Assembly (NCBI GenBank): GCA_030429445.1
Contig: JAUIFG010000004.1
Coordinates: 1-57,545 of the forward strand
Source of the DNA: a bacterium
GTDB taxonomy: Bacteria; Patescibacteriota; Saccharimonadia; Saccharimonadales; Saccharimonadaceae
Reading direction: 5' to 3'
Length of the DNA: 57,545 nucleotides
The notes under the pieces were generated by a model, which saw nothing but the letters and a program-made list of their open reading frames with translations, had not been told where the DNA came from and ran no database searches. The position numbers were made by a program, and so were the translations under genes. Position 1 is the first letter of the stretch. Every line of letters begins with the position of its first letter. This document shows, one piece after another, positions 1 to 57,545 of the stretch.

Positions 1-117
1 GGAAGGTAAGTCCAAAGGTAAATAATATTCATCGAATGATTGCGGCGCTTCATCGCCAGATGTCAAAGTAGAAGTGCCTACAAGAGTTCTTTCGGATAAG
101 TCTTTTCCGGATTTCAT
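1..117 (-). CDS. N-terminal part of an unknown protein, cut by the window edge
   Basis: An open frame of 39 codons starts at the ATG at 117 and runs off the window at base 1. The protein begins MKSGKDLSERTLVGTS and continues with an acidic, polar stretch ending DLPS. The start is supported by a -10-like TATAGT at 125-130, leaving 7 nt to the ATG, the leaderless arrangement seen at many genes here. No family is recognisable from so short a piece. A longer open frame covering 50-370 on the same strand overlaps this one but runs through a terminator, so I prefer this reading. Confidence 0.55.
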   Translation of the reverse strand, partial: MKSGKDLSERTLVGTSTLTSGDEAPQSFDEYYLPLDLPS

Positions 118-385
118 ATAGAAAACTATAGCCTACGGCTAACCTAAATAAAAGCATAGCAATTTTGGTACTCTGTTTTTTGGTTGGAACCACCTCTGTA
201 ATTTTGGTTCTAGACCCACGTTTGTATAGATAGCCATACCTGCAAGGATTCGAACCAAAAAAATCGACAAAACAAAGGAAGGCCATCACTGACCTTCTTT
301 CGCATAACCCGACATACTGGGGTCGTGTATTCGATTCTTCTCTTTCTGGCTGGTGACTCATTCGGGTCACCTTTGGTGCACTACA
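118..385. other. Intergenic stretch with a terminator and tRNA T-arm-like scraps
   Basis: No convincing gene lies between the partial CDS and tRNA-Gln. On the minus strand it holds a hairpin at 350-370 (GGTGAC / GTCACC), the terminator at 265-297, and an isolated T-arm-like string GGTTCGAATCC (247-257) with no tRNA around it. These may be remnants of a decayed tRNA gene. Confidence 0.4.
265..297 (-). terminator. Probable terminator of tRNA-Gln
   Basis: On the minus strand GAAGGTC pairs with GGCCTTC (278-297, one G-U), followed by CTTTGTTTTG. It lies about 90 nt beyond the 3' end of tRNA-Gln. Confidence 0.5.
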
Positions 386-459
386 TGGCTGGGGTGGAGG
401 GATTCGAACCCCCGATCACGGGACCAGAACCCGGTGCCTTACCACTTGGCCACACCCCA
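386..459 (-). tRNA. tRNA-Gln (anticodon CTG)
   Basis: This 74-nt gene folds as a cloverleaf. The acceptor TGGGGTG pairs with CACCCCA, the D-loop keeps GG, the anticodon loop TTCTGGT gives CUG, and the T-loop is a normal TTCGAAT. The 3' CCA is encoded. The lowest anticodon-stem pair (27-43) is a C/T mismatch. It reads CAG codons. Confidence 0.93.
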
Positions 460-522
460 TCAACTCTGGTTATACTGAAAAATTATATCACCACGACGCC
501 CTAATTACCAGGGGTAGCGCTG

Positions 523-996
523 CTATTTCTTGTTTGCCAACGGCCACATGCCCCAAACACATACAAGGGCAAGTGCCAGCAAACCGACTACTACTGCCAT
601 CATTGGCAGTCCCGTTGCAATCTCGACCTTCGAACCCAACAGACCGCTATTTTCTAATGATACATTCGTCAAAACAGCAAATACCGACAACTTCAACCAT
701 GCACCAGCAACAGCTAGACTACACACTAGGCTGAACCAGCGCATCAATGGACTCAGTGTCATGCGTAACAAAAAAGGCAATGCAAATACTTCAACGATAA
801 CGATCAAGCTCGCCGCGACCATTGCCATTCCATCACCACCAGGTAATACGTATGCGCTCAATAGTGGCAAAAAATCCTCAAAAGCAAACAACTGAAGCAC
901 TGCCATTACCGTTATAATTGCAGCGTACGCCCAAGCAAAATACTTGATAGTGTCCGATCGTGGTTTTGGTGCATGTACTGCGACTACTTTTCTCAT
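523..996 (-). CDS. Small integral membrane protein of unknown function
   Basis: A 157-residue protein (MRKVVAVHAPKPRSD...) with a short basic, cytoplasm-like N-terminus and four hydrophobic segments at about 20-40, 52-75, 84-106 and 128-150. I do not recognise the family; the layout resembles small DoxX-like proteins but no signature is visible. The start at 996 is chosen because a -10 box TATACT (1003-1008) lies exactly 6 nt upstream, so translation probably begins on a leaderless mRNA. An in-frame ATG at 1047 lies upstream of that promoter. It stands alone between tRNA-Gln and a divergent putative RNA transcript. Confidence 0.7.
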   Translation of the reverse strand: MRKVVAVHAPKPRSDTIKYFAWAYAAIITVMAVLQLFAFEDFLPLLSAYVLPGGDGMAMVAASLIVIVEVFALPFLLRMTLSPLMRWFSLVCSLAVAGAWLKLSVFAVLTNVSLENSGLLGSKVEIATGLPMMAVVVGLLALALVCVWGMWPLANKK

Positions 997-1019
997 ACCC
1001 CTAGTATACTCTCTCCTTA

Positions 1020-1198
1020 TTGCATAAAACGTTGTTATTTTATACATAATGCTTGCGTTTTTATCTCAGCTCTAGTATCTTTAGTACTAGCGAAGGTTAC
1101 AAAAACAAATACACTCCGAAAAAAATAAGTAGCTCATCGCTCTACGATATCCACCACAACGTATCTGAGAATATCCCCGTTTCATAGCGGGGTATTTT
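1020..1198 (+). ncRNA. Candidate small RNA: promoter, 5' hairpin and terminator, no ORF
   Basis: TTGCAT (1020-1025), a 17-nt spacer and TACATA (1043-1048) form a plausible promoter. About 20 nt into the transcript, CTAGTA (1072-1077) pairs with TACTAG (1085-1090). A strong hairpin (1170-1196, CCCCG / CGGGG) with a TTTTCTT tail ends it. No start codon opens a frame of useful length between them, so an RNA of about 145 nt is possible. The hairpin lacks a T tail on the other strand, so it serves plus-strand transcription. Confidence 0.35.
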
Positions 1199-1200
1199 CT
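1170..1200 (+). terminator. Rho-independent terminator
   Basis: ATCCCCG and CGGGGTAT pair around TTTCATAG and are followed by TTTTCT. The T tail runs straight into the -35 box of the next promoter. Confidence 0.6.
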
Positions 1201-1228
1201 TGACATTTTAAAGATAATTTGATATAAT
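1200..1228 (+). promoter_or_regulatory. Consensus sigma70 promoter of the 1267 gene
   Basis: TTGACA at 1200-1205, a spacer of exactly 17 nt and TATAAT at 1223-1228. Transcription should start near 1235, giving a ~30-nt leader with an SD. Confidence 0.8.
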
Positions 1229-1266
1229 ATACTTATCGTAAAAGTGAACCTTCCCAGGGAGAAACG

Positions 1267-1593
1267 ATGTGTGAAAATTACAGTGGCTGCGATGGAGTCG
1301 CAGCAATACACGGATATCCACACGAATTCGTGCAGGCCATCCTGCCAAAGCCAGCAATATTCCTTTTTGAGTACGAAGAGCAACTCTCGGAGCTAAGCGC
1401 AAGGCTCAAAGAAATCGAAGCATGTGAAGGTTACGCCAAGCATGCAAGAGTTTACCTCAGAAAGCGATGTGATTCCGATCTCAACTGCCTGGCCGAAGCT
1501 TCTGAATTTTTCGGTTGGCCACCATCACTAATAGAGCAGATGGTCAACGAGGCGGCATTCGAAGATCTCCTGCAAAAGGGCTCGTCCACGTGA
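1267..1593 (+). CDS. Orphan small soluble protein, unknown function
   Basis: A 108-residue acidic, soluble protein with no membrane segment. Its centre (about 35-60) is rich in Glu and Lys and probably helical; it has several cysteines (2, 8, 52, 68, 74) but no tidy metal-binding spacing. I do not recognise it. The start is fixed by GGGAG 7-8 nt upstream and by a perfect TTGACA-17-TATAAT promoter. The stop codon sits in the loop of its own terminator. It is a single-gene transcript pointing against the trmD-khpA-rpsP genes, one of a series of such orphans. Confidence 0.75.
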   Translation: MCENYSGCDGVAAIHGYPHEFVQAILPKPAIFLFEYEEQLSELSARLKEIEACEGYAKHARVYLRKRCDSDLNCLAEASEFFGWPPSLIEQMVNEAAFEDLLQKGSST

Positions 1594-1610
1594 CGAGCTC
1601 TATTCTTTTT
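1580..1610. terminator. Bidirectional terminator between the 1267 gene and trmD
   Basis: GCTCGTC (1580-1586) pairs perfectly with GACGAGC (1592-1598). The plus-strand tail is TCTATTCTTTTT and the minus-strand tail CCTTTT. The plus-gene stop codon is in the loop, and the T tail lies in the last codons of trmD. Confidence 0.75.
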
Positions 1611-2259
1611 CTGCCACCTGTGAGTTCTCCGAGCGCCACTTGGCAATCTCGGCATGATTACCGCTCAGCAAGACTTCTGGCACTTTCATGCCCCTAAAAT
1701 CTTCGGGACGAGTGTACTGTGGAAATTCCAGTGTCCGGCCATCACTAAAACTTTCGATCTCGGCGCTTGCCTCGCCACCCAAAACACCAGGAATGAGACG
1801 CACGATGCTATCAACAACAGTCATAGCGGGCAATTCACCACCCGTCAGCACATAGTCACCGATACTCACCTGTTCATCAACCAAACTCACGATACGCTCG
1901 TCATAACCCTCGTAACGACCGCAGATAAGGATATAGTTATCCGCACTATCAGCGTGCGCCTGAGCAGTTGCTTGTTTCCAGCGTTGTCCACGCGCCGTCA
2001 TTAACAAAACTTTCGCATCAGGATCATTTTGTTTTGCGTGCTCTACCGCCGCAAACAAAGGTTCGGGGCGTAACAGCATACCATCACCACCACCATACGG
2101 CGTATCATCAACCGTCTTGCGTTGACCCAAGCCAAACTGACGCAGATCAACAGTACTCAGCTCGACATGCTCATCCTTTTGCGCTTTCCAAAGCATCGAA
2201 CTACCAAAGACACCACTAAACATGTCGGGAAATAACGTGATGACTTGGAATTTTTTCAT
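1600..2259 (-). CDS. trmD: tRNA (guanine-N1-)-methyltransferase TrmD
   Basis: TrmD methylates G37 of tRNAs with a G at position 36, using S-adenosylmethionine, and so prevents +1 frameshifting. The 219 residues are close to usual length. The trefoil-knot SPOUT motifs are clear: DDTPYGGGDGM with RPEP near 51-66, GRYEGYDERI near 114, SIGDYVLTGGELPAM near 132, and the C-terminal YTRPEDFRGM with VPEVLLSGNH. The start has TACACT (2267-2272) 7 nt upstream and TTTACA 17 nt before that, suggesting leaderless mRNA. In most bacteria trmD follows rpsP, khpA and rimM; here the order is kept but each junction holds plus-strand genes, and rimM and rplS are absent. Confidence 0.96.
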   Translation of the reverse strand: MKKFQVITLFPDMFSGVFGSSMLWKAQKDEHVELSTVDLRQFGLGQRKTVDDTPYGGGDGMLLRPEPLFAAVEHAKQNDPDAKVLLMTARGQRWKQATAQAHADSADNYILICGRYEGYDERIVSLVDEQVSIGDYVLTGGELPAMTVVDSIVRLIPGVLGGEASAEIESFSDGRTLEFPQYTRPEDFRGMKVPEVLLSGNHAEIAKWRSENSQVAEKE

Positions 2260-2266
2260 TATCTAC

Positions 2267-2295
2267 AGTGTAAATGATATTGACGAGTATGTAAA
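2267..2295 (-). promoter_or_regulatory. trmD promoter, overlapping a divergent promoter
   Basis: On the minus strand TTTACA (2290-2295), 17 nt, TACACT (2267-2272), then 7 nt to the ATG. Its -35 lies inside the spacer of the opposing promoter at 2280-2308. Confidence 0.6.
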
Positions 2296-2308
2296 TAGTT
2301 GTTATAAT
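2280..2308 (+). promoter_or_regulatory. Strong promoter of the 2387 gene with leader hairpins
   Basis: TTGACG (2280-2285), 17 nt, TATAAT (2303-2308). The ~70-nt leader starts with a weak hairpin (ACAA...AACT/AGTT...TTGT, 2311-2335) and has TAGCG / CGCTA (2355-2370) just before the SD. Confidence 0.75.
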
Positions 2309-2386
2309 AAACAAAACGAACTGTGAGTTTGTTGTACATTCACCGGTACGGATCTAGCGTTTACTCGCTACTGATGAGAGGAACAA

Positions 2387-2629
2387 ATGATAATGGACAG
2401 ACAAACCCTGCTCGATCGTCGTGTGATCTTGATATGGTCATTCGTTGCAACTGCACTAATCATTCAGGGAGTCGTACTAGGCATCGCCTACATGATCAAT
2501 GGAATGGGCGCAGACAGTAGCAACATTATAGCGTCAACAATGGCAACTCTTGTCGTTGGGACCGCGTTTTTTCTCCGACCATTGCGAGATAACGCAAAGC
2601 TACTAAAGTACGCCGTATACGAGTCCTGA
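2387..2629 (+). CDS. Orphan two-helix membrane protein, unknown function
   Basis: An 80-residue protein with two hydrophobic helices at about 14-36 and 47-64 and a short basic N-terminus (MIMDRQTLLDRR). The start is set by GAGAGGA 6 nt upstream; an ATG two codons later is an alternative. No family recognised. It has its own promoter and terminator and lies in the gap between trmD and khpA on the opposite strand. With the next gene it forms a pair of separately transcribed, similarly sized membrane proteins. Confidence 0.75.
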   Translation: MIMDRQTLLDRRVILIWSFVATALIIQGVVLGIAYMINGMGADSSNIIASTMATLVVGTAFFLRPLRDNAKLLKYAVYES

Positions 2630-2648
2630 CGGATACAGTCCGCCAAGA

Positions 2649-2694
2649 AGTCCGCCGGAGCCCAAGTGCTCTCGCTTCTCTGGCGGACTTTTTT
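2649..2694 (+). terminator. Terminator of the 2387 gene
   Basis: AGTCCGCC (2649-2656) pairs perfectly with GGCGGACT (2682-2689), with an inner GGAGC/GCTCT stem, followed by TTTTTAATTTT. Confidence 0.85.
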
Positions 2695-2732
2695 AATTTT
2701 TCATTATTTTATCTATTCTGTAAATAATATGT

Positions 2733-2767
2733 TATAGTAATTCCATAAACTTTCAACCCCGAAAGTT
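2733..2767 (+). promoter_or_regulatory. Promoter -10 and 5'-end hairpin of the 2792 gene
   Basis: TATAGT (2733-2738) is the likely -10; the -35 is weak. A hairpin AACTTTC / GAAAGTT (2748-2767) begins within a few bases of the expected RNA start, as in the neighbouring orphans. Confidence 0.5.
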
Positions 2768-2791
2768 ATCGTACATGAAAGGAAGAGGCGC

Positions 2792-3061
2792 ATGACAAGT
2801 TCGCGCTCGTCTGGAGGCTTTTACATGTTCCTGGCCTGGGTATTCACCCTGGTTGCCAGCGTCCTATTCGGCTTTTGGTTGGCAACAATGATGGTAAATG
2901 ACGAATTCTCCGGTACGCTCGGTGGATTTACGTTCCTATTTGGCTTTGCCGCCGCTGCCATGTGGTCAATTTACTTTGGCGAAGTATCCTATGCTGCCAA
3001 GGCAAAATACTACGATCACGGCACACAATCAATCAGATTAGCACGCAGCCGCGCCTACTAA
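2792..3061 (+). CDS. Orphan two-helix membrane protein, unknown function
   Basis: An 89-residue protein with helices at about 10-32 and 43-65, a polar N-terminus and a basic C-terminal tail (QSIRLARSRAY). AAAGGAAGAGG just before the ATG is a good SD. No family recognised. It differs in sequence from the 2387 protein, though size and topology are alike. It is a single-gene transcript with its own terminator, opposite in direction to khpA. Confidence 0.75.
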   Translation: MTSSRSSGGFYMFLAWVFTLVASVLFGFWLATMMVNDEFSGTLGGFTFLFGFAAAAMWSIYFGEVSYAAKAKYYDHGTQSIRLARSRAY

Positions 3062-3072
3062 ACCACCCACGA

Positions 3073-3118
3073 ACCCATCGTCGAATCTGGCTCCGGTCGG
3101 CTCGATGGTGGGTTTTTC
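3073..3118 (+). terminator. Terminator of the 2792 gene
   Basis: ACCCATCG and CGATGGTGGGT close a hairpin at 3073-3113, followed by TTTTTC. Confidence 0.7.
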
Positions 3119-3142
3119 ATTTCCATGGAATTATCACATAAA

Positions 3143-3173
3143 CAAAAACCGACCCGCCAAAAGGCGGATCGGT
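3143..3173 (-). terminator. Terminator of khpA
   Basis: On the minus strand ACCGATCCGCC pairs with GGCGGGTCGGT around TTTT (one G-U), followed by TTTTTGTTT. Two further hairpins (3196-3217, 3226-3250) lie between khpA and this site. Confidence 0.85.
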
Positions 3174-3257
3174 CTCACACATAAATCTCTCAATCGTGAT
3201 ATGTGGTGCTATCACGTATTGCTCGCAGTTCTAAAAGTTTTTTCGAACTGTTAATGA

Positions 3258-3710
3258 TTATATATCAAGATCATCCAATTCTTCAAGCTCTTTTCGAGAC
3301 TTTTTTGCATAATCTGAATCATCATCCTGGTTATCCACAGGCTCATCTGATACCTCTTCCACAGGCTGATCATCATCACTCTCGACAACTTCGTCGTCTG
3401 CAGGCTTTTCTACGACAGGCTCACTATCATCTGACGAAACGGTGGCTCCGCTATCGCGACCATCTGTATTAACAATTTTCAAGTTATAACGTGCGTCGTT
3501 CTTTGTGCCAAGTGCTCGTAGTAGCGTGCGCAGGCTTTGTGCCGTAATACCACGTTTGCCGATGACTCGACCTAGATCGTCTGGATGTACTGTCAATGAT
3601 AACAATACCCCCTTTTCATCGATAATCCGCTCGACTGAAACGTCATCAGGATGCCCGACTAATGATTTTACAATGTATTCTATGAATTGTTGGTCTATTG
3701 TTGTCGACAT
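3258..3710 (-). CDS. khpA: KH-domain RNA-binding protein KhpA with acidic tail
   Basis: KhpA is a small cytoplasmic KH-domain RNA-binding protein, usually about 75-80 residues and encoded beside rpsP. Residues 1-83 match, with the GKRG loop at 51-54 (VIGKRGITAQSLR). The remaining ~65 residues are a very acidic, low-complexity tail (DDDQPVEE, DNQDDDSDY) with a final charged stretch; this nearly doubles the usual length. The SD is GGAGG about 7 nt upstream and a -10 TATACT lies at 3757-3762. bS16, encoded nearby, carries a similar acidic extension. Confidence 0.9.
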   Translation of the reverse strand: MSTTIDQQFIEYIVKSLVGHPDDVSVERIIDEKGVLLSLTVHPDDLGRVIGKRGITAQSLRTLLRALGTKNDARYNLKIVNTDGRDSGATVSSDDSEPVVEKPADDEVVESDDDQPVEEVSDEPVDNQDDDSDYAKKSRKELEELDDLDI

Positions 3711-3823
3711 ATTCGGCCTCCATTGCTTGTCTTGTGTACACTACCGTTACTTAACTAGTATACCACGCAAAATCAAAATAAACGTAAGTGCTTTTTTATT
3801 AAGAAGTGAGTAGACCTGTTGCA

Positions 3824-3885
3824 TTGACTATCCTTATTTTTATGTTAAAATAATTTAGTCATGATACAGGACAATACCTGTATCA
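3824..3885 (+). promoter_or_regulatory. Promoter and perfect 5' hairpin of the 3913 gene
   Basis: TTGACT (3824-3829), 16 nt, TAAAAT (3846-3851). The transcript starts almost directly with a perfect 9-bp hairpin, TGATACAGG / CCTGTATCA (3862-3885, 6-nt loop). Confidence 0.7.
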
Positions 3886-3912
3886 CAGCACCTACCGTAA
3901 GGAAAAATCTGC

Positions 3913-4455
3913 ATGGGCAAGTCCAAAAAGCGCATCGACAACCCTTCAACTTTATTCATTGAAGAGCTCGGTAGATTGCACAGAAAACTGAATCCAGCAG
4001 AGAGCAGGAGCCTCGTTGTCAAAGCGAAGGAAAAGTTAAAAACTGAAGTAGAGACACAAGCCGTGCGAGGATTGCAAGCAGGCATGAAACCAGTGCAAAG
4101 TTTAGCTGAATCGATCAGCGAAAAGCTTTTGCCACTCATGAGCCTTATAACGCAACGTGATGCCCGCCTCGTCATCGCTCTCGTCCGCGAACTATCTAAT
4201 GGATGCGAAACAACGATCGATATCGCTGCTACTAGGCTAGAAGCGATCAATCCAATGGCATACAATTTTGTCCAGCGCAAATTCCACTCTGCATACATGA
4301 GCCTGCCTCAATCTATTCGCCAGAACAAGATTCATCCAGGATCAGAGGGCTTTTTGTTCTTCAAGAACAAACTGATCGGTCAACCCGTTGGCATGGACTA
4401 TTATTCCGACGCCAAGATCGATGCAATCATGGCTCTCACTGACAGCAGAGACTAA
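3913..4455 (+). CDS. Orphan soluble protein, unknown function
   Basis: A 180-residue, largely helical, basic protein without membrane segments. The N-terminus is Lys/Arg-rich (MGKSKKRID), and about 20-60 has alternating charged residues typical of long helices. I recognise no domain. The start has TAAGGAAAAA 6-10 nt upstream. It has its own promoter, a leader hairpin and a strong terminator, and with the 4615 gene it sits in the gap between khpA and rpsP on the other strand. Confidence 0.75.
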   Translation: MGKSKKRIDNPSTLFIEELGRLHRKLNPAESRSLVVKAKEKLKTEVETQAVRGLQAGMKPVQSLAESISEKLLPLMSLITQRDARLVIALVRELSNGCETTIDIAATRLEAINPMAYNFVQRKFHSAYMSLPQSIRQNKIHPGSEGFLFFKNKLIGQPVGMDYYSDAKIDAIMALTDSRD

Positions 4456-4492
4456 CAAACCCTTTAAGGCGTGAGTTGTAACCTTGCAAATG

Positions 4493-4525
4493 ACCCCAAA
4501 GTAATTACTTTGGGGTTTTCTTTTT
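4493..4525 (+). terminator. Terminator of the 3913 gene
   Basis: ACCCCAAAG (4493-4501) pairs perfectly with CTTTGGGGT (4508-4516), followed by TTTCTTTTT. Confidence 0.9.
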
Positions 4526-4534
4526 GGGTATTGT

Positions 4535-4590
4535 TTGACATATCAAAGTACTTGTGTTATAATGAATTTACAACGTCAGATTGGCTGACG
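4535..4590 (+). promoter_or_regulatory. Consensus promoter and 5' hairpin of the 4615 gene
   Basis: TTGACA (4535-4540), exactly 17 nt, TATAAT (4558-4563): a full consensus promoter. The RNA should start near 4570 and go straight into CGTCAG / CTGACG (4574-4590, 5-nt loop). Confidence 0.85.
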
Positions 4591-4614
4591 CGCACTATTA
4601 GAATGGAGAAAACC

Positions 4615-5205
4615 ATGGCCAAGCACGCAGCAAACGGTGGCGGCGCCCCAAAGTCCAGGACTTCTGAGGAGTACGACGCAATCCGTCGCGCGAGCAAGGC
4701 GGGCAAAAACAAGCGGACCAAGGGCAAGACCCGGGTCACCAACAAGCCCAGTCCGGTCACCGTCGTGCGACATTTCGATGCTCACGACTTCATCGTCAAC
4801 TGGGCGCGCAACAAAGGAAGGGCTACCCGCAATCTGGGTCGCAACACCTTTGAGCGCCGAGTTGCCTTCGAAGTCCTCAAGGCCTACGCAAATTCGCTCG
4901 TCAAGGCTGGCGATACGCCAGAGATGAAGCATTGCTTGCGACTGGCCGACGCCCGTCAAAAGGTCGAAAAGGACATGGGTATCGTGCCGTTGAACAACGC
5001 AAACCGCGCTCCGTTCAACACCGGCTTCCTCTCGGCAAAGAAAGCTCTTGATGAGGGCTCTCGTATCGCTGAGTTCTGCCGAACGCTCGATATGGCAGCA
5101 GCAGCCAAGGTTGGGGTAAACAACCCCAGGGCAGATGCTTTCATCGCACGGTTCACCGACTCGTCAGACAGCACGTTGTCCGAATCCGTCAGGCGAACCG
5201 CCTAA
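4615..5205 (+). CDS. Orphan basic protein with a different base composition
   Basis: A 196-residue soluble protein of unknown family. Residues 1-50 are strongly basic and flexible (KAGKNKRTKGKTR), suggesting nucleic-acid or ribosome binding; the rest looks helical. The start at 4615 follows GGAG by 7 nt; a nearby ATG (MEKTMAKH) and a long upstream frame extension are rejected because the promoter and leader hairpin would lie inside the gene. The codons look richer in G and C at third positions than the neighbours, suggesting acquired DNA or very high expression. It has the strongest promoter in the window and a 10-bp terminator. Confidence 0.75.
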   Translation: MAKHAANGGGAPKSRTSEEYDAIRRASKAGKNKRTKGKTRVTNKPSPVTVVRHFDAHDFIVNWARNKGRATRNLGRNTFERRVAFEVLKAYANSLVKAGDTPEMKHCLRLADARQKVEKDMGIVPLNNANRAPFNTGFLSAKKALDEGSRIAEFCRTLDMAAAAKVGVNNPRADAFIARFTDSSDSTLSESVRRTA

Positions 5206-5220
5206 CCTTCTCCACCCACC

Positions 5221-5251
5221 GCCCCGTAGCAATGCTACGGGGCTTTTCTTT
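5221..5251 (+). terminator. Terminator of the 4615 gene
   Basis: GCCCCGTAGC (5221-5230) pairs perfectly with GCTACGGGGC (5234-5243), then TTTTCTTTT. Confidence 0.9.
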
Positions 5252-5257
5252 TCAAAT

Positions 5258-5289
5258 AAAAAACGCCCGATTTTCGAGCGTTTTTTTGT
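5258..5289 (-). terminator. Terminator of rpsP, readable on both strands
   Basis: On the minus strand ACGCTCG / CGGGCGT (one G-U) close around AAAAT and are followed by TTTTTTATTT; the plus strand also ends in seven Ts. Confidence 0.8.
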
Positions 5290-5299
5290 ATAGCAAGGT

Positions 5300-5719
5300 T
5301 TATTCAGCTTTTTCTTCAGCTGGCTCTTCTGTTTTTTCTTCGACAGTTTCCTCGGCTGGTGCCTCTTCGGCTACTTCAGCTTCAGCCTCTACAACTGGTT
5401 CATCTGGCTGATTCTTTCGAAGTTTTTCCTGTGTTTTGATAGATTTTTGTTTAGTAGAATCGTACTCTTTTACCCATTTCGGCAACTTTACGCCCTCTGC
5501 CTTTAGCAACTTAACGACACGAGGTGTCGGCTGCGCACCATTGTCCAAATATTTCTGGGCGGTATCTTTTTGCACCTTTACTTCCTTGGTATGTGGATTG
5601 TAGTTACCAACATAAGCAACCACGCGACCACTTGAAGGGTGACGCTGTGCTTCCTGAACAGCTATGCGGTAAACTGGATAGCCTTTACGGCCGACACGTT
5701 GCAGACGAATTGCGAGCAT
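5300..5719 (-). CDS. rpsP: 30S ribosomal protein bS16 with acidic C-terminal extension
   Basis: bS16 stabilises the 5' domain of 16S rRNA in the small subunit. Residues 1-84 are typical (MLAIRLQRVGRKGYPVYRI; YNP near 40; PTPRVVKLLK). After about residue 100 the protein continues with an Ala/Glu-rich tail (EAEAEVAEEAPAEE...), giving 139 residues against about 80-90 usually. AAGGA lies upstream of the ATG. It has its own TTGACA-17-TACAAT promoter just after the rnc stop and a terminator, so it can be expressed apart from rnc. khpA, its usual operon partner, is separated by two opposing genes. Confidence 0.96.
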   Translation of the reverse strand: MLAIRLQRVGRKGYPVYRIAVQEAQRHPSSGRVVAYVGNYNPHTKEVKVQKDTAQKYLDNGAQPTPRVVKLLKAEGVKLPKWVKEYDSTKQKSIKTQEKLRKNQPDEPVVEAEAEVAEEAPAEETVEEKTEEPAEEKAE

Positions 5720-5772
5720 ATTAAATACAAAATCCTTTTCTTTAGTTAGAGTTTTTCCCTAATTCTTGACCA

Positions 5773-5801
5773 ATTGTACCTGTTTTCACCTCAAATGTCA
5801 A
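5773..5801 (-). promoter_or_regulatory. rpsP promoter
   Basis: On the minus strand TTGACA (5796-5801), 17 nt, TACAAT (5773-5778). It lies in the 86-nt gap between rnc and rpsP. Confidence 0.8.
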
Positions 5802-5805
5802 TCTG

Positions 5806-6522
5806 TTAGGATTTAGGCTTGTTTTCATACTTTTCAATCGCCGCTTTTGCCGCAATCTGTTGAGCACTTTGCTTGCTACTGCCAGTACCCTTGCCCATCA
5901 ACTTGTCACCGACGTAGACACCAAGCGTAAATACCTTGTCATGATCAGGGCCGTCTTCGCCTAGCACCTTGTATTGTGGCGTTGATCCAGCAACGCGCTG
6001 TGATACTTCCTGTAGATGTGATTTTGGATCCCGCCAACTACCACTCTCGAGAATGCTGTCAAGCTTGCTGAGAATATGCTCGGTAATGAATTTTTCGGCA
6101 GCCTTGTAGCCTTTTTCTAGATAAATCGCACCAATAACTGCCTCAAAGGCGTTCGCAAGGATTTGCTGACGAGCACGAGGGCTTCCATTCTTTTCACCCC
6201 TACTCATTCGTATTAACGGCTCGTAACCGATTGCAGTACCAGCAGCACCGATGCTTTCTGTTCGCACCAGACTCGCTCGCCAACTGGTTAAAATACCCTC
6301 AGGTTCGTCAAAATGGGTATACAAATAGTCCGTGACAACGAGTTCTAGTACGGCATCACCTAGAAATTCCAACCGTTCGTTATGCTCTGATACACTCTTT
6401 TTATGCTCGTTTACATAGCTACGATGTGTCAATGCAGTAATTAAATAATCAATGTTCTCGAATTCGATACCCAACTTGTCGCGAGCAAAATCTTGATAAG
6501 GTGCCGTTTGCATACCACTCAT
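5806..6522 (-). CDS. rnc: Ribonuclease III
   Basis: RNase III cuts double-stranded RNA, including rRNA precursors. The 238-residue protein has the signature NERLEFLGDAVLE at 48-60 with the catalytic Asp at 56, the second metal ligand Glu127 in NAFEAVIGAIYLE, and a C-terminal dsRNA-binding domain from about 163 (DPKSHLQEVSQ) ending in the helix SAQQIAAKAAIEKY. Its ATG overlaps the Nudix stop by 4 nt (ATGA), indicating translational coupling. It is the last gene of rpmF-nusB-Nudix-rnc, whose leader contains a very long hairpin that RNase III itself could cut. Confidence 0.97.
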   Translation of the reverse strand: MSGMQTAPYQDFARDKLGIEFENIDYLITALTHRSYVNEHKKSVSEHNERLEFLGDAVLELVVTDYLYTHFDEPEGILTSWRASLVRTESIGAAGTAIGYEPLIRMSRGEKNGSPRARQQILANAFEAVIGAIYLEKGYKAAEKFITEHILSKLDSILESGSWRDPKSHLQEVSQRVAGSTPQYKVLGEDGPDHDKVFTLGVYVGDKLMGKGTGSSKQSAQQIAAKAAIEKYENKPKS

Positions 6523-7013
6523 AAATCCTCCTGACGAATTTTTTTCTTTGCGAGTAGCATCAACTTTCCGATGTCTTCATACTCGACCAACTCTAGCGCA
6601 TCGTGAAAATCATGCCACTTGATATCGTTCATAATGTCTTCTTTTTGGATTTTATCTGAATCATCACCCGCCTTTACCAGATAAATCTGTGTTGTCATCA
6701 AAACCAATTTGTCCATGCGGCGATATCGAAAATGAATTTTACCCAGCCAGCCCTGGAAATCTAAATCATGGATACCGGCTTCTTCACCAATTTCCCGTCG
6801 AGCGGTCTGCTGAGCTGTCTCGCCTTCCTCAATATGACCTTTAGGAATTGTCCAGCGATCCTTTAGATCCTGAATCAACAAGATTTCTATTTTTCCATCC
6901 TTTAGGCGTCGCCATACAATACCGCCCGCGGTTGCCTCGCGAACGATTTCCTGAATAGATGATTTGTTTCGATTGAAATACTTTTTGAACTTATTGAACT
7001 TTGGTGCCGGCAT
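6519..7013 (-). CDS. Nudix hydrolase
   Basis: A 164-residue Nudix-family pyrophosphohydrolase. The Nudix box fits the pattern GX5EX7REUXEEXGU exactly at residues 59-81, with the metal-binding REIGEE at 73-78. The segment before it ([13 protein letters not shown]) resembles Ap4A, RNA-cap or 8-oxo-dGTP hydrolases; the substrate cannot be told from sequence. The basic N-terminus ([13 protein letters not shown]) precedes the domain. The start lies 23 nt inside nusB with GAGGAA 7 nt upstream, and the stop overlaps the rnc start, so the three genes are coupled. Confidence 0.92.
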
Positions 7014-7461
7014 CTTTGGTTTCCTCGACTTCTTCTACAAGTGTCCGATACGCCGTGCCTAACACGCCGTTAATGAACTTACTTGAGTTGTCAGAACCAA
7101 ACGCTTTGGCGAGCTCTACCGCTTCGTTAATCGCAACCTTCGGAGGTACTTTATCAGCCAAGTGGAGTAATTCGTACAAGCCGATTCGTAATACATTACG
7201 ATCGATACGCGCGATTTGCTCCAATGGCCACTCTGGCGCAAGGGGTCGAATGCGATCATCTAATTCATCTTGATGTTTCAACACGCCATGCACGAGACCG
7301 GTGACAAAATCGGTATCTTCAATTTCTTGGTCATAACGACCAAGATTCCGACCGAGAATCTCGTCAACCGATACACTTTTATCATCGGCGCTTGTACGAA
7401 ATTCATATTCGTACAGCGTCTGTAGTGCAACGATCCTGCCCAAGTGACGATTTGATGCCAT
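6991..7461 (-). CDS. nusB: Transcription antitermination factor NusB
   Basis: NusB binds the boxA of rRNA operons with NusE (S10) and supports antitermination and rRNA processing. The 156-residue helical protein shows [17 protein letters not shown] at the start, [15 protein letters not shown] near 86-100 and [27 protein letters not shown] near 108-134. It follows rpmF by 53 nt and overlaps the Nudix gene. NusB and RNase III in one operon fits a shared role in rRNA making. Confidence 0.96.
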
Positions 7462-7514
7462 GTACGTAAGGTTCTTTCTTGTTAATACTTTGTTACAGTG
7501 TAACGCGTTTATGT

Positions 7515-7664
7515 TTACTTTGCGAGTTTTTTGCCAGTTTCACGCTTTGTTGTCATCACCTTTACTGGTGATTTAGCGTTGACACGGCGAGCTAACTTGA
7601 GCACCAAATGGCTTCGTCGCAGGCCTGTCTTTCGTGGACTACTCTGTTTTTTTGGTTCTGACAT
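7515..7664 (-). CDS. rpmF: 50S ribosomal protein bL32, short form
   Basis: A 49-residue very basic protein, [20 protein letters not shown] and on to a Lys-rich end. The PKxxxSxxRxxxRRSH pattern is that of the bL32 N-terminus. Typical bL32 ends with a CxxC...CxxC zinc ribbon; here there are no cysteines and the tail is [19 protein letters not shown]. The start has AAGGAG 9 nt upstream. It begins the rpmF-nusB-Nudix-rnc transcript. The short size could also suggest another small ribosomal protein, but the N-terminal pattern favours bL32. Confidence 0.75.
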
Positions 7665-7695
7665 TGAAAAGTTCTCCTTCTGAGCTGTTTGACAC

Positions 7696-7835
7696 CCATC
7701 CTGTCGGCTAAAATTTCAAGTTCTGCCACTTACTATTTGTTTTTCGCTCCGCAAGGTATCATTCAGATACCTTTTGTCACGATAAAACAGATAGTAAATT
7801 CGGACAGCTGCTTGAAATTCGCTTTCGACAGATGG
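7696..7835 (-). promoter_or_regulatory. Long extended hairpin in the rpmF-nusB-rnc leader RNA
   Basis: The ~200-nt leader can fold into one long interrupted stem. From the base inward the pairings are: CCAT plus CTGTCG (7697-7706) with CGACAGATGG (7826-7835); AATTTCAAG (7712-7720) with CTTGAAATT (7811-7819); a 14-position stem (7730-7743 with 7784-7797) holding one C/A mismatch on the minus strand; and a perfect apical AAGGTATC / GATACCTT (7753-7772). Nothing here codes for protein. Double-stranded RNA of this length is the kind of substrate RNase III cuts, and rnc is in the same operon. Confidence 0.7.
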
Positions 7836-7873
7836 ATGTTAAATAGCTCTTGTTCTTATCCAAATTTAGTACG

Positions 7874-7902
7874 ATTATAGCACTTTTACGTACTTAGCTC
7901 AA
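7874..7902 (-). promoter_or_regulatory. Promoter of the rpmF-nusB-rnc operon
   Basis: On the minus strand TTGAGC (7897-7902), 17 nt, TATAAT (7874-7879). The -35 lies in a palindrome AGCTC-AA-GAGCT (7896-7907) shared with the divergent promoter, a possible regulator site. Confidence 0.75.
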
Positions 7903-7908
7903 GAGCTA

Positions 7909-7972
7909 TTGCTTTTTTATTACGTTAATGCTATAATAATAGTTGCTAGGTACTGCGGATCGTCCCAGTATC
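7909..7972 (+). promoter_or_regulatory. Promoter and 5' hairpin of the 7996 gene
   Basis: TTGCTT (7909-7914), 17 nt, TATAAT (7932-7937). A hairpin GGTACTG...CAGTATC (7949-7972) begins about 5 nt into the RNA. Confidence 0.7.
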
Positions 7973-7995
7973 GAGAGAACCAAGGAGTTGATTGA

Positions 7996-8295
7996 ATGGA
8001 GGTGTATCTCTGGTTAGTGGCAGCGCTACTAACGATCGAGGTCATCATCGTCCCTACTCTTCACATCAAAGCGCGCATGGAAATGACAAAGAACAGAATG
8101 GTGATGGTCGGTATCGGCCTCATCGTTATCGCCGGCCTCATCGTGGTAGTATTCGGTTACGGTCAAGGGCGTCCGTACGATGTCGCACACTCGGACATCG
8201 TCTATGCCCTCGTCACAGTCGCCGTGTTCAACATGGTGATGCCGTACGTTGTGCTGAGCTGTGAGCTCGTCACAGATCCCGCGCTCAAGAAGTAG
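7996..8295 (+). CDS. Orphan three-helix membrane protein, unknown function
   Basis: A 99-residue protein with hydrophobic helices at about 4-21, 36-54 and 67-88. No family recognised. AAGGAG lies 7 nt before the ATG. It belongs to the plus-strand orphan series: promoter, leader hairpin, single gene, strong terminator. It lies between rpmF and leuS, both on the opposite strand. Confidence 0.78.
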   Translation: MEVYLWLVAALLTIEVIIVPTLHIKARMEMTKNRMVMVGIGLIVIAGLIVVVFGYGQGRPYDVAHSDIVYALVTVAVFNMVMPYVVLSCELVTDPALKK

Positions 8296-8315
8296 AGGAA
8301 CGCTTCCAAAGGTTC

Positions 8316-8370
8316 AAGCCCTCGTCGCCCCGCATTTATGCGGTCAGCGACGAGGGCTTATTTATTTTTG
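8316..8370. terminator. Bidirectional terminator between the 7996 gene and leuS
   Basis: AAGCCCTCGTCGC (8316-8328) pairs with GCGACGAGGGCTT (8347-8359), with an inner CCGC/GCGG stem. The plus strand ends in TTATTTATTTTT; the minus strand has a weaker tail. Confidence 0.85.
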
Positions 8371-8372
8371 AG

Positions 8373-10781
8373 CTATTTTGCGACGACGTTAACAAGTTTT
8401 TTAGGAACATAAATAACTTTGAGCGGTTCATTATCACCGACAAATTTAACAACATTGTCTTGGGCGAGTGCTTGCGATTTGATATCATCATCGCTCGCGT
8501 CAGCCGACACCTGTATCTCTGCTCGAAGTTTACCGTTTACTTGTACGGCAATCGTCATTGTATCGCTCGCAAGGTATGTATCGTCCCACTGTGGCCAGCT
8601 ATCACGATGGACCGATGTATCGTGTCCCAGCTGTTGCCAAAGCTCCTCACTCATGTGTGGCGCAAATGGCGCAACCAATGCAACCAACGATTCCAGAGCG
8701 AACTTCCAATTTGCTCGGTCACCGTAGTTGTCTTTGACTTTTATTTTATATAAATCGTTCGTCAATTCCATCATGGCAGCAATCGCAGTATTGTATTTTT
8801 GATCATCAATGTCGGCAGTCGCTTTTTTGATTGCCCAATGCACAGTGCGAAGCATGGCGTCAGACTTTTCGCCCTCACTCGCCTCGTCGTATTCTTGAAC
8901 CAACGTCCATACACGATTCAAGAATCGGTACGTGCCAGGCACGCCCTGCTCATCCCATCGAACCCACAAATCCAGTGGAGCGGCAAACATCAGATAGGTG
9001 CGAAGTGAGTCAGCGCCATAGCCACTATTTATAATCTCAAGCGGGTCAACACCATTGCCTTTGCTCTTGCTGAACATTTGGCCATCAGCAGCAGTCACCT
9101 TGCCATTGAACAAGAATCGTTTAAACGGTTCTGGATTATCTATCAGGCCTTTTTTGTGCAAAAACCTCGTGACAAATCGAGCGTAGATCATATGCGCAGT
9201 TGCATGATCGCCGCCGTTATAAAAATCAACCGGCTGCCATTTGTTAGCTATATTGCTATCAAAAATCTTTTCATCATTTGTCGGGTCTAGGTAGCGCAGG
9301 AAATACCAACTAGAACAGATGTACGTATCAAGTGTGTCCGTCTCGCGCTCGGCATCACCGCCGCACTTTGGGCACTTCACCTTTAACCAATCATCCGCAC
9401 GAGCAAGTGCACTACGACCGTCACCACTTGGCGCAAAATCATCAAGCTCCGGCAATACAACTGGCAAATCCTCATTTGGCACCAAAACAGCGCCGTCTGT
9501 CGGACAATTGATAATCGGAATTGGAGCACCCCAATAGCGCTGACGGCTAACGGACCAATCACGAATTTTGAAAGTAGTCTTTGACTCGCCCACACTTTCA
9601 GACTCCAACCAACTAACGATATCTTCTCGGGCTTTATTAACATCAAGTCCGTCAAATTTACCAGAGCCCTTCATGCAATCATCATCACCTACAACTTGCA
9701 CAACTGGTAAGTCGAATTTTTTAGCAAACTCTTCGTCTCTTTCATCGTGTGCTGGAACTGCCATAATCGCACCCGTTCCATAGCCGTACAGTACGTAATC
9801 TGCAACCCAAATCGGAACTTTTTTATTCGTCGCTGGATTGATAGCATATGAACCAGTGAAAACACCTGTTTTTTCCTTGTTCTCCATCCGTTCAAGTTCT
9901 GATTTTTTGGTCGATTCAGTTACATAAGTATCAACAGCTTGCTTTTGATCATGAGTAGTCAACTTGGCAAGCACGGGGTGTTCAGGTGCCATAACGAGGA
10001 ACGTTGCACCAAACAATGTGTCAGGGCGAGTTGTAAATACGCGGATTTTTTGACCACTATCTTCAACAACAAAATCGATTTCGGCACCTTGGGATTTGCC
10101 TATCCAGTTTTTCTGTGCCAATTTGACGGTATCAGTCCAGTCCAGCGCATCAGTCGCCTCCAGCAATTCTTCGGCATAATCAGTAATCTTAAAGAACCAC
10201 TGCTTAATTTCGCGCTTTGCAACCAACGGATCATCGGAACTATCATGTCGCCAACACTTACCGTCAATTACTTGTTCGTTCGAGAGAACCGTCTTGTCTT
10301 TGTCGCACCACCACTGCATGCGACTGTCTTGATACGCGAGTCCCGCCTTGAACATCTCGGCAAAAATCCATTGCGTCCATTTGTAATACTGCGGATCATG
10401 CGTAGCTATTTCTTTTGACCAATCATTACTCCAGCCCATTGCCTTGTACTGCTTGTGGTACCCAGGGATAATCTTTTTCATACTCTCCTGCGGAGAAATA
10501 CCAGATTTAATGGCAAAGTTCTCGGCAGGCAAGCCAAATGCATCCCATCCGACTGGATGATAACTTTCATAACCCTGTTGACGCTTAAATCGCGCCATCA
10601 CGTCACTAATCGTATAGTTCATCGCGTGGCCAATGTGAATCCCAGCCCCACTGGGATAATTGAACATGCTCATAGCGTAGTATTTCTTTTTGTCGCTATT
10701 CAAATCAGCAACATAGGTTGCATTGTCATCCCAAAACTTTTGCCATTTTGGCTCTATCTCTGTCGGATTGTAGCGTTTCAT
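8373..10781 (-). CDS. leuS: Leucyl-tRNA synthetase
   Basis: LeuRS charges tRNA-Leu, two of which are encoded in this window. The 802-residue class I enzyme has HIGH at 49-52, an editing (CP1) domain with TTRPDTLFGATF, a CPKCG pair in the zinc-binding insert, the leucine-specific CSSWYFLRYLDP, and the KMSKS-loop variant MFSKSKGNG near 570. The C-terminal anticodon-binding and tail domains are present (VNGKLRAEIQVS). The ATG follows TATAAT (10789-10794) by 7 nt, so the mRNA is probably leaderless. Confidence 0.98.
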   Translation of the reverse strand: MKRYNPTEIEPKWQKFWDDNATYVADLNSDKKKYYAMSMFNYPSGAGIHIGHAMNYTISDVMARFKRQQGYESYHPVGWDAFGLPAENFAIKSGISPQESMKKIIPGYHKQYKAMGWSNDWSKEIATHDPQYYKWTQWIFAEMFKAGLAYQDSRMQWWCDKDKTVLSNEQVIDGKCWRHDSSDDPLVAKREIKQWFFKITDYAEELLEATDALDWTDTVKLAQKNWIGKSQGAEIDFVVEDSGQKIRVFTTRPDTLFGATFLVMAPEHPVLAKLTTHDQKQAVDTYVTESTKKSELERMENKEKTGVFTGSYAINPATNKKVPIWVADYVLYGYGTGAIMAVPAHDERDEEFAKKFDLPVVQVVGDDDCMKGSGKFDGLDVNKAREDIVSWLESESVGESKTTFKIRDWSVSRQRYWGAPIPIINCPTDGAVLVPNEDLPVVLPELDDFAPSGDGRSALARADDWLKVKCPKCGGDAERETDTLDTYICSSWYFLRYLDPTNDEKIFDSNIANKWQPVDFYNGGDHATAHMIYARFVTRFLHKKGLIDNPEPFKRFLFNGKVTAADGQMFSKSKGNGVDPLEIINSGYGADSLRTYLMFAAPLDLWVRWDEQGVPGTYRFLNRVWTLVQEYDEASEGEKSDAMLRTVHWAIKKATADIDDQKYNTAIAAMMELTNDLYKIKVKDNYGDRANWKFALESLVALVAPFAPHMSEELWQQLGHDTSVHRDSWPQWDDTYLASDTMTIAVQVNGKLRAEIQVSADASDDDIKSQALAQDNVVKFVGDNEPLKVIYVPKKLVNVVAK

Positions 10782-10837
10782 CCGTTACATTATACACTAC
10801 TGTTTGCTCGCATGTTTCGCCCTAATGGCTCTGCTCA

Positions 10838-12145
10838 CTAAACAAGATTTCTTTCGAAAAATTCTTCTTTTGTTGCCATCCAAGCAGGTGATTGCCGGAC
10901 GAGTCGATTAACGTCATTTTGATCTAGCAAAAGTATCTTGATTGCCTCTTCGGTGTACACTTGGTTTTGTGACCCCTTGACCAAAACAAGGGCATTCTGA
11001 CGCATGACACTATGTGCAAAGGCGCCAGCCTGTACCGCGTTCTTGAACGATTTCACCTGACAACCCTGGGCACGAGCGGCGGGCGCAAGATACTTCTCGG
11101 CATCGCTACCAACAGTGATAACCCAATCCACTACATTCGGATTGAGCATCTTGCCCAATCGTTCATGTTCAGGCTGAGATAGTTCGCCCATCTCGTTCAT
11201 ACTGCCCAATATCGCAATTCGTTGTGGCGATTCCATATCCAAAAACGTTTGAATTGCAGCAACTGCATCATCTGGACTCGATTTGTACGAATCATCGATT
11301 ATTTTGCTTCCGTTTAGTCCACGCAACAGCTGCATCCGACCGGGTACCGGTTCAATCTTTGAAACGCCCGCCAAAATATCTTGCTCGGTTAAACCAAACT
11401 TCACCCCCACTGTAGCTGCCGCAACGACAGGACGAACGTTATGCTCACCAAGCGCATGAATAGTCATCTCAATGCCACTCGTTAAATCCGGTCCAACAAA
11501 TTTTCCCGTTCGACCTTTCTCAAGATCAAAGTCCGCCTGTTCAAATCGATATTCTGCTGCCACTGTCGTACCGTATGTATCCAGATTTGTATTCGTTAAA
11601 TAATCAGCATACTTCCCATCAATATCATCACGATTAATTAATGCAAGCTGACTAAAGTTACCAGCTGTGAGTTCTTCTTTGGCAACCGCATCAATTGTTT
11701 TGAAATATTCCATGTGCTCAGCCGTTACTCCCGTAATAACCCCCATATACGGTTTTAGATACCTCCCGAATGATGCGATATCGCCTGGATGATCAGCGCC
11801 AAGCTCCTGAACAATTACGTCAACATCAGTCGGTCGCAAGACTTTCTCTTTTGCTAACCCAAGAGCACGTTGCCATTGACCGATACTGCGTATATTATCC
11901 GGGTACGGCACACCTAGTATCGACAAAGGCACGCTCATGTCAGTATTGTGATTGCCTTCATGTACGCGTACACGATACTTCTGGGATAACACCGTCGCAA
12001 TTGCTTTTTTGGTGCTTGTCTTGCCAACACTACCAGCTACTACAACTAGCTTAATCTCGGAATGTGCCTGAAAATAGGCGACAACCGTCTGCTCAAGCTT
12101 TTTTTTGACCCTTGCTTTGTATTTATCTTGTAAACCCTTAAACAT
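10838..12145 (-). CDS. murF: Mur ligase family protein, probably MurF
   Basis: MurF joins D-Ala-D-Ala to UDP-MurNAc-tripeptide in the cytoplasm. The 435-residue protein has the Mur ATP loop GSVGKTST at 38-45, an EGNHNT/SVPLS segment, VTAEHMEYF, GEHNVRPVVAA in the middle domain, PGRMQ and the MurF-like IDDSYKSSPDD (family DAYNANP). Some residues differ from standard MurF, so another Mur-type ligase is possible. TATAAT (12153-12158) lies 7 nt before the ATG, suggesting a leaderless start. Ddl, which makes its substrate, is at 46248-47288. Confidence 0.87.
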   Translation of the reverse strand: MFKGLQDKYKARVKKKLEQTVVAYFQAHSEIKLVVVAGSVGKTSTKKAIATVLSQKYRVRVHEGNHNTDMSVPLSILGVPYPDNIRSIGQWQRALGLAKEKVLRPTDVDVIVQELGADHPGDIASFGRYLKPYMGVITGVTAEHMEYFKTIDAVAKEELTAGNFSQLALINRDDIDGKYADYLTNTNLDTYGTTVAAEYRFEQADFDLEKGRTGKFVGPDLTSGIEMTIHALGEHNVRPVVAAATVGVKFGLTEQDILAGVSKIEPVPGRMQLLRGLNGSKIIDDSYKSSPDDAVAAIQTFLDMESPQRIAILGSMNEMGELSQPEHERLGKMLNPNVVDWVITVGSDAEKYLAPAARAQGCQVKSFKNAVQAGAFAHSVMRQNALVLVKGSQNQVYTEEAIKILLLDQNDVNRLVRQSPAWMATKEEFFERNLV

Positions 12146-12166
12146 TAGTATGATTATACCACTCTG

Positions 12167-12652
12167 CTAGCGATTGCGAAGTAGTCTCACCATAATGTTG
12201 TCATCGGAAAAATGATGATGCTCACCCAAAAATGTAAAATTATACAGTTGTTGCTGAGTCTCAATTACGACTAATCCCTCGGCCTGCATGACATACACTA
12301 GACTTACTGAAGCATTCGCCCCCGCCTGACCATCGACACCATCAACTCTACGCATCAACTCAACCATGCTAACACTACCTCCCGACGCCTCTAGAATGTG
12401 TGTAATATGCTTTCGGATGCGCTTTTCTAGACGCTGACTTTTTACCTCTCGAATGATTCTATGCATCATTTTTTTGTCGAGAAAGAGAGATCTTTTACCA
12501 GTTTTGTCGGCAATTCTATGCCAGTCAGCCGTCTGCGGATCATCCGGCAACAAAAGATCGAATTCATCAATATCAATATCAGAATCAACATCATCAAGTT
12601 CAAATGATGTGTGATACTCTTCCAAAAACGATGCTTGAGGTTTTTCTTTCAT
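12167..12652 (-). CDS. Hypothetical protein with a winged-helix-like C-terminal half
   Basis: A 161-residue soluble protein. Residues 12-45 are very acidic (DDVDSDIDIDEFDLLLPDD); 60-95 is basic and helical; 95-150 (SGGSVSMVELMRRVDGVDG... then LVYVMQAEGLVVI) has the helix-helix-strand rhythm of a winged helix, which is only a suggestion. The start at 12652 follows GGGAGA, and a TTGCAC-17-TACAAT promoter precedes it. It lies 21 nt upstream of the murF-like gene. Confidence 0.7.
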   Translation of the reverse strand: MKEKPQASFLEEYHTSFELDDVDSDIDIDEFDLLLPDDPQTADWHRIADKTGKRSLFLDKKMMHRIIREVKSQRLEKRIRKHITHILEASGGSVSMVELMRRVDGVDGQAGANASVSLVYVMQAEGLVVIETQQQLYNFTFLGEHHHFSDDNIMVRLLRNR

Positions 12653-12672
12653 ATTCTCCCTTGTTCTAGCAT

Positions 12673-12701
12673 ATTGTACAGGCGTACAAAAATCTGTGCA
12701 A
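12673..12701 (-). promoter_or_regulatory. Promoter with overlapping palindrome
   Basis: On the minus strand TTGCAC (12696-12701), 17 nt, TACAAT (12673-12678). The palindrome TGTAC-AGGC-GTACA (12675-12688) covers part of the -10 and spacer and looks like a repressor site. Confidence 0.6.
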
Positions 12702-12717
12702 TTAGTACTATAAACGC

Positions 12718-12746
12718 TTGCGCTTTTGAAAACGTTTATGCATAAT
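12718..12746 (+). promoter_or_regulatory. Promoter of the candidate structured RNA
   Basis: TTGCGC (12718-12723), 17 nt, CATAAT (12741-12746). It lies in an imperfect inverted repeat (ATAAACG / CGTTTAT). Confidence 0.5.
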
Positions 12747-12752
12747 GTACTG

Positions 12753-12875
12753 GTGCTGGTGCGCAATTGGGGCGACCCGTTTGCGCGGAAAACAAACATT
12801 CCACCACGTAAATCCACCCGCCCCGGGTGGGCGCGCAGCAGCTATAACTACCTTCTCTTTAGAGGGTAGTTTCGT
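12753..12875 (+). ncRNA. Candidate structured noncoding RNA
   Basis: GC-rich sequence between divergent genes. A closing stem GCTGGTGCGC (12755-12764) pairs with GCGCAGCAGC (12833-12842, one mismatch). Inside are three hairpins: GGG-GCGA-CCC with a GNRA loop (12769-12778), GTTTG / CAAAC (12779-12797) and CCACCC / GGGTGG (12814-12830). A perfect 10-bp hairpin with a CTTT loop (12847-12870) and TTTCG follows. It matches neither SRP RNA, a T-box nor another class I can place. The HdeD-like gene has its own promoter downstream, so this may be a free RNA of about 120 nt. Confidence 0.45.
12847..12875 (+). terminator. Hairpin ending the candidate RNA
   Basis: ACTACCTTCT pairs with AGAGGGTAGT over 10 bp (one G-U) around CTTT; the T tail is short (TTTCG), so termination strength is uncertain. 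Confidence 0.5.
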
Positions 12876-12882
12876 GATGTTC

Positions 12883-12911
12883 TTTACTTCTTATGCTTTT
12901 GGGAGTATACT
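12883..12911 (+). promoter_or_regulatory. Promoter of the HdeD-like gene
   Basis: TTTACT (12883-12888), 17 nt, TATACT (12906-12911). Confidence 0.6.
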
Positions 12912-12939
12912 TGACCTCACAAGGCAAATTGGAGGGAGT

Positions 12940-13482
12940 ATGAATACTAACGTAACAGAGTATGTAGATAGCCACCTTTGGGGGCTATTTGTTTTGCAGG
13001 GGCTCGCAGCAGTATTGTTCGGAGTCGTTGCATTGTTCTTTCCAGGGCTGGAACTAGCCAGCCTCGTACTACTATTTGCCGTCTACGTCACCGTAGTCGG
13101 CGTCGTCGAACTGGTACACGGCTTTCGTGACCTCGGCAAGGGAGGATCCTGGTGGTTCTCGCTCGTTGTCGGTATGGTCATGGTAGGTGTCGGTGTTTAT
13201 CTGGTTCGCGAAACAGCAATGGAGCTCAGTTCGTTCCTCGTCCTCGTGGGCGGAACCGTTCTGGCAAAGGGCGTAGCCGACTTGTACGTTGCCGGGTTCT
13301 TTACCCGTGACAGCGATCACCGTTGGCTATGGGTCGTCGCAGGTGTTGTCGGTGTCGTAGCCGGCGTCATGTTGTGGCGTTACCCAGTCGCAGACGGACT
13401 CGATTTCGTCTGGGTACTCGGCCTTTACGCTCTCGTTGTGGGATCAGTCGGATTGGCGCAAGCCGTCCGTGCACATGAATAA
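12940..13482 (+). CDS. HdeD-family (DUF308-like) membrane protein
   Basis: A 180-residue protein with six hydrophobic helices arranged as pairs, the HdeD pattern; E. coli HdeD is linked to acid resistance at high cell density. The WGLFVLQGLAAVLFGVVALFFPG opening and the repeated short-loop pairs support the call. The start at 12940 is fixed by GGAGGG; a longer frame upstream would include the promoter and candidate RNA. Two repeats similar to DUF308 units cover residues 15-70 and 75-170. Confidence 0.8.
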   Translation: MNTNVTEYVDSHLWGLFVLQGLAAVLFGVVALFFPGLELASLVLLFAVYVTVVGVVELVHGFRDLGKGGSWWFSLVVGMVMVGVGVYLVRETAMELSSFLVLVGGTVLAKGVADLYVAGFFTRDSDHRWLWVVAGVVGVVAGVMLWRYPVADGLDFVWVLGLYALVVGSVGLAQAVRAHE

Positions 13483-13533
13483 CCTACGGGTTATTACTTA
13501 GGTTTCATAAACATTCGAACATAAAATTTTGAA

Positions 13534-13566
13534 CATCTGTCGTTGCCTTGGCGACAGGTGTTTTTT
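13534..13566 (+). terminator. Terminator of the HdeD-like gene
   Basis: CATCTGTCG (13534-13542) pairs with CGACAGGTG (13552-13560), then TTTTTTG. Confidence 0.85.
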
Positions 13567-13602
13567 GTTAATACTTATGTCTATAAGTGTTATGATATCC
13601 AC

Positions 13603-14139
13603 ATGAGAAAACTACCTCACAAGGGTTTCACAATCGTAGAGCTGCTAATAGTTGTAGTTGTCATTGGAATACTGGCCGCAATTGTTACCGTAGCATATAC
13701 AGGCATTACCACAAGTGCAAGGGATACTCGTCGCGAAAATGATATGGCATCAATCGCAAAGGCGTTAATGCTCTACAATGTCCAAGTCGGACGATTTCCA
13801 AGCTCTAGCAACAATACACCAAGCGGTTATGAAACAAGTGGAATTGATCCAGATCAATTCCTGGATGATCTAAGGACGCAAGGAATTATAGGTGGCGCCG
13901 TACCGGTCGACCCCATCAACATACCGGTTGGAGTAACACAGAATGGCCAAGTCTACAATTACTACCGATATGGCCCAGGTAGCTACGGTTGCGACTCTAC
14001 GAAAGGCGGTTTTTTCGTTCTTGGAGTAAAAGATATGGAAGGGAGTGGCAACCCTCACCCCAAAAGCCCAGGCTTTGCCTGTGGCACACGCGACTGGCAG
14101 TTGGAGTATGACTGGGTTACAGGTTCGTTTGAAAGCTAA
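13603..14139 (+). CDS. Type IV pilin-like protein
   Basis: A 178-residue class III signal protein. The leader MRKLPHKG is followed by FTIVELLIVVVVIGILAAI, a textbook prepilin peptidase site (G|F, Glu at +5) and hydrophobic helix. The globular part has two cysteines (GSYGCDS and FACGTRD) that could form the usual C-terminal disulfide. TATGAT (13591-13596) lies 6 nt before the ATG with a TG extension, giving a leaderless start; an upstream in-frame ATG is not needed. No peptidase or pilus motor gene is in the window. Confidence 0.88.
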   Translation: MRKLPHKGFTIVELLIVVVVIGILAAIVTVAYTGITTSARDTRRENDMASIAKALMLYNVQVGRFPSSSNNTPSGYETSGIDPDQFLDDLRTQGIIGGAVPVDPINIPVGVTQNGQVYNYYRYGPGSYGCDSTKGGFFVLGVKDMEGSGNPHPKSPGFACGTRDWQLEYDWVTGSFES

Positions 14140-14218
14140 CCCTTGCTGTATAATTTGGGATAATAGGCTAGCAGGTCGCTAGTTGCCGCCTTGGGATTTT
14201 GTTATACTAAACCCATTC

Positions 14219-14294
14219 GGGGATGTAGCTCAGTTGATAGAGCGCTGCCATGGCATGGCAGAGGTCCAGGGTTTGAGTCCCTGTATCTCCACCA
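14219..14294 (+). tRNA. tRNA-Ala (anticodon GGC) with an A19-U56 pair
   Basis: A 76-nt cloverleaf with encoded CCA. The anticodon loop ATGGCAT gives GGC. The D-loop reads AGTTGATA, so position 19 is A instead of G, and the T-loop reads TTTGAGT, so position 56 is T instead of C. The two changes together keep a Watson-Crick tertiary pair. TATACT at 14203-14208 is the probable -10. Confidence 0.95.
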
Positions 14295-14316
14295 AACAAA
14301 CTTAGGAGAATGAAGC

Positions 14317-14637
14317 GTGGAACAATTTAGTCAGAAGCCCCAGGACAAACCAATGCTTAAATTTGACGAGCACCGGGGAATTGAAACTGAGATGACAGGT
14401 CTACGAGTTTGGTATTGCGAACTTCAAGGCACGCAATATGCAATTTGGGAGATTGATTATCAGACTGACGATAATCGCGAGATAGAACTTCCCTACTATC
14501 GAGTTAACTGGCGGTCTTATAACCCAAACAGTAATCCCGCTCACCTTGGCTCCTGGGATATAATTGTTGATTGTGAAGATTTTGAGTCAGCCATCCACGC
14601 GGCCAGTCAGCATTCTAGTGAGTTAAAAAATGAGTAA
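14317..14637 (+). CDS. Hypothetical soluble protein after tRNA-Ala
   Basis: A 106-residue protein, rich in aromatic and acidic residues (WYCELQGTQYAIWEIDYQTDD), without membrane segment. I do not recognise the family. It begins with GTG, with AGGAGA about 8 nt upstream, only 22 nt after tRNA-Ala, so it may be on the same transcript. Its last codons overlap the next ATG by 8 nt, which indicates coupling. Confidence 0.7.
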   Translation: MEQFSQKPQDKPMLKFDEHRGIETEMTGLRVWYCELQGTQYAIWEIDYQTDDNREIELPYYRVNWRSYNPNSNPAHLGSWDIIVDCEDFESAIHAASQHSSELKNE

Positions 14638-14884
14638 AAAGATTGCGAATTATATTATCGAAACATTAGGCTGGATCGGCGTTATCCTGATTCTCGGAGG
14701 CTATTACCTGTTGGCGACGGATGCGATCCATAGTCGTTCATGGGAATATCACGTAATGATATTGATTGGCTCGACATTCGTGGGCATTGTGTCATATCGA
14801 AAACGGAACTTTCAACCCGTTGCTCTTAACGTCATATTTGTAATACTCGCAATCATTGCTCTGTCCCGCTTGTACTTGCAATAA
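14630..14884 (+). CDS. CBU_0592-like small membrane protein
   Basis: An 84-residue protein with three hydrophobic helices (about 10-28, 42-57, 63-82). ETLGWIGVILILGGYYLL at the start and the closing ALNVIFVILAIIALSRL resemble the CBU_0592 domain, a small membrane domain of unknown function. It overlaps the preceding gene by 8 nt. Confidence 0.65.
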   Translation: MSKKIANYIIETLGWIGVILILGGYYLLATDAIHSRSWEYHVMILIGSTFVGIVSYRKRNFQPVALNVIFVILAIIALSRLYLQ

Positions 14885-15011
14885 TTTTTCAGTGTGCTTT
14901 AATTATAGAGTTCAGAAGCATACAGAATACGTGTTCCTCTTTGTATACTCGTACGTCTGCCAATGGTCGATCTGACACCAAGTAAGTAACCAAAGAGAAG
15001 TATATATTCAC

Positions 15012-15272
15012 ATGGCATCACAGAATCTATTCATCGGCAGCTTGGCATTCGCCACTAGCGACGATGGCCTCAAAGCTCATTTCGAGCAAATTGGTCCCGT
15101 CGAAAGTGCGCGTGTCATCACTGACCGTGAAACAGGCCGATCAAAAGGCTTTGGATTTGTTGAATTCGTTAGCGATGAAGACAACCAAAAAGCTATTGAT
15201 CAGTTGAATGGCAAGGAACTTGACGGCCGACCAATCAACGTCAGCCTCGCTCGACCAAAAACAGATCGTTAA
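15012..15272 (+). CDS. RRM-type RNA-binding protein
   Basis: An 86-residue single RNA recognition motif protein of the glycine-poor bacterial type. RNP2 is LFIGSL at 6-11 and RNP1 is KGFGFVEF at 45-52. Such proteins often respond to cold and bind single-stranded RNA. The only SD candidate is AAAGAGAAG about 11 nt upstream; TATATA 5-6 nt before the ATG would allow a leaderless start. Terminated by the hairpin at 15292-15320. Confidence 0.93.
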   Translation: MASQNLFIGSLAFATSDDGLKAHFEQIGPVESARVITDRETGRSKGFGFVEFVSDEDNQKAIDQLNGKELDGRPINVSLARPKTDR

Positions 15273-15291
15273 TATCTGTCTAGGACAAAAA

Positions 15292-15320
15292 AATACCCCG
15301 AATTTCGGGGTATTTTTATT
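15292..15320 (+). terminator. Terminator of the RRM gene
   Basis: AATACCCCG (15292-15300) and CGGGGTATT (15306-15314) pair perfectly around AATTT, followed by TTTATTT. Confidence 0.9.
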
Positions 15321-15328
15321 TACTTGCA

Positions 15329-15391
15329 TTGCTTTTTATGCAAATTCAATGCATAATAACATCATCCTGTAGGGGCGTAACGTTTACGTCC
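15329..15391 (+). promoter_or_regulatory. Promoter and 5' hairpin of the monooxygenase gene
   Basis: TTGCTT (15329-15334), 17 nt, CATAAT (15352-15357). GGGCGTA / TACGTCC (15373-15391) forms a 7-bp leader hairpin about 10 nt into the RNA. Confidence 0.65.
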
Positions 15392-15410
15392 AGTGAGAGG
15401 AGTTCTTATC

Positions 15411-16889
15411 ATGACCGCAAAAACCATGAGCGTGCAAACGCTCATCATTGGTGCTGGATTCTCTGGTATTGGTATGGGCAAAACTCTCATCAAAGAGGGT
15501 GCAACCGATTTCCAAATCATAGAAGAGTCAAACGACTTTGGTGGCACGTGGCATCTCAATCGATACCCGGGCTGTGCCTGTGATATTCCTACCGAGTTGT
15601 ACTCCTTTTCAGATGAACCCTGGAAATGGGAACGACTCTATTCCAGCTGGGACGAGATTCACAAATATCTCGTGCACGTAGCAGACAAGTACGGACTGCG
15701 AGCTTACGCCCGCTTTGGCCGACACGTAGAGCGAGCATACTGGGATGACGATGAAAACCGCTGGCATGTATTTACAGCCCAGGGCGATCATTACGCTGCT
15801 CAATTCGTAATTTCTGGCGTAGGAGCACTGAATATTCCCCAGGTACCCGAATTTGATGGACTAGATCAATACAAAGGTATCGCCTTTCACTCGGCACGAT
15901 GGAACAAAGACGTCGACCTGAGAGGTAAACGTGTTGCAATCATCGGCACGGGCGCAAGTGCGATTCAAATCATACCTGCGATCATCGATCAAGTTGCTGA
16001 GTTGCATCTATATCAACGAACGGCACCCTGGGTAATTCCCAATTTCAACCGGGAATACAGTCGGTTTGAACGATTCGTTTTGAACCATATACCTGGCGCA
16101 AGGCGTTCCCTCAGAAACGGCGTGTTCCTAGCTCAAGAGTTATTGGGACTCGGAATGACTCGCTTTCCCGGAGCCCTGCAAGGACTCGAAAAGTTGGGAA
16201 GATGGAATATCCATCGTACAGTTAAGGACGAGAACCTTCGCAAAGAATTAACACCAGACTGGACGCTTGCGTGCAAACGATTGCTCAAGAGCAATGGCTG
16301 GTATCCTGCCCTTGTAGATCCAAAGACCCAGCTGATTACAGACGGAGTCCAGAGATTTACACCAACCGGAATCATTGCAAATGATGGCGCAGAGCGCGAC
16401 GTTGACGTTGTTATCTTTGCTACCGGCTTTCACGTTTCGGACTCGTATACCTTTTTGGACATCAAAGGCCGAGACGGAATCGATCTCGTCGATCGTTGGA
16501 ACAATGAAGGCATGCAAGCACTCCGAGGTGTAACGGTTGCAGATATGCCCAATCTGTTCTTTTTGCTTGGCCCGAACACTGGATACGGACACAACTCAGT
16601 TGTATTCAATATCGAGTGCCAAATCAGGTATGCGATGCAGTTGATCAAGGCAGTCGAAAAGCGCAATGCGACGGCAGTGATGCCAAAGCGCAAAGCTCAG
16701 GACGACTACAACAAGTGGCTGCAGAAAAATCTGAAAAACACAGTTTGGGATGTCGGCGGTTGCAATAGTTGGTATTTTGACAAGCATGGCGTCAACAGCG
16801 TCCTGTTCTCGGACATTGCCACTATCTATTGGCTCAAGACTCGTCTGCTCAAGAAGGGCGAGTACGAGTTTATCCGCCAAGAGTCATGA
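15411..16889 (+). CDS. Flavin-containing monooxygenase of the Baeyer-Villiger type
   Basis: A 492-residue FAD- and NADPH-dependent oxygenase. The first Rossmann motif GAGFSG is at 14-19, then FGGTWHLNRYPGCACDIP, the Baeyer-Villiger fingerprint as YKGIAFHSARW near 155-165, the second motif GTGASA near 183, and ATGF near 341. Such enzymes insert oxygen next to ketones or oxidise soft nucleophiles; the substrate is unknown. The start follows GAGAGGAG by 9 nt. It is a single-gene transcript with promoter, leader hairpin and terminator like the orphans. Such an enzyme is surprising in a reduced genome, and transfer from an actinobacterium is likely. Confidence 0.9.
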   Translation: MTAKTMSVQTLIIGAGFSGIGMGKTLIKEGATDFQIIEESNDFGGTWHLNRYPGCACDIPTELYSFSDEPWKWERLYSSWDEIHKYLVHVADKYGLRAYARFGRHVERAYWDDDENRWHVFTAQGDHYAAQFVISGVGALNIPQVPEFDGLDQYKGIAFHSARWNKDVDLRGKRVAIIGTGASAIQIIPAIIDQVAELHLYQRTAPWVIPNFNREYSRFERFVLNHIPGARRSLRNGVFLAQELLGLGMTRFPGALQGLEKLGRWNIHRTVKDENLRKELTPDWTLACKRLLKSNGWYPALVDPKTQLITDGVQRFTPTGIIANDGAERDVDVVIFATGFHVSDSYTFLDIKGRDGIDLVDRWNNEGMQALRGVTVADMPNLFFLLGPNTGYGHNSVVFNIECQIRYAMQLIKAVEKRNATAVMPKRKAQDDYNKWLQKNLKNTVWDVGGCNSWYFDKHGVNSVLFSDIATIYWLKTRLLKKGEYEFIRQES

Positions 16890-16910
16890 AAGGACCCGTA
16901 ATACAGGATC

Positions 16911-16945
16911 GCCCGGGTTAATAGACCTGGGCTTTTCTTTTGTTT
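16911..16945 (+). terminator. Terminator of the monooxygenase gene
   Basis: GCCCGGG (16911-16917) pairs with CCTGGGC (16926-16932, one G-U), then TTTTCTTTTG. Confidence 0.8.
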
Positions 16946-17301
16946 TAATTAAATAGAGAGAGCGGTGAGCGAACCCAATCCCAGCCAAGTCCGAGCACAT
17001 CATTCATAATTCCATAACCATTGAGAAGCCAGAGGGTTACAACAACGATAAGTGCGGTGAACAACCAAAGTGCCACCTTAACTGATTTATTCTGCTGCTT
17101 TACCCATGCTTCCCACGCATCATACTTGCCCTTCGCATACTGCAATAACCGCTTTGCCCAATCAAATTCAGTTGACAATATACCTAATCCCAAAAATACC
17201 GTCACCCAGCCAGGCCCTGGATATGGAATCATGATGAGCCCCACAATCAATACTGGCCAGCCGACTATAGCAACGCCTATCTTTTTTGCGCGTTTCTTCA
17301 T
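16945..17301 (-). CDS. PGPGW-motif membrane protein (TIGR02611-like)
   Basis: A 118-residue membrane protein. PGPGW at 28-32 followed by VTVFLGLGILSTEFDWAKRL is the signature of the Transmemb_PGPGW family (function unknown). Helices lie at about 8-26, 33-45 and 76-94. TATACT (17309-17314, with TG extension) is 7 nt before the ATG, so leaderless. Its 3' end meets the terminator of the monooxygenase gene. Confidence 0.85.
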   Translation of the reverse strand: MKKRAKKIGVAIVGWPVLIVGLIMIPYPGPGWVTVFLGLGILSTEFDWAKRLLQYAKGKYDAWEAWVKQQNKSVKVALWLFTALIVVVTLWLLNGYGIMNDVLGLGWDWVRSPLSLFN

Positions 17302-17341
17302 AATATTCAGTATACCAACTTTATCATTAGGTAATATGTAA

Positions 17342-17372
17342 TAAAAAGCCCAACCTCATTATTGAGATTGGG
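17342..17372 (-). terminator. Terminator of the 17394 gene
   Basis: On the minus strand CCCAATCTCA pairs with TGAGGTTGGG around ATAA, followed by CTTTTTATT. Confidence 0.85.
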
Positions 17373-17393
17373 TAGATGAGCCTCATAAACACA

Positions 17394-17579
17394 TCATATA
17401 CGAGAAAAGAGCATGCGGAAACCTGTAACAAAAATGATGAAACCCGATAACACCATGGTCAAGTCAGCGTTTGCTACCAACCAATTTTTTGATCCTTCCT
17501 TATAGATAAATATACCTGTTGAAAAAATCGCGATTCCACCAATAGCTAGAACATACCAATGTGCGATTACTCCATCCAT
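17394..17579 (-). CDS. Small two-helix membrane protein
   Basis: A 61-residue protein with helices at about 8-26 and 38-56 linked by a charged loop (YKEGSKNW). AGAGGTGG lies about 6 nt before the ATG, and a clear terminator follows. No family recognised. Confidence 0.6.
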   Translation of the reverse strand: MDGVIAHWYVLAIGGIAIFSTGIFIYKEGSKNWLVANADLTMVLSGFIIFVTGFRMLFSRI

Positions 17580-17679
17580 TCAGGCCACCTCTTCTTGTAG
17601 AATGCAAATCAGCTACGATTCCCGCGGTTGGTTCATATATTATTATGACGCTCCTAGTTGAACAGTCAAGAACAATTTG

Positions 17680-18312
17680 CTACTTTCGCCGCAAAATCCG
17701 CACACCCCGACTAATTGCCCATGCTGAACCGATAGCAACAGCACCGTACTTCAAAATTGACCGCGCCGGCTTTTGCCTATCTTTTACGTTATATCCAAGT
17801 ACAGCATATTCATGCTCGTCTAGTCTGGCAGCATACAAGTCTATTGCCGTCTGGGGCTCTAGGATAGGTTCGTCAAAATCATACGAAGCCGTCCTTCCGT
17901 CAGGATCGGCGAAGGCCATAACGACATCTCGGAAATGCTCATCTGATGATGGAGTTATTTTTGTCGTTTGATACCACGACTCTATATAATCTAACCGACG
18001 TTTCTCTTCATTACGAACGATATCATCGAGAGCTTTAATTTTATTTTCCTCTATTAAACCATCCTCTGCTACGCGCCGAACTGCAACTCCAAACGCACGA
18101 ACATACCTCGCTTTTTGTCGAGCAAGCCTTACCCCTGCTTTTTCACGAGACCTACCGTTAATGATATAGCGCATTGCTCGCAAATCTGCATTCCATTTGT
18201 CACCTGCAGCGTACCACTCCTGGAGCTCGGATGTTATTGGTTGACGATAATCATCAAAATCAAGATTGTTCAAAGCTATTCGTTCTTGTTGTGTAAACTC
18301 AGGATTTTGCAT
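17680..18312 (-). CDS. Hypothetical protein with C-terminal hydrophobic segment
   Basis: A 210-residue, mostly soluble, charged protein; residues 50-110 are rich in Arg and Lys and helical. Near 186-203 a weakly hydrophobic stretch (ILKYGAVAIGSAWAISRGV) followed by RILRRK could be a tail anchor. No family recognised. No convincing SD is seen. Its neighbour at 18360 is separated by 47 nt. Confidence 0.65.
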   Translation of the reverse strand: MQNPEFTQQERIALNNLDFDDYRQPITSELQEWYAAGDKWNADLRAMRYIINGRSREKAGVRLARQKARYVRAFGVAVRRVAEDGLIEENKIKALDDIVRNEEKRRLDYIESWYQTTKITPSSDEHFRDVVMAFADPDGRTASYDFDEPILEPQTAIDLYAARLDEHEYAVLGYNVKDRQKPARSILKYGAVAIGSAWAISRGVRILRRK

Positions 18313-18359
18313 ACGTTTATACTGCCACTTTTTTCATCAACATGCAACTCCCCAAATGA

Positions 18360-18749
18360 TCAATCGGCGAGCTCCTCTCTCAGCATTACGTCAGTCAAAT
18401 TTATCCTATCGTTATTGGGCAGTTCCTTGATAACTTGGTTATGTATATCTAGCATCTCTTGGCCATCGGTAGGTGTTGCATGCGCCCTTATAAATATATA
18501 CTGATTTATACCACAATCACGCAAAGCAACTTTTGCAACCATAATGGCATAGGGCAGGCGTTCATCGGGATATTCCGTATCTTCCTCTATCGTTATCGTC
18601 ATATAATCTTCTCGAGTAGACGCAACTATCGGTCTATTGTCCAAATCGGCATTCTCAAGCAGTTGGTCCCGAACCTGCACGAGATCTTCATGCGTCTTGT
18701 CAGGAATAATCATCTGGAACGTATAATGATATTCATCAAAGAATGACAT
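18360..18749 (-). CDS. Hypothetical acidic soluble protein
   Basis: A 129-residue acidic protein (EEDTEYPDERLPYAIMVAKVALRDCG) that looks like a small alpha/beta fold; no motif recognised. TATACT (18756-18761, with TG extension) lies 6 nt before the ATG, a clear leaderless arrangement. Confidence 0.7.
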   Translation of the reverse strand: MSFFDEYHYTFQMIIPDKTHEDLVQVRDQLLENADLDNRPIVASTREDYMTITIEEDTEYPDERLPYAIMVAKVALRDCGINQYIFIRAHATPTDGQEMLDIHNQVIKELPNNDRINLTDVMLREELAD

Positions 18750-18821
18750 GCCTGTAGTATAGCAAAATCATCAACATACAGAGCAATAGTCAATCAGTAT
18801 TCACCGTTTTATGACTACTTC

Positions 18822-19565
18822 TTACTTGGTCCTACGCCGGAGAGTCAAGGCACCCAACAAGACAGCACCTACGGCAAAGCAAAGTACGACGAACAAATCG
18901 CGCCATGCTTCGCCTGTAACCTCGGTATTACTCACAACAGTCTGTAACGCCTCAACAGCATATGTCAGAGGCAAAAAGTAGGCAGTAGCTTCGAGTATAT
19001 CAGGCAGCTGATTAAGTGGGAGTATCAATCCACATAGTAAAAATTGGGGAAATATAAGTGCAGGCATAAATTGTACGGCCTGGAATTCTGTTCGCGCAAA
19101 CGCACTAACAAAAACTCCCAATGCAGTACCTAACAAGGCGTCAGCTACTGCCATTGTCAGCAAGAACCACGCCGGACCTTCGATCTCGAGGCCAAGCCCC
19201 CACAGCAACACGGCACTCGCGAGTACCGCCTGGATGATTGCCAACAAGCCAAAGGCCAACATATAGCCCAGAACCAAATCGAGCCTGCCAATCGGTAGCG
19301 CCATCAAACGCTCCATTGTACCGCCGGTTCGCTCGCGCAATGTTGTGATACTCGTGATAATAAACATGATGACAAACGGAAAAATACCCAACAGCGCAGG
19401 TGCGATCAGGTTAAATATCATCTGATTATCGTCATACATCCAGCGCAGTAGCGAAAGCAAAATGATTGGAACGAGGAAAATCATCGCAACAGTACGATGG
19501 TCATGTGACAACTGACGCAATATGCGCAAAGTCGTTCCGAATGTAGCCTTTATGTGATACTTCAT
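18822..19565 (-). CDS. ABC-2 type transporter permease
   Basis: A 247-residue membrane protein with six helices, of the ABC-2 exporter type. The conserved RERTGGTMERLMALPIGRLDLVLGY region and the PQFLLCGLILPLNQLP loop match drug or polymer exporter permeases. Its ATG directly follows the ATPase stop, so the two genes form an exporter operon. The substrate is unknown. Confidence 0.9.
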   Translation of the reverse strand: MKYHIKATFGTTLRILRQLSHDHRTVAMIFLVPIILLSLLRWMYDDNQMIFNLIAPALLGIFPFVIMFIITSITTLRERTGGTMERLMALPIGRLDLVLGYMLAFGLLAIIQAVLASAVLLWGLGLEIEGPAWFLLTMAVADALLGTALGVFVSAFARTEFQAVQFMPALIFPQFLLCGLILPLNQLPDILEATAYFLPLTYAVEALQTVVSNTEVTGEAWRDLFVVLCFAVGAVLLGALTLRRRTK

Positions 19566-20300
19566 TTACTTTTTTCCCATTTTTTCAGCCTTTTCGGCTG
19601 CATTTATCATAGTCACGAACGCTCCACCAACATCATTTTTCTTTGTCGCTGCGAGCAGCTTCTTCAGTGAATCTTTCCAGAGCAATTTACCGTCACGTAG
19701 GAGTAGCAGATTCTCGCAGCGTGCGGCTTCATCCATGACATGGCTCGATATCAGTAGCGTCCTGCCCTCGCTCGCGAGTTCCGCAAACAAATCCCATAGT
19801 TCGTTGCGCAATACTGGATCAAGCCCAACAGTTGGCTCATCCAATACTAGTAATTCGGGACGTCCGAGTAATGCGACCGCCAAGCTAACGCGAGCCATCT
19901 GACCGCCCGATAGACTTCCTGCAACTTGATTGCGCTGGTCAGTCAAACGCACCGTATCAATGACCCTTTTTACATCCATTTTGTCCGACCTGACGAGCGT
20001 TGCAAAATAGCGAAGATTTTGCTGAACTGTCAAATCAGGATAAACAGCCGGGCTCTGTGTCACATAGCCAATCGATTTTCGTAATGACTTGTGACCAGCA
20101 GGATTGCCCAAAACAGACAGTTCTCCTTTGCACTTTTGGACGCCAATAATCGAGCGCATGAGTGTTGTCTTGCCACTGCCGCTAGGACCAATCAGGCCAG
20201 TGACCGTTCCCGACTTTACTACAAAATCTAATTCGTTTAGAATACATTGCTTGCCTTTTTTAACAATGAGTCCTTTGGCGGAAATTGCGATGTTCGTCAT
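19566..20300 (-). CDS. ABC transporter ATP-binding protein
   Basis: A 244-residue ATPase: Walker A GPSGSGKTT at 38-46, Q-loop YVTQSPAVYPDLTV, signature SLSGGQMARVSLA near 133-145, Walker B LLVLDEPTVGLDP, and the H-loop ISSHVMDEA. It drives the permease downstream. TATACT (20307-20312) lies 6 nt before the ATG, indicating a leaderless operon start separate from ligA. Confidence 0.95.
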   Translation of the reverse strand: MTNIAISAKGLIVKKGKQCILNELDFVVKSGTVTGLIGPSGSGKTTLMRSIIGVQKCKGELSVLGNPAGHKSLRKSIGYVTQSPAVYPDLTVQQNLRYFATLVRSDKMDVKRVIDTVRLTDQRNQVAGSLSGGQMARVSLAVALLGRPELLVLDEPTVGLDPVLRNELWDLFAELASEGRTLLISSHVMDEAARCENLLLLRDGKLLWKDSLKKLLAATKKNDVGGAFVTMINAAEKAEKMGKK

Positions 20301-20317
20301 GGATTCAGTATATCAAA

Positions 20318-23450
<3,133 letters not shown>

Positions 23451-23456
23451 AACTTT

Positions 23457-24332
23457 TTAGAACTTATTTTCGTTTTTCTTTAATCGCTTGATTCGTTCAT
23501 CCAGCGGCGGATGCGTGCTAAACATCGACGTAAAGGCACCGGATTTGAGCGGATTGTTTAAAAACAGATGCGCGGTTGACGTGCTTTGACGCTTGAGTGG
23601 CGCCGAGTGTTGTTTTAGTTTCTCCAGAGCACTCGCTAGTCCCTCTGAATCCCGTGTTGTCAAGGCACCAGTTGCATCTGCCAGATACTCACGCTGACGA
23701 CTGACAGCCATCTGAATAAGCATTGCGATGATCGGCGCCAGAATAATCAAAACTATACCGATGACTATCACGGCCGGATGTGTGTTTCGATTGTTGCCAC
23801 CACCAAAAATCAACATGCGCAAAGCAATATCGGACAGGATACCGATTGCACTCACCAAGCCAAACGCTATCATGCTCACCCGAATATCGTAATTTTTTAC
23901 ATGACCCATTTCGTGTGCCATGACACCTTCGAGCTCACGATCATTCATAATATCCAACAAACCAGTGGTTGCTGCAACAATTGCCTTGCTGGGATTACGA
24001 CCTGTTGCGAACGCATTTGGAGCGGGATCGTCAATCAAATAAACTTTCGGCATCGGCATGCCCGTTGTAATTGACAAATTTTCGACAACTCGATATAGGC
24101 GTGGGTTATCCTTTTTTTGGATTTCATGGGCGCCAGTCATTGAAATTGCCAGTTTACTAGCTATGAAATACTGCAATACGGCATACATCAATGCGCCACC
24201 AATAACCCAGTAGGCGATTGAAGTCTCGCCAAAATACAGACTTGCAACATAACCTATCGCGCCCAATAGACCGACAAAAACTGCCATTATTAGAATGGTG
24301 TTGCGCTTGTTCGCACCGATTGCTCCGTACAT
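23457..24332 (-). CDS. htpX: M48 family zinc metalloprotease HtpX
   Basis: HtpX is a membrane protease for quality control of membrane proteins. The 291-residue protein has two N-terminal helices (14-34, 38-60), the zinc motif HEMGH at 140-144, ligand Glu in REYLADATGA, and the C-terminal FSTHPPLDERIKRL. The SD is GAGGAGAG 5 nt upstream. It follows lemA by 15 nt, a pairing seen in many bacteria. Confidence 0.96.
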   Translation of the reverse strand: MYGAIGANKRNTILIMAVFVGLLGAIGYVASLYFGETSIAYWVIGGALMYAVLQYFIASKLAISMTGAHEIQKKDNPRLYRVVENLSITTGMPMPKVYLIDDPAPNAFATGRNPSKAIVAATTGLLDIMNDRELEGVMAHEMGHVKNYDIRVSMIAFGLVSAIGILSDIALRMLIFGGGNNRNTHPAVIVIGIVLIILAPIIAMLIQMAVSRQREYLADATGALTTRDSEGLASALEKLKQHSAPLKRQSTSTAHLFLNNPLKSGAFTSMFSTHPPLDERIKRLKKNENKF

Positions 24333-24347
24333 CGTCTCTCCTCGAAA

Positions 24348-24920
24348 TTACTTATCGAAATCTACGTCGACTGGTTTTTCAACCGTTTTGCGTTCGCTAT
24401 CGTCAACATCAAAGAATTCGCGTTGCCCAAAGCCGAGCATGCCTGCAAACAAGTTGTTTGGGAACAGCTGTATTTTTGTATTCAAATCACGCACACCACC
24501 GTTATAAAAGCGACGAGCACCTTGGATTTTGTCTTCAGTATCAACCAACTCTGCCTGTAGCTCACTAAAGTTTTTGCTAGCCTTTAGATCGGGGTAAGCT
24601 TCGGCAACAGCAAAGACACTCTTTAGTGCGTCGGTCAGCATATTGTCAGCCTTTGCAGCTTCTTTTGGTGAACCAGCATTTACCACCTCAGCACGAGCTT
24701 TTGTGACTTCTTCAAACACACCCTTTTCGTGTTTTGCATACCCTTTAACTGTCTTTACAAGATTTGGAATCAAGTCAGCTCGTCGCTTCATTTGCACGGT
24801 GATATCACTCCATGCCTCATCGACACGTACCTTTAGTTTGACAAGTGCGTTATAGGTAGCCCATAAGAATAGCGCCAGCAATACTGCGATTCCGCCAATA
24901 ACCATTAATGTTACATCCAT
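24348..24920 (-). CDS. lemA: LemA family protein
   Basis: A 190-residue LemA protein: one N-terminal helix (4-24) and a long helical domain outside the cytoplasm with TYNALVKLKVRVDEAWSDI, RRADLIPNLV, KAYAxHE-like GYAKHEKGVFEEVTKARA, and the closing YNGGVRDLNTKIQLFPNNLFAGMLGF. The role is unclear but often linked to HtpX. The start at 24920 has AAGGGGAAAA before it; an ATG seven codons upstream lacks an SD. Confidence 0.95.
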   Translation of the reverse strand: MDVTLMVIGGIAVLLALFLWATYNALVKLKVRVDEAWSDITVQMKRRADLIPNLVKTVKGYAKHEKGVFEEVTKARAEVVNAGSPKEAAKADNMLTDALKSVFAVAEAYPDLKASKNFSELQAELVDTEDKIQGARRFYNGGVRDLNTKIQLFPNNLFAGMLGFGQREFFDVDDSERKTVEKPVDVDFDK

Positions 24921-24995
24921 TGTGTTTTCCCCTTTGTTCATTTTTTTACATATCTATTATAGCAGATTCTTGGACAAGAAGCTTGTTGTTACCAA

Positions 24996-25019
24996 AGAAA
25001 AAAGACCAGCATGCTGATC
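24996..25019 (-). terminator. Terminator of tRNA-Phe
   Basis: On the minus strand GATCAGC / GCTGGTC around AT, followed by TTTTTTCTTT, 10 nt beyond tRNA-Phe. Confidence 0.75.
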
Positions 25020-25028
25020 GGTTTTCCT

Positions 25029-25104
25029 TGGTGGCTCCTCCCGGACTCGAACCGGGGACACAAGGCTCTTCAAGCCTCTGCTCTACCAACTGAGCTAAAG
25101 AGCC
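25029..25104 (-). tRNA. tRNA-Phe (anticodon GAA)
   Basis: A 76-nt cloverleaf with encoded CCA. The anticodon loop TTGAAGA gives GAA. The D-loop AGTTGGTA and T-loop TTCGAGT are normal. A partial copy of its 5' half lies upstream at 25142-25190. Confidence 0.96.
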
Positions 25105-25141
25105 GTGATGTTGGTATACTTTAACTATCGCTATCATTCGG

Positions 25142-25190
25142 CGCCTCCTGCTCTACTGTCTATTTGCGTTTCACACAGGAGCTAAAGAGC
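25142..25190 (-). repeat. tRNA-Phe 5'-half remnant with inserted hairpin
   Basis: On the minus strand GCTCTTTAGCTC (25179-25190) equals bases 2-13 of tRNA-Phe, and TAGAGCAG then GAGGC matches the end of its D-arm and the start of its anticodon stem. Between them the D-loop AGTTGG is replaced by about 22 nt containing TGTGTGAAACGCAAAT, which can fold as TGTGT-GAA-ACGCA. The remnant stops before the anticodon. A matching remnant lies at 40471-40517. Confidence 0.7.
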
Positions 25191-25288
25191 TAAACAATTG
25201 CTAAGCTTTGGATATTTTAACGTATCTGAGTGATTTTTTCCATAGATTCAATGTTCTTTATCAGATGAAATTACCAAATTACTTGTGC

Positions 25289-25380
25289 TTGCGTTTTGAC
25301 GTTTTTTATGTATAATAATGATTGAGAATTCTGACCGCTCTCACACAAAAACAACACTCCCGACGGGAGTGTTTATCTTT
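25289..25380 (+). ncRNA. Short promoter-terminator unit without ORF
   Basis: TTGCGT (25289-25294), 16 nt, TATAAT (25311-25316), then only about 35 nt before a perfect hairpin AACACTCCC / GGGAGTGTT (25353-25373) and TTATCTTT. A transcript of about 55 nt is predicted with no coding capacity. tRNA-Gly follows 50 nt later. It may be a tiny RNA or an attenuated leader for tRNA-Gly. Confidence 0.4.
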
Positions 25381-25431
25381 GTAGGTTGCAATCTGACCAG
25401 TGTTAGGATACAATATTCCAGTATCAATTGC

Positions 25432-25507
25432 GCGGGTGTAGCTCAGTTGTTAGAGCGCTTCCTTGCCAAGGAAGAGGTCGAGAGTTAGAGTCTCTTCACC
25501 CGCACCA
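25432..25507 (+). tRNA. tRNA-Gly (anticodon GCC) with a U19-A56 pair
   Basis: A 76-nt cloverleaf with encoded CCA; acceptor GCGGGTG / CACCCGC, anticodon loop TTGCCAA (GCC). The D-loop is AGTTGTTA, so base 19 is T not G, and the T-loop is TTAGAGT, so base 56 is A not C. The two changes compensate for each other. Confidence 0.95.
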
Positions 25508-25531
25508 AAATTGGACAAAACTGCAAATTCT

Positions 25532-25555
25532 GGCGCGCAAGCGCCGTTTTTGTTT
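25532..25555 (+). terminator. Terminator of tRNA-Gly
   Basis: GGCGC-GCAA-GCGCC (25532-25545) followed by GTTTTTGTTT. Confidence 0.85.
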
Positions 25556-25588
25556 GCTTAGCCATTATATTTAGCTTATCCTTGAGAT

Positions 25589-26161
25589 ATGGCAATTCAT
25601 AAAAAACTCGAGTCTGGATTCGGCATCATTACAGTAATAGTTACGGTGTTTGTTATGGCTCTTGTCACTAGTGTCAGCTGGTTGGCATACGACAGCTTCA
25701 TCAACGGATCAAACAATGATAAGAGCGATCCTTCGAACGTCAGTCAATCGTCGCAAGAATCGCCGACTCCGACTCCAAATCCAAGCCTAGAAGCACCGCA
25801 AGCTACGGGAACAGTCATCACAACTGGCAGTAGCGAATTTGGCACGATTTTGTTCAACGAGAAAAAGCAGGCCATCTACATCTGGGAAGTCGAAAAATCC
25901 GAGAAGCCCCTATGTTATGACGACTGTGCCATAGCATGGCCGCCGGTGCTTACTAATGGTAAACCGCAAGCATCCGGAGAGGTCAAGGGAAATCTACTGG
26001 GCACTATCGAACGCAATGATGGTAGTACTCAAGTAACATATAACGGACACCCGCTGTATTATTACGCACACGAGGAACCAGGCGAGGTGAAATGCCACAA
26101 CGTCAGCACTCACGGCGGCCTCTGGTGGGTAATCCAGCCAAACGGCAATCAAGCTGACTAG
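25589..26161 (+). CDS. Membrane-anchored COG4315-like secreted-repeat protein
   Basis: A 190-residue protein with an N-terminal membrane anchor (about 12-35), a Ser/Pro/Thr linker (45-70) and an extracellular domain. The domain shows the COG4315 / secreted-repeat pattern: YIWEVEKSEKPLCYDDCAIAWPP, then TYNGHPLYYYAHEEPGEVKCHN. The usual YxFxxD motif is altered to YIWEVE. Function unknown; relatives are lipoproteins, but there is no lipobox here. It opens the surface locus that continues to about 38 kb. Confidence 0.8.
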   Translation: MAIHKKLESGFGIITVIVTVFVMALVTSVSWLAYDSFINGSNNDKSDPSNVSQSSQESPTPTPNPSLEAPQATGTVITTGSSEFGTILFNEKKQAIYIWEVEKSEKPLCYDDCAIAWPPVLTNGKPQASGEVKGNLLGTIERNDGSTQVTYNGHPLYYYAHEEPGEVKCHNVSTHGGLWWVIQPNGNQAD

Positions 26162-26255
26162 AAATTAATTGCTAAACTTGGCTTGGGCGTCCTGTTCGAA
26201 CTCGGTTCGAACTTCGTTGTAAAACTCCACCAAATCAGAACAAAAACAAAGTCTA

Positions 26256-26283
26256 TTGCAAACATTAGCATAACTGATATACA
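26256..26283 (+). promoter_or_regulatory. Promoter of the GLUG surface protein
   Basis: TTGCAA (26256-26261), 16 nt, TATACA (26278-26283). An SD (GGAGAAG) follows before the ATG at 26319. Confidence 0.55.
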
Positions 26284-26318
26284 CTAAACGTGTAATTTGT
26301 GGTAAGTGGAGAAGATAG

Positions 26319-29300
26319 ATGAAGGGATTTACCATTGCTCGGTCCGTGCTATTTTTTACGGCACTTGTTTTCGTTGCGACGTCTTTAGTTTGTGTGAATA
26401 ACAAAGTAGAGGCATTTTCTGGGGATGGTTTGGGTGAGAACTATAGCCCATTCGTAATTACTGATTGTGTTGAGTTCCAAGAAATAGAAGAAGATCCAGA
26501 ACAATTCTACATCCTTGGGGGAGATATTGATTGCAGTGGCTCGAGTGCCTGGAATGATGGTGATGGCTTCATTCCAATTGACCACTTTGAAGGTGTCCTT
26601 GATGGTCGAAACTACACTGTCGATGGACTAACCATGGATCGTGGTGATAATGACGAAAACGGGATATTTGGCGAGAATCTAAGCGGTACTATCAGGAACA
26701 TAAACTTCACCAACCTCATTGTATCAGCGCCCGACCCCGGTGCCGAATACACTGGCGGTTTGGCCGGAGAAACAGTCGGTGCGACCATATCTGACGTTCA
26801 TATTGAGGGCGAGGTTACCGGCAGTTCAGTTGTAGGTGGTTTTGCTGGCCTAATCACAGAAGGCACCACGATTGTTAGGAGTTCATTCACTGGCGACTCA
26901 ACAGATACGTCGGCCTGGGGTGGCGGATTCGCTGGCTTTATTGCTAACTCCAGCATTACAGATAGTTACGCAGACGGAAACTACGCTGGTGAAAACGTGG
27001 GTGGTGGTTTTGCTTCAAGGATTTACGCGACCGACGGCAATACCGCAACCGTTGATAATTCATACTTTAACGGGAACGTCGTGAATGACAATTACAGAGC
27101 AAGTTTCATTTCTTTCTTGGACGAATACGACACGGGTGAAGTGCTAGTCAGAGACAGTTTCGTAGTAGCAGATGGTAGTCCCGACGGGGGCGATCCTGCA
27201 ATAACACGGCCATTTGCAAGTACCACTGGAACACCGACAGTTACCAATTTCTATTTTGATGAAAATGCTGCCATGGACAGTGGCTGTGGTGCAGGATTTA
27301 CCTGTACAGGCGTTAACGACGACGGTGAAAACGATGACTACTATATAAATACCAGTGCCCCTGCCCCACTGGATGACTGGGATTTTGACAATATCTGGGA
27401 AACCGAAGTTGCGCAGTTCCCTCAACTGCAAACAGGCGATTTAGTGACTCTTGACGTCATAGAATTCGCAGGAGGTGAAGGCACTGAAGGCGACCCTTAT
27501 CAAATCACTAACTGCTTACAACTACAAGCTATCCGGCAAGAACCAGATGCACGTTTCGTGATAACTAGTGATGTTGATTGTAGTGATACTGTCAATTGGA
27601 ATGAAGGTCAAGGATTCCATCCGCTTGGAGATGACCACAGTTTTACTGGATCACTAGACGGTGGCAATTTTGAGATTTCAGATCTATTTATTAATCGACC
27701 AGAAACCAGTGGAGTCGGTCTGTTCTACGAAATCGATTCGAGTGAAGTTGTCGACGTGAACCTAGTTGACGTAGATATAACTGGTGAGGATTATGTCGGT
27801 GGCTTAGCCGGAATTTCATACTATGGAAACGTTATCGGTAGTAGCACCTCTGGCACCGTTACCGGTCTTGAAGGTGTTGGTGGACTAATAGGCACACTGG
27901 AGGGTGACTATGAAAGTGGCATCACCCTTGAAGACTCAAGCTCATCAGCATCAGTAAGTGGTGAACTTTTAGTTGGCGGATTGGTTGGCCATTCTAGTGA
28001 GGTTAACTTGTCTGGCGTTTCAGCAACGGGAGACGTTGAAGGTGGAGGTTATGTCGGTGGCTTAATTGGCGGAAATCAGCCATTCTCGGACGGAAATTTT
28101 TCAATAGTTGATTCATACGCAACTGGTAATGTAAGTGATAACTACACAGGAGAAGATGAATTTGACGACGTAGGATTTGGTGGCTTGGTGGGTGTTGTCA
28201 CCTATGTTACTATCGAGGACTCATACGCAACTGGTAATGTAGAAACCGAAGCCGACTGGGTGGGCGGTCTACTCGGTGCCGGCATCGTAAGCCTTGAAAA
28301 TACATATGCAACGGGTAACGTAACTGGCCTAACTGGCATTGCCGGTCTCGCGGGCTATCTAGTCTGCATGGGTGCACCTGTTAGTGGCTCCTTCTCTAGT
28401 GGGTCCGTGAACGGCCAAGATGCTGTCGGAGGGTTCCTGGGTACTGTCGAAGAAAATTGCGATATCAGTGAGTCATACACAACTAGTAATGTAACCTCTG
28501 AAGGAGATGGTGCTGGATTTGCAGCAATCATATCTGACGATACGCTCATAAGGGATGTCTACGCTTCCGGCACTCTTGACGCAGATAGCGCAAGTGGACT
28601 TATTTATGATAATGGTGAAGATGAATTTAGTAACATTACAAATTCATTTTGGGACGCTGAAGTATCTGGGGTTTCTGATTCATCGGGAGGTACCGCCAAA
28701 ACGACAACGCAAATGTTAGACATAGCCACTTATACTACCGACCTAGGAGAAGACTCTTGGGATTTTGACGACGTCTGGTCAATATCAGTCGAAACAAACG
28801 AAGGCTATCCATGTTTACAGTGGACGGACGCCTCATGCCCCCCATCAACACCAGCAGTTGATTTTGACACTGACGGTATTTCTGATGAAATCGAAGATGC
28901 CGGTCCTAATGGTGGAGATGCGAACAACGACGGTACCCCCGACTCCCAGCAAGATAACGTAGCTTCGTTCGTTAATTCAATGACAAGCAATCCCGCCGTT
29001 CTAGAAGTTAACGCTGAGTGTGCAATTAGTTCGGTTTCTACGATTTCGGAAGCGGAGGAAAGTGACGTCAGTGACTCGGGATATGATTATCCAGCAGGAC
29101 TTATGCACTTTACCATAGAGTGTGGAACACCCGGTTTCACAGCAACCGTCTCACAATACTACTATGGAGTGACGGGGAACTTTAGTATACGAAAATACGT
29201 CCCATCGTCTGGAGCATACACTAATCTACCCGGATCAACCATCAGCACCATCGAGATTGCAGGTCAATCTGTAAAAATGGCCACCTACCAGTTAGTCGAT

Positions 29301-29402
29301 GGGTCGGCCTATGACATAGACGGGGAAACGAATAGTGTGATCGAGGATCCTGCCGGGCTCGCAATGAGTAACGTTGGTAGCCCAAATACAGGTCTGAGAT
29401 AG
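26319..29402 (+). CDS. Large exported GLUG-repeat surface protein ending in SPNTG
   Basis: A 1027-residue exported protein. A signal peptide covers 1-32 (cleavage after VEA). Two similar halves follow (about 36-380 and 382-830), each opening with a DCVEFQEI / NCLQLQAI segment and a DIDCSG / DVDCSD motif, then many GLUG-type repeats (VGGLAG, VGGFAG, VGGLIG, SYATGNV) expected to form a beta-helix adhesin. Residues ~847-880 carry Ca-binding DTDGISDEIED...GDANNDGTPDSQ repeats, and ~885-1020 a choice-of-anchor U-like domain. It ends GSPNTGLR with no hydrophobic anchor. The next gene shares this C-terminal domain; a sortase lies beyond it. Confidence 0.88.
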   Translation: MKGFTIARSVLFFTALVFVATSLVCVNNKVEAFSGDGLGENYSPFVITDCVEFQEIEEDPEQFYILGGDIDCSGSSAWNDGDGFIPIDHFEGVLDGRNYTVDGLTMDRGDNDENGIFGENLSGTIRNINFTNLIVSAPDPGAEYTGGLAGETVGATISDVHIEGEVTGSSVVGGFAGLITEGTTIVRSSFTGDSTDTSAWGGGFAGFIANSSITDSYADGNYAGENVGGGFASRIYATDGNTATVDNSYFNGNVVNDNYRASFISFLDEYDTGEVLVRDSFVVADGSPDGGDPAITRPFASTTGTPTVTNFYFDENAAMDSGCGAGFTCTGVNDDGENDDYYINTSAPAPLDDWDFDNIWETEVAQFPQLQTGDLVTLDVIEFAGGEGTEGDPYQITNCLQLQAIRQEPDARFVITSDVDCSDTVNWNEGQGFHPLGDDHSFTGSLDGGNFEISDLFINRPETSGVGLFYEIDSSEVVDVNLVDVDITGEDYVGGLAGISYYGNVIGSSTSGTVTGLEGVGGLIGTLEGDYESGITLEDSSSSASVSGELLVGGLVGHSSEVNLSGVSATGDVEGGGYVGGLIGGNQPFSDGNFSIVDSYATGNVSDNYTGEDEFDDVGFGGLVGVVTYVTIEDSYATGNVETEADWVGGLLGAGIVSLENTYATGNVTGLTGIAGLAGYLVCMGAPVSGSFSSGSVNGQDAVGGFLGTVEENCDISESYTTSNVTSEGDGAGFAAIISDDTLIRDVYASGTLDADSASGLIYDNGEDEFSNITNSFWDAEVSGVSDSSGGTAKTTTQMLDIATYTTDLGEDSWDFDDVWSISVETNEGYPCLQWTDASCPPSTPAVDFDTDGISDEIEDAGPNGGDANNDGTPDSQQDNVASFVNSMTSNPAVLEVNAECAISSVSTISEAEESDVSDSGYDYPAGLMHFTIECGTPGFTATVSQYYYGVTGNFSIRKYVPSSGAYTNLPGSTISTIEIAGQSVKMATYQLVDGSAYDIDGETNSVIEDPAGLAMSNVGSPNTGLR

Positions 29403-29465
29403 AAATAAGCCCCGTACAATACAAAGCGAGATGAAAAAGTATTGTAACCATGAGCACAGTTGACT

Positions 29466-29471
29466 TATAAT
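29466..29471 (+). promoter_or_regulatory. -10 box of the NHL-like surface gene
   Basis: TATAAT, with TTGTAA 18 nt upstream. An inverted repeat TACAATAC / GTATTGTA (29415-29447) covers the -35 area. Confidence 0.5.
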
Positions 29472-29502
29472 ACTAGTAGCAATAGTGGGGAGGTATGTGA
29501 GA

Positions 29503-32500
29503 GTGCTGGCCAGAAGTAGTTTTGAAATTAATCGAAGTGTATCGAAAGTGTTATGGGCTGTAGCACTTCTTTTTGCCATAACGTTACTGACGCAGCTCAA
29601 TCAAAGCTCTGCCCGAGCACTGTCTCTTTCTAATGGACAAGGTGCTGTTAATATGATTGGTCAATACGAAAACGAGCTAGCTGATCCACTCGTGCCAAGT
29701 TATGTTAAAGCATACGATGACAATGGACCAAACGTTCTAGGGATTGGTGGAGCGGTTGATATTGCAATGGATACAGTCCACCACCGTTTGTTTATAGCCG
29801 ACAACAATTCCGGAAGAATTATTATTCACAACCTAGATGAAAGCAATGAGCTAATTGATTATGTACCAGATAATGTCCTCGGCCAGTCGAACTATTATGA
29901 CAGATACAATGATGAAGACCCAACCGATAGCAACTTATCATTTGGCCTAAATAGTATTACCTACGACCCAGATAACAACCTCTTGTTTGCAGCAGACATA
30001 TACTTTAACCGAGTTATGGTTTATGACGTCGCATCTATCAGTAATGGTGAGTCAGCAGTCTACGTATTAGGCCAACCTGACTTTACATCATCATCATCGG
30101 ACACTACCGCTTCATCATTGAGTTCGCCCTCTCACGTTCGTTATTATCGCGATGGTGTCACCAGTTATATTTTTGTGGCGGACACAGAGAACCACCGCGC
30201 ACTCGTATACGATGTGACGACAATTACGAATGGTGAGGATGCGGCCTATGTGTATGGGCAAGAAGATATGTTGTCGAATGTGCCCGAGCCCGGTGCTGAT
30301 TCATTAGTATTCCCAACAGCCCTTGCAATAGATAGTGCCAACGAAAAGCTATATGTTGGTCAGTCATTGCTCAGTCGTGTCTTTGTGTTTGACATATCAA
30401 CACTCGCCAGTGGAGCCGATGCTACTAGCGTGCTAGGTCAGCCGTCATTTATCTCAGAAGATGATCCCGACCTTGATATCAACAGTTTTGGCGAGATGGT
30501 CAATGGTCTAGCGCTAAATGCTAGTAACACACACCTATTCGTCAGTGACTCCGAAAACCATCGCATGATGGTATTTGATGTCACTAGCATCATTGATGGT
30601 GAAGATGCCGTAAACGTACTGGGTCAGGCAGATTTCGATACCGGCATCTACACATTTGGTGCCAGTGCGGTAAATGAACCGATGGGAGCGACCATTGTTG
30701 GCAACAAATTATACCTGGCAGATTTAACCCATGACCGCATTTCCATCTTTGATATTACATCAGTGTCTGATAACGAAAGCGCCATCGATGCAATCGGCCA
30801 ATATAGCGACGAAACAGAGACGCCACTGGTCCCAAACTTCGCAAAGAATGGTAATGACAATGCGCAAAATCGCCTAGGAATGGACTATCCGGTAGCAATT
30901 GAATTCGACCCAATTCGACACCTGTTATTTGTGGCTGAGGAGCACAATGATCGGATCATCATTCACCAACTGAACGGAGCAAACGAACTAATCGACTACA
31001 TACCCGATTACGTCATAGGTAAGCCAGATTTCGTTAGCTCCGCTAGTAACGATGATGAAGGCGTATCAGAAGAGCTCACCGCAAGTAACATTGCGAATGT
31101 GAGTGACATCGCCCTAGATTACGAAAACGGTCGACTATTCGTTACCGATGCAGACTTTGCACGAGTACTAGTGTTTGACATTACAACGATCACCAATGGC
31201 GAGGATGCGGTCAACGTAATCGGTGCTGAAGATTTTGCGACGTATGGCTATGATGACGGTAGCAATGTTGACACGATCTACGAACCGGAGGGTATTGATT
31301 ATGAACCAACTGAGCAACTACTGTATGTAACCGACCAGCAATATAATCGTGTAATGGTATTTAACGTTTCGAGCATCACTAACGGCGAAGATGCAGTAGC
31401 AGTGTTGGGCCAAGAGGACTTCTCGGGATCCACGAGTGACGAGAGTGCTGACGGCATGGAGGAACCGCTCGGGGTGCTGATCGATGATGACAATGACAGG
31501 CTTTTCGTTGCCGACACCTACAACAACAGAATCCTGGTATTTGACGTTGCAACAATTACCAGTGGCGAAGATGCAATTAACGTGCTAGGGCAAGAAAACT
31601 TTGATGATGATGGTTCGGACACTGCGATAGACGGTCTAGATTTACCAAGAGGAATGACACTCAGCCCGGATGGTGACCAGCTGTTTGTTGCCGAGGAGGA
31701 AAACAGTCGAGTGATCTGGTACGACATTACAGCCATCACTAACGGCGAAGATGCGGTAGGGGTATTGGGTCAAGACAACTTTGACAACAAAGAAGAAGTA
31801 GCCACACAAACCAGCCTTTATCAACCACACGGTCTATCTTTTGACCCCGCAGGTCGATTCCTTTACGTTGGTGATTCTGGTAACGACCGAGTAATGATCT
31901 ACACTGCTGAAAATGGTGATTCTGATGCTGACGGAATACCAGATAGCCAAGAAAACTCAGGACCAAGTAGTGGTGACGCCAACGATGACGGTATTCTAGA
32001 TCGGCTACAGTCAAACGTTGTGAGTTTTATGAATTCAGTGTCCAGTAGCTACACTGTGTTAGAAGTCAACAGCGACTGTGCCATCGAATCAAGCTCAGTC
32101 GAAAGTGAGTCAAGCCTTGGTGTCCACGACGGAGGATACGATTACAGTGCAGGATTTATAAACTTTAATGCCCTGTGTACAACGGGGTCAACAGCCACTG
32201 TTAGTGTCTATCAGTACGATAGCGATAGCAACAACCTGGTTGTTCGAAAATACAAGGCAACCAATAATAGCTATACCACTATCACTGATGTGACGATGAG
32301 TGACCTCACTGTCGACGGGCAAGCAGTGACCAAGGCAGTTTACAGCGTTATCGACGGGGGCACACTTGACGATGACGGGCTGGCAAATGGTACTATCGTA
32401 GACCCTGTAGGGTTCGGTAATAGCGCGGTAGGGTCGCCAAATACAGGTGTACATCAAACTGATTTATTACGCCAGTTCAATATTCTATGGCCAAGCATCG

Positions 32501-32508
32501 ACATTTAG
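29503..32508 (+). CDS. Large exported NHL-type beta-propeller protein ending in SPNTG
   Basis: A ~1001-residue exported protein. The GTG at 29503 is chosen because GGGGAGG lies 9 nt upstream; in-frame GTGs at 29485 and 29497 are before or too near the SD. A signal helix (VLWAVALLFAITLL) ends near SARA. Repeats of the form DxxNxRLFVADxxNxRVLVFDVxxITNGEDAVNVLGQ run throughout; the block repeats as two propellers, the second starting near residue 424 (ESAIDAIGQYSDET). From ~805 the Ca-binding DADGIPDSQENSGPSSGDANDDG segment and the choice-of-anchor U-like domain match the upstream protein. GSPNTG is followed by 18 residues with no clear anchor. Confidence 0.88.
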   Translation: MLARSSFEINRSVSKVLWAVALLFAITLLTQLNQSSARALSLSNGQGAVNMIGQYENELADPLVPSYVKAYDDNGPNVLGIGGAVDIAMDTVHHRLFIADNNSGRIIIHNLDESNELIDYVPDNVLGQSNYYDRYNDEDPTDSNLSFGLNSITYDPDNNLLFAADIYFNRVMVYDVASISNGESAVYVLGQPDFTSSSSDTTASSLSSPSHVRYYRDGVTSYIFVADTENHRALVYDVTTITNGEDAAYVYGQEDMLSNVPEPGADSLVFPTALAIDSANEKLYVGQSLLSRVFVFDISTLASGADATSVLGQPSFISEDDPDLDINSFGEMVNGLALNASNTHLFVSDSENHRMMVFDVTSIIDGEDAVNVLGQADFDTGIYTFGASAVNEPMGATIVGNKLYLADLTHDRISIFDITSVSDNESAIDAIGQYSDETETPLVPNFAKNGNDNAQNRLGMDYPVAIEFDPIRHLLFVAEEHNDRIIIHQLNGANELIDYIPDYVIGKPDFVSSASNDDEGVSEELTASNIANVSDIALDYENGRLFVTDADFARVLVFDITTITNGEDAVNVIGAEDFATYGYDDGSNVDTIYEPEGIDYEPTEQLLYVTDQQYNRVMVFNVSSITNGEDAVAVLGQEDFSGSTSDESADGMEEPLGVLIDDDNDRLFVADTYNNRILVFDVATITSGEDAINVLGQENFDDDGSDTAIDGLDLPRGMTLSPDGDQLFVAEEENSRVIWYDITAITNGEDAVGVLGQDNFDNKEEVATQTSLYQPHGLSFDPAGRFLYVGDSGNDRVMIYTAENGDSDADGIPDSQENSGPSSGDANDDGILDRLQSNVVSFMNSVSSSYTVLEVNSDCAIESSSVESESSLGVHDGGYDYSAGFINFNALCTTGSTATVSVYQYDSDSNNLVVRKYKATNNSYTTITDVTMSDLTVDGQAVTKAVYSVIDGGTLDDDGLANGTIVDPVGFGNSAVGSPNTGVHQTDLLRQFNILWPSIDI

Positions 32509-33131
32509 CCCTTAGGCTGAGCATCGTATCGGTTGTCGTTGTTGGCACTACCCTATTAATTTTCGCATCTAGCCAACATCATCGCCAATCCGAGGTTTCC
32601 AAACCGCTTGTCACCTATTCAACAGATCGACCAGATGAATCAAAAGAAAACGCCAAAAATTATAAGTGGCGAGGACGATCGGATGAGCCAAAAAAAATTC
32701 GCATTCCAGAAATTGGTGTTGACGCATTCATACAGAAGGCGGGCGTTGATCAAAATAACGAAATTGCCGTTCCGGACAATATTCACCTAGCTGGCTGGTT
32801 CGCAAACAGCCAAAAACCAGGTCAGAACGGACTGAGTATCATAGATGGGCATGTGGGAAGCTCTACTTCTCATGGTATTTTTAGTGAGCTCTCGAATATA
32901 TCTAAGGGTGATATGTTCGAGATAGAACTTGGCAATGGTAGCATAATGTCGTACAAAGTCATCTCTGTTATCCAGGTTCCTGAGTCTAAATCCGAGGCAC
33001 ACCTCTTTTCACAAAATCCCGAAGTAAAGAGTCAGGTTAACCTCATAACCTGCGGTGGTGAATTCGACAAAAGTTCAGAACGCTATGAAGATCGAGTTAT
33101 TGTCAGTGGCGAGCTCGTGCAGAAAACATAA
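32487..33131 (+). CDS. Class F-like sortase
   Basis: Sortases cut sorting motifs and join surface proteins to the cell envelope. The 214-residue protein has an N-terminal membrane helix (10-27), a polar linker, and a sortase barrel with catalytic H122 (IIDGHVG), C189 (NLITCGG) and R203 (YEDRVIV). The IPEIGVDAFIQKAGVD opening and length suit class F, common in Actinobacteria. Its ATG lies 22 nt inside the previous gene, so it is coupled to a putative substrate. Confidence 0.92.
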   Translation: MAKHRHLALRLSIVSVVVVGTTLLIFASSQHHRQSEVSKPLVTYSTDRPDESKENAKNYKWRGRSDEPKKIRIPEIGVDAFIQKAGVDQNNEIAVPDNIHLAGWFANSQKPGQNGLSIIDGHVGSSTSHGIFSELSNISKGDMFEIELGNGSIMSYKVISVIQVPESKSEAHLFSQNPEVKSQVNLITCGGEFDKSSERYEDRVIVSGELVQKT

Positions 33132-33212
33132 AAAGATTTTATATATCTATGTTATTATATTATTGGTAAAAAGCTAACGCCTATAATTAACATAGAAATG
33201 GAATAGACTCAT

Positions 33213-34253
33213 ATGATAAAGCAATGGTTTCATGCTCGCACCAAAAGTAAGTCACCAGCCGGATTCACCGTTGTTGAACTTCTCCTTGCCGTTGCTGTTG
33301 TTGGTGTTCTCGGTAGTGTTGTTACTGTAGGATGGTCAAGTGTTGTTGGGAATTCGCATAATGATACTCGAGCAGCTGAAGTAAAACTATGGAAATCATC
33401 TTTTGATCTGTACAAAAGTAAGTTCATCGCCTACCCCGTAGTGCCAGCAAATGATGCAACACCAAAACTAATATGTCTCGGTAGTTTTACTTCAACCAAC
33501 GGAAAGTGTGGTCAGTACACGTCATCAACCGCTAATAGGTTTGTCAATGCAAATACAACTGAGACACAAAATATGCTGACTGAAATTGCCAAGGTTAGTA
33601 AAGTACCGGCTAATAATGCTCCTCCTGTGAAGAGTTCGCTCGTGGGTCCCTTTGCATACATGACTCGGTCAACTGCTGGAAGTAACGTTACGGTAAACAT
33701 AAAGTATATTGGTATTTTCGAGGGAACTAGTTGTCCAACAGGCTTTACGAATGATTCATCAAATGTTCCATCCTCTAGTATCCTCGCAGGTATCGCCAGT
33801 GGAACAGCTGTTGCTTGTACGATTAATGATGTACTAGCCTTCCAGTCGGGTACGTCACCATCACCTAGTCCAAGTCCATCACCTAGCCCAAGTCCATCAC
33901 CTAGCCCAAGTCCAACACCCACTCCGCCACCACCACCGTCATATCCACCGTATACTGGGCCAAATAATCTTTGTGGGCCAAGTGGCTATCGAGGAGCTGA
34001 CTGGTATGGTAATGATTTACCTATAACGTACTATTCGAGTGGAGCCATTCAGTCGGGTTGTTATGCACTATGTGAAGCGTATCCTGCTGCCTCTATCTGG
34101 AAGAGCTCCGACCATAGTTGGGCTACTGGGCGAATAATGGGCTGCCTACCAATGGACGGGGGTACTTACTACGTAGGATCATATCACGGTCCAGTGAATT
34201 TAGTAGGTACTTGCGCAGGCATTGCCCCATACAACTGGATAACCCAATGTTGA
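33213..34253 (+). CDS. Pilin-like protein with SP-repeat linker and Cys-rich head
   Basis: A 346-residue class III signal protein. After a 17-residue leader ending SPAG comes FTVVELLLAVAVVGVLGSVV (G|F, Glu at +5). Residues ~45-210 form a pilin-like body; ~216-232 is an (SP)n repeat followed by a proline run (TPTPPPPPSYPPY), and ~245-346 a Cys-rich terminal domain (LCGPSG, GCYALCEAY, GCLP, GTCAG, TQC). The modular form suggests a minor pilin or adhesin tip. TATAAT lies near 33182 and the SD is weak (GGAAT). Confidence 0.85.
   Translation: MIKQWFHARTKSKSPAGFTVVELLLAVAVVGVLGSVVTVGWSSVVGNSHNDTRAAEVKLWKSSFDLYKSKFIAYPVVPANDATPKLICLGSFTSTNGKCGQYTSSTANRFVNANTTETQNMLTEIAKVSKVPANNAPPVKSSLVGPFAYMTRSTAGSNVTVNIKYIGIFEGTSCPTGFTNDSSNVPSSSILAGIASGTAVACTINDVLAFQSGTSPSPSPSPSPSPSPSPSPSPTPTPPPPPSYPPYTGPNNLCGPSGYRGADWYGNDLPITYYSSGAIQSGCYALCEAYPAASIWKSSDHSWATGRIMGCLPMDGGTYYVGSYHGPVNLVGTCAGIAPYNWITQC
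33857..33916 (+). repeat. Tandem repeat encoding the (SP)n linker
   Basis: An 18-bp unit (CCATCACCTAGCCCAAGT and close variants) is repeated about three times, encoding alternating Ser and Pro. Such repeats can change length by slippage. Confidence 0.7.
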
Positions 34254-34285
34254 TTGTTAATGATTAAAAAACAAGGAACCATGAT

Positions 34286-34525
34286 ATGAATAAAAACCAA
34301 AAAGGATTCGGTCTAGTTGGAATCATTGCGGTAGTTGCTACTGTAGTGCTTGTTGGTGCGGTAGGATGGTTGTACTGGCAAAACATGTCACAGGAATCAG
34401 GTACAGATGTCGACATTGATACAAGTCAGGAATCATCAACCGAAGAGGAACCTGAATTGCTCCAACCACCCACTGCGCCTAAGTACGATCCAAAGATTCA
34501 TCCTGCGCCAGAGACTGAGGAATAA
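34286..34525 (+). CDS. Small single-helix pilin-like or anchored acidic protein
   Basis: A 79-residue protein: MNKNQKG then FGLVGIIAVVATVVLVGAVGWLYW, then an acidic/proline-rich extracellular tail (DVDIDTSQESSTEEEPELLQPP). The KG|FG junction resembles a prepilin site but Glu at +5 is missing, so it may be a minor pilin-like protein or a simple anchored peptide. AAGGAACC precedes the ATG, 32 nt after the larger pilin-like gene. Confidence 0.7.
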   Translation: MNKNQKGFGLVGIIAVVATVVLVGAVGWLYWQNMSQESGTDVDIDTSQESSTEEEPELLQPPTAPKYDPKIHPAPETEE

Positions 34526-34531
34526 CCTACT

Positions 34532-35287
34532 CTAACTCCAAAGTACTTCGCCTTCGTTTGGCTCTCTGTACTCTGTCAGGTTTTTTGCATCAGGATGTTT
34601 TACCTGCAACAACCATGATACTCGATCCATTAGACTTTTGTTGGGACCAGACATGTGTACTGTATTTAAGTTAAACGCAACCATATCTCCCGCCTTGCCC
34701 GTCATGGTCAGGGCATCCTCTGGCAAAAATTCAGATGCATCTATGTATGGTCTCCCTTCGGCAGTCTGGCGCGGACCATCTGTGTGGCTGCCAGGAAATA
34801 CTTTTACGGGACCCATGTCTTCGGTGATGTCGGTCATGTAGATAATCGCTGCGAGCATGTTGTAATTGTAATGGGGAAAGAATGGGTAATCCTGATGCGG
34901 AGGAAATTTGCCACCATAGGTGTCACCGTGTGCACCCGGTTTTACAAATCCCTTGTTATGATGATAGACCACTGGACCGCCCAGCAGGATAGCGAGTCGG
35001 GAAAGTATCTGAGGGTCACGACGCAATGCCTCGAAATTATTCGAGACTTCGTGAACTTCGTGCATATCAAATATCTTAGAATTGGCTCGTTCTTTGGAAT
35101 CAATAAACTCTCCGTCCCATTGAACATCCGTATTGCGATCGAGTATTAGTTGCTTTAGCTCCACCCCTAATTCAAATGCCCTGTCGCGAGGAATAACCTC
35201 GCGAAATACGTAACACCCATCACGATCGTAATCTTGTCGTATGGACTGAACATATCCATCGGAAAACTCTGAACCTAGGTTCGTCAT
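34532..35287 (-). CDS. Phytanoyl-CoA dioxygenase (PhyH) family oxygenase
   Basis: A 251-residue Fe(II)/2-oxoglutarate-type oxygenase. The iron-binding HxD is H131-Q-D133 (PPHQDYPFF) and the distal His is likely H211 (NTVHMSGPN); FPGSHTDGP is typical of the family. A 2-oxoglutarate Arg is probable after it (DRVSWLLQV). PhyH relatives hydroxylate small molecules, lipids or amino acids; no substrate can be named. TATACT (35294-35299) is 6 nt upstream of the ATG: leaderless. Confidence 0.85.
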   Translation of the reverse strand: MTNLGSEFSDGYVQSIRQDYDRDGCYVFREVIPRDRAFELGVELKQLILDRNTDVQWDGEFIDSKERANSKIFDMHEVHEVSNNFEALRRDPQILSRLAILLGGPVVYHHNKGFVKPGAHGDTYGGKFPPHQDYPFFPHYNYNMLAAIIYMTDITEDMGPVKVFPGSHTDGPRQTAEGRPYIDASEFLPEDALTMTGKAGDMVAFNLNTVHMSGPNKSLMDRVSWLLQVKHPDAKNLTEYREPNEGEVLWS

Positions 35288-35337
35288 ATCGGTAGTATAG
35301 AACAATAGCTTTATTTTTGATAGACGATAGATTTTAT

Positions 35338-35844
35338 CTATTCGTGATGTGCGTGGTTAACTTCTTTTGTGGCTGAAATAACCTCACCATCGAGCGTGTA
35401 TTCACTGTGGTCATTGGCATTGAGTGTCACCTTGAAAGTTTTTGCACCCTCAAAAGTTTCATCATAATGGAAATATGGGCTATACAGTCGAGCCACCTTT
35501 TCGCCGTCAACATACAAATGTGCATGGCCCTCGCCAAGGACATTGTCACCATTTACATCCTGTGGGGTAAACGTAAATTTGGTTGTATCAATTTTTATAT
35601 TCCATCCCGATTTTGCATCTTCCTCTACTGATAAAGTAACCGTTGGTGCTTCATCTTTTTTGACCATAAACATCTCATGAGAATGACTCATTCCTTCTTT
35701 GTCATCCATTTCGATATGTTCATGTTGTGATATATCGACTTCATTAGGCTCTTCGACGGTATTCATCTGCTGCGAGATAGTATACCCTCCACCGATTCCA
35801 ACAAGTAACGCAATGACTGTCGTAACTACTAATTTACTATTCAT
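35338..35844 (-). CDS. Exported histidine-rich protein
   Basis: A 168-residue protein with an N-terminal helix (4-24). A His/Asp-rich stretch follows (HEHIEMDDKEGMSHSHEMFM), then a beta-rich domain with GEGHAHLYVDGEKVARLYSPYFHYDE and NANDHSEYTLDGEVI, and a HAHHE end. The pattern resembles periplasmic metal-handling (copper) domains, which is an inference. AAAGGAGG is one of the best SDs in the window. Confidence 0.75.
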   Translation of the reverse strand: MNSKLVVTTVIALLVGIGGGYTISQQMNTVEEPNEVDISQHEHIEMDDKEGMSHSHEMFMVKKDEAPTVTLSVEEDAKSGWNIKIDTTKFTFTPQDVNGDNVLGEGHAHLYVDGEKVARLYSPYFHYDETFEGAKTFKVTLNANDHSEYTLDGEVISATKEVNHAHHE

Positions 35845-35909
35845 GGATAGTACCTCCTTTGATTGGTTCTATTGTTATAAGTTTAACATCTTACTTGAGA
35901 TGAAAAGAG

Positions 35910-35949
35910 CCCATACTATATCATGCTGGGTTGCATGATATAGTATGGG
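35910..35949 (-). terminator. Long perfect hairpin, terminator of the PE-PPE gene
   Basis: CCCATACTATATCATG (35910-35925) pairs with CATGATATAGTATGGG (35934-35949) over 16 bp with an 8-nt loop. On the minus strand CTCTTTTC follows. It lies 20 nt past the PE-PPE gene stop. Confidence 0.75.
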
Positions 35950-35968
35950 ACTCGATTCGAAAGAAGGC

Positions 35969-37717
35969 TCAGCTGGCCGTTGTTGTATCGCTCTTGGCAG
36001 TACCACGATCGTTGTCATTTTGCGACGAGGTTGAAGTATCCGTATCGTTATCATCATCTGTCTCACGACCTGACGATGAAGTACCCTCGGACTCAGATGA
36101 ACTTGGTGATAATGAATCTGGATCATCACGATCACTGTTGATATCCGCAGAATCAACAGGTGATTCTTCTGGACTCATTTCATCATCATTAATCTCGTCC
36201 TCGTCAATGGCGTCGATGGCAGCATCTACATCATCTTCCGTCGTTACCTGGATTGGTGACGACGCGGTATCTGTATCTTCGATGTCATCCGTCACCTGGA
36301 TTGGCAAGGAATCATCATCGGATTCAGACACATTAGATGACGATGAGATTTGATCGTCACCCTGAGTGCCATCGGAATCATCCGCAGAATCAACGGGTGA
36401 TTCTTCTGGAATAACATTCCTTTCGCTTCTCACCCGAGGCTGCTCGACAATGACAACATCATCCTTGTCATCATCTACTACTGCTTGGGCCGAAGGTTGA
36501 CTAGTGTCTGCGTCCTTGGCGTCATCCACCACCTGGATTGGTGACGAACTATCTTCAGACTCAGATGTACTAGGCGGTGGTGATGTCGGATCAAGCAACT
36601 CTTTGAAGTTGTCGATCATCTCGTTCCACCCAGCTCTCACCGCTCGAATGTTCGACTCTCGTCGAGATTTCGGTGGCAATAACTGGAATGTAGACCGTTG
36701 ATACATATCTTGCTCTCGATCGTACGCTGTCTCGATAACCGACCTCAAAAATGGATCGACTGCCTCAATCAGCTTCACCGGTACAATACCCCGCAACAGT
36801 GCGGTTATTGGTAAGTATCCTACCGGCGCCGGCAACAATACGTCGGTTTGATTACCAAACCTATTTACTATTGCACCTGGCGTTGCCGCTGGATCATCAG
36901 CGTCTAAGTCCGTATAGTCATACGTATGTGGACCAAAGCCGATAAAGGGAGCATCGACTCCACCAGTTACGAATGAGAGTGCCCAGTTTGCAAGTGCTAC
37001 CGGTTTCAAAAGGTATCGGGGCATATCCGCGAACGGATCATACTGGTTTGTTACCTGTATGAATTCTGCTCCATCTGTTGGCGGTGGATTACTCGTAATA
37101 TCATCGCCTCCAGCAGAAAACAAACCTGGTATCTCGAAGTGGAATGGCAATCTAGCAGCCATTCCACCATTTGCACGAGTGGGATTGCCAGCTGCGACAA
37201 ACCGAACTCCAGTAGTATCAAATCCTTCAGCCAGCAAGGCCAAGGCCGATGCACTGGTGACGATTGAGCCTTGTGATAGGCTCACTACCGTTATTGTCGC
37301 ATCTGAATCAGTAGCGCGAGCATCCTTAATATAACCGTTCAGGGTCTCGTGACCCTGCCTGATAGACTCCTGCGCCGTTGGGTAGTGAAACTCCCCACGC
37401 AGAAATCCGCCGACAAGAACGCCTAGCCACCCGACGGAAGCCGGGTAAGGCACGGGTTCTCCTGGGCCGAACTCCCCTAGAAATATTTGATCTATTGGTT
37501 TTACAAACAGATCCATAAACGGGACTGGCAGCTCTGTACCCCTCACATAAAATGTGAAGTCCGATGATGTCAGTTGTACGTCAAGCGTTCGTACTGACGG
37601 CAAGTTGGATTCAATAGAATTTGCACTCGCTACCGGCACAACTGTCAGCGACGAAGTCACCAACAATCCTACTAGTAGTAGCGCGATGGCACGTACCAAG
37701 TGAATGATGCGACTCAC
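35969..37717 (-). CDS. Exported PE-PPE-domain hydrolase with acidic repeat tail
   Basis: A 582-residue protein with a signal peptide (1-32, ASA cleavage). Residues 45-360 resemble the PE-PPE alpha/beta hydrolase domain of mycobacteria and relatives: YPASVGWLGVLVGG, GHETLNGYI, nucleophile S148 in VVSLSQGSIV, AAGNPTRANGG and FGPHTYDYTDLD. The last ~190 residues are Ser/Asp/Glu-rich with internal repeats (PIQV-DD, PEESPVDSADD). The GTG at 37717 is chosen because a TATAGT -10 near 37741 lies after the ATG at 37759. It probably acts on envelope lipids or esters; gene transfer from an actinobacterial host is likely. Confidence 0.8.
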   Translation of the reverse strand: MSRIIHLVRAIALLLVGLLVTSSLTVVPVASANSIESNLPSVRTLDVQLTSSDFTFYVRGTELPVPFMDLFVKPIDQIFLGEFGPGEPVPYPASVGWLGVLVGGFLRGEFHYPTAQESIRQGHETLNGYIKDARATDSDATITVVSLSQGSIVTSASALALLAEGFDTTGVRFVAAGNPTRANGGMAARLPFHFEIPGLFSAGGDDITSNPPPTDGAEFIQVTNQYDPFADMPRYLLKPVALANWALSFVTGGVDAPFIGFGPHTYDYTDLDADDPAATPGAIVNRFGNQTDVLLPAPVGYLPITALLRGIVPVKLIEAVDPFLRSVIETAYDREQDMYQRSTFQLLPPKSRRESNIRAVRAGWNEMIDNFKELLDPTSPPPSTSESEDSSSPIQVVDDAKDADTSQPSAQAVVDDDKDDVVIVEQPRVRSERNVIPEESPVDSADDSDGTQGDDQISSSSNVSESDDDSLPIQVTDDIEDTDTASSPIQVTTEDDVDAAIDAIDEDEINDDEMSPEESPVDSADINSDRDDPDSLSPSSSESEGTSSSGRETDDDNDTDTSTSSQNDNDRGTAKSDTTTAS

Positions 37718-37898
37718 GTCATCTCTTCTTTCGAATTGTAGTACTATACCGAATGGCATAGGCGACCCATGCTACGAAATATCACTCCCGTAACATGAAT
37801 ATATTACTATTATAACATAAAAGTATAGTTTTGTTAAGTTTTAAGTTTATCATGTGGCAGTTGTGAAAATGACGAAAACATGATTTAATGATTGCACT

Positions 37899-38846
37899 AT
37901 GGGCTACAGTACTGAGGAAGGTGTGTCTGGCAGGTTTCGTAGATTTCGCGAAAATTCAAAAAGTGAAATAATCGTTCCAGAAAGTGGCCACGACTACAGA
38001 ATAGACCGCATTAAATCACGGCTTGGTTTTGGAGCTACAGTACGTGGTCATTTGTTTTATCCTGTTGATTCTCCGGATGACCCAATGAGGGCCCTGTTTA
38101 CAAATGGATTTTCAACAACCGAACGCGCCTACCATGACAATGCTGGCGAAATGGCAAGACTTGGCGTCGCGGCTGCAACATACAACATGCGACGCGTTAT
38201 TAATCTACACGACATCAAAAATCCTCTACGCGCTGCAACAGACGGCGGGCGCGAGATGCTCAACATTATGGATGAAAGAGAGATTATTGGAGAAACCACG
38301 GTGATGGGTCATTCCATGGGTGGAATTGTCGCAGCAACTATCGCAATTCTGGACAAAAGAATTGATTATTACCTTGGGGACGCTATTGCTGGAATAGAGC
38401 ATGAAAATATATGGAAGCAACACTTGTATAATCGAAATCGCATCATAAAAGGTATTATACTGCCCCTCTTTACAATGCTCGCGAAACGCAAAGACCGTTT
38501 GCAAACGGCGTATGAGTACGGTGCAGATTTTATCCATAATCCAACTCTTATTGCCCTGCAGGGCTTGATGTTATGCCGTGGGCCAAAAATTACGCACTAC
38601 CTTAAAGTGCTTAATAACCTTGACATTCCAATCGCCCTCCTTCTGCAGGAAAGGGACGAGTTTTTTGCACTAGACAGACAACAGAGTATCATTGATCAAG
38701 AACCAGCTTTGTTCGGGATGGTCAAAAAAGTTGCAGGTGCCCATATGCATCCGAACTTTCAGCCTATTGAAAATGCTCGTTTGCGATTTGAAACCGCCCT
38801 TGAACTGCGCGATAAAAAACGCAATGACCCACCACTAGCATCATAG
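37899..38846 (+). CDS. Alpha/beta hydrolase
   Basis: A 315-residue hydrolase without signal peptide. The nucleophile elbow is GHSMGG (S139), with an FTNGF segment near 67-71 as oxyanion side and a late GAHMHPNF as probable His. The region 50-140 fits a serine hydrolase acting on acyl or ester bonds. It starts 182 bp from the divergent PE-PPE gene. The next gene starts 28 nt after it. Confidence 0.8.
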   Translation: MGYSTEEGVSGRFRRFRENSKSEIIVPESGHDYRIDRIKSRLGFGATVRGHLFYPVDSPDDPMRALFTNGFSTTERAYHDNAGEMARLGVAAATYNMRRVINLHDIKNPLRAATDGGREMLNIMDEREIIGETTVMGHSMGGIVAATIAILDKRIDYYLGDAIAGIEHENIWKQHLYNRNRIIKGIILPLFTMLAKRKDRLQTAYEYGADFIHNPTLIALQGLMLCRGPKITHYLKVLNNLDIPIALLLQERDEFFALDRQQSIIDQEPALFGMVKKVAGAHMHPNFQPIENARLRFETALELRDKKRNDPPLAS

Positions 38847-38874
38847 TGCTAACGTTTCTGTTATAATTAACAGC

Positions 38875-39645
38875 GTGAAAGATATTCATAAACCCAGACC
38901 ATACTGGCACGTCGACATAAAATGGCTTTTTGGTATTCTGTCGTTCTGTGCCCTCCTTGTGTCTACAATCTTATTCATCGCATCCACCCTCCTATCGCCA
39001 AACATTGCAGTGCCCACTGCGACCTATGTTGTTGCGAGTCAATTTAGTAAAAATGGAATAGATGATGCAACCGATATCAACAAAATCAAAAACGAGTTAA
39101 AAAAATCTGACAAAACAGAGTTTCATCCTATCGAAGGATCAAGCGCTACGATAACAAAAAAGGATATTACCTCGCTCTCACCACGCGAAATTAGGCTAAA
39201 ATTATTTGGTCAAATTGTTGAACCGATCTATTACGGTGCCGAGAAATTAGACAAAAATATAGCTCAGCAATACGGAGCATTAGCAATGCTGAATGAAAAA
39301 ACACACCAATCGCTCATGACATTCTTTTGGGTATCACTCATTCCCGTTGTTCTATTTATGACTGGCCTGGTACTTTTCAGCCATCGCTACGGACGATTGG
39401 TAAGTCCGGCGGTCATGCTTCTAATGTTCGGCCTCTTACCCTCATTGCTTTTGTTTTTTATATCAAGCGTCGCCCCGCCCATCAAAGATGGCTTTTTGTC
39501 CCATGATCAAATTATGAATATAACAAAAATGTTATCACCGTTTTTCTATAGTATGTTTATTGTTGGTACAGGCCTTCTACTGGCCATACCGGCCATCAAA
39601 TTGATCACAAAAATCGTCAAGAAACCAAATAGCTCTAAAAAATAA
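38875..39645 (+). CDS. Membrane protein, unknown function
   Basis: A 256-residue protein with an N-terminal helix (18-42), an external-looking domain (45-140) and three more helices (about 145-166, 176-198, 221-240). No family recognised. It begins with GTG exactly 7 nt after TATAAT (38862-38867, with TG extension), so it has its own leaderless promoter within the gap after the hydrolase gene. Confidence 0.75.
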   Translation: MKDIHKPRPYWHVDIKWLFGILSFCALLVSTILFIASTLLSPNIAVPTATYVVASQFSKNGIDDATDINKIKNELKKSDKTEFHPIEGSSATITKKDITSLSPREIRLKLFGQIVEPIYYGAEKLDKNIAQQYGALAMLNEKTHQSLMTFFWVSLIPVVLFMTGLVLFSHRYGRLVSPAVMLLMFGLLPSLLLFFISSVAPPIKDGFLSHDQIMNITKMLSPFFYSMFIVGTGLLLAIPAIKLITKIVKKPNSSKK

Positions 39646-40152
39646 TCATTCTTTTGTATTGAACAAAAGAGTTTCGTACAAGTCGTCACCTTCTGAATCG
39701 GGTCGTGCATAAACGGCCATTTTGATTGTTTGTGGTAATAAGCGTAAAACAACGAAATCACCAGCGAATAGCTTCTCTGCAGGAGCTAGCTCTGTCTGAC
39801 TAATATCCTCGGTTGACCGAATCATGTTCTTTCGTACTGATTTCTGCTTTTCTTCTTCTTTAACCACTTCTATACTGCCAGATATCTGCAAAGTCGTCTG
39901 AGACTTTTCGTTATACACCAAAAAGGCGACTTGATCATTTTCTTCGATATTTTTGTGTTTTTGCGTCTCGACCTTTGTCCCAAACAACAAACCAAAATCG
40001 TCTTCAAGCACATAATACACGACTGCTGCGTGCGGATTTGCCGCTGAATCAGCCGTTGCGAGAACACCACTTCTATTCTCGGCTAAGAATTTTTTTATGT
40101 AATCTCTGCTTTCCGATGATGATTCGGACTCAATTGAAATCGTTTTTGTCAT
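39646..40152 (-). CDS. Pyridoxamine 5'-phosphate oxidase-like flavin protein
   Basis: A 168-residue split-barrel protein. NRSGVLATADSAANPHAAVVYYVLEDDFGLLFGT and KHKNIEENDQVAFLVYN match the FMN-binding PNPOx-like family, which includes general stress proteins and heme or F420 reductases. The start at 40152 has TACTAT (40159-40164) 6 nt upstream, a leaderless layout; an upstream ATG in frame is rejected. The 3' end abuts the convergent 38875 gene. Confidence 0.82.
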   Translation of the reverse strand: MTKTISIESESSSESRDYIKKFLAENRSGVLATADSAANPHAAVVYYVLEDDFGLLFGTKVETQKHKNIEENDQVAFLVYNEKSQTTLQISGSIEVVKEEEKQKSVRKNMIRSTEDISQTELAPAEKLFAGDFVVLRLLPQTIKMAVYARPDSEGDDLYETLLFNTKE

Positions 40153-40253
40153 AGGTATATAGTACCACATCCATCTAACTCCTGCGCCTGACAGATTCAA
40201 CCCTTTTTCGTCCAGTAACTAGAATATCTAACCTCTGGTATAATAATAGGGAT

Positions 40254-40327
40254 GGCGCGTTGGCGGAGCGGTTACGCAGAGGTCTGCAAAACCTCGTAGA
40301 TGGGTTCGACTCCCATACGTGCCTCCA
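40254..40327 (+). tRNA. tRNA-Cys (anticodon GCA)
   Basis: A 74-nt cloverleaf with encoded CCA and discriminator T73, typical of tRNA-Cys. The anticodon loop CTGCAAA gives GCA. D-loop GG and T-loop TTCGACT are normal. TATAAT at about 40239 is the -10. Confidence 0.95.
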
Positions 40328-40575
40328 CGTCGGAATTGATTCCGACCTCAAGGCTAACAAAGACGTAGCTTTTTGTTCGCCATCGAGGCCTTCATCATTC
40401 CTCCTTTCAAATTCACAAACAGCAAGCTTGGTTTATGAATTTGGACGCGCCCTACGGGCACAAACAACAGTATGCGCAGGTGGTGGTCTGCGTGAACGCA
40501 AATGATCATAGACACGACTCGTGTCAATTGAGTATAACGACAAGTACCTAAAATAAGTGGCCAGAAAATCTATAT
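40328..40575 (+). other. Structured spacer between tRNA-Cys and tRNA-Leu
   Basis: No protein gene. Three hairpins follow tRNA-Cys: GTCGGAA / TTCCGAC (40329-40346), CAAATTCA plus AAAC with GTTT plus TGAATTTG (40408-40443), and GCCC / GGGC (40449-40459). Then comes the tRNA-Leu 5' remnant (40471-40517). No good T tail is present, so Cys and Leu may be on one processed transcript. Confidence 0.5.
40471..40517 (+). repeat. tRNA-Leu 5' remnant with inserted hairpin
   Basis: TATGCGCAGGTGGTGG (40471-40486) is identical to the start of tRNA-Leu and its 3 upstream bases (40573-40588). The tRNA D-loop AATTGG is replaced by about 22 nt containing TGCGTGAACGCAAAT, foldable as TGCGT-GA-ACGCA, and then TAGACACGA resumes the tRNA match. 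The insert matches that of the tRNA-Phe remnant. Confidence 0.7.
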
Positions 40576-40663
40576 GCGCAGGTGGTGGAATTGGTAGACA
40601 CGAGAGACTTAAAATCTCTTGGCCGAATAGGCCGTGCGGGTTCAAGTCCCGCCCCGCGCACCA
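40576..40663 (+). tRNA. tRNA-Leu (anticodon TAA)
   Basis: An 88-nt class II tRNA with a long variable arm and encoded CCA. The anticodon loop CTTAAAA gives UAA. The acceptor GCGCAGG / CCCGCGC contains an A5-C68 mismatch. D-loop and T-loop (TTCAAGT) are normal; there is no intron. Confidence 0.95.
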
Positions 40664-40667
40664 GTAA

Positions 40668-40700
40668 TAATAAATCGACCCATTGGGTCGATTTATTATA
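40668..40700. terminator. Bidirectional terminator after tRNA-Leu and the SpoVR gene
   Basis: TAATAAATCGACCC (40668-40681) and GGGTCGATTTATTA (40685-40698) pair perfectly over 14 bp around ATT. Both arms are AT-rich at the ends, serving the converging transcripts. Confidence 0.75.
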
Positions 40701-40713
40701 TTGTTAGGCAAAA

Positions 40714-42297
40714 TTAACTACCAGCCGCTTCTATGTGAAACTTTTCGCCATCATACATGTAGACTATCGGCAAATCATCATCCAACTCTTCACCATCACT
40801 GTCCACGGTCTCGAGATAAACTGGGCGTTGCCACATATTATAGAGATGAGGTAGTGTTTTCTCTATATATTCAGGATCGAGGGTTTGCCCATCGTACTCA
40901 TGCCGCAGATACAATTCCTTTGCCCTGTTGTAGTCACCATTAATCACCGTTATTAATGGACTGCCATTGTTGTCCATAGAGCTCACTAATGAATCACGGA
41001 TATCTTTCCAGCCAGTTGATACAACAACATTGTCGGTAGAGCCGTCCAGATATGTCACCTGTTCATACAAATACATGTTCATGCGCTCAGCAACATTCTT
41101 GTCAAAATAATTCCTAATAAATGACTGGTCATCATTATTTGACATTACCTCTCGAAGTTCTGCTAGGGCAGGACTATCTTTGAGTGGCCCTTCGTATTTT
41201 GGAGGTAATGTTACACCTTCCTTTTTAAGCCACGCTTGCTCACTCTCACTCAGATTACCATTGTAAAAATCCTCCAGATATTCATATATCATCATTCCTA
41301 GGTAGTAAGGATTTAACGATCGGGGATTCGGCGCTACGACACTAGAGTGCACGAGCCACCACGCTTCATTATCTTCGTCAGATATCAAATCACGATCACC
41401 CATTTCGCGCATAATTCGCTTATGCCAATAAGCAGCCCAGCCCTCATTCATAATTTTTGTTCGCCGTTGTGGGTAAAAGTAAATTGATTCACTGCGAACA
41501 ATATCGATGACTTCCCGCTGCCAATCGTCGAGATAAGGGGCATGGTTTCGGATAAAGCCTAGCAGATCACGGTCTGGGCTCGGGGGGACAGCAATGCGCG
41601 ACTCAGCACGAGATATTTTTTTTGATTTACCACGGCGATGACCCAGTATATCATCGAATTCGTCCTCATAAACTACCTCGGAAGACCTCTGCCTGTCAGC
41701 TTCCTGGCGCCACATCAAAAGCTCTTCCTGACGCTGGGGCCTCACTGCAAGATAGGGGTCGATGTGCTCCTCGATTGATAACACATCGTCAAGCATTTCT
41801 TCAACTTCTAATTGACCATACCTGTCTTCGAATGCACGCAAAGTATCGGCATGACGAGCTGCCGCTTCGGGCATGTCCTTTCTGGTGGGCGTAAACATGT
41901 GGTTATTTTTGAAAAAATCAGTATGCCCAAGTACATGCGCCATGACAAATTTGTTCTCAATCGGAGGGTTGTTTTCTAGCAAAAAGGCTTGTGATGGATT
42001 GCTGTTAATGACAAGTTCATAGATTTTTGACAACCCCCAGTCGTACATCGTCTTCATCTTTCGGTACTCTCGACCAAAAGTCCAATGCGAAAACCGGTTT
42101 GGTATACCATACGAGCCCAACTCGGTCATTATATTGGGAGGGATTATCTCGAAATTAGTTGGGAATGGATCAAGCCCAAACTCCTCCGCAATATCCCATA
42201 TCTCACTAAGAGCTTTCTCTAACTCCGCTTCTTCCAGCTCCTCTGGAGTATGATAAGCCTCGTTGTGATGCACATGGCTATTCAATTCATGGTTCAT
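40714..42297 (-). CDS. SpoVR family protein
   Basis: A 527-residue SpoVR/YcgB-family protein. The N-terminal half has the family pattern (DPFPTNFEIIPPNIM..., THWSFGREY-like SHWTFGREYRKMK, KIYELVINSNPSQAFLLENN, MAHVLGHTDFFKNNHMF, then the WQREVIDIVRSESIYFYPQRRTKIMNEGWAAYWH segment). In Bacillus SpoVR affects the spore cortex; in non-spore formers the family travels with PrkA and YeaH under stress control. Its ATG overlaps the YeaH stop by 4 nt. Confidence 0.93.
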   Translation of the reverse strand: MNHELNSHVHHNEAYHTPEELEEAELEKALSEIWDIAEEFGLDPFPTNFEIIPPNIMTELGSYGIPNRFSHWTFGREYRKMKTMYDWGLSKIYELVINSNPSQAFLLENNPPIENKFVMAHVLGHTDFFKNNHMFTPTRKDMPEAAARHADTLRAFEDRYGQLEVEEMLDDVLSIEEHIDPYLAVRPQRQEELLMWRQEADRQRSSEVVYEDEFDDILGHRRGKSKKISRAESRIAVPPSPDRDLLGFIRNHAPYLDDWQREVIDIVRSESIYFYPQRRTKIMNEGWAAYWHKRIMREMGDRDLISDEDNEAWWLVHSSVVAPNPRSLNPYYLGMMIYEYLEDFYNGNLSESEQAWLKKEGVTLPPKYEGPLKDSPALAELREVMSNNDDQSFIRNYFDKNVAERMNMYLYEQVTYLDGSTDNVVVSTGWKDIRDSLVSSMDNNGSPLITVINGDYNRAKELYLRHEYDGQTLDPEYIEKTLPHLYNMWQRPVYLETVDSDGEELDDDLPIVYMYDGEKFHIEAAGS

Positions 42298-43457
42298 TTT
42301 TCAGTCTCTCCAGAACTAAATACTTTTTTTAGTGCATCCAAAACATCAGATTTATCATCAATTCTCAAGCCCTTGAATCGCTTGTCAGAAATATTTGTTT
42401 CATATTCGCCCAGTAGTTGGCTCCGACCAATGTGACCAATTTGAACATACGCATATTGATTTACATCTTCGTCAAGTAGTCCCTGTACCAAATTTACGCA
42501 TTCTTCATTGTCATTAGACCAGTTATCTCCATCGGAAAAGTGTAATGGGTACACATTGAATCGACTGGGAGGATAGCGATTTTTTACAATATCCAATGCC
42601 ATACGATTTGCCGATGAGCATTTTGTGCCACCACCAGTTCCACGACTAAAGAACTGCTCTTCACTAACCTCATGAGCCTCAGTATCATGAGCCACAAAGA
42701 CTATCTCTACTTCTGGATATTTAGAGCGTAAAAAGCCAACCGTCCACCAGCAAAAAGCACGAGTAATGTATTTTTCAAATTCACCCATTGAACCAGATAT
42801 GTCCGCCATCGCAATAACAACGGCATTATTTTCAGGTTTTGGCTTCTCTTGCCATGACCGAACACGATAATCATCTGGTGAGATATTCCTCAACTCCGCC
42901 TTGCCATATTCTTGGGCATTACGAATCATATTCTGCATGGCGGTGCGACCAAGGTCGAGGTTATTCGTACTTCGTTTTTTACGAATATCGTCGAAGGATG
43001 CTTCTTCTGATTCTATCTGGTGAGATTCTCGCGGTTTGATGTATGGTAACTCCAAATCATCAAAAACCATTTGCTGTATTTCTTCGATTGTAAATTCTGC
43101 CTCGTAATACTCTTGTCCTGGCTGATCGCCAGCACCTTGACCCTTGCCATCACCAACACTGTCTCCTGGCTGAGGTTGACCACCTTCGCCAGTGCCAACT
43201 CCACCGCCCTTACCTTGGCCATACCTAAACCGTGGCAGTTCAATTGAACGCATGGGCACCTTCACGGTCTTTTTTGTATTGGGGTCTGCAGTGATAATAC
43301 TTCCGTCACTGACAATGGTATCTAAATTATTCTTGATTGACTCTTTCACTTTTTCATTGTGTCGAGCCTCGTCACGTGCACCACGACGATCGTTCGACCA
43401 ATCTTGTCGAGAAACTGAAGCGATTGGTTGGTCCTTGTCGTACATGGAATCCCCCAT
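42294..43457 (-). CDS. YeaH/YhbH (DUF444) family protein
   Basis: A 387-residue protein with a Gly/Gln-rich stretch (GQGKGGGVGTGEGGQPQPGD) and a von Willebrand A-like domain marked by MADISGSMG (metal site). E. coli YeaH is co-expressed with the YeaG kinase in nutrient stress. The start could also be the ATG at 43445, which has GGGGGA before it. It precedes the SpoVR gene with a 4-nt overlap and follows PrkA by 32 nt. Confidence 0.92.
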   Translation of the reverse strand: MGDSMYDKDQPIASVSRQDWSNDRRGARDEARHNEKVKESIKNNLDTIVSDGSIITADPNTKKTVKVPMRSIELPRFRYGQGKGGGVGTGEGGQPQPGDSVGDGKGQGAGDQPGQEYYEAEFTIEEIQQMVFDDLELPYIKPRESHQIESEEASFDDIRKKRSTNNLDLGRTAMQNMIRNAQEYGKAELRNISPDDYRVRSWQEKPKPENNAVVIAMADISGSMGEFEKYITRAFCWWTVGFLRSKYPEVEIVFVAHDTEAHEVSEEQFFSRGTGGGTKCSSANRMALDIVKNRYPPSRFNVYPLHFSDGDNWSNDNEECVNLVQGLLDEDVNQYAYVQIGHIGRSQLLGEYETNISDKRFKGLRIDDKSDVLDALKKVFSSGETEK

Positions 43458-43489
43458 TTTGTTTCTTTATTGCTGTCTGATCTAGATAT

Positions 43490-45406
43490 CTACGTTCGAC
43501 TCAAAAGCGTACCAACATATCGAATCATCTCACCCGCACAATGCTGACAATAGCCTTCGTCTTCCACGAGCGTTCGCTCTACGCCCTGTATGCGCTCTTT
43601 TTGATCTTCGTTCGGAATCTTTGAACTTGTAGTAAGCTTAATGACGTCCTTTAGATCTGCGAATAGTTTCTTCTCAATTGCCTCTTTTAGGCGTGGATGA
43701 GACTTGTAATTGAACTGCGTACCTCTACGAGACACTGAAGCCATCCGAATAAGCAACTCATTACGAAATTCTTTTTTGCCGTTGTCACTGACGCCAATTT
43801 GCTCTTCGATGCTACGCATCATCGTCTCATCAGGTTCTAATTCTTCTCCCGTAAACGGATCAAGGAGTTTTGTTTTGTTACAAAACGCGACTACATTATC
43901 AAGGTAATTTTCACTCAGGCTTTTAGACGTATCCTCAAACGAATACACGAAAGCTTTTTGAATTGTCTGCTTGGCTTTTTCGTCAAATTCTTGTTTTGCA
44001 CTTGCCAAGTCTTCTAGCAAGGCATCCCTATCTTCTTTCTTCATATCACGCGTATGGGGATGGTAGTCGAGGTTATCTCGTAGCGCCCTCAGGGTATCAA
44101 TTGGTGTCAAACATTCCTTGTCTTGCTTGGTCAATGCAGTCGACAACGAATCGATAACGAATCGCGGGGAGATGCCCGTCATTCCCTCGGCTTTATTCTC
44201 ATCTTGCAACTCTCGAATATCACGCTGAGTCAGACCGTCAGTTTCCTGGCCATCATAAATCTTTAGTTTTTGAACTTTTGAATACTTCTTTGACGGCATG
44301 AGCCTTGATAAAACCGAAAAGGTTGCAGCTGTTTCAAGCGCCTGCGGACTAATGTGAACTGAAGATTTTTTTACCTGTTCACTCTCACCTATCAATTTTT
44401 CGTGGATCTTACTCTCGTCCGAAACTCTCAAAGTGTAAGGTGCGGGTATTACAATCATTCGATCACGCAAAGCTTCGTTTTTAGGATCGTTTACGTAACT
44501 ATAATACTCAGTTAAATTTGAGTGGGCGAGAATGACCTCGTCAGCATAGATATTAGGAAACCGCGGAGCCTTGATGGCTTTATCTTGAGTTAAATCAAGC
44601 AGTGTATACAAGAAGCGCTCGTCAGACTTGAGCATTTCAACGAATTCCATAATGCCCCTATTTGCAATGTTTAGCTCTCCATCAAAACGATATGCTTTCG
44701 GATCTGACGCAGTACCAAACTCTCCAAGTTTTGACAAATCAACACTACCAACAAGCTCTGTAATATCTTGTGATTTTGGATCAGATGGTTTGAAAGTACC
44801 GATACCTACGCGATCTTTTTCAGAAAGAGTAATGCGCTTGATACCAATATTGGCAACATCTTTCACGCTCATTGTCTCGCCATATTTGTCCTCGCAATGC
44901 GGACACAAATCACCTTCAATTTCAATACCATAGTTGTCTTCAAACGAAGGCCTCATATCTGTAGGAATAAGATGTAGCGGATCTTCATGCATAGGGCAGT
45001 CTGCGATCGCATACAATGCGCCCTCATCGGTGCGCGAGTATTCTTCGATGCCACGTTTTGTACCATTAACAAGAGTTGATTTTCCGCTACCTGGAGGACC
45101 TACGAGAATTACGATACGTTTACCAACCTCCAAACCTTGAGCGCCAGCCTTCAGAACATCAATGAAGCGTTCTGTTGTTTTCTCTGCACCAAAAAGAGCG
45201 TTTTTACCTGTTGTAAAAAAATCAGGTCGTGACGTGATAGCAGAGTAAGCCATTTGATGAGCAGACTTTGCTGTATTTGGATTCTCGATTACCTTTTCCA
45301 AATACTCGCTGAAGCTACCCTCCCAGTTTAACCTTTCTCGCTCCTCCTTGAATCGCTTGAGTTCTTCAAAGATATTGTGTCCACCGGTGTTTCGTTCAAC
45401 TGACAT
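43490..45406 (-). CDS. prkA: PrkA/YeaG family serine kinase
   Basis: A 638-residue AAA+ and kinase protein. The P-loop GPPGSGKST lies near 103-111; CPMHEDPLHLIPTDMR and EIEGDLCPHCEDKYG are typical of PrkA, and the C-terminal part has kinase-like helices. It ends with a CQHCAGEM motif. PrkA/YeaG proteins respond to stress and nutrient loss; some act as ATP-dependent proteases. AGGGGG lies 8 nt before the ATG. It starts the prkA-yeaH-spoVR unit. Confidence 0.94.
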   Translation of the reverse strand: MSVERNTGGHNIFEELKRFKEERERLNWEGSFSEYLEKVIENPNTAKSAHQMAYSAITSRPDFFTTGKNALFGAEKTTERFIDVLKAGAQGLEVGKRIVILVGPPGSGKSTLVNGTKRGIEEYSRTDEGALYAIADCPMHEDPLHLIPTDMRPSFEDNYGIEIEGDLCPHCEDKYGETMSVKDVANIGIKRITLSEKDRVGIGTFKPSDPKSQDITELVGSVDLSKLGEFGTASDPKAYRFDGELNIANRGIMEFVEMLKSDERFLYTLLDLTQDKAIKAPRFPNIYADEVILAHSNLTEYYSYVNDPKNEALRDRMIVIPAPYTLRVSDESKIHEKLIGESEQVKKSSVHISPQALETAATFSVLSRLMPSKKYSKVQKLKIYDGQETDGLTQRDIRELQDENKAEGMTGISPRFVIDSLSTALTKQDKECLTPIDTLRALRDNLDYHPHTRDMKKEDRDALLEDLASAKQEFDEKAKQTIQKAFVYSFEDTSKSLSENYLDNVVAFCNKTKLLDPFTGEELEPDETMMRSIEEQIGVSDNGKKEFRNELLIRMASVSRRGTQFNYKSHPRLKEAIEKKLFADLKDVIKLTTSSKIPNEDQKERIQGVERTLVEDEGYCQHCAGEMIRYVGTLLSRT

Positions 45407-45485
45407 TACTTGTACCCCCTGGTACTTTAGGTAAGTTATTGATGATAATCATACACTCTCCACATAAGGGTGTCAAATCTATTTT

Positions 45486-46235
45486 TTACTTTTGATGAAC
45501 GACTTTTGCAATTGTATCCGTCAAATCAGTAGGCAGGACAAAAAGAGTCTTTTGGCTCGGTTGTTCTGAGATTTTTTCAAGTGTTTGTAGTGTACGAACG
45601 TTGATTCCGCCAGGTACTTTCATTAACATTGACGCCGCCTCAGCAACAACACCAGCAGCAGCCTTTTCACCCTCTGCCGTAATAATAACGGCACGGCGTT
45701 CACGTTCCGCTTCAGCCTGTTTTGCCATGGCACGTTTCATTTCTTGAGCAAGCTCGATATTCTGAATCTTGACCGCTTCAACATCAATACCCCATTGATC
45801 TGTCTGAGTATCAACAATTTCTTTGATCAGCTTGCTCATTTCGTCACGCTTCGTCAATACGTCGTCCAAATCGGCATTGCCAATAACATCTCGTAACGCC
45901 GCCTGAGCGAACTGACTAGTACCATAGATATAATTTGTAATCTCTAGAACTGCCCTGTCCGGCTTAACTGCGCGCAGATATACAACTGCATCAACGTGTA
46001 TGGTTACGTTGTCCCGCGTGATGACTTCTTGCTTACTAACATCAATTGGCGTACTACGGACATCGACACGAATCATCCGCTGAAGTATAGGTACAACCAA
46101 ACGAAGTCCAGGGTGACGCATGCCAGTATATCGTCCAAGTGTTAGAACAATCCCTCTCTCATATTGATTAACTACTTTGATACTACTCAAAACAATAACG
46201 ATAAAGATAATCCCTATAAATCCTGCAAATTCCAT
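45486..46235 (-). CDS. Slipin/stomatin-like SPFH-domain membrane protein
   Basis: A 249-residue band-7 protein: one N-terminal helix (2-22), then YERGIVLTLGRYTGMRHPGLRLVVPILQRM, the SPFH core with RSTPIDVSKQEVITRDNVTIHVDAVVYLR, and a coiled coil EMKRAMAKQAEAERERRAVIITAEGEK. Slipins form membrane microdomain scaffolds. AGGAGG lies 6 nt upstream of the start; it lies 12 nt after ddl. Confidence 0.94.
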   Translation of the reverse strand: MEFAGFIGIIFIVIVLSSIKVVNQYERGIVLTLGRYTGMRHPGLRLVVPILQRMIRVDVRSTPIDVSKQEVITRDNVTIHVDAVVYLRAVKPDRAVLEITNYIYGTSQFAQAALRDVIGNADLDDVLTKRDEMSKLIKEIVDTQTDQWGIDVEAVKIQNIELAQEMKRAMAKQAEAERERRAVIITAEGEKAAAGVVAEAASMLMKVPGGINVRTLQTLEKISEQPSQKTLFVLPTDLTDTIAKVVHQK

Positions 46236-46247
46236 AACACCTCCTAT

Positions 46248-47288
46248 TTATAGATTAATTATACCATTTTTAACCGCATCATCTATCAGCTCATCAATGA
46301 GTTGTTTATAACTAATTCCTTCATTCTGCCATAATTTTGGATACATACTGATATCAGTAAAACCGGGTAACGTATTTACTTCCATAACGTAGAGTGTATC
46401 GTCATCCCCAAGTATGTAATCAATCCTCGATAGACCCTTGCAGTCCAATATTTCAAATATCCTTCCACTAGCGACACGTACTCTTTCTTTATTTTTTGCA
46501 GATATATTTGCATCTACACTAACCTTTGCCTCACTGTCGGATGCATATTTATCTTCATAGGTGTAAAAGTCTTTGCTGGGAATAATTTCGCCAACACCAC
46601 TAACCCTGTGATGAGGAGGTGTACCGAGAACTGCCACTTCCAACTCTTGTCCAGTAATTGCTCGTTCGATCAGCACGATAGAATCGTGTTTGTGTGCCTC
46701 GCGAAGTGCCTGTTGCAATTCCTCTTTGTTACGAACCTTATTAATACCAACAGAGCTGCCAGCCCTTGCAGGTTTTACAAATAATGTATCACCGAGCTGT
46801 GAAGATAACTGATCGAAGTCCGATATAGCTTGATACTCGTAATGTGAAATGTACGGAATTACATTTATGTTATTCGCTTCGAGAGCCGCCTTGCACGCTA
46901 ATTTATTCATGGCGATGCCGCTCGCGGTCACACCACAACCAACTATGGGAATATGGAGTAATTGCGCGACACCCTGCACGGAGCCATCTTCACCATTACG
47001 CCCATGAAGGATCGGAAAGATTACATCTGGTTTTAGCAGCTGACCACTAGGTTGCATCATGAATGTGGCCTTACCAAAAACCGGTAACAGTTGCCGGCAA
47101 TTCTCTGTAGCAATCTGATCTGTAAATTCAGTTACATACCACCAACCGCCAGACTCGTCGATGTAACACAAATCTACACTGTATTTTTCTCTGTCTATTG
47201 CCTGATGTACATTTCGCGCCGACGAAACTGAAACTTCATGCTCGGATGATTCACCGCCAAAAAGCAATAGAACGCTTATTTTTTTCAT
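46248..47288 (-). CDS. ddl: D-alanine--D-alanine ligase
   Basis: Ddl joins two D-alanines for peptidoglycan. The 346-residue ATP-grasp enzyme shows LLFGGESSEHEVSVSSA, HGRNGEDGSVQG, KPARAGSSVGI, and the catalytic end EVNTLPGFTDISMYP. TATAAT (47296-47301) is 7 nt before the ATG, so leaderless. With the MurF-like enzyme at 10838 it supplies the D-Ala-D-Ala branch of wall synthesis. Confidence 0.96.
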   Translation of the reverse strand: MKKISVLLLFGGESSEHEVSVSSARNVHQAIDREKYSVDLCYIDESGGWWYVTEFTDQIATENCRQLLPVFGKATFMMQPSGQLLKPDVIFPILHGRNGEDGSVQGVAQLLHIPIVGCGVTASGIAMNKLACKAALEANNINVIPYISHYEYQAISDFDQLSSQLGDTLFVKPARAGSSVGINKVRNKEELQQALREAHKHDSIVLIERAITGQELEVAVLGTPPHHRVSGVGEIIPSKDFYTYEDKYASDSEAKVSVDANISAKNKERVRVASGRIFEILDCKGLSRIDYILGDDDTLYVMEVNTLPGFTDISMYPKLWQNEGISYKQLIDELIDDAVKNGIINL

Positions 47289-47322
47289 GTAACTTATTAT
47301 ACAGAAATGACCCTTTAAACAC

Positions 47323-49023
47323 CTACTCTACCGAGAGCACCACTGCTTCGTTCGGTCTGAGATGGACACCATATTCAACAGGACTATGACCTGCCTTGGG
47401 AACTACATCAATACTAGAAAGTATTATCCTCGCTCGCGTGCAATCAACGGGAACATACATATTCTTTTCACTAGCACTAAAGTTAACTAAAATGACCGCT
47501 CTCTCCTGCGGATGCTGTCGCTCAAACGCGAAAACACTATCGTCGTTCGTTGTTAATGGTATATATTTACCTTCCTTCAAGGATAATGACTTACGCCGCA
47601 GACGAATGACTGCCTTATATAGGGATAGACACGAAACGGGATTATTTTGTTGTCGAACGACAGATAGTTTCAAATCGTCCTCATTTATAGGCAACCATAG
47701 ATCTTTAGGGTCTGCCCCGCTAAAGCCCGCGTTTGGCTGAGAATCGTCCCAAATAATCGGAGTCCTGTCTGGATCGCGAAAACCATTTGGGTCTTTGATG
47801 CGTTCGGATGGGACAACGCCATCATGCAACCCCAATTCGTCACCACCATAGATAATGCTCATACCAGGTGCACACGTACCAAGTACTGCAATCGCTCTCG
47901 CTACATCGTCGCCAAACCGTGTCGCAATCCGAGGATTATCATGATTCCCAAAAATCTGATTTGGGACGCTTTTTTCGTTCAAGTTTTTGTAATAATCATC
48001 CATCTGTCGTTTGCGCTCGGGCATACTCCAAGGCATGTGAAAGGGAGCGAAATTAAATGTCGAGGCGACTTCTGGATCGATATCGTTCACCTCTTGCAAA
48101 TCGGACTCTTCGGCATAAGCCTCGAGTGTTATGTGAATATCACGATCCTTGTATCTATCTTCGTGCACGACGCTGCACATCTCGCGTACATAAAAATGAA
48201 GTGTACCAGGATAGTTACTGCTAACGCGACTTTGTAGCTGGTAATAAGGGTTATCAAAATCTCTTTCGTTATAATTGGGATTAATTTTCTCGTCAGGAAA
48301 ATCCATATTTTTTCCCATATGATTGACGGCATCCATACGAAACGCATCAACCCCACGATCTAACCAAAATCTCATACAATTTTTTATGGCTTCACGGACC
48401 TCTTTTTTGCTCCAATTCAAATCCGCTTGTTCAACCAAAAAATGATGGAGATAAAACTCTCCCCGAATATCATCCCATTGCCATGCCGAAATAGGCGGAG
48501 TCCATTCATTCTTGCCAAGCCATGGCATTTCGCCACGATCACGCGCTTTCCTGTTTGGCTTTGAAAAATCGCTCGCCCAGTTATTTGGCGGTATTCGTTT
48601 GCCATTGTCATCTTTTTTTCCAGGATGCCAAATGTACCAATCATCATATCCATCCTGTCGTCTTCTGGATTTTTCAAACCACTCATGCTGCACTGATGTG
48701 TGGTTGGGGATAAAATCCAACATGACGCGCATGTCATTCTCATGACACTTAGCTATAAATTCATCAAAATCATCTAAAGTTCCCATATCAGGATGTATGG
48801 CAAACATATCAGTCGTGTCATAACCAGCATCAACCATTGGTCCAGGATAAGGCGGTGCAACCCATATCGCGTCAACGCCCAAATCGACAAAATAGGGAAT
48901 TTTTTCGGTCAGTCCACGAATCGTACCGTTACCCCGTTGTGGAGAACGAGCTTTGTCTTCTTTGAAACTCCATGGGTATACCTGATAGAGAACTGTTTGA
49001 TTCCACGGTGTTACTTTAGTCAT
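47323..49023 (-). CDS. GH13 alpha-glucosidase, copy 1
   Basis: A 566-residue cytoplasmic GH13 enzyme of the oligo-1,6-glucosidase / trehalose hydrolase group. It opens WNQTVLYQVYPWSFKE, and the catalytic residues are nucleophile D231 (DAFRMDAVNH), acid E301 (ITLEAYAEE) and D362 (GNHDNPR); DFIPNHTS is the usual early motif. The exact substrate (isomaltose, sucrose, trehalose derivative) cannot be told. The SD is GGAAAGG. It is the third of three tandem copies in reading order, 42 nt after copy 2. Confidence 0.92.
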   Translation of the reverse strand: MTKVTPWNQTVLYQVYPWSFKEDKARSPQRGNGTIRGLTEKIPYFVDLGVDAIWVAPPYPGPMVDAGYDTTDMFAIHPDMGTLDDFDEFIAKCHENDMRVMLDFIPNHTSVQHEWFEKSRRRQDGYDDWYIWHPGKKDDNGKRIPPNNWASDFSKPNRKARDRGEMPWLGKNEWTPPISAWQWDDIRGEFYLHHFLVEQADLNWSKKEVREAIKNCMRFWLDRGVDAFRMDAVNHMGKNMDFPDEKINPNYNERDFDNPYYQLQSRVSSNYPGTLHFYVREMCSVVHEDRYKDRDIHITLEAYAEESDLQEVNDIDPEVASTFNFAPFHMPWSMPERKRQMDDYYKNLNEKSVPNQIFGNHDNPRIATRFGDDVARAIAVLGTCAPGMSIIYGGDELGLHDGVVPSERIKDPNGFRDPDRTPIIWDDSQPNAGFSGADPKDLWLPINEDDLKLSVVRQQNNPVSCLSLYKAVIRLRRKSLSLKEGKYIPLTTNDDSVFAFERQHPQERAVILVNFSASEKNMYVPVDCTRARIILSSIDVVPKAGHSPVEYGVHLRPNEAVVLSVE

Positions 49024-49065
49024 GTATTACCTTTCCAATAACCGTACCACATTTGTATTTCTAAT

Positions 49066-50778
49066 TTATTCTGCGGACAGTATCACAAGTGCTTCATTTG
49101 GACGTAAATGAAGACCGTCGGCGAGATTGACGTTTTGAAGATTTTGATCAACATCAATGCTCGATAGAGCGACCTTACCTTGCGTAAAGTCAGTTGTAAT
49201 CACAGAGTGTTGCGCATGTGAATCAAAATTCACAGCAATCACCACCTTTTCATCGCCATCCCGACGCTCAAAAGCAAACACCTCAATATTATCAGTACGA
49301 AGTGGGTCGTATTTGCCTCTCTGAACCGCTGGCAAATCCCTGCATAACTTTATAGCGATCCGGTAAAGAGAGAAGGATGATTTGGGATCGGTGTACTGTC
49401 GAAATAGTGAAATGCCAAAGTCATCCCTGTTGACTGGTAGCCACAGCTTGTCATCATCGGCCTTTGAAAAACCAGCGTTTTTTTCATGATCATTCCAAAT
49501 AATCGGAGTTCGTTCACCATCACGATAACCATTCTCGTGATCACGCATTCGATCATACGGCACGTTGGCATCGTGCAACCCTAACTCCTCGCCATTATAA
49601 ATAAACCGCATTCCTGGTAAAAATAAATTCATCACTGCTGCCGTTCGAGCAATCACATCTCCATGTCTTGTTGCCAATCGTGACGTATCGTGATTACCAT
49701 TCACCTGATTACCAATAGCCTTATCGCTCAGATTCTGGTAGTAGTAATCTATCTGAATTTTTCGCTCCATGACACCCCACCGAAGCTTCATTGCACCAAA
49801 ATTGAAGGCTGCTGCCACATCCGGCGCTACATCATTCAGTTGGCGTAAATCAGATTCACCTAGATGTGCCTCCATGATGATTCTAAGATCACGATCTTCG
49901 TACCGTTCATCACGCAATACTTCACATATTTCCCAAACGTATTGGTGCAGCAGCTCGGGATAATTACAGCTATTAAATTTTAAATATTGGTCATATGGAT
50001 TCTCAAATTGATCTTCATTATATGCCGTATTAATCTGCTCGTCCTCAAATGACATATTTTTGCCAATCCAGTTAACTGCATCAAAACGAAAACCATCAAC
50101 GCCGATGTCAATCCAAAAGCGCATATTTTCTTTCATTGCTTCACGAACCATTGGATTACTCCAATTTAAATCCGGCTGTTCTTTTGAAAATGTTCGCAAA
50201 TAATATTCACCTCGACTATCATCCCACTGCCATGCCGATATAGCTGGTGTCCAATCGCCTTTTTTTAAATTTGGCATTTCACCACGTTCACGTGCACGAC
50301 GGTTTGGAATCGAAAATACACTTGGCCAGTTGTTTGGCGGTATTCGATTACCCTTGTCATCCTTTTTTCCGGGATGCCAAATATACCAATCATCATAATC
50401 ATCTTGTTTATTGCGTGATTTTTGGAACCATTCATGTTGATCAGATGTATGATTCGGGACAAAGTCTACCATAACTTTCAAGCCAATATCATGAGCAGCC
50501 TGCACCAAATCTTTGAAATCTTTTAAGTCCCCTAGGTCTTCGTGGACGTCGCGATAGTTACTAATATCGTAGCCTGCGTCCTTCATGGGGGATGTATAAA
50601 ATGGAGACAGCCAAACAGCATCCGCACCCAGCTCGTTGCGAACATAAGGTAATTTTTCAATAACACCCTTTAGCGAGCCGATACCCTTTTGAGGAGTACG
50701 CCCCGTGTCCTCATGAAATGTCCAGGGGTAAATCTGATAAATGACGGCTTGTCGCCATTTTGAATCTTTTTTTACCAT
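49066..50778 (-). CDS. GH13 alpha-glucosidase, copy 2
   Basis: A 570-residue paralog of its neighbours: WRQAVIYQIYPWTFHED start, nucleophile D233 (DGFRFDAVNW), acid E303 (IIMEAHLGES), D364 (GNHDTSR). All catalytic residues are kept. AGGGGGC lies upstream of the ATG. Sequence differences around the third catalytic residue and the loops suggest separate substrates, not simple dosage copies. Confidence 0.92.
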   Translation of the reverse strand: MVKKDSKWRQAVIYQIYPWTFHEDTGRTPQKGIGSLKGVIEKLPYVRNELGADAVWLSPFYTSPMKDAGYDISNYRDVHEDLGDLKDFKDLVQAAHDIGLKVMVDFVPNHTSDQHEWFQKSRNKQDDYDDWYIWHPGKKDDKGNRIPPNNWPSVFSIPNRRARERGEMPNLKKGDWTPAISAWQWDDSRGEYYLRTFSKEQPDLNWSNPMVREAMKENMRFWIDIGVDGFRFDAVNWIGKNMSFEDEQINTAYNEDQFENPYDQYLKFNSCNYPELLHQYVWEICEVLRDERYEDRDLRIIMEAHLGESDLRQLNDVAPDVAAAFNFGAMKLRWGVMERKIQIDYYYQNLSDKAIGNQVNGNHDTSRLATRHGDVIARTAAVMNLFLPGMRFIYNGEELGLHDANVPYDRMRDHENGYRDGERTPIIWNDHEKNAGFSKADDDKLWLPVNRDDFGISLFRQYTDPKSSFSLYRIAIKLCRDLPAVQRGKYDPLRTDNIEVFAFERRDGDEKVVIAVNFDSHAQHSVITTDFTQGKVALSSIDVDQNLQNVNLADGLHLRPNEALVILSAE

Positions 50779-50856
50779 ATTTGTTTTGGTTGCCCCCTAC
50801 ATTTCATTAATCGCCAAGCCAACATCGGCACAATGCATAAGCATATTATACCTTAT

Positions 50857-52575
50857 TTATCTGTTATTTGGGATAACGGCCAACGATTCATTAGGCTGTA
50901 ACTCAAACCCATGACTGAGATTCACTTTGCGTTGTTGGTTTTCTCGTACGTTGACACTGGAAAGTATAGATTTATATGTGATTGATAGGGCTTCAGGAAT
51001 CCTCACCCGCTGGACCTCATCACTAAAATTCGTCAGAACAAATGTATGCTCATCACTCGTTGCACGTACAAATGCGTAGACTTTTGAATTATCGGTATCC
51101 GAAGGAATATACTTGCCATCACAAAATGCCGGTATCGTATCGCTCAGGCGAATCGCCGCACGAGTCAGGTTGAGTGTTGACGTGGGATTGTGCTCTTGGC
51201 GAGCAGCTGACAAATGCAAATCAGCTTGATTAATTGGTAGCCATAGCCTATCAGGATCTGTGACACCCGAAAAACCAGCGTTAGACAACCTATCGTCCCA
51301 CAACATCGGCATCCGCTCCGGATCACGTAGGCCATTTGGATCAATGACTCTTTCTGGCGGCACATACCCATCATGCAAATTCAGCTCTTCACCAGCATAA
51401 ATCACTGATGTTCCAGGCAAAAGAATATTCATCATGATTGCCGCACGTGCCGCCGAATCTCCTATGCGAGTTGCTAGCCGTGAATTATCATGATTACCGT
51501 TAACTTGATTTCCAATCGCCCCCTCGGGTAAATTACGATAATAATCATCTAACAAACATTTACGAATAGCTGCATCCCATTCACTAGTCATAATCGGAAA
51601 ATTAAATGTCGCCGCAAATTGCGCATCAATTCTACCCTCTAGGTGACGGAGTTGCTTTGGACTCATATAAGCTTCGAGAATCATGTGTAGATTTTTGCCA
51701 TCCGACTCATTGCGAAGCACATCAATCAACTCATTCGTATTACGAATCATTGGTTCGGTGAAACCACCACTGCGAAAACGCTCTAATTGATCGGCTGGAT
51801 TAGCGTATTTTTCTTCACTATAATCCGCATTCCATTCCTCATCGGCGAATGACATGTCTTTTCCAGTGTGATTAATGACATCTACTCGAAAGCCATCCAC
51901 GCCTTTCTTTAACCAAAATCGCTCGATGTTTTTGAATTCTTCACGCACGCGTGGATTATCCCAATTGACGTCCGGTTGCTCATGAGTAAATGTTGCCAGG
52001 TACCATTCGCCACGCTGATCATGCCAGCGCCATGCCGATCTTGGTGGCGTTGGGTCATTATCATCAAGCCATGGCATCTCACCACGATCTCGCGCCTTTC
52101 TATTTGGTATCGAGAATACACTCGGCCAATTATTTGGCGGGGTCGACTTACCGTCCTTACCCCTTCCACCTTTGTGCCAAATATAATAATCATCAAAATC
52201 CGGATCCCGCCTCACTGATTTTTCGAACCATTCATGTTGATCAGATGTATGGTTTGGAACTAAATCAGCAACAACCTTCATCCCCATTGCATGAGCACTA
52301 TCAACAAGTTCTTCAAGATCATCCATTGTGCCTAGATCGGGATGAATAGCCTTGTGATCGCTAATATCGTACCCCCCATCAATCATTGGAGATTCATAGA
52401 ATGGCGATGGCCATACAGATTTAGCCCCCAAATCTTTTAGATATTGCAGCTTCTCTGTGATGCCCCTTAGTGTGCCGTGACCTCGTTGAGGATTACGCTC
52501 TTTATCTTCATAAAAGCTTCGAATGTAGGTTTGATACATGCTCGACCAGCTACGGTGCGCCTCATTTCTTGCCAT
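50857..52575 (-). CDS. GH13 alpha-glucosidase, copy 3
   Basis: A 572-residue paralog: SSMYQTYIRSFYEDKERNPQ, DLVPNHTSDQHEWF, nucleophile D232 (DGFRVDVINH), acid E301 (MILEAYMSP), D362 (GNHDNSR). This copy diverges most at the N-terminus and before the active site (VWPSPFYES). It begins the tandem set; its promoter has TATAAT (52606-52611), with SD GGAG 7 nt before the ATG, and is divergent from the glycosyltransferase gene. Confidence 0.92.
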   Translation of the reverse strand: MARNEAHRSWSSMYQTYIRSFYEDKERNPQRGHGTLRGITEKLQYLKDLGAKSVWPSPFYESPMIDGGYDISDHKAIHPDLGTMDDLEELVDSAHAMGMKVVADLVPNHTSDQHEWFEKSVRRDPDFDDYYIWHKGGRGKDGKSTPPNNWPSVFSIPNRKARDRGEMPWLDDNDPTPPRSAWRWHDQRGEWYLATFTHEQPDVNWDNPRVREEFKNIERFWLKKGVDGFRVDVINHTGKDMSFADEEWNADYSEEKYANPADQLERFRSGGFTEPMIRNTNELIDVLRNESDGKNLHMILEAYMSPKQLRHLEGRIDAQFAATFNFPIMTSEWDAAIRKCLLDDYYRNLPEGAIGNQVNGNHDNSRLATRIGDSAARAAIMMNILLPGTSVIYAGEELNLHDGYVPPERVIDPNGLRDPERMPMLWDDRLSNAGFSGVTDPDRLWLPINQADLHLSAARQEHNPTSTLNLTRAAIRLSDTIPAFCDGKYIPSDTDNSKVYAFVRATSDEHTFVLTNFSDEVQRVRIPEALSITYKSILSSVNVRENQQRKVNLSHGFELQPNESLAVIPNNR

Positions 52576-52605
52576 TGAATCATCTCCATTCGCTAGGTAG
52601 GTATG

Positions 52606-52631
52606 ATTATACCATGTCTTTGTGTTATAAT
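52606..52631. promoter_or_regulatory. Divergent promoters between the GH13 set and the glycosyltransferase
   Basis: Minus -10 TATAAT at 52606-52611 and plus -10 TATAAT at 52626-52631 are only 14 nt apart. The plus start codon is 10 nt after its -10. Confidence 0.6.
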
Positions 52632-52641
52632 ATAAAATGTA

Positions 52642-53814
52642 ATGAAACTTGCTATGATGGTGCGCGCCTTTTTAGAAACGCCCGTGCCAGGAAATATCGC
52701 CTATTCTCCGGCGATTATCGCAAAAAGTATCGCTGAAGGTTTACAGCAAAAAGGCCATTCAGTAACTTTCTTTGGGCCCGAAGGTACCCAACTTAATGTT
52801 GACGCAGTTGAAACTTGCGGTCTTCACCCTGTAGCGAAAGATCAGGCAGAACTAGATGATTTCGTTTGTACTCCAGAACTTTTTTCGGACTATCGACCTG
52901 CCCTCTACGACGCGCACATGGTAAAGACAATGATGCAGCGTGCAGACAAGGGAGAGTTCGATGCGGTTCTCTTTCATCACTTTGAATCAGCAATGCCAAT
53001 TGCGACACTATTTCCAAATGTTCCTGTCGTATATATCATGCATGACTTTATTGATGAAAACCGCAAACAACTTATTGAACTTCACAGCACGCCAAATCAA
53101 CACTTTATCTCGATCTCAGATAGCCAACGGCGTGATGCACCCGATATTAACTATGCGGCAACCGTATACAACGGCATCGATACTGATATGTTTACGACCG
53201 ACGACAAACCAGAAGATTATCTAATGGTTTCAGGACGTATCACACCAGACAAAGGCGTCAAAGAGGCTATACAAATCGCCATGCAATCAGACCGACGACT
53301 ATTGATCTCTGGTTCGGTGACTAAGGCAGATCAATGGTATTTTGATGAACACGTCAAACCATTCCTCAGCAATAGAATATTATTCCTCGGCATGCTTGAA
53401 CGTAAACAATTAGTAAAATACTACCAAAACGCAGCAGGCTTTTTGGCTCCAATTCAATGGCAGGAACCATTTGGTTTGACCATTGTCGAAGCAGGTGCCT
53501 GCGGGACACCAGTTGTTGCATTTAATCGTGGAGCTATCCCAGAAACAATCGATGATGGAAAAACAGGGTACATCGTCAACAACAGCGCTGAAATGATTTT
53601 GGCAATCGAAAAGCTAGACAAAATCAAACGAAAAGATTGTCGTGATCATATCGTCAAAAACTACTCACTTGACGCAATGATTACAGGATACGAGTCAGCG
53701 TTGCAAGACATTATTAGCAAGCGAACTGTGCAACAAAAACCAACATCACCGCTAAACAAAAAACGCCTTAGTCAAAAAATGCGGCGTATTTCCAAACGAC
53801 TACTGAGTTCTTAG
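52642..53814 (+). CDS. GT4-type glycosyltransferase
   Basis: A 390-residue GT-B enzyme. N-terminal half: PGNIAYSPAIIAKSIAEGLQQKGHSVTFFGPEG; C-terminal nucleotide-sugar site: SGRITPDKGVKEAI and EPFGLTIVEAGACGTPVVAFNRGAIPETI. The closing 30 residues are basic (KKRLSQKMRRISKRLLSS), likely for membrane contact. The acceptor is unknown. It lies divergent from the GH13 set and convergent with trehalase, suggesting related sugar metabolism. Confidence 0.92.
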   Translation: MKLAMMVRAFLETPVPGNIAYSPAIIAKSIAEGLQQKGHSVTFFGPEGTQLNVDAVETCGLHPVAKDQAELDDFVCTPELFSDYRPALYDAHMVKTMMQRADKGEFDAVLFHHFESAMPIATLFPNVPVVYIMHDFIDENRKQLIELHSTPNQHFISISDSQRRDAPDINYAATVYNGIDTDMFTTDDKPEDYLMVSGRITPDKGVKEAIQIAMQSDRRLLISGSVTKADQWYFDEHVKPFLSNRILFLGMLERKQLVKYYQNAAGFLAPIQWQEPFGLTIVEAGACGTPVVAFNRGAIPETIDDGKTGYIVNNSAEMILAIEKLDKIKRKDCRDHIVKNYSLDAMITGYESALQDIISKRTVQQKPTSPLNKKRLSQKMRRISKRLLSS

Positions 53815-53846
53815 GTGTTATTGAAATTCACCCCCCAAGATAGCAG

Positions 53847-55469
53847 TTAGCTTTTTGATGAGGGGCGTTGCTTGATGTCTTCTTCGAGTAGTGCAGCGAG
53901 AATACCGTTTGTCCAGCCAAAACCATCCTGAAGTGCATATTCTCCGCCGCTGCCTAATTTGTCAGGATTTACCACATCATACTTTTCAACCATCTTGCCT
54001 TCACGTTCATACACATCCAGACATGTTTTTGTCCAACGCTCTTTTATCTTGTCCGCTAACTCATGGTAGCCATATTCCCGCAGCCCAAGAATTGCAATCC
54101 ACTGCAACGGCGCCCATCCATTTGGCGAATCCCATTGTTGCCCTGTCTCGAGAAGAGTAGTCACCAAACCTCCCTTCTTGAGAAAATCCTTTTCTATACG
54201 GTTTGCCACAGCCTTTGCCTGATCGGGCGTTGCTATCTTTGTATACAAGGGAAATACACCAGCTAACGTCAACCGACCCGTCCGTTCACCTGTTCGAAAA
54301 TCATAATCAACAAAAAACTTTTCGCCTTCGTCCCACATGTATTTGATAATTGCGTTTGCACGCTTTTCGGCAAGACGCCTGAATTTTCGAGCGAGAAGTG
54401 GCTGAAACATCAACTGATAGGTCTCGGCAATTGTTAGCTCTAAATGGTAGAGTAGACAATTTAGATCTATCGGAACAATATCTGTTGTATGAATAGTGTT
54501 TATCTCTTTTGGATCCTTGAACCATCGACTGCTAAAGTCCCATCCGCTCTCGGCGCCAGCACGCAAATCCAAGAAAAGTTTTTCTGATATCTCAGCATCA
54601 GTCTGACCAGCAGTATCCCTATCCTCACGCAATGACTCTGGGCGCGGTGTTTTTTTGTTATCAAAATATCGATTCAACAGTGTCCCGTCCGACATACGTA
54701 CAACCCGCCGAAGTGCAGACGCTTCATCCATCTTTTCGAGAGCCTTTTTTCCCTTCATCCAGAAACGATATTCACCCAGCATATAGGGCAAGTATTCGAG
54801 TAGCGTGAGTGATCGATTGCGATGTCGAGTAAGCAAACGTACCATGTGACTAAAGAAAGGCGGCTGACTACGAGACAATAAATACGTCCTGTTGCCATTT
54901 GGAATAAAACCGAACTTCCTAATCATATAGGTACAGTTCTTTACCATATCCTCTACTCTGTCCCACTGGTTATCATTCGCCAAACCAATCATGATAAAGT
55001 AACTATCCCAATAGTACTGCTCGACAAACCGTCCACCAGGCACGACATAAGGATACGGGATTGCAATCAAAGATCCACGGTCGCGACGATTTTTACGTTC
55101 CAATACTGACCAAAGTTCACGAATATGCTGGCGTGGTGAATGTTTTTTGTTACTCTTGTATTTCGGCGCTTCGTGTTCAAATGCATAGAAATGTCGTCCA
55201 ACAAACTCGTGTAGATCAAAATTTGGATCTTCACGTTCTATCAGATATTCTCTTCTTATCTGTTTTAATCTCTTTTTGGGAATCAAATCTGTAAAGGTTT
55301 TGCCATCGCCATACACTTGATGTTGCTGAACTACGTCGAATAGTTCACCTAGATCTTCCTCGGGACTCGCCTTTGTTAACATTAACGCGCCCGCCGTATT
55401 GACGAGCGCTGACTTGAGTGCATCCTCTGATGCTGGTCCAATATCGCTAAACTTTGTTATCTTTGACAT
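53847..55469 (-). CDS. Trehalase (GH37)
   Basis: Trehalase splits trehalose to two glucoses. The 540-residue protein lacks a signal peptide, so it is cytoplasmic (TreF-like). Signature 1 PGGRFVEQYYWDSY is at 144-157 and signature 2 QWDSPNGWAPLQ near 445; GWDFSSRWF carries the likely acid Asp and MVEKYDV the base Glu; the end GGEYALQDGFGWTNG is typical. The start at 55469 has AGGAAG close by; an upstream in-frame ATG lies before the TATAAT. It is 33 nt from the convergent glycosyltransferase gene. Confidence 0.94.
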   Translation of the reverse strand: MSKITKFSDIGPASEDALKSALVNTAGALMLTKASPEEDLGELFDVVQQHQVYGDGKTFTDLIPKKRLKQIRREYLIEREDPNFDLHEFVGRHFYAFEHEAPKYKSNKKHSPRQHIRELWSVLERKNRRDRGSLIAIPYPYVVPGGRFVEQYYWDSYFIMIGLANDNQWDRVEDMVKNCTYMIRKFGFIPNGNRTYLLSRSQPPFFSHMVRLLTRHRNRSLTLLEYLPYMLGEYRFWMKGKKALEKMDEASALRRVVRMSDGTLLNRYFDNKKTPRPESLREDRDTAGQTDAEISEKLFLDLRAGAESGWDFSSRWFKDPKEINTIHTTDIVPIDLNCLLYHLELTIAETYQLMFQPLLARKFRRLAEKRANAIIKYMWDEGEKFFVDYDFRTGERTGRLTLAGVFPLYTKIATPDQAKAVANRIEKDFLKKGGLVTTLLETGQQWDSPNGWAPLQWIAILGLREYGYHELADKIKERWTKTCLDVYEREGKMVEKYDVVNPDKLGSGGEYALQDGFGWTNGILAALLEEDIKQRPSSKS

Positions 55470-55521
55470 ACAACTTCCTATATTTATTATAGGGGTTATG
55501 CTTGCTCTATACAACTAAAAT

Positions 55522-55552
55522 TAAAAACTCCGCATCTCGGCGGAGGTTTTTA
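55522..55552 (-). terminator. Terminator of typA
   Basis: On the minus strand CTCCGC / GCGGAG around CGAGAT, then TTTTTAATTT; the first arm starts two bases after the typA stop. Confidence 0.8.
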
Positions 55553-57373
55553 TTGCTTTGCAGCACGCTTGCGAAGATTTGGATCGGTATAGCGTTTGCG
55601 AAGACGGAGTGATTTTGGCGTAACTTCGAGCAGTTCATCGTCTTCGATGAAATCAATCGTCTGCTCGAGACTCAGCTCTGTAAATGGCGTCAGCTGTATC
55701 GTGCCATCACTCGAAGATGTGCGCATATTGGTCAGTTGTTTGCCTCGGCAAACATTCACATCAAGGTCACCGCTACGATTATAAACACCGACGATCATAC
55801 CCTGATACACAGTAGTGCCCGGTCCAACGAACATTTCACCGCGTGCCGATGCAAGATCAAGTGCATAGGCTGTCGTTTCGCCCGCTTCGGTTGCGACCAG
55901 TGCTCCATTACGAAGTTGTTGAAGTTTTGGACCAACAGATTGATAACCATGAGGCAAACTATTCATGATAATCGTACCCTTAGTTGCGGTCAGTAATACA
56001 TTACGAAGACCGATAAGAGCTCGTGTTGGCAAAATATATGTCGCACGTGTTGTACCGCTATTTGTTTGTTCTTGCTTTGTCAGTGCTGCACGACGCGCAC
56101 CAAGTTCTTGACTGACAGCACCCAAAAACTCTGGTGGCACTTCAATCAAGAGCTCCTCAATTGGCTCTTTGGTTTCGCCATCTTCTTCAATCATAACAAC
56201 CTGCGGACGACCCACTTCAAATTCGAAACCTTCACGACGAAGTGTCTCGATGAGTACTGACAGATGCAATTCACCTCGCCCACTCACAACAAAACCAATG
56301 CCATCCTCACGAACTTGCAGTGCAACATTCGTTTCAATTTCTTGTTTTAGACGATCACCGATTTGTCGACTGGTTGTAAACTCACCTTCTCGACCCTTCA
56401 TTGGACTGGTATTTGGACCCATGTACATGCTGAGTGTTGGTGCTTCAACTTCCAAAACCGGCAAAGCCTCGGGATTTTCACGATCAGCAATTGTCTCGCC
56501 AATGTGCGCTTCACTGATTCCGGTCACCGCAACAATGTCACCAGCACTTGCGCTGGTAATTTCTTCCCGGACAAGCCCACGATAACCAAATAGCTTGTCA
56601 ACTTGCGATGCAACCTGCTTGCCATCTCGCTTGACTAGGGTAACTAGTTGTCGGGCCTTTAATGAGCCTCTCGTTATACGGCCAATCGCATACTTGCCCA
56701 AAAATGAATCATACTGCAGTGATGTTACAAGCAACTGCAGCGTTCCCTCTGTGTCAACATTTGGTGCCGGAATATCACTAATAATTGCGTCAAAGACTGT
56801 CGTGAGATCGGCATGCTCAGATGTATTATCTGGCATAGATTTCCAGGCCTTACCCTCACGAGCAATCGCGTAGTACACAGGATAGTGCAGTTGAGAATCA
56901 TCAACTGCCAATTCCAGGAACAAATCAGCAACCTCGTCTTCAACCTCTGCGATGCGTCGTGATGGTTTATCTATTTTGTTAATCACAACAACTGGTTTGA
57001 GTCCGAGCTCGAGTGCTTTTGACAGCACAAACTTTGTCTGTGGCATCGGACCTTCCTGCGCATCAACAACCAACAATACACCATCAGCCATATTCAAGGT
57101 TCTTTCAACCTCACCAGAAAAATCAGCATGACCCGGTGTATCAATGATATTGATTTTGTAATCGCCATGGTAAATAGATGTTTGTTTCGCAGTAATTGTA
57201 ATTCCGCGTTCATGCTCTTGGTCGCCGCTGTCCATGATCAACGATTGTGACATTTCAGCCTGATTCTTGCGAAATGTATTTGACTGTTTCAAGAGCCCGT
57301 CAAGAAGCGTCGTTTTCCCATGATCGACGTGAGCGATAATTGCGATATTGCGTATGAATTTTGGCTCTTTCAT
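55550..57373 (-). CDS. typA: Translational GTPase TypA/BipA
   Basis: A 607-residue ribosome-binding GTPase used in stress and cold. The G domain shows AHVDHGKTTLL near 13-23, RGITITAKQTSI, DTPGHADF and NKIDKPSRR; later domains match EF-G-like TypA, with GRGELHLSVLIETLRREGFEF and the C-terminal NVRASGTD-like NMRTSSSDG. No convincing SD is seen just before the start; TATAAT lies about 35 nt upstream. Confidence 0.97.
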   Translation of the reverse strand: MKEPKFIRNIAIIAHVDHGKTTLLDGLLKQSNTFRKNQAEMSQSLIMDSGDQEHERGITITAKQTSIYHGDYKINIIDTPGHADFSGEVERTLNMADGVLLVVDAQEGPMPQTKFVLSKALELGLKPVVVINKIDKPSRRIAEVEDEVADLFLELAVDDSQLHYPVYYAIAREGKAWKSMPDNTSEHADLTTVFDAIISDIPAPNVDTEGTLQLLVTSLQYDSFLGKYAIGRITRGSLKARQLVTLVKRDGKQVASQVDKLFGYRGLVREEITSASAGDIVAVTGISEAHIGETIADRENPEALPVLEVEAPTLSMYMGPNTSPMKGREGEFTTSRQIGDRLKQEIETNVALQVREDGIGFVVSGRGELHLSVLIETLRREGFEFEVGRPQVVMIEEDGETKEPIEELLIEVPPEFLGAVSQELGARRAALTKQEQTNSGTTRATYILPTRALIGLRNVLLTATKGTIIMNSLPHGYQSVGPKLQQLRNGALVATEAGETTAYALDLASARGEMFVGPGTTVYQGMIVGVYNRSGDLDVNVCRGKQLTNMRTSSSDGTIQLTPFTELSLEQTIDFIEDDELLEVTPKSLRLRKRYTDPNLRKRAAKQ

Positions 57374-57470
57374 AAAAATATGCCCCGCCAGGGCCTTATC
57401 TCTTCATTATAACATATCTAGCTTAATTTTGCAATCTATTGTATAATCGTCAAAGTTACACCTCTGATGT

Positions 57471-57545
57471 GCGCGCGTGCTGAAATTGGTAGACAGGCTA
57501 GCTTGAGGGGCTAGTGTCCTTCGGGACGTGGAGGTTCAAGTCCTC
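57471..57545 (+). tRNA. tRNA-Leu (anticodon GAG), cut by the window edge
   Basis: A class II tRNA with start GCGCGCG, D-loop containing TTGGTA, anticodon loop TTGAGGG (GAG), a variable arm (TGTCCTTCGGGACG) and T-arm GAGGTTCAAGTCCTC at the window end. The 3' acceptor strand is missing. TATAAT at 57442-57447 is the probable -10. Confidence 0.92.

Follow-up and report, generated by a model that had tools for sequence, protein, structure and literature searches.

The rpmF-nusB-Nudix-rnc operon of this Saccharibacteria genome carries a hairpin of unusual length in its leader, which raises the question of whether the structure is a switch belonging to the operon or a sequence that arrived there from elsewhere. 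Escherichia coli rnc regulates itself through a structure in its 5' UTR (PMC5371410), and the initial annotation of this stretch had suggested the same logic here or else a feedback site for ribosomal protein bL32. The window analysed is a 57.5-kb contig (57,545 nt), one of 13 in a genome of 825,529 bases. Its operon lies on the minus strand and comprises four genes, of which the first encodes a short bL32-like protein and is followed by nusB, a Nudix gene and finally rnc.

Pfam searches bear out the earlier naming of NusB, the Nudix hydrolase and RNase III. The naming of the first gene as rpmF holds in part, as a short bL32-like protein is indeed encoded beside nusB, but its Ribosomal_L32p match is only sub-threshold. 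In this 49-residue product the match covers the N-terminal half, and three orthologues likewise stay below threshold, so that bL32, to judge by these sequences, may be shortened across the class. On the other side of the operon promoter, a divergent promoter-like site (TTGCTT-17-TATAAT, 7909-7937, plus strand) faces a 99-residue ORF at 7996-8295, whose product is membrane-protein-like with no Pfam match and whose homologue is absent from this position in most congeners.

On the minus strand the 168-nt hairpin folds into 67 pairs at -72.9 kcal/mol (z -11.2), a value reached by none of 200 shuffles (-34.2 +/- 3.5 kcal/mol), and the two strands of this copy fold about equally well (-72.9 and -74.2 kcal/mol). 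The long interrupted helix described before is thus confirmed by the fold, with both its 9-bp stem and its 8-bp apical stem. The interval assigned to it, 7696-7867, also folds well beyond chance (-58.3 kcal/mol on the minus strand, z -7.7, 0/200 shuffles as good), but it is shifted, missing the base of the stem and taking in about 18 unpaired nucleotides beside the predicted transcript start. A pattern search of the window's own genome places 19-bp terminal inverted repeats (GAGCTRTTTRACAYCCATC) at 7831-7849 and 7682-7700. The coordinates of these and the surrounding features are collected in Table 1.

Table 1. Features of the rpmF leader and operon in the window, with the evidence for each.
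Feature	Position	Strand	Evidence
Palindromic dispersed element (long leader hairpin), 168 bp	7682..7849	-	Fold; absent from congeners' leaders; homologous copies elsewhere
5' terminal inverted repeat, GAGCTATTTAACATCCATC	7831..7849	-	Pattern search of own genome
3' terminal inverted repeat, plus-strand reading GAGCTGTTTGACACCCATC	7682..7700	+	Pattern search of own genome
Apical core with conserved asymmetric internal loop (GTGACAAAA-GGTATC...GATACC-TTGCGGAGC)	7744..7782	-	Copy alignments, pair counts
rpmF operon promoter, TTGAGC-17-TATAAT	7874..7902	-	Consensus scan; same spacing and place in congeners
Predicted rpmF leader, about 203 nt	7665..7867	-	Start near 7867 inferred from -10 box
Shine-Dalgarno AGGAG of rpmF	7674..7678	-	Sequence; flank conserved in congeners
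rpmF-like gene (49 aa, bL32-like)	7515..7664	-	ORF; Ribosomal_L32p sub-threshold; conserved place beside nusB
nusB	6991..7461	-	Pfam NusB, E 1e-37
Nudix hydrolase	6519..7013	-	Pfam NUDIX, E 4e-16
rnc (RNase III)	5806..6522	-	Pfam Ribonucleas_3_3, E 8e-39, plus dsrm

The hairpin fills most of the predicted leader without touching the signals at either end. About 18 nt lie between the predicted transcript start and the hairpin, and the AGGAG follows 3 nt past the hairpin foot, outside the structure. Transcription from just upstream of the hairpin is plausible, because the TTGAGC-17-TATAAT promoter stands at the same place in congeners. An 11-nt inverted repeat (CAAGAGCTATT; 7843-7853 and 7900-7910) links the left end of the element with the rpmF -35 region, and its promoter half is found in congener G009 too.

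NusB searches, which identified Saccharibacteria as the relatives of the window genome, yielded nine congeners and 80 further Saccharibacteria loci for comparison. The order rpmF-nusB-Nudix-rnc is kept in all nine congeners and in nearly all other loci whose contigs are long enough. The congeners all have a TTG-like promoter with 17-nt spacing and TATAAT, and the distance from the -10 box to the start codon is 37-43 nt in them versus 209 nt here, an excess of about 168 nt, as long as the palindrome itself. When five congeners are aligned with this leader, the extra sequence forms one block, and this block is the palindrome. In the wider set the distance is mostly 24-50 nt, the longer values being mostly weak promoter calls in which the scan probably chose a site further upstream. 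A structure-model scan found no copy in the rpmF leaders of 73 other rpmF-nusB-rnc loci, and two weak matches fell elsewhere. The rpmF leader is a filled site here and an empty one in the congeners. Judged from these comparisons, the hairpin is a lineage-specific insertion and not part of the ancestral rpmF leader; because the congeners are about 80-91% identical in NusB, the comparison does not capture the event cleanly at the level of strains.

The family to which the hairpin belongs escapes searches by sequence similarity alone, and structure models are needed to find it. Plain blastn returned no second copy in the same genome and none in the family, plasmids or phages, and the exact terminal-repeat pattern had no match in viral contigs. 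Allowing two mismatches across 245 genomes gave scattered matches in numbers similar to a reversed control, and these were discarded. A covariance model covering both strands of the palindrome recovered three full-length copies at other loci in two congeners, with E-values of 1e-20 to 1e-21 that are rough, as are those below, the calibration having been shortened. A four-copy model found about 20 more copies and had matches in 19 of the 295 genomes of the family, and a third model reached at least 60 of 393 class genomes and at least 40 of 153 genera; these counts are lower bounds, since the class-wide search scored seven candidates per genome. The third model also detected a second, weaker copy in the window's own genome (C7:23490-23650, E 5e-7). 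The covariance model had no match in 50 kb of E. coli, and Rfam gave none above the gathering score at the window hairpin or at copies in 12 other loci. A search of open-licence papers for such repeats in Saccharibacteria or CPR returned no relevant titles, and the element family is previously unlabelled.

The copies are mostly full length, at about 150-168 nt, and mostly intergenic (14 of 108 overlap an ORF in a crude ORF call). Their neighbours include genes that we take to be dnaA/dnaN, ruvC/ruvA, adk/map, rplL, der, dnaG, a glutaredoxin gene and a divIC-like gene. The copy in the glutaredoxin leader of G007, 13 nt before the start codon, repeats the arrangement in the window in the opposite orientation. 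Relative to neighbouring genes the copies are oriented nearly at random (25 sense and 34 antisense), which rules out a consistent orientation toward them, and own promoters next to the element are not enriched on either strand. In congeners G008 and G007 alike, tRNA-Met and the divIC-like gene are separated by a copy (L166, L174, L172); the same gap in the window genome holds about 80 nt of extra sequence that may be an element remnant.

With the leaders of relatives and the wider family in hand, the proposed functions can be weighed. If the hairpin were a selected RNase III site through which, as in E. coli, the enzyme destabilises the mRNA of its own operon, one would expect the site to be conserved. 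Several features would suit this reading, namely rnc as the last gene of the operon, the long duplex in the leader and the precedent of E. coli rnc, whose own 5' UTR structure is cut (PMC5371410). However, no conserved leader structure is seen on the rnc operon of the nine congeners or of other Saccharibacteria with the same operon, the same element stands beside many other genes, and one relative (G364) has a copy not in the leader but inside the operon, between nusB and the Nudix gene. A dedicated autoregulatory site for rnc, as first proposed, is therefore unsupported and we consider it unlikely; the hairpin may have been co-opted after insertion, in this one lineage. The proposed feedback loop, in which the rpmF product would bind the hairpin and repress its own operon, draws on the bL32-like first gene and the hairpin in its leader. 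It fares worse still and is very improbable, as the hairpin is not conserved in other rpmF leaders and the element lies beside many genes unrelated to bL32. Relatives with the same operon and mostly a similar promoter lack the leader hairpin, and it is for this reason that we do not regard it as a conserved switch of either kind; the check for conserved pairing in relatives' leaders, which the initial annotation had itself named, came out against its reading.

The palindrome might instead have formed in situ by template switching, unrelated to other hairpins. The single copy found by blastn in its own genome would agree with such an origin, but the structure models find homologues of the same length and with the same apical core in many genomes, and copies in G364 and G357 share 69-70% identity with the window copy along its whole length; we give this origin almost no weight. 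Two further candidates were set aside. One arm (7813-7842, plus strand) matches, over 22-30 nt at 83-95% identity (best E 7e-4 per genome, 245 genomes), sequences of other Saccharibacteria genera that look like tmRNA 5' ends, at places where ARAGORN called no tmRNA. The tmRNAs of the window's own genus match over only about 12 nt, and the likeness is probably due to chance. An integron attC site would bring R boxes of the form RYYYAAC/GTTRRRY at its ends, of which the window copy has one of the two, and inspection by eye did not find them common to most other copies. As a separate observation, a complete tmRNA gene scoring above the Rfam cut-off was not found in G000 (97% complete) but is present in five of ten genus genomes; the missing gene probably falls in a contig gap.

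Evidence of movement comes from G364 in particular. Six 20-kb stretches of this genome (120 kb), several of them picked because matches were already known there, contain about 37 matches with E below 0.001. Some pairs of copies are 97-99% identical and have different flanks. At three places (L295, L297, L299) we find composites in which one subfamily is nested in the apical loop of another, again with differing outer flanks, and the nested copies belong to the subfamily of the window copy, to which they are 69-70% identical. Unfilled loops read GGTAGCC-TTA-GCTACAT and filled ones GGTAGCC-TTA-[168]-TTT-GCTACAT, or close variants, an increase of 3 nt. Copy flanks are enriched in TA and TNA, a duplication is not clear for most copies, and the flanks of the window copy contain no clear target duplication. 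The element has multiplied recently in at least one relative. G364 also has four copies within 4 kb (L237; G364:C4:4600-10900), among them the one between nusB and the Nudix gene and another after rnc in the same operon, which may be coincidence in so copy-rich a genome.

Across the copies it is the pairing, and above all the apex, that is preserved. In an alignment of 29 rows, 89.6% of pair cells are standard and 65 of the 67 pairs have double changes; when the partners are displaced by 1-3 columns, pairing falls to 36-42% of cells. An alignment of 149 rows gives 86.8% standard pairs with double changes at 67/67 pairs; in both covariance alignments the rows were fitted to the structure, and 60 rows of the larger one repeat, on the opposite strand, copies that it already includes. 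A MAFFT alignment of the first four copies, made without structure, has double changes at 25 of 67 pairs. Conservation is highest at the apex, where an asymmetric internal loop flanks a GUA/UAC stem and two of the stem pairs are kept in 147-148 of the 149 rows. The terminal sequences differ between copies, with ends that are GRRCYCATY-like, whereas a textbook MITE has conserved ends.

The pairing is also biased by strand. Copies were oriented by a short apical motif only, and their arms were aligned with symmetric scoring; the window copy is among 60 copies whose tip does not fit the motif and was left out of this count. On the forward strand defined by the tip, the arms have 299 mismatches of the G.T type versus 95 of the A.C type, with 44 copies having more G.T and 2 more A.C, and 46 of 48 copies fold better on this strand. 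Gene conversion between the arms was dismissed as the sole cause of the covariation, as it does not predict an excess of G.T over A.C on one strand. Because correction between arms would not produce this asymmetry, we infer that one strand is under constraint to fold, either in RNA or in single-stranded DNA. Given the near-random gene orientation and the lack of an evident own promoter, the source of this constraint seems to lie in the element and not in host mRNAs.

These observations bear on how the element moves. It could be strand-specific and mobilised through single-stranded DNA or RNA, by a REPIN/RAYT-like or other single-strand enzyme, and not be a MITE moved by a double-strand DDE transposase. 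The three-to-one excess of G.T over A.C in 44 of 46 copies, the near-random orientation and the conservation of the apex rather than the ends all point this way. On the other hand, the 3-nt difference at nested sites and the TNA-enriched flanks would agree with a double-strand transposase that duplicates 3 bp, and the two conserved REP units that define REPINs are not seen. We regard single-strand mobilisation as a real possibility, short of even odds. It is a variant of the reading that we prefer, in which the window hairpin represents a dispersed palindromic element, MITE-like and about 160-168 bp long, that inserted between the rpmF promoter and ribosome-binding site (probability roughly 0.87). 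The element is short, non-coding and present in multiple dispersed copies, with 19-bp terminal inverted repeats in the window copy and pairing that extends to the ends across copies. It conforms to the general definition of miniature non-autonomous palindromic elements in all but two respects, a settled target duplication and a known transposase.

Similar elements are known from other bacteria. The Correia or NEMIS elements of Neisseria (104-157 bp) are likewise intergenic, form a long RNA hairpin if co-transcribed and sometimes lie between a promoter and its genes, as at mtrCDE (PMC2649163; PMC10969869). They are co-transcribed with genes and cut by RNase III (PMC2649163; PMC10969869), whereas the window element is only a predicted substrate. 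The Correia ends are conserved and insertion is mostly at TA, in contrast to the variable ends and conserved apex of the Saccharibacteria copies, and identity with Correia was rejected because the GRRCYCATY-like ends differ from the Correia end variants AACAAAAA and AAATTTAAA and from the core ends (PMC2649163). YPAL/RU-2 of Yersinia is an intergenic palindrome of about 168 bp, mobile by comparison of empty and filled sites, and its termini follow no TA rule (PMC2229807). However, it belongs to a different lineage and has duplications of 3-26 bp, and the likeness is one of description. ERIC/RU-1, an intergenic imperfect palindrome transcribed with its neighbours, affects mRNA stability in Yersinia (PMC2229807, PMC10969869), but it is shorter (127 bp) and RNase E, not RNase III, is implicated. 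REPINs are also dispersed extragenic elements that form hairpins in single-stranded DNA or mRNA, with a proposed single-strand mobilisation (PMC3116915). The arms of the present element are not conserved as REP units in the alignments, unlike the two short conserved units of REPINs. The likeness to E. coli rncO lies in a leader hairpin on an rnc-containing operon with RNase III as the likely nuclease (PMC5371410); rncO is a dedicated regulatory site, whereas a dispersed element inserted in one lineage accounts for the window hairpin, and rnc takes fourth place in the operon here.

For the operon, the insertion of the roughly 168-bp element between the rpmF promoter and ribosome-binding site would have lengthened the leader in this lineage and left both signals untouched. 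The inserted copy would then be transcribed into the leader, where its duplex, which resembles RNase III substrates, may be cut by the product of the operon's last gene. Such cleavage is plausible by analogy with co-transcribed Correia elements, which are cut, and would shorten the transcript at its 5' end while sparing the ribosome-binding site. If the operon came to regulate itself in this way, that would be a side effect of the insertion and not a conserved design.

The genomes of Saccharibacteria are very small, yet the family occurs in at least 40 of 153 sampled genera and amounts to dozens of copies, and probably more, in one genome. A hairpin of about 165 nt is kept by compensatory change while its sequence drifts, under a strand-specific constraint that is unusual for miniature transposable elements and offers a handle on how such elements move. 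Only tentatively, and with some doubt, can one picture a class-wide family of hairpins that fold on one strand, carry an apical recognition core, spread through single-stranded DNA or RNA and, on landing in leaders or between genes, put host mRNAs under the control of RNase III. Copies in the leaders and between the genes of core operons are candidate post-transcriptional modifiers in hosts with few known regulators, and the present case shows that a hairpin in the leader of an rnc operon does not have to be a switch for rnc.
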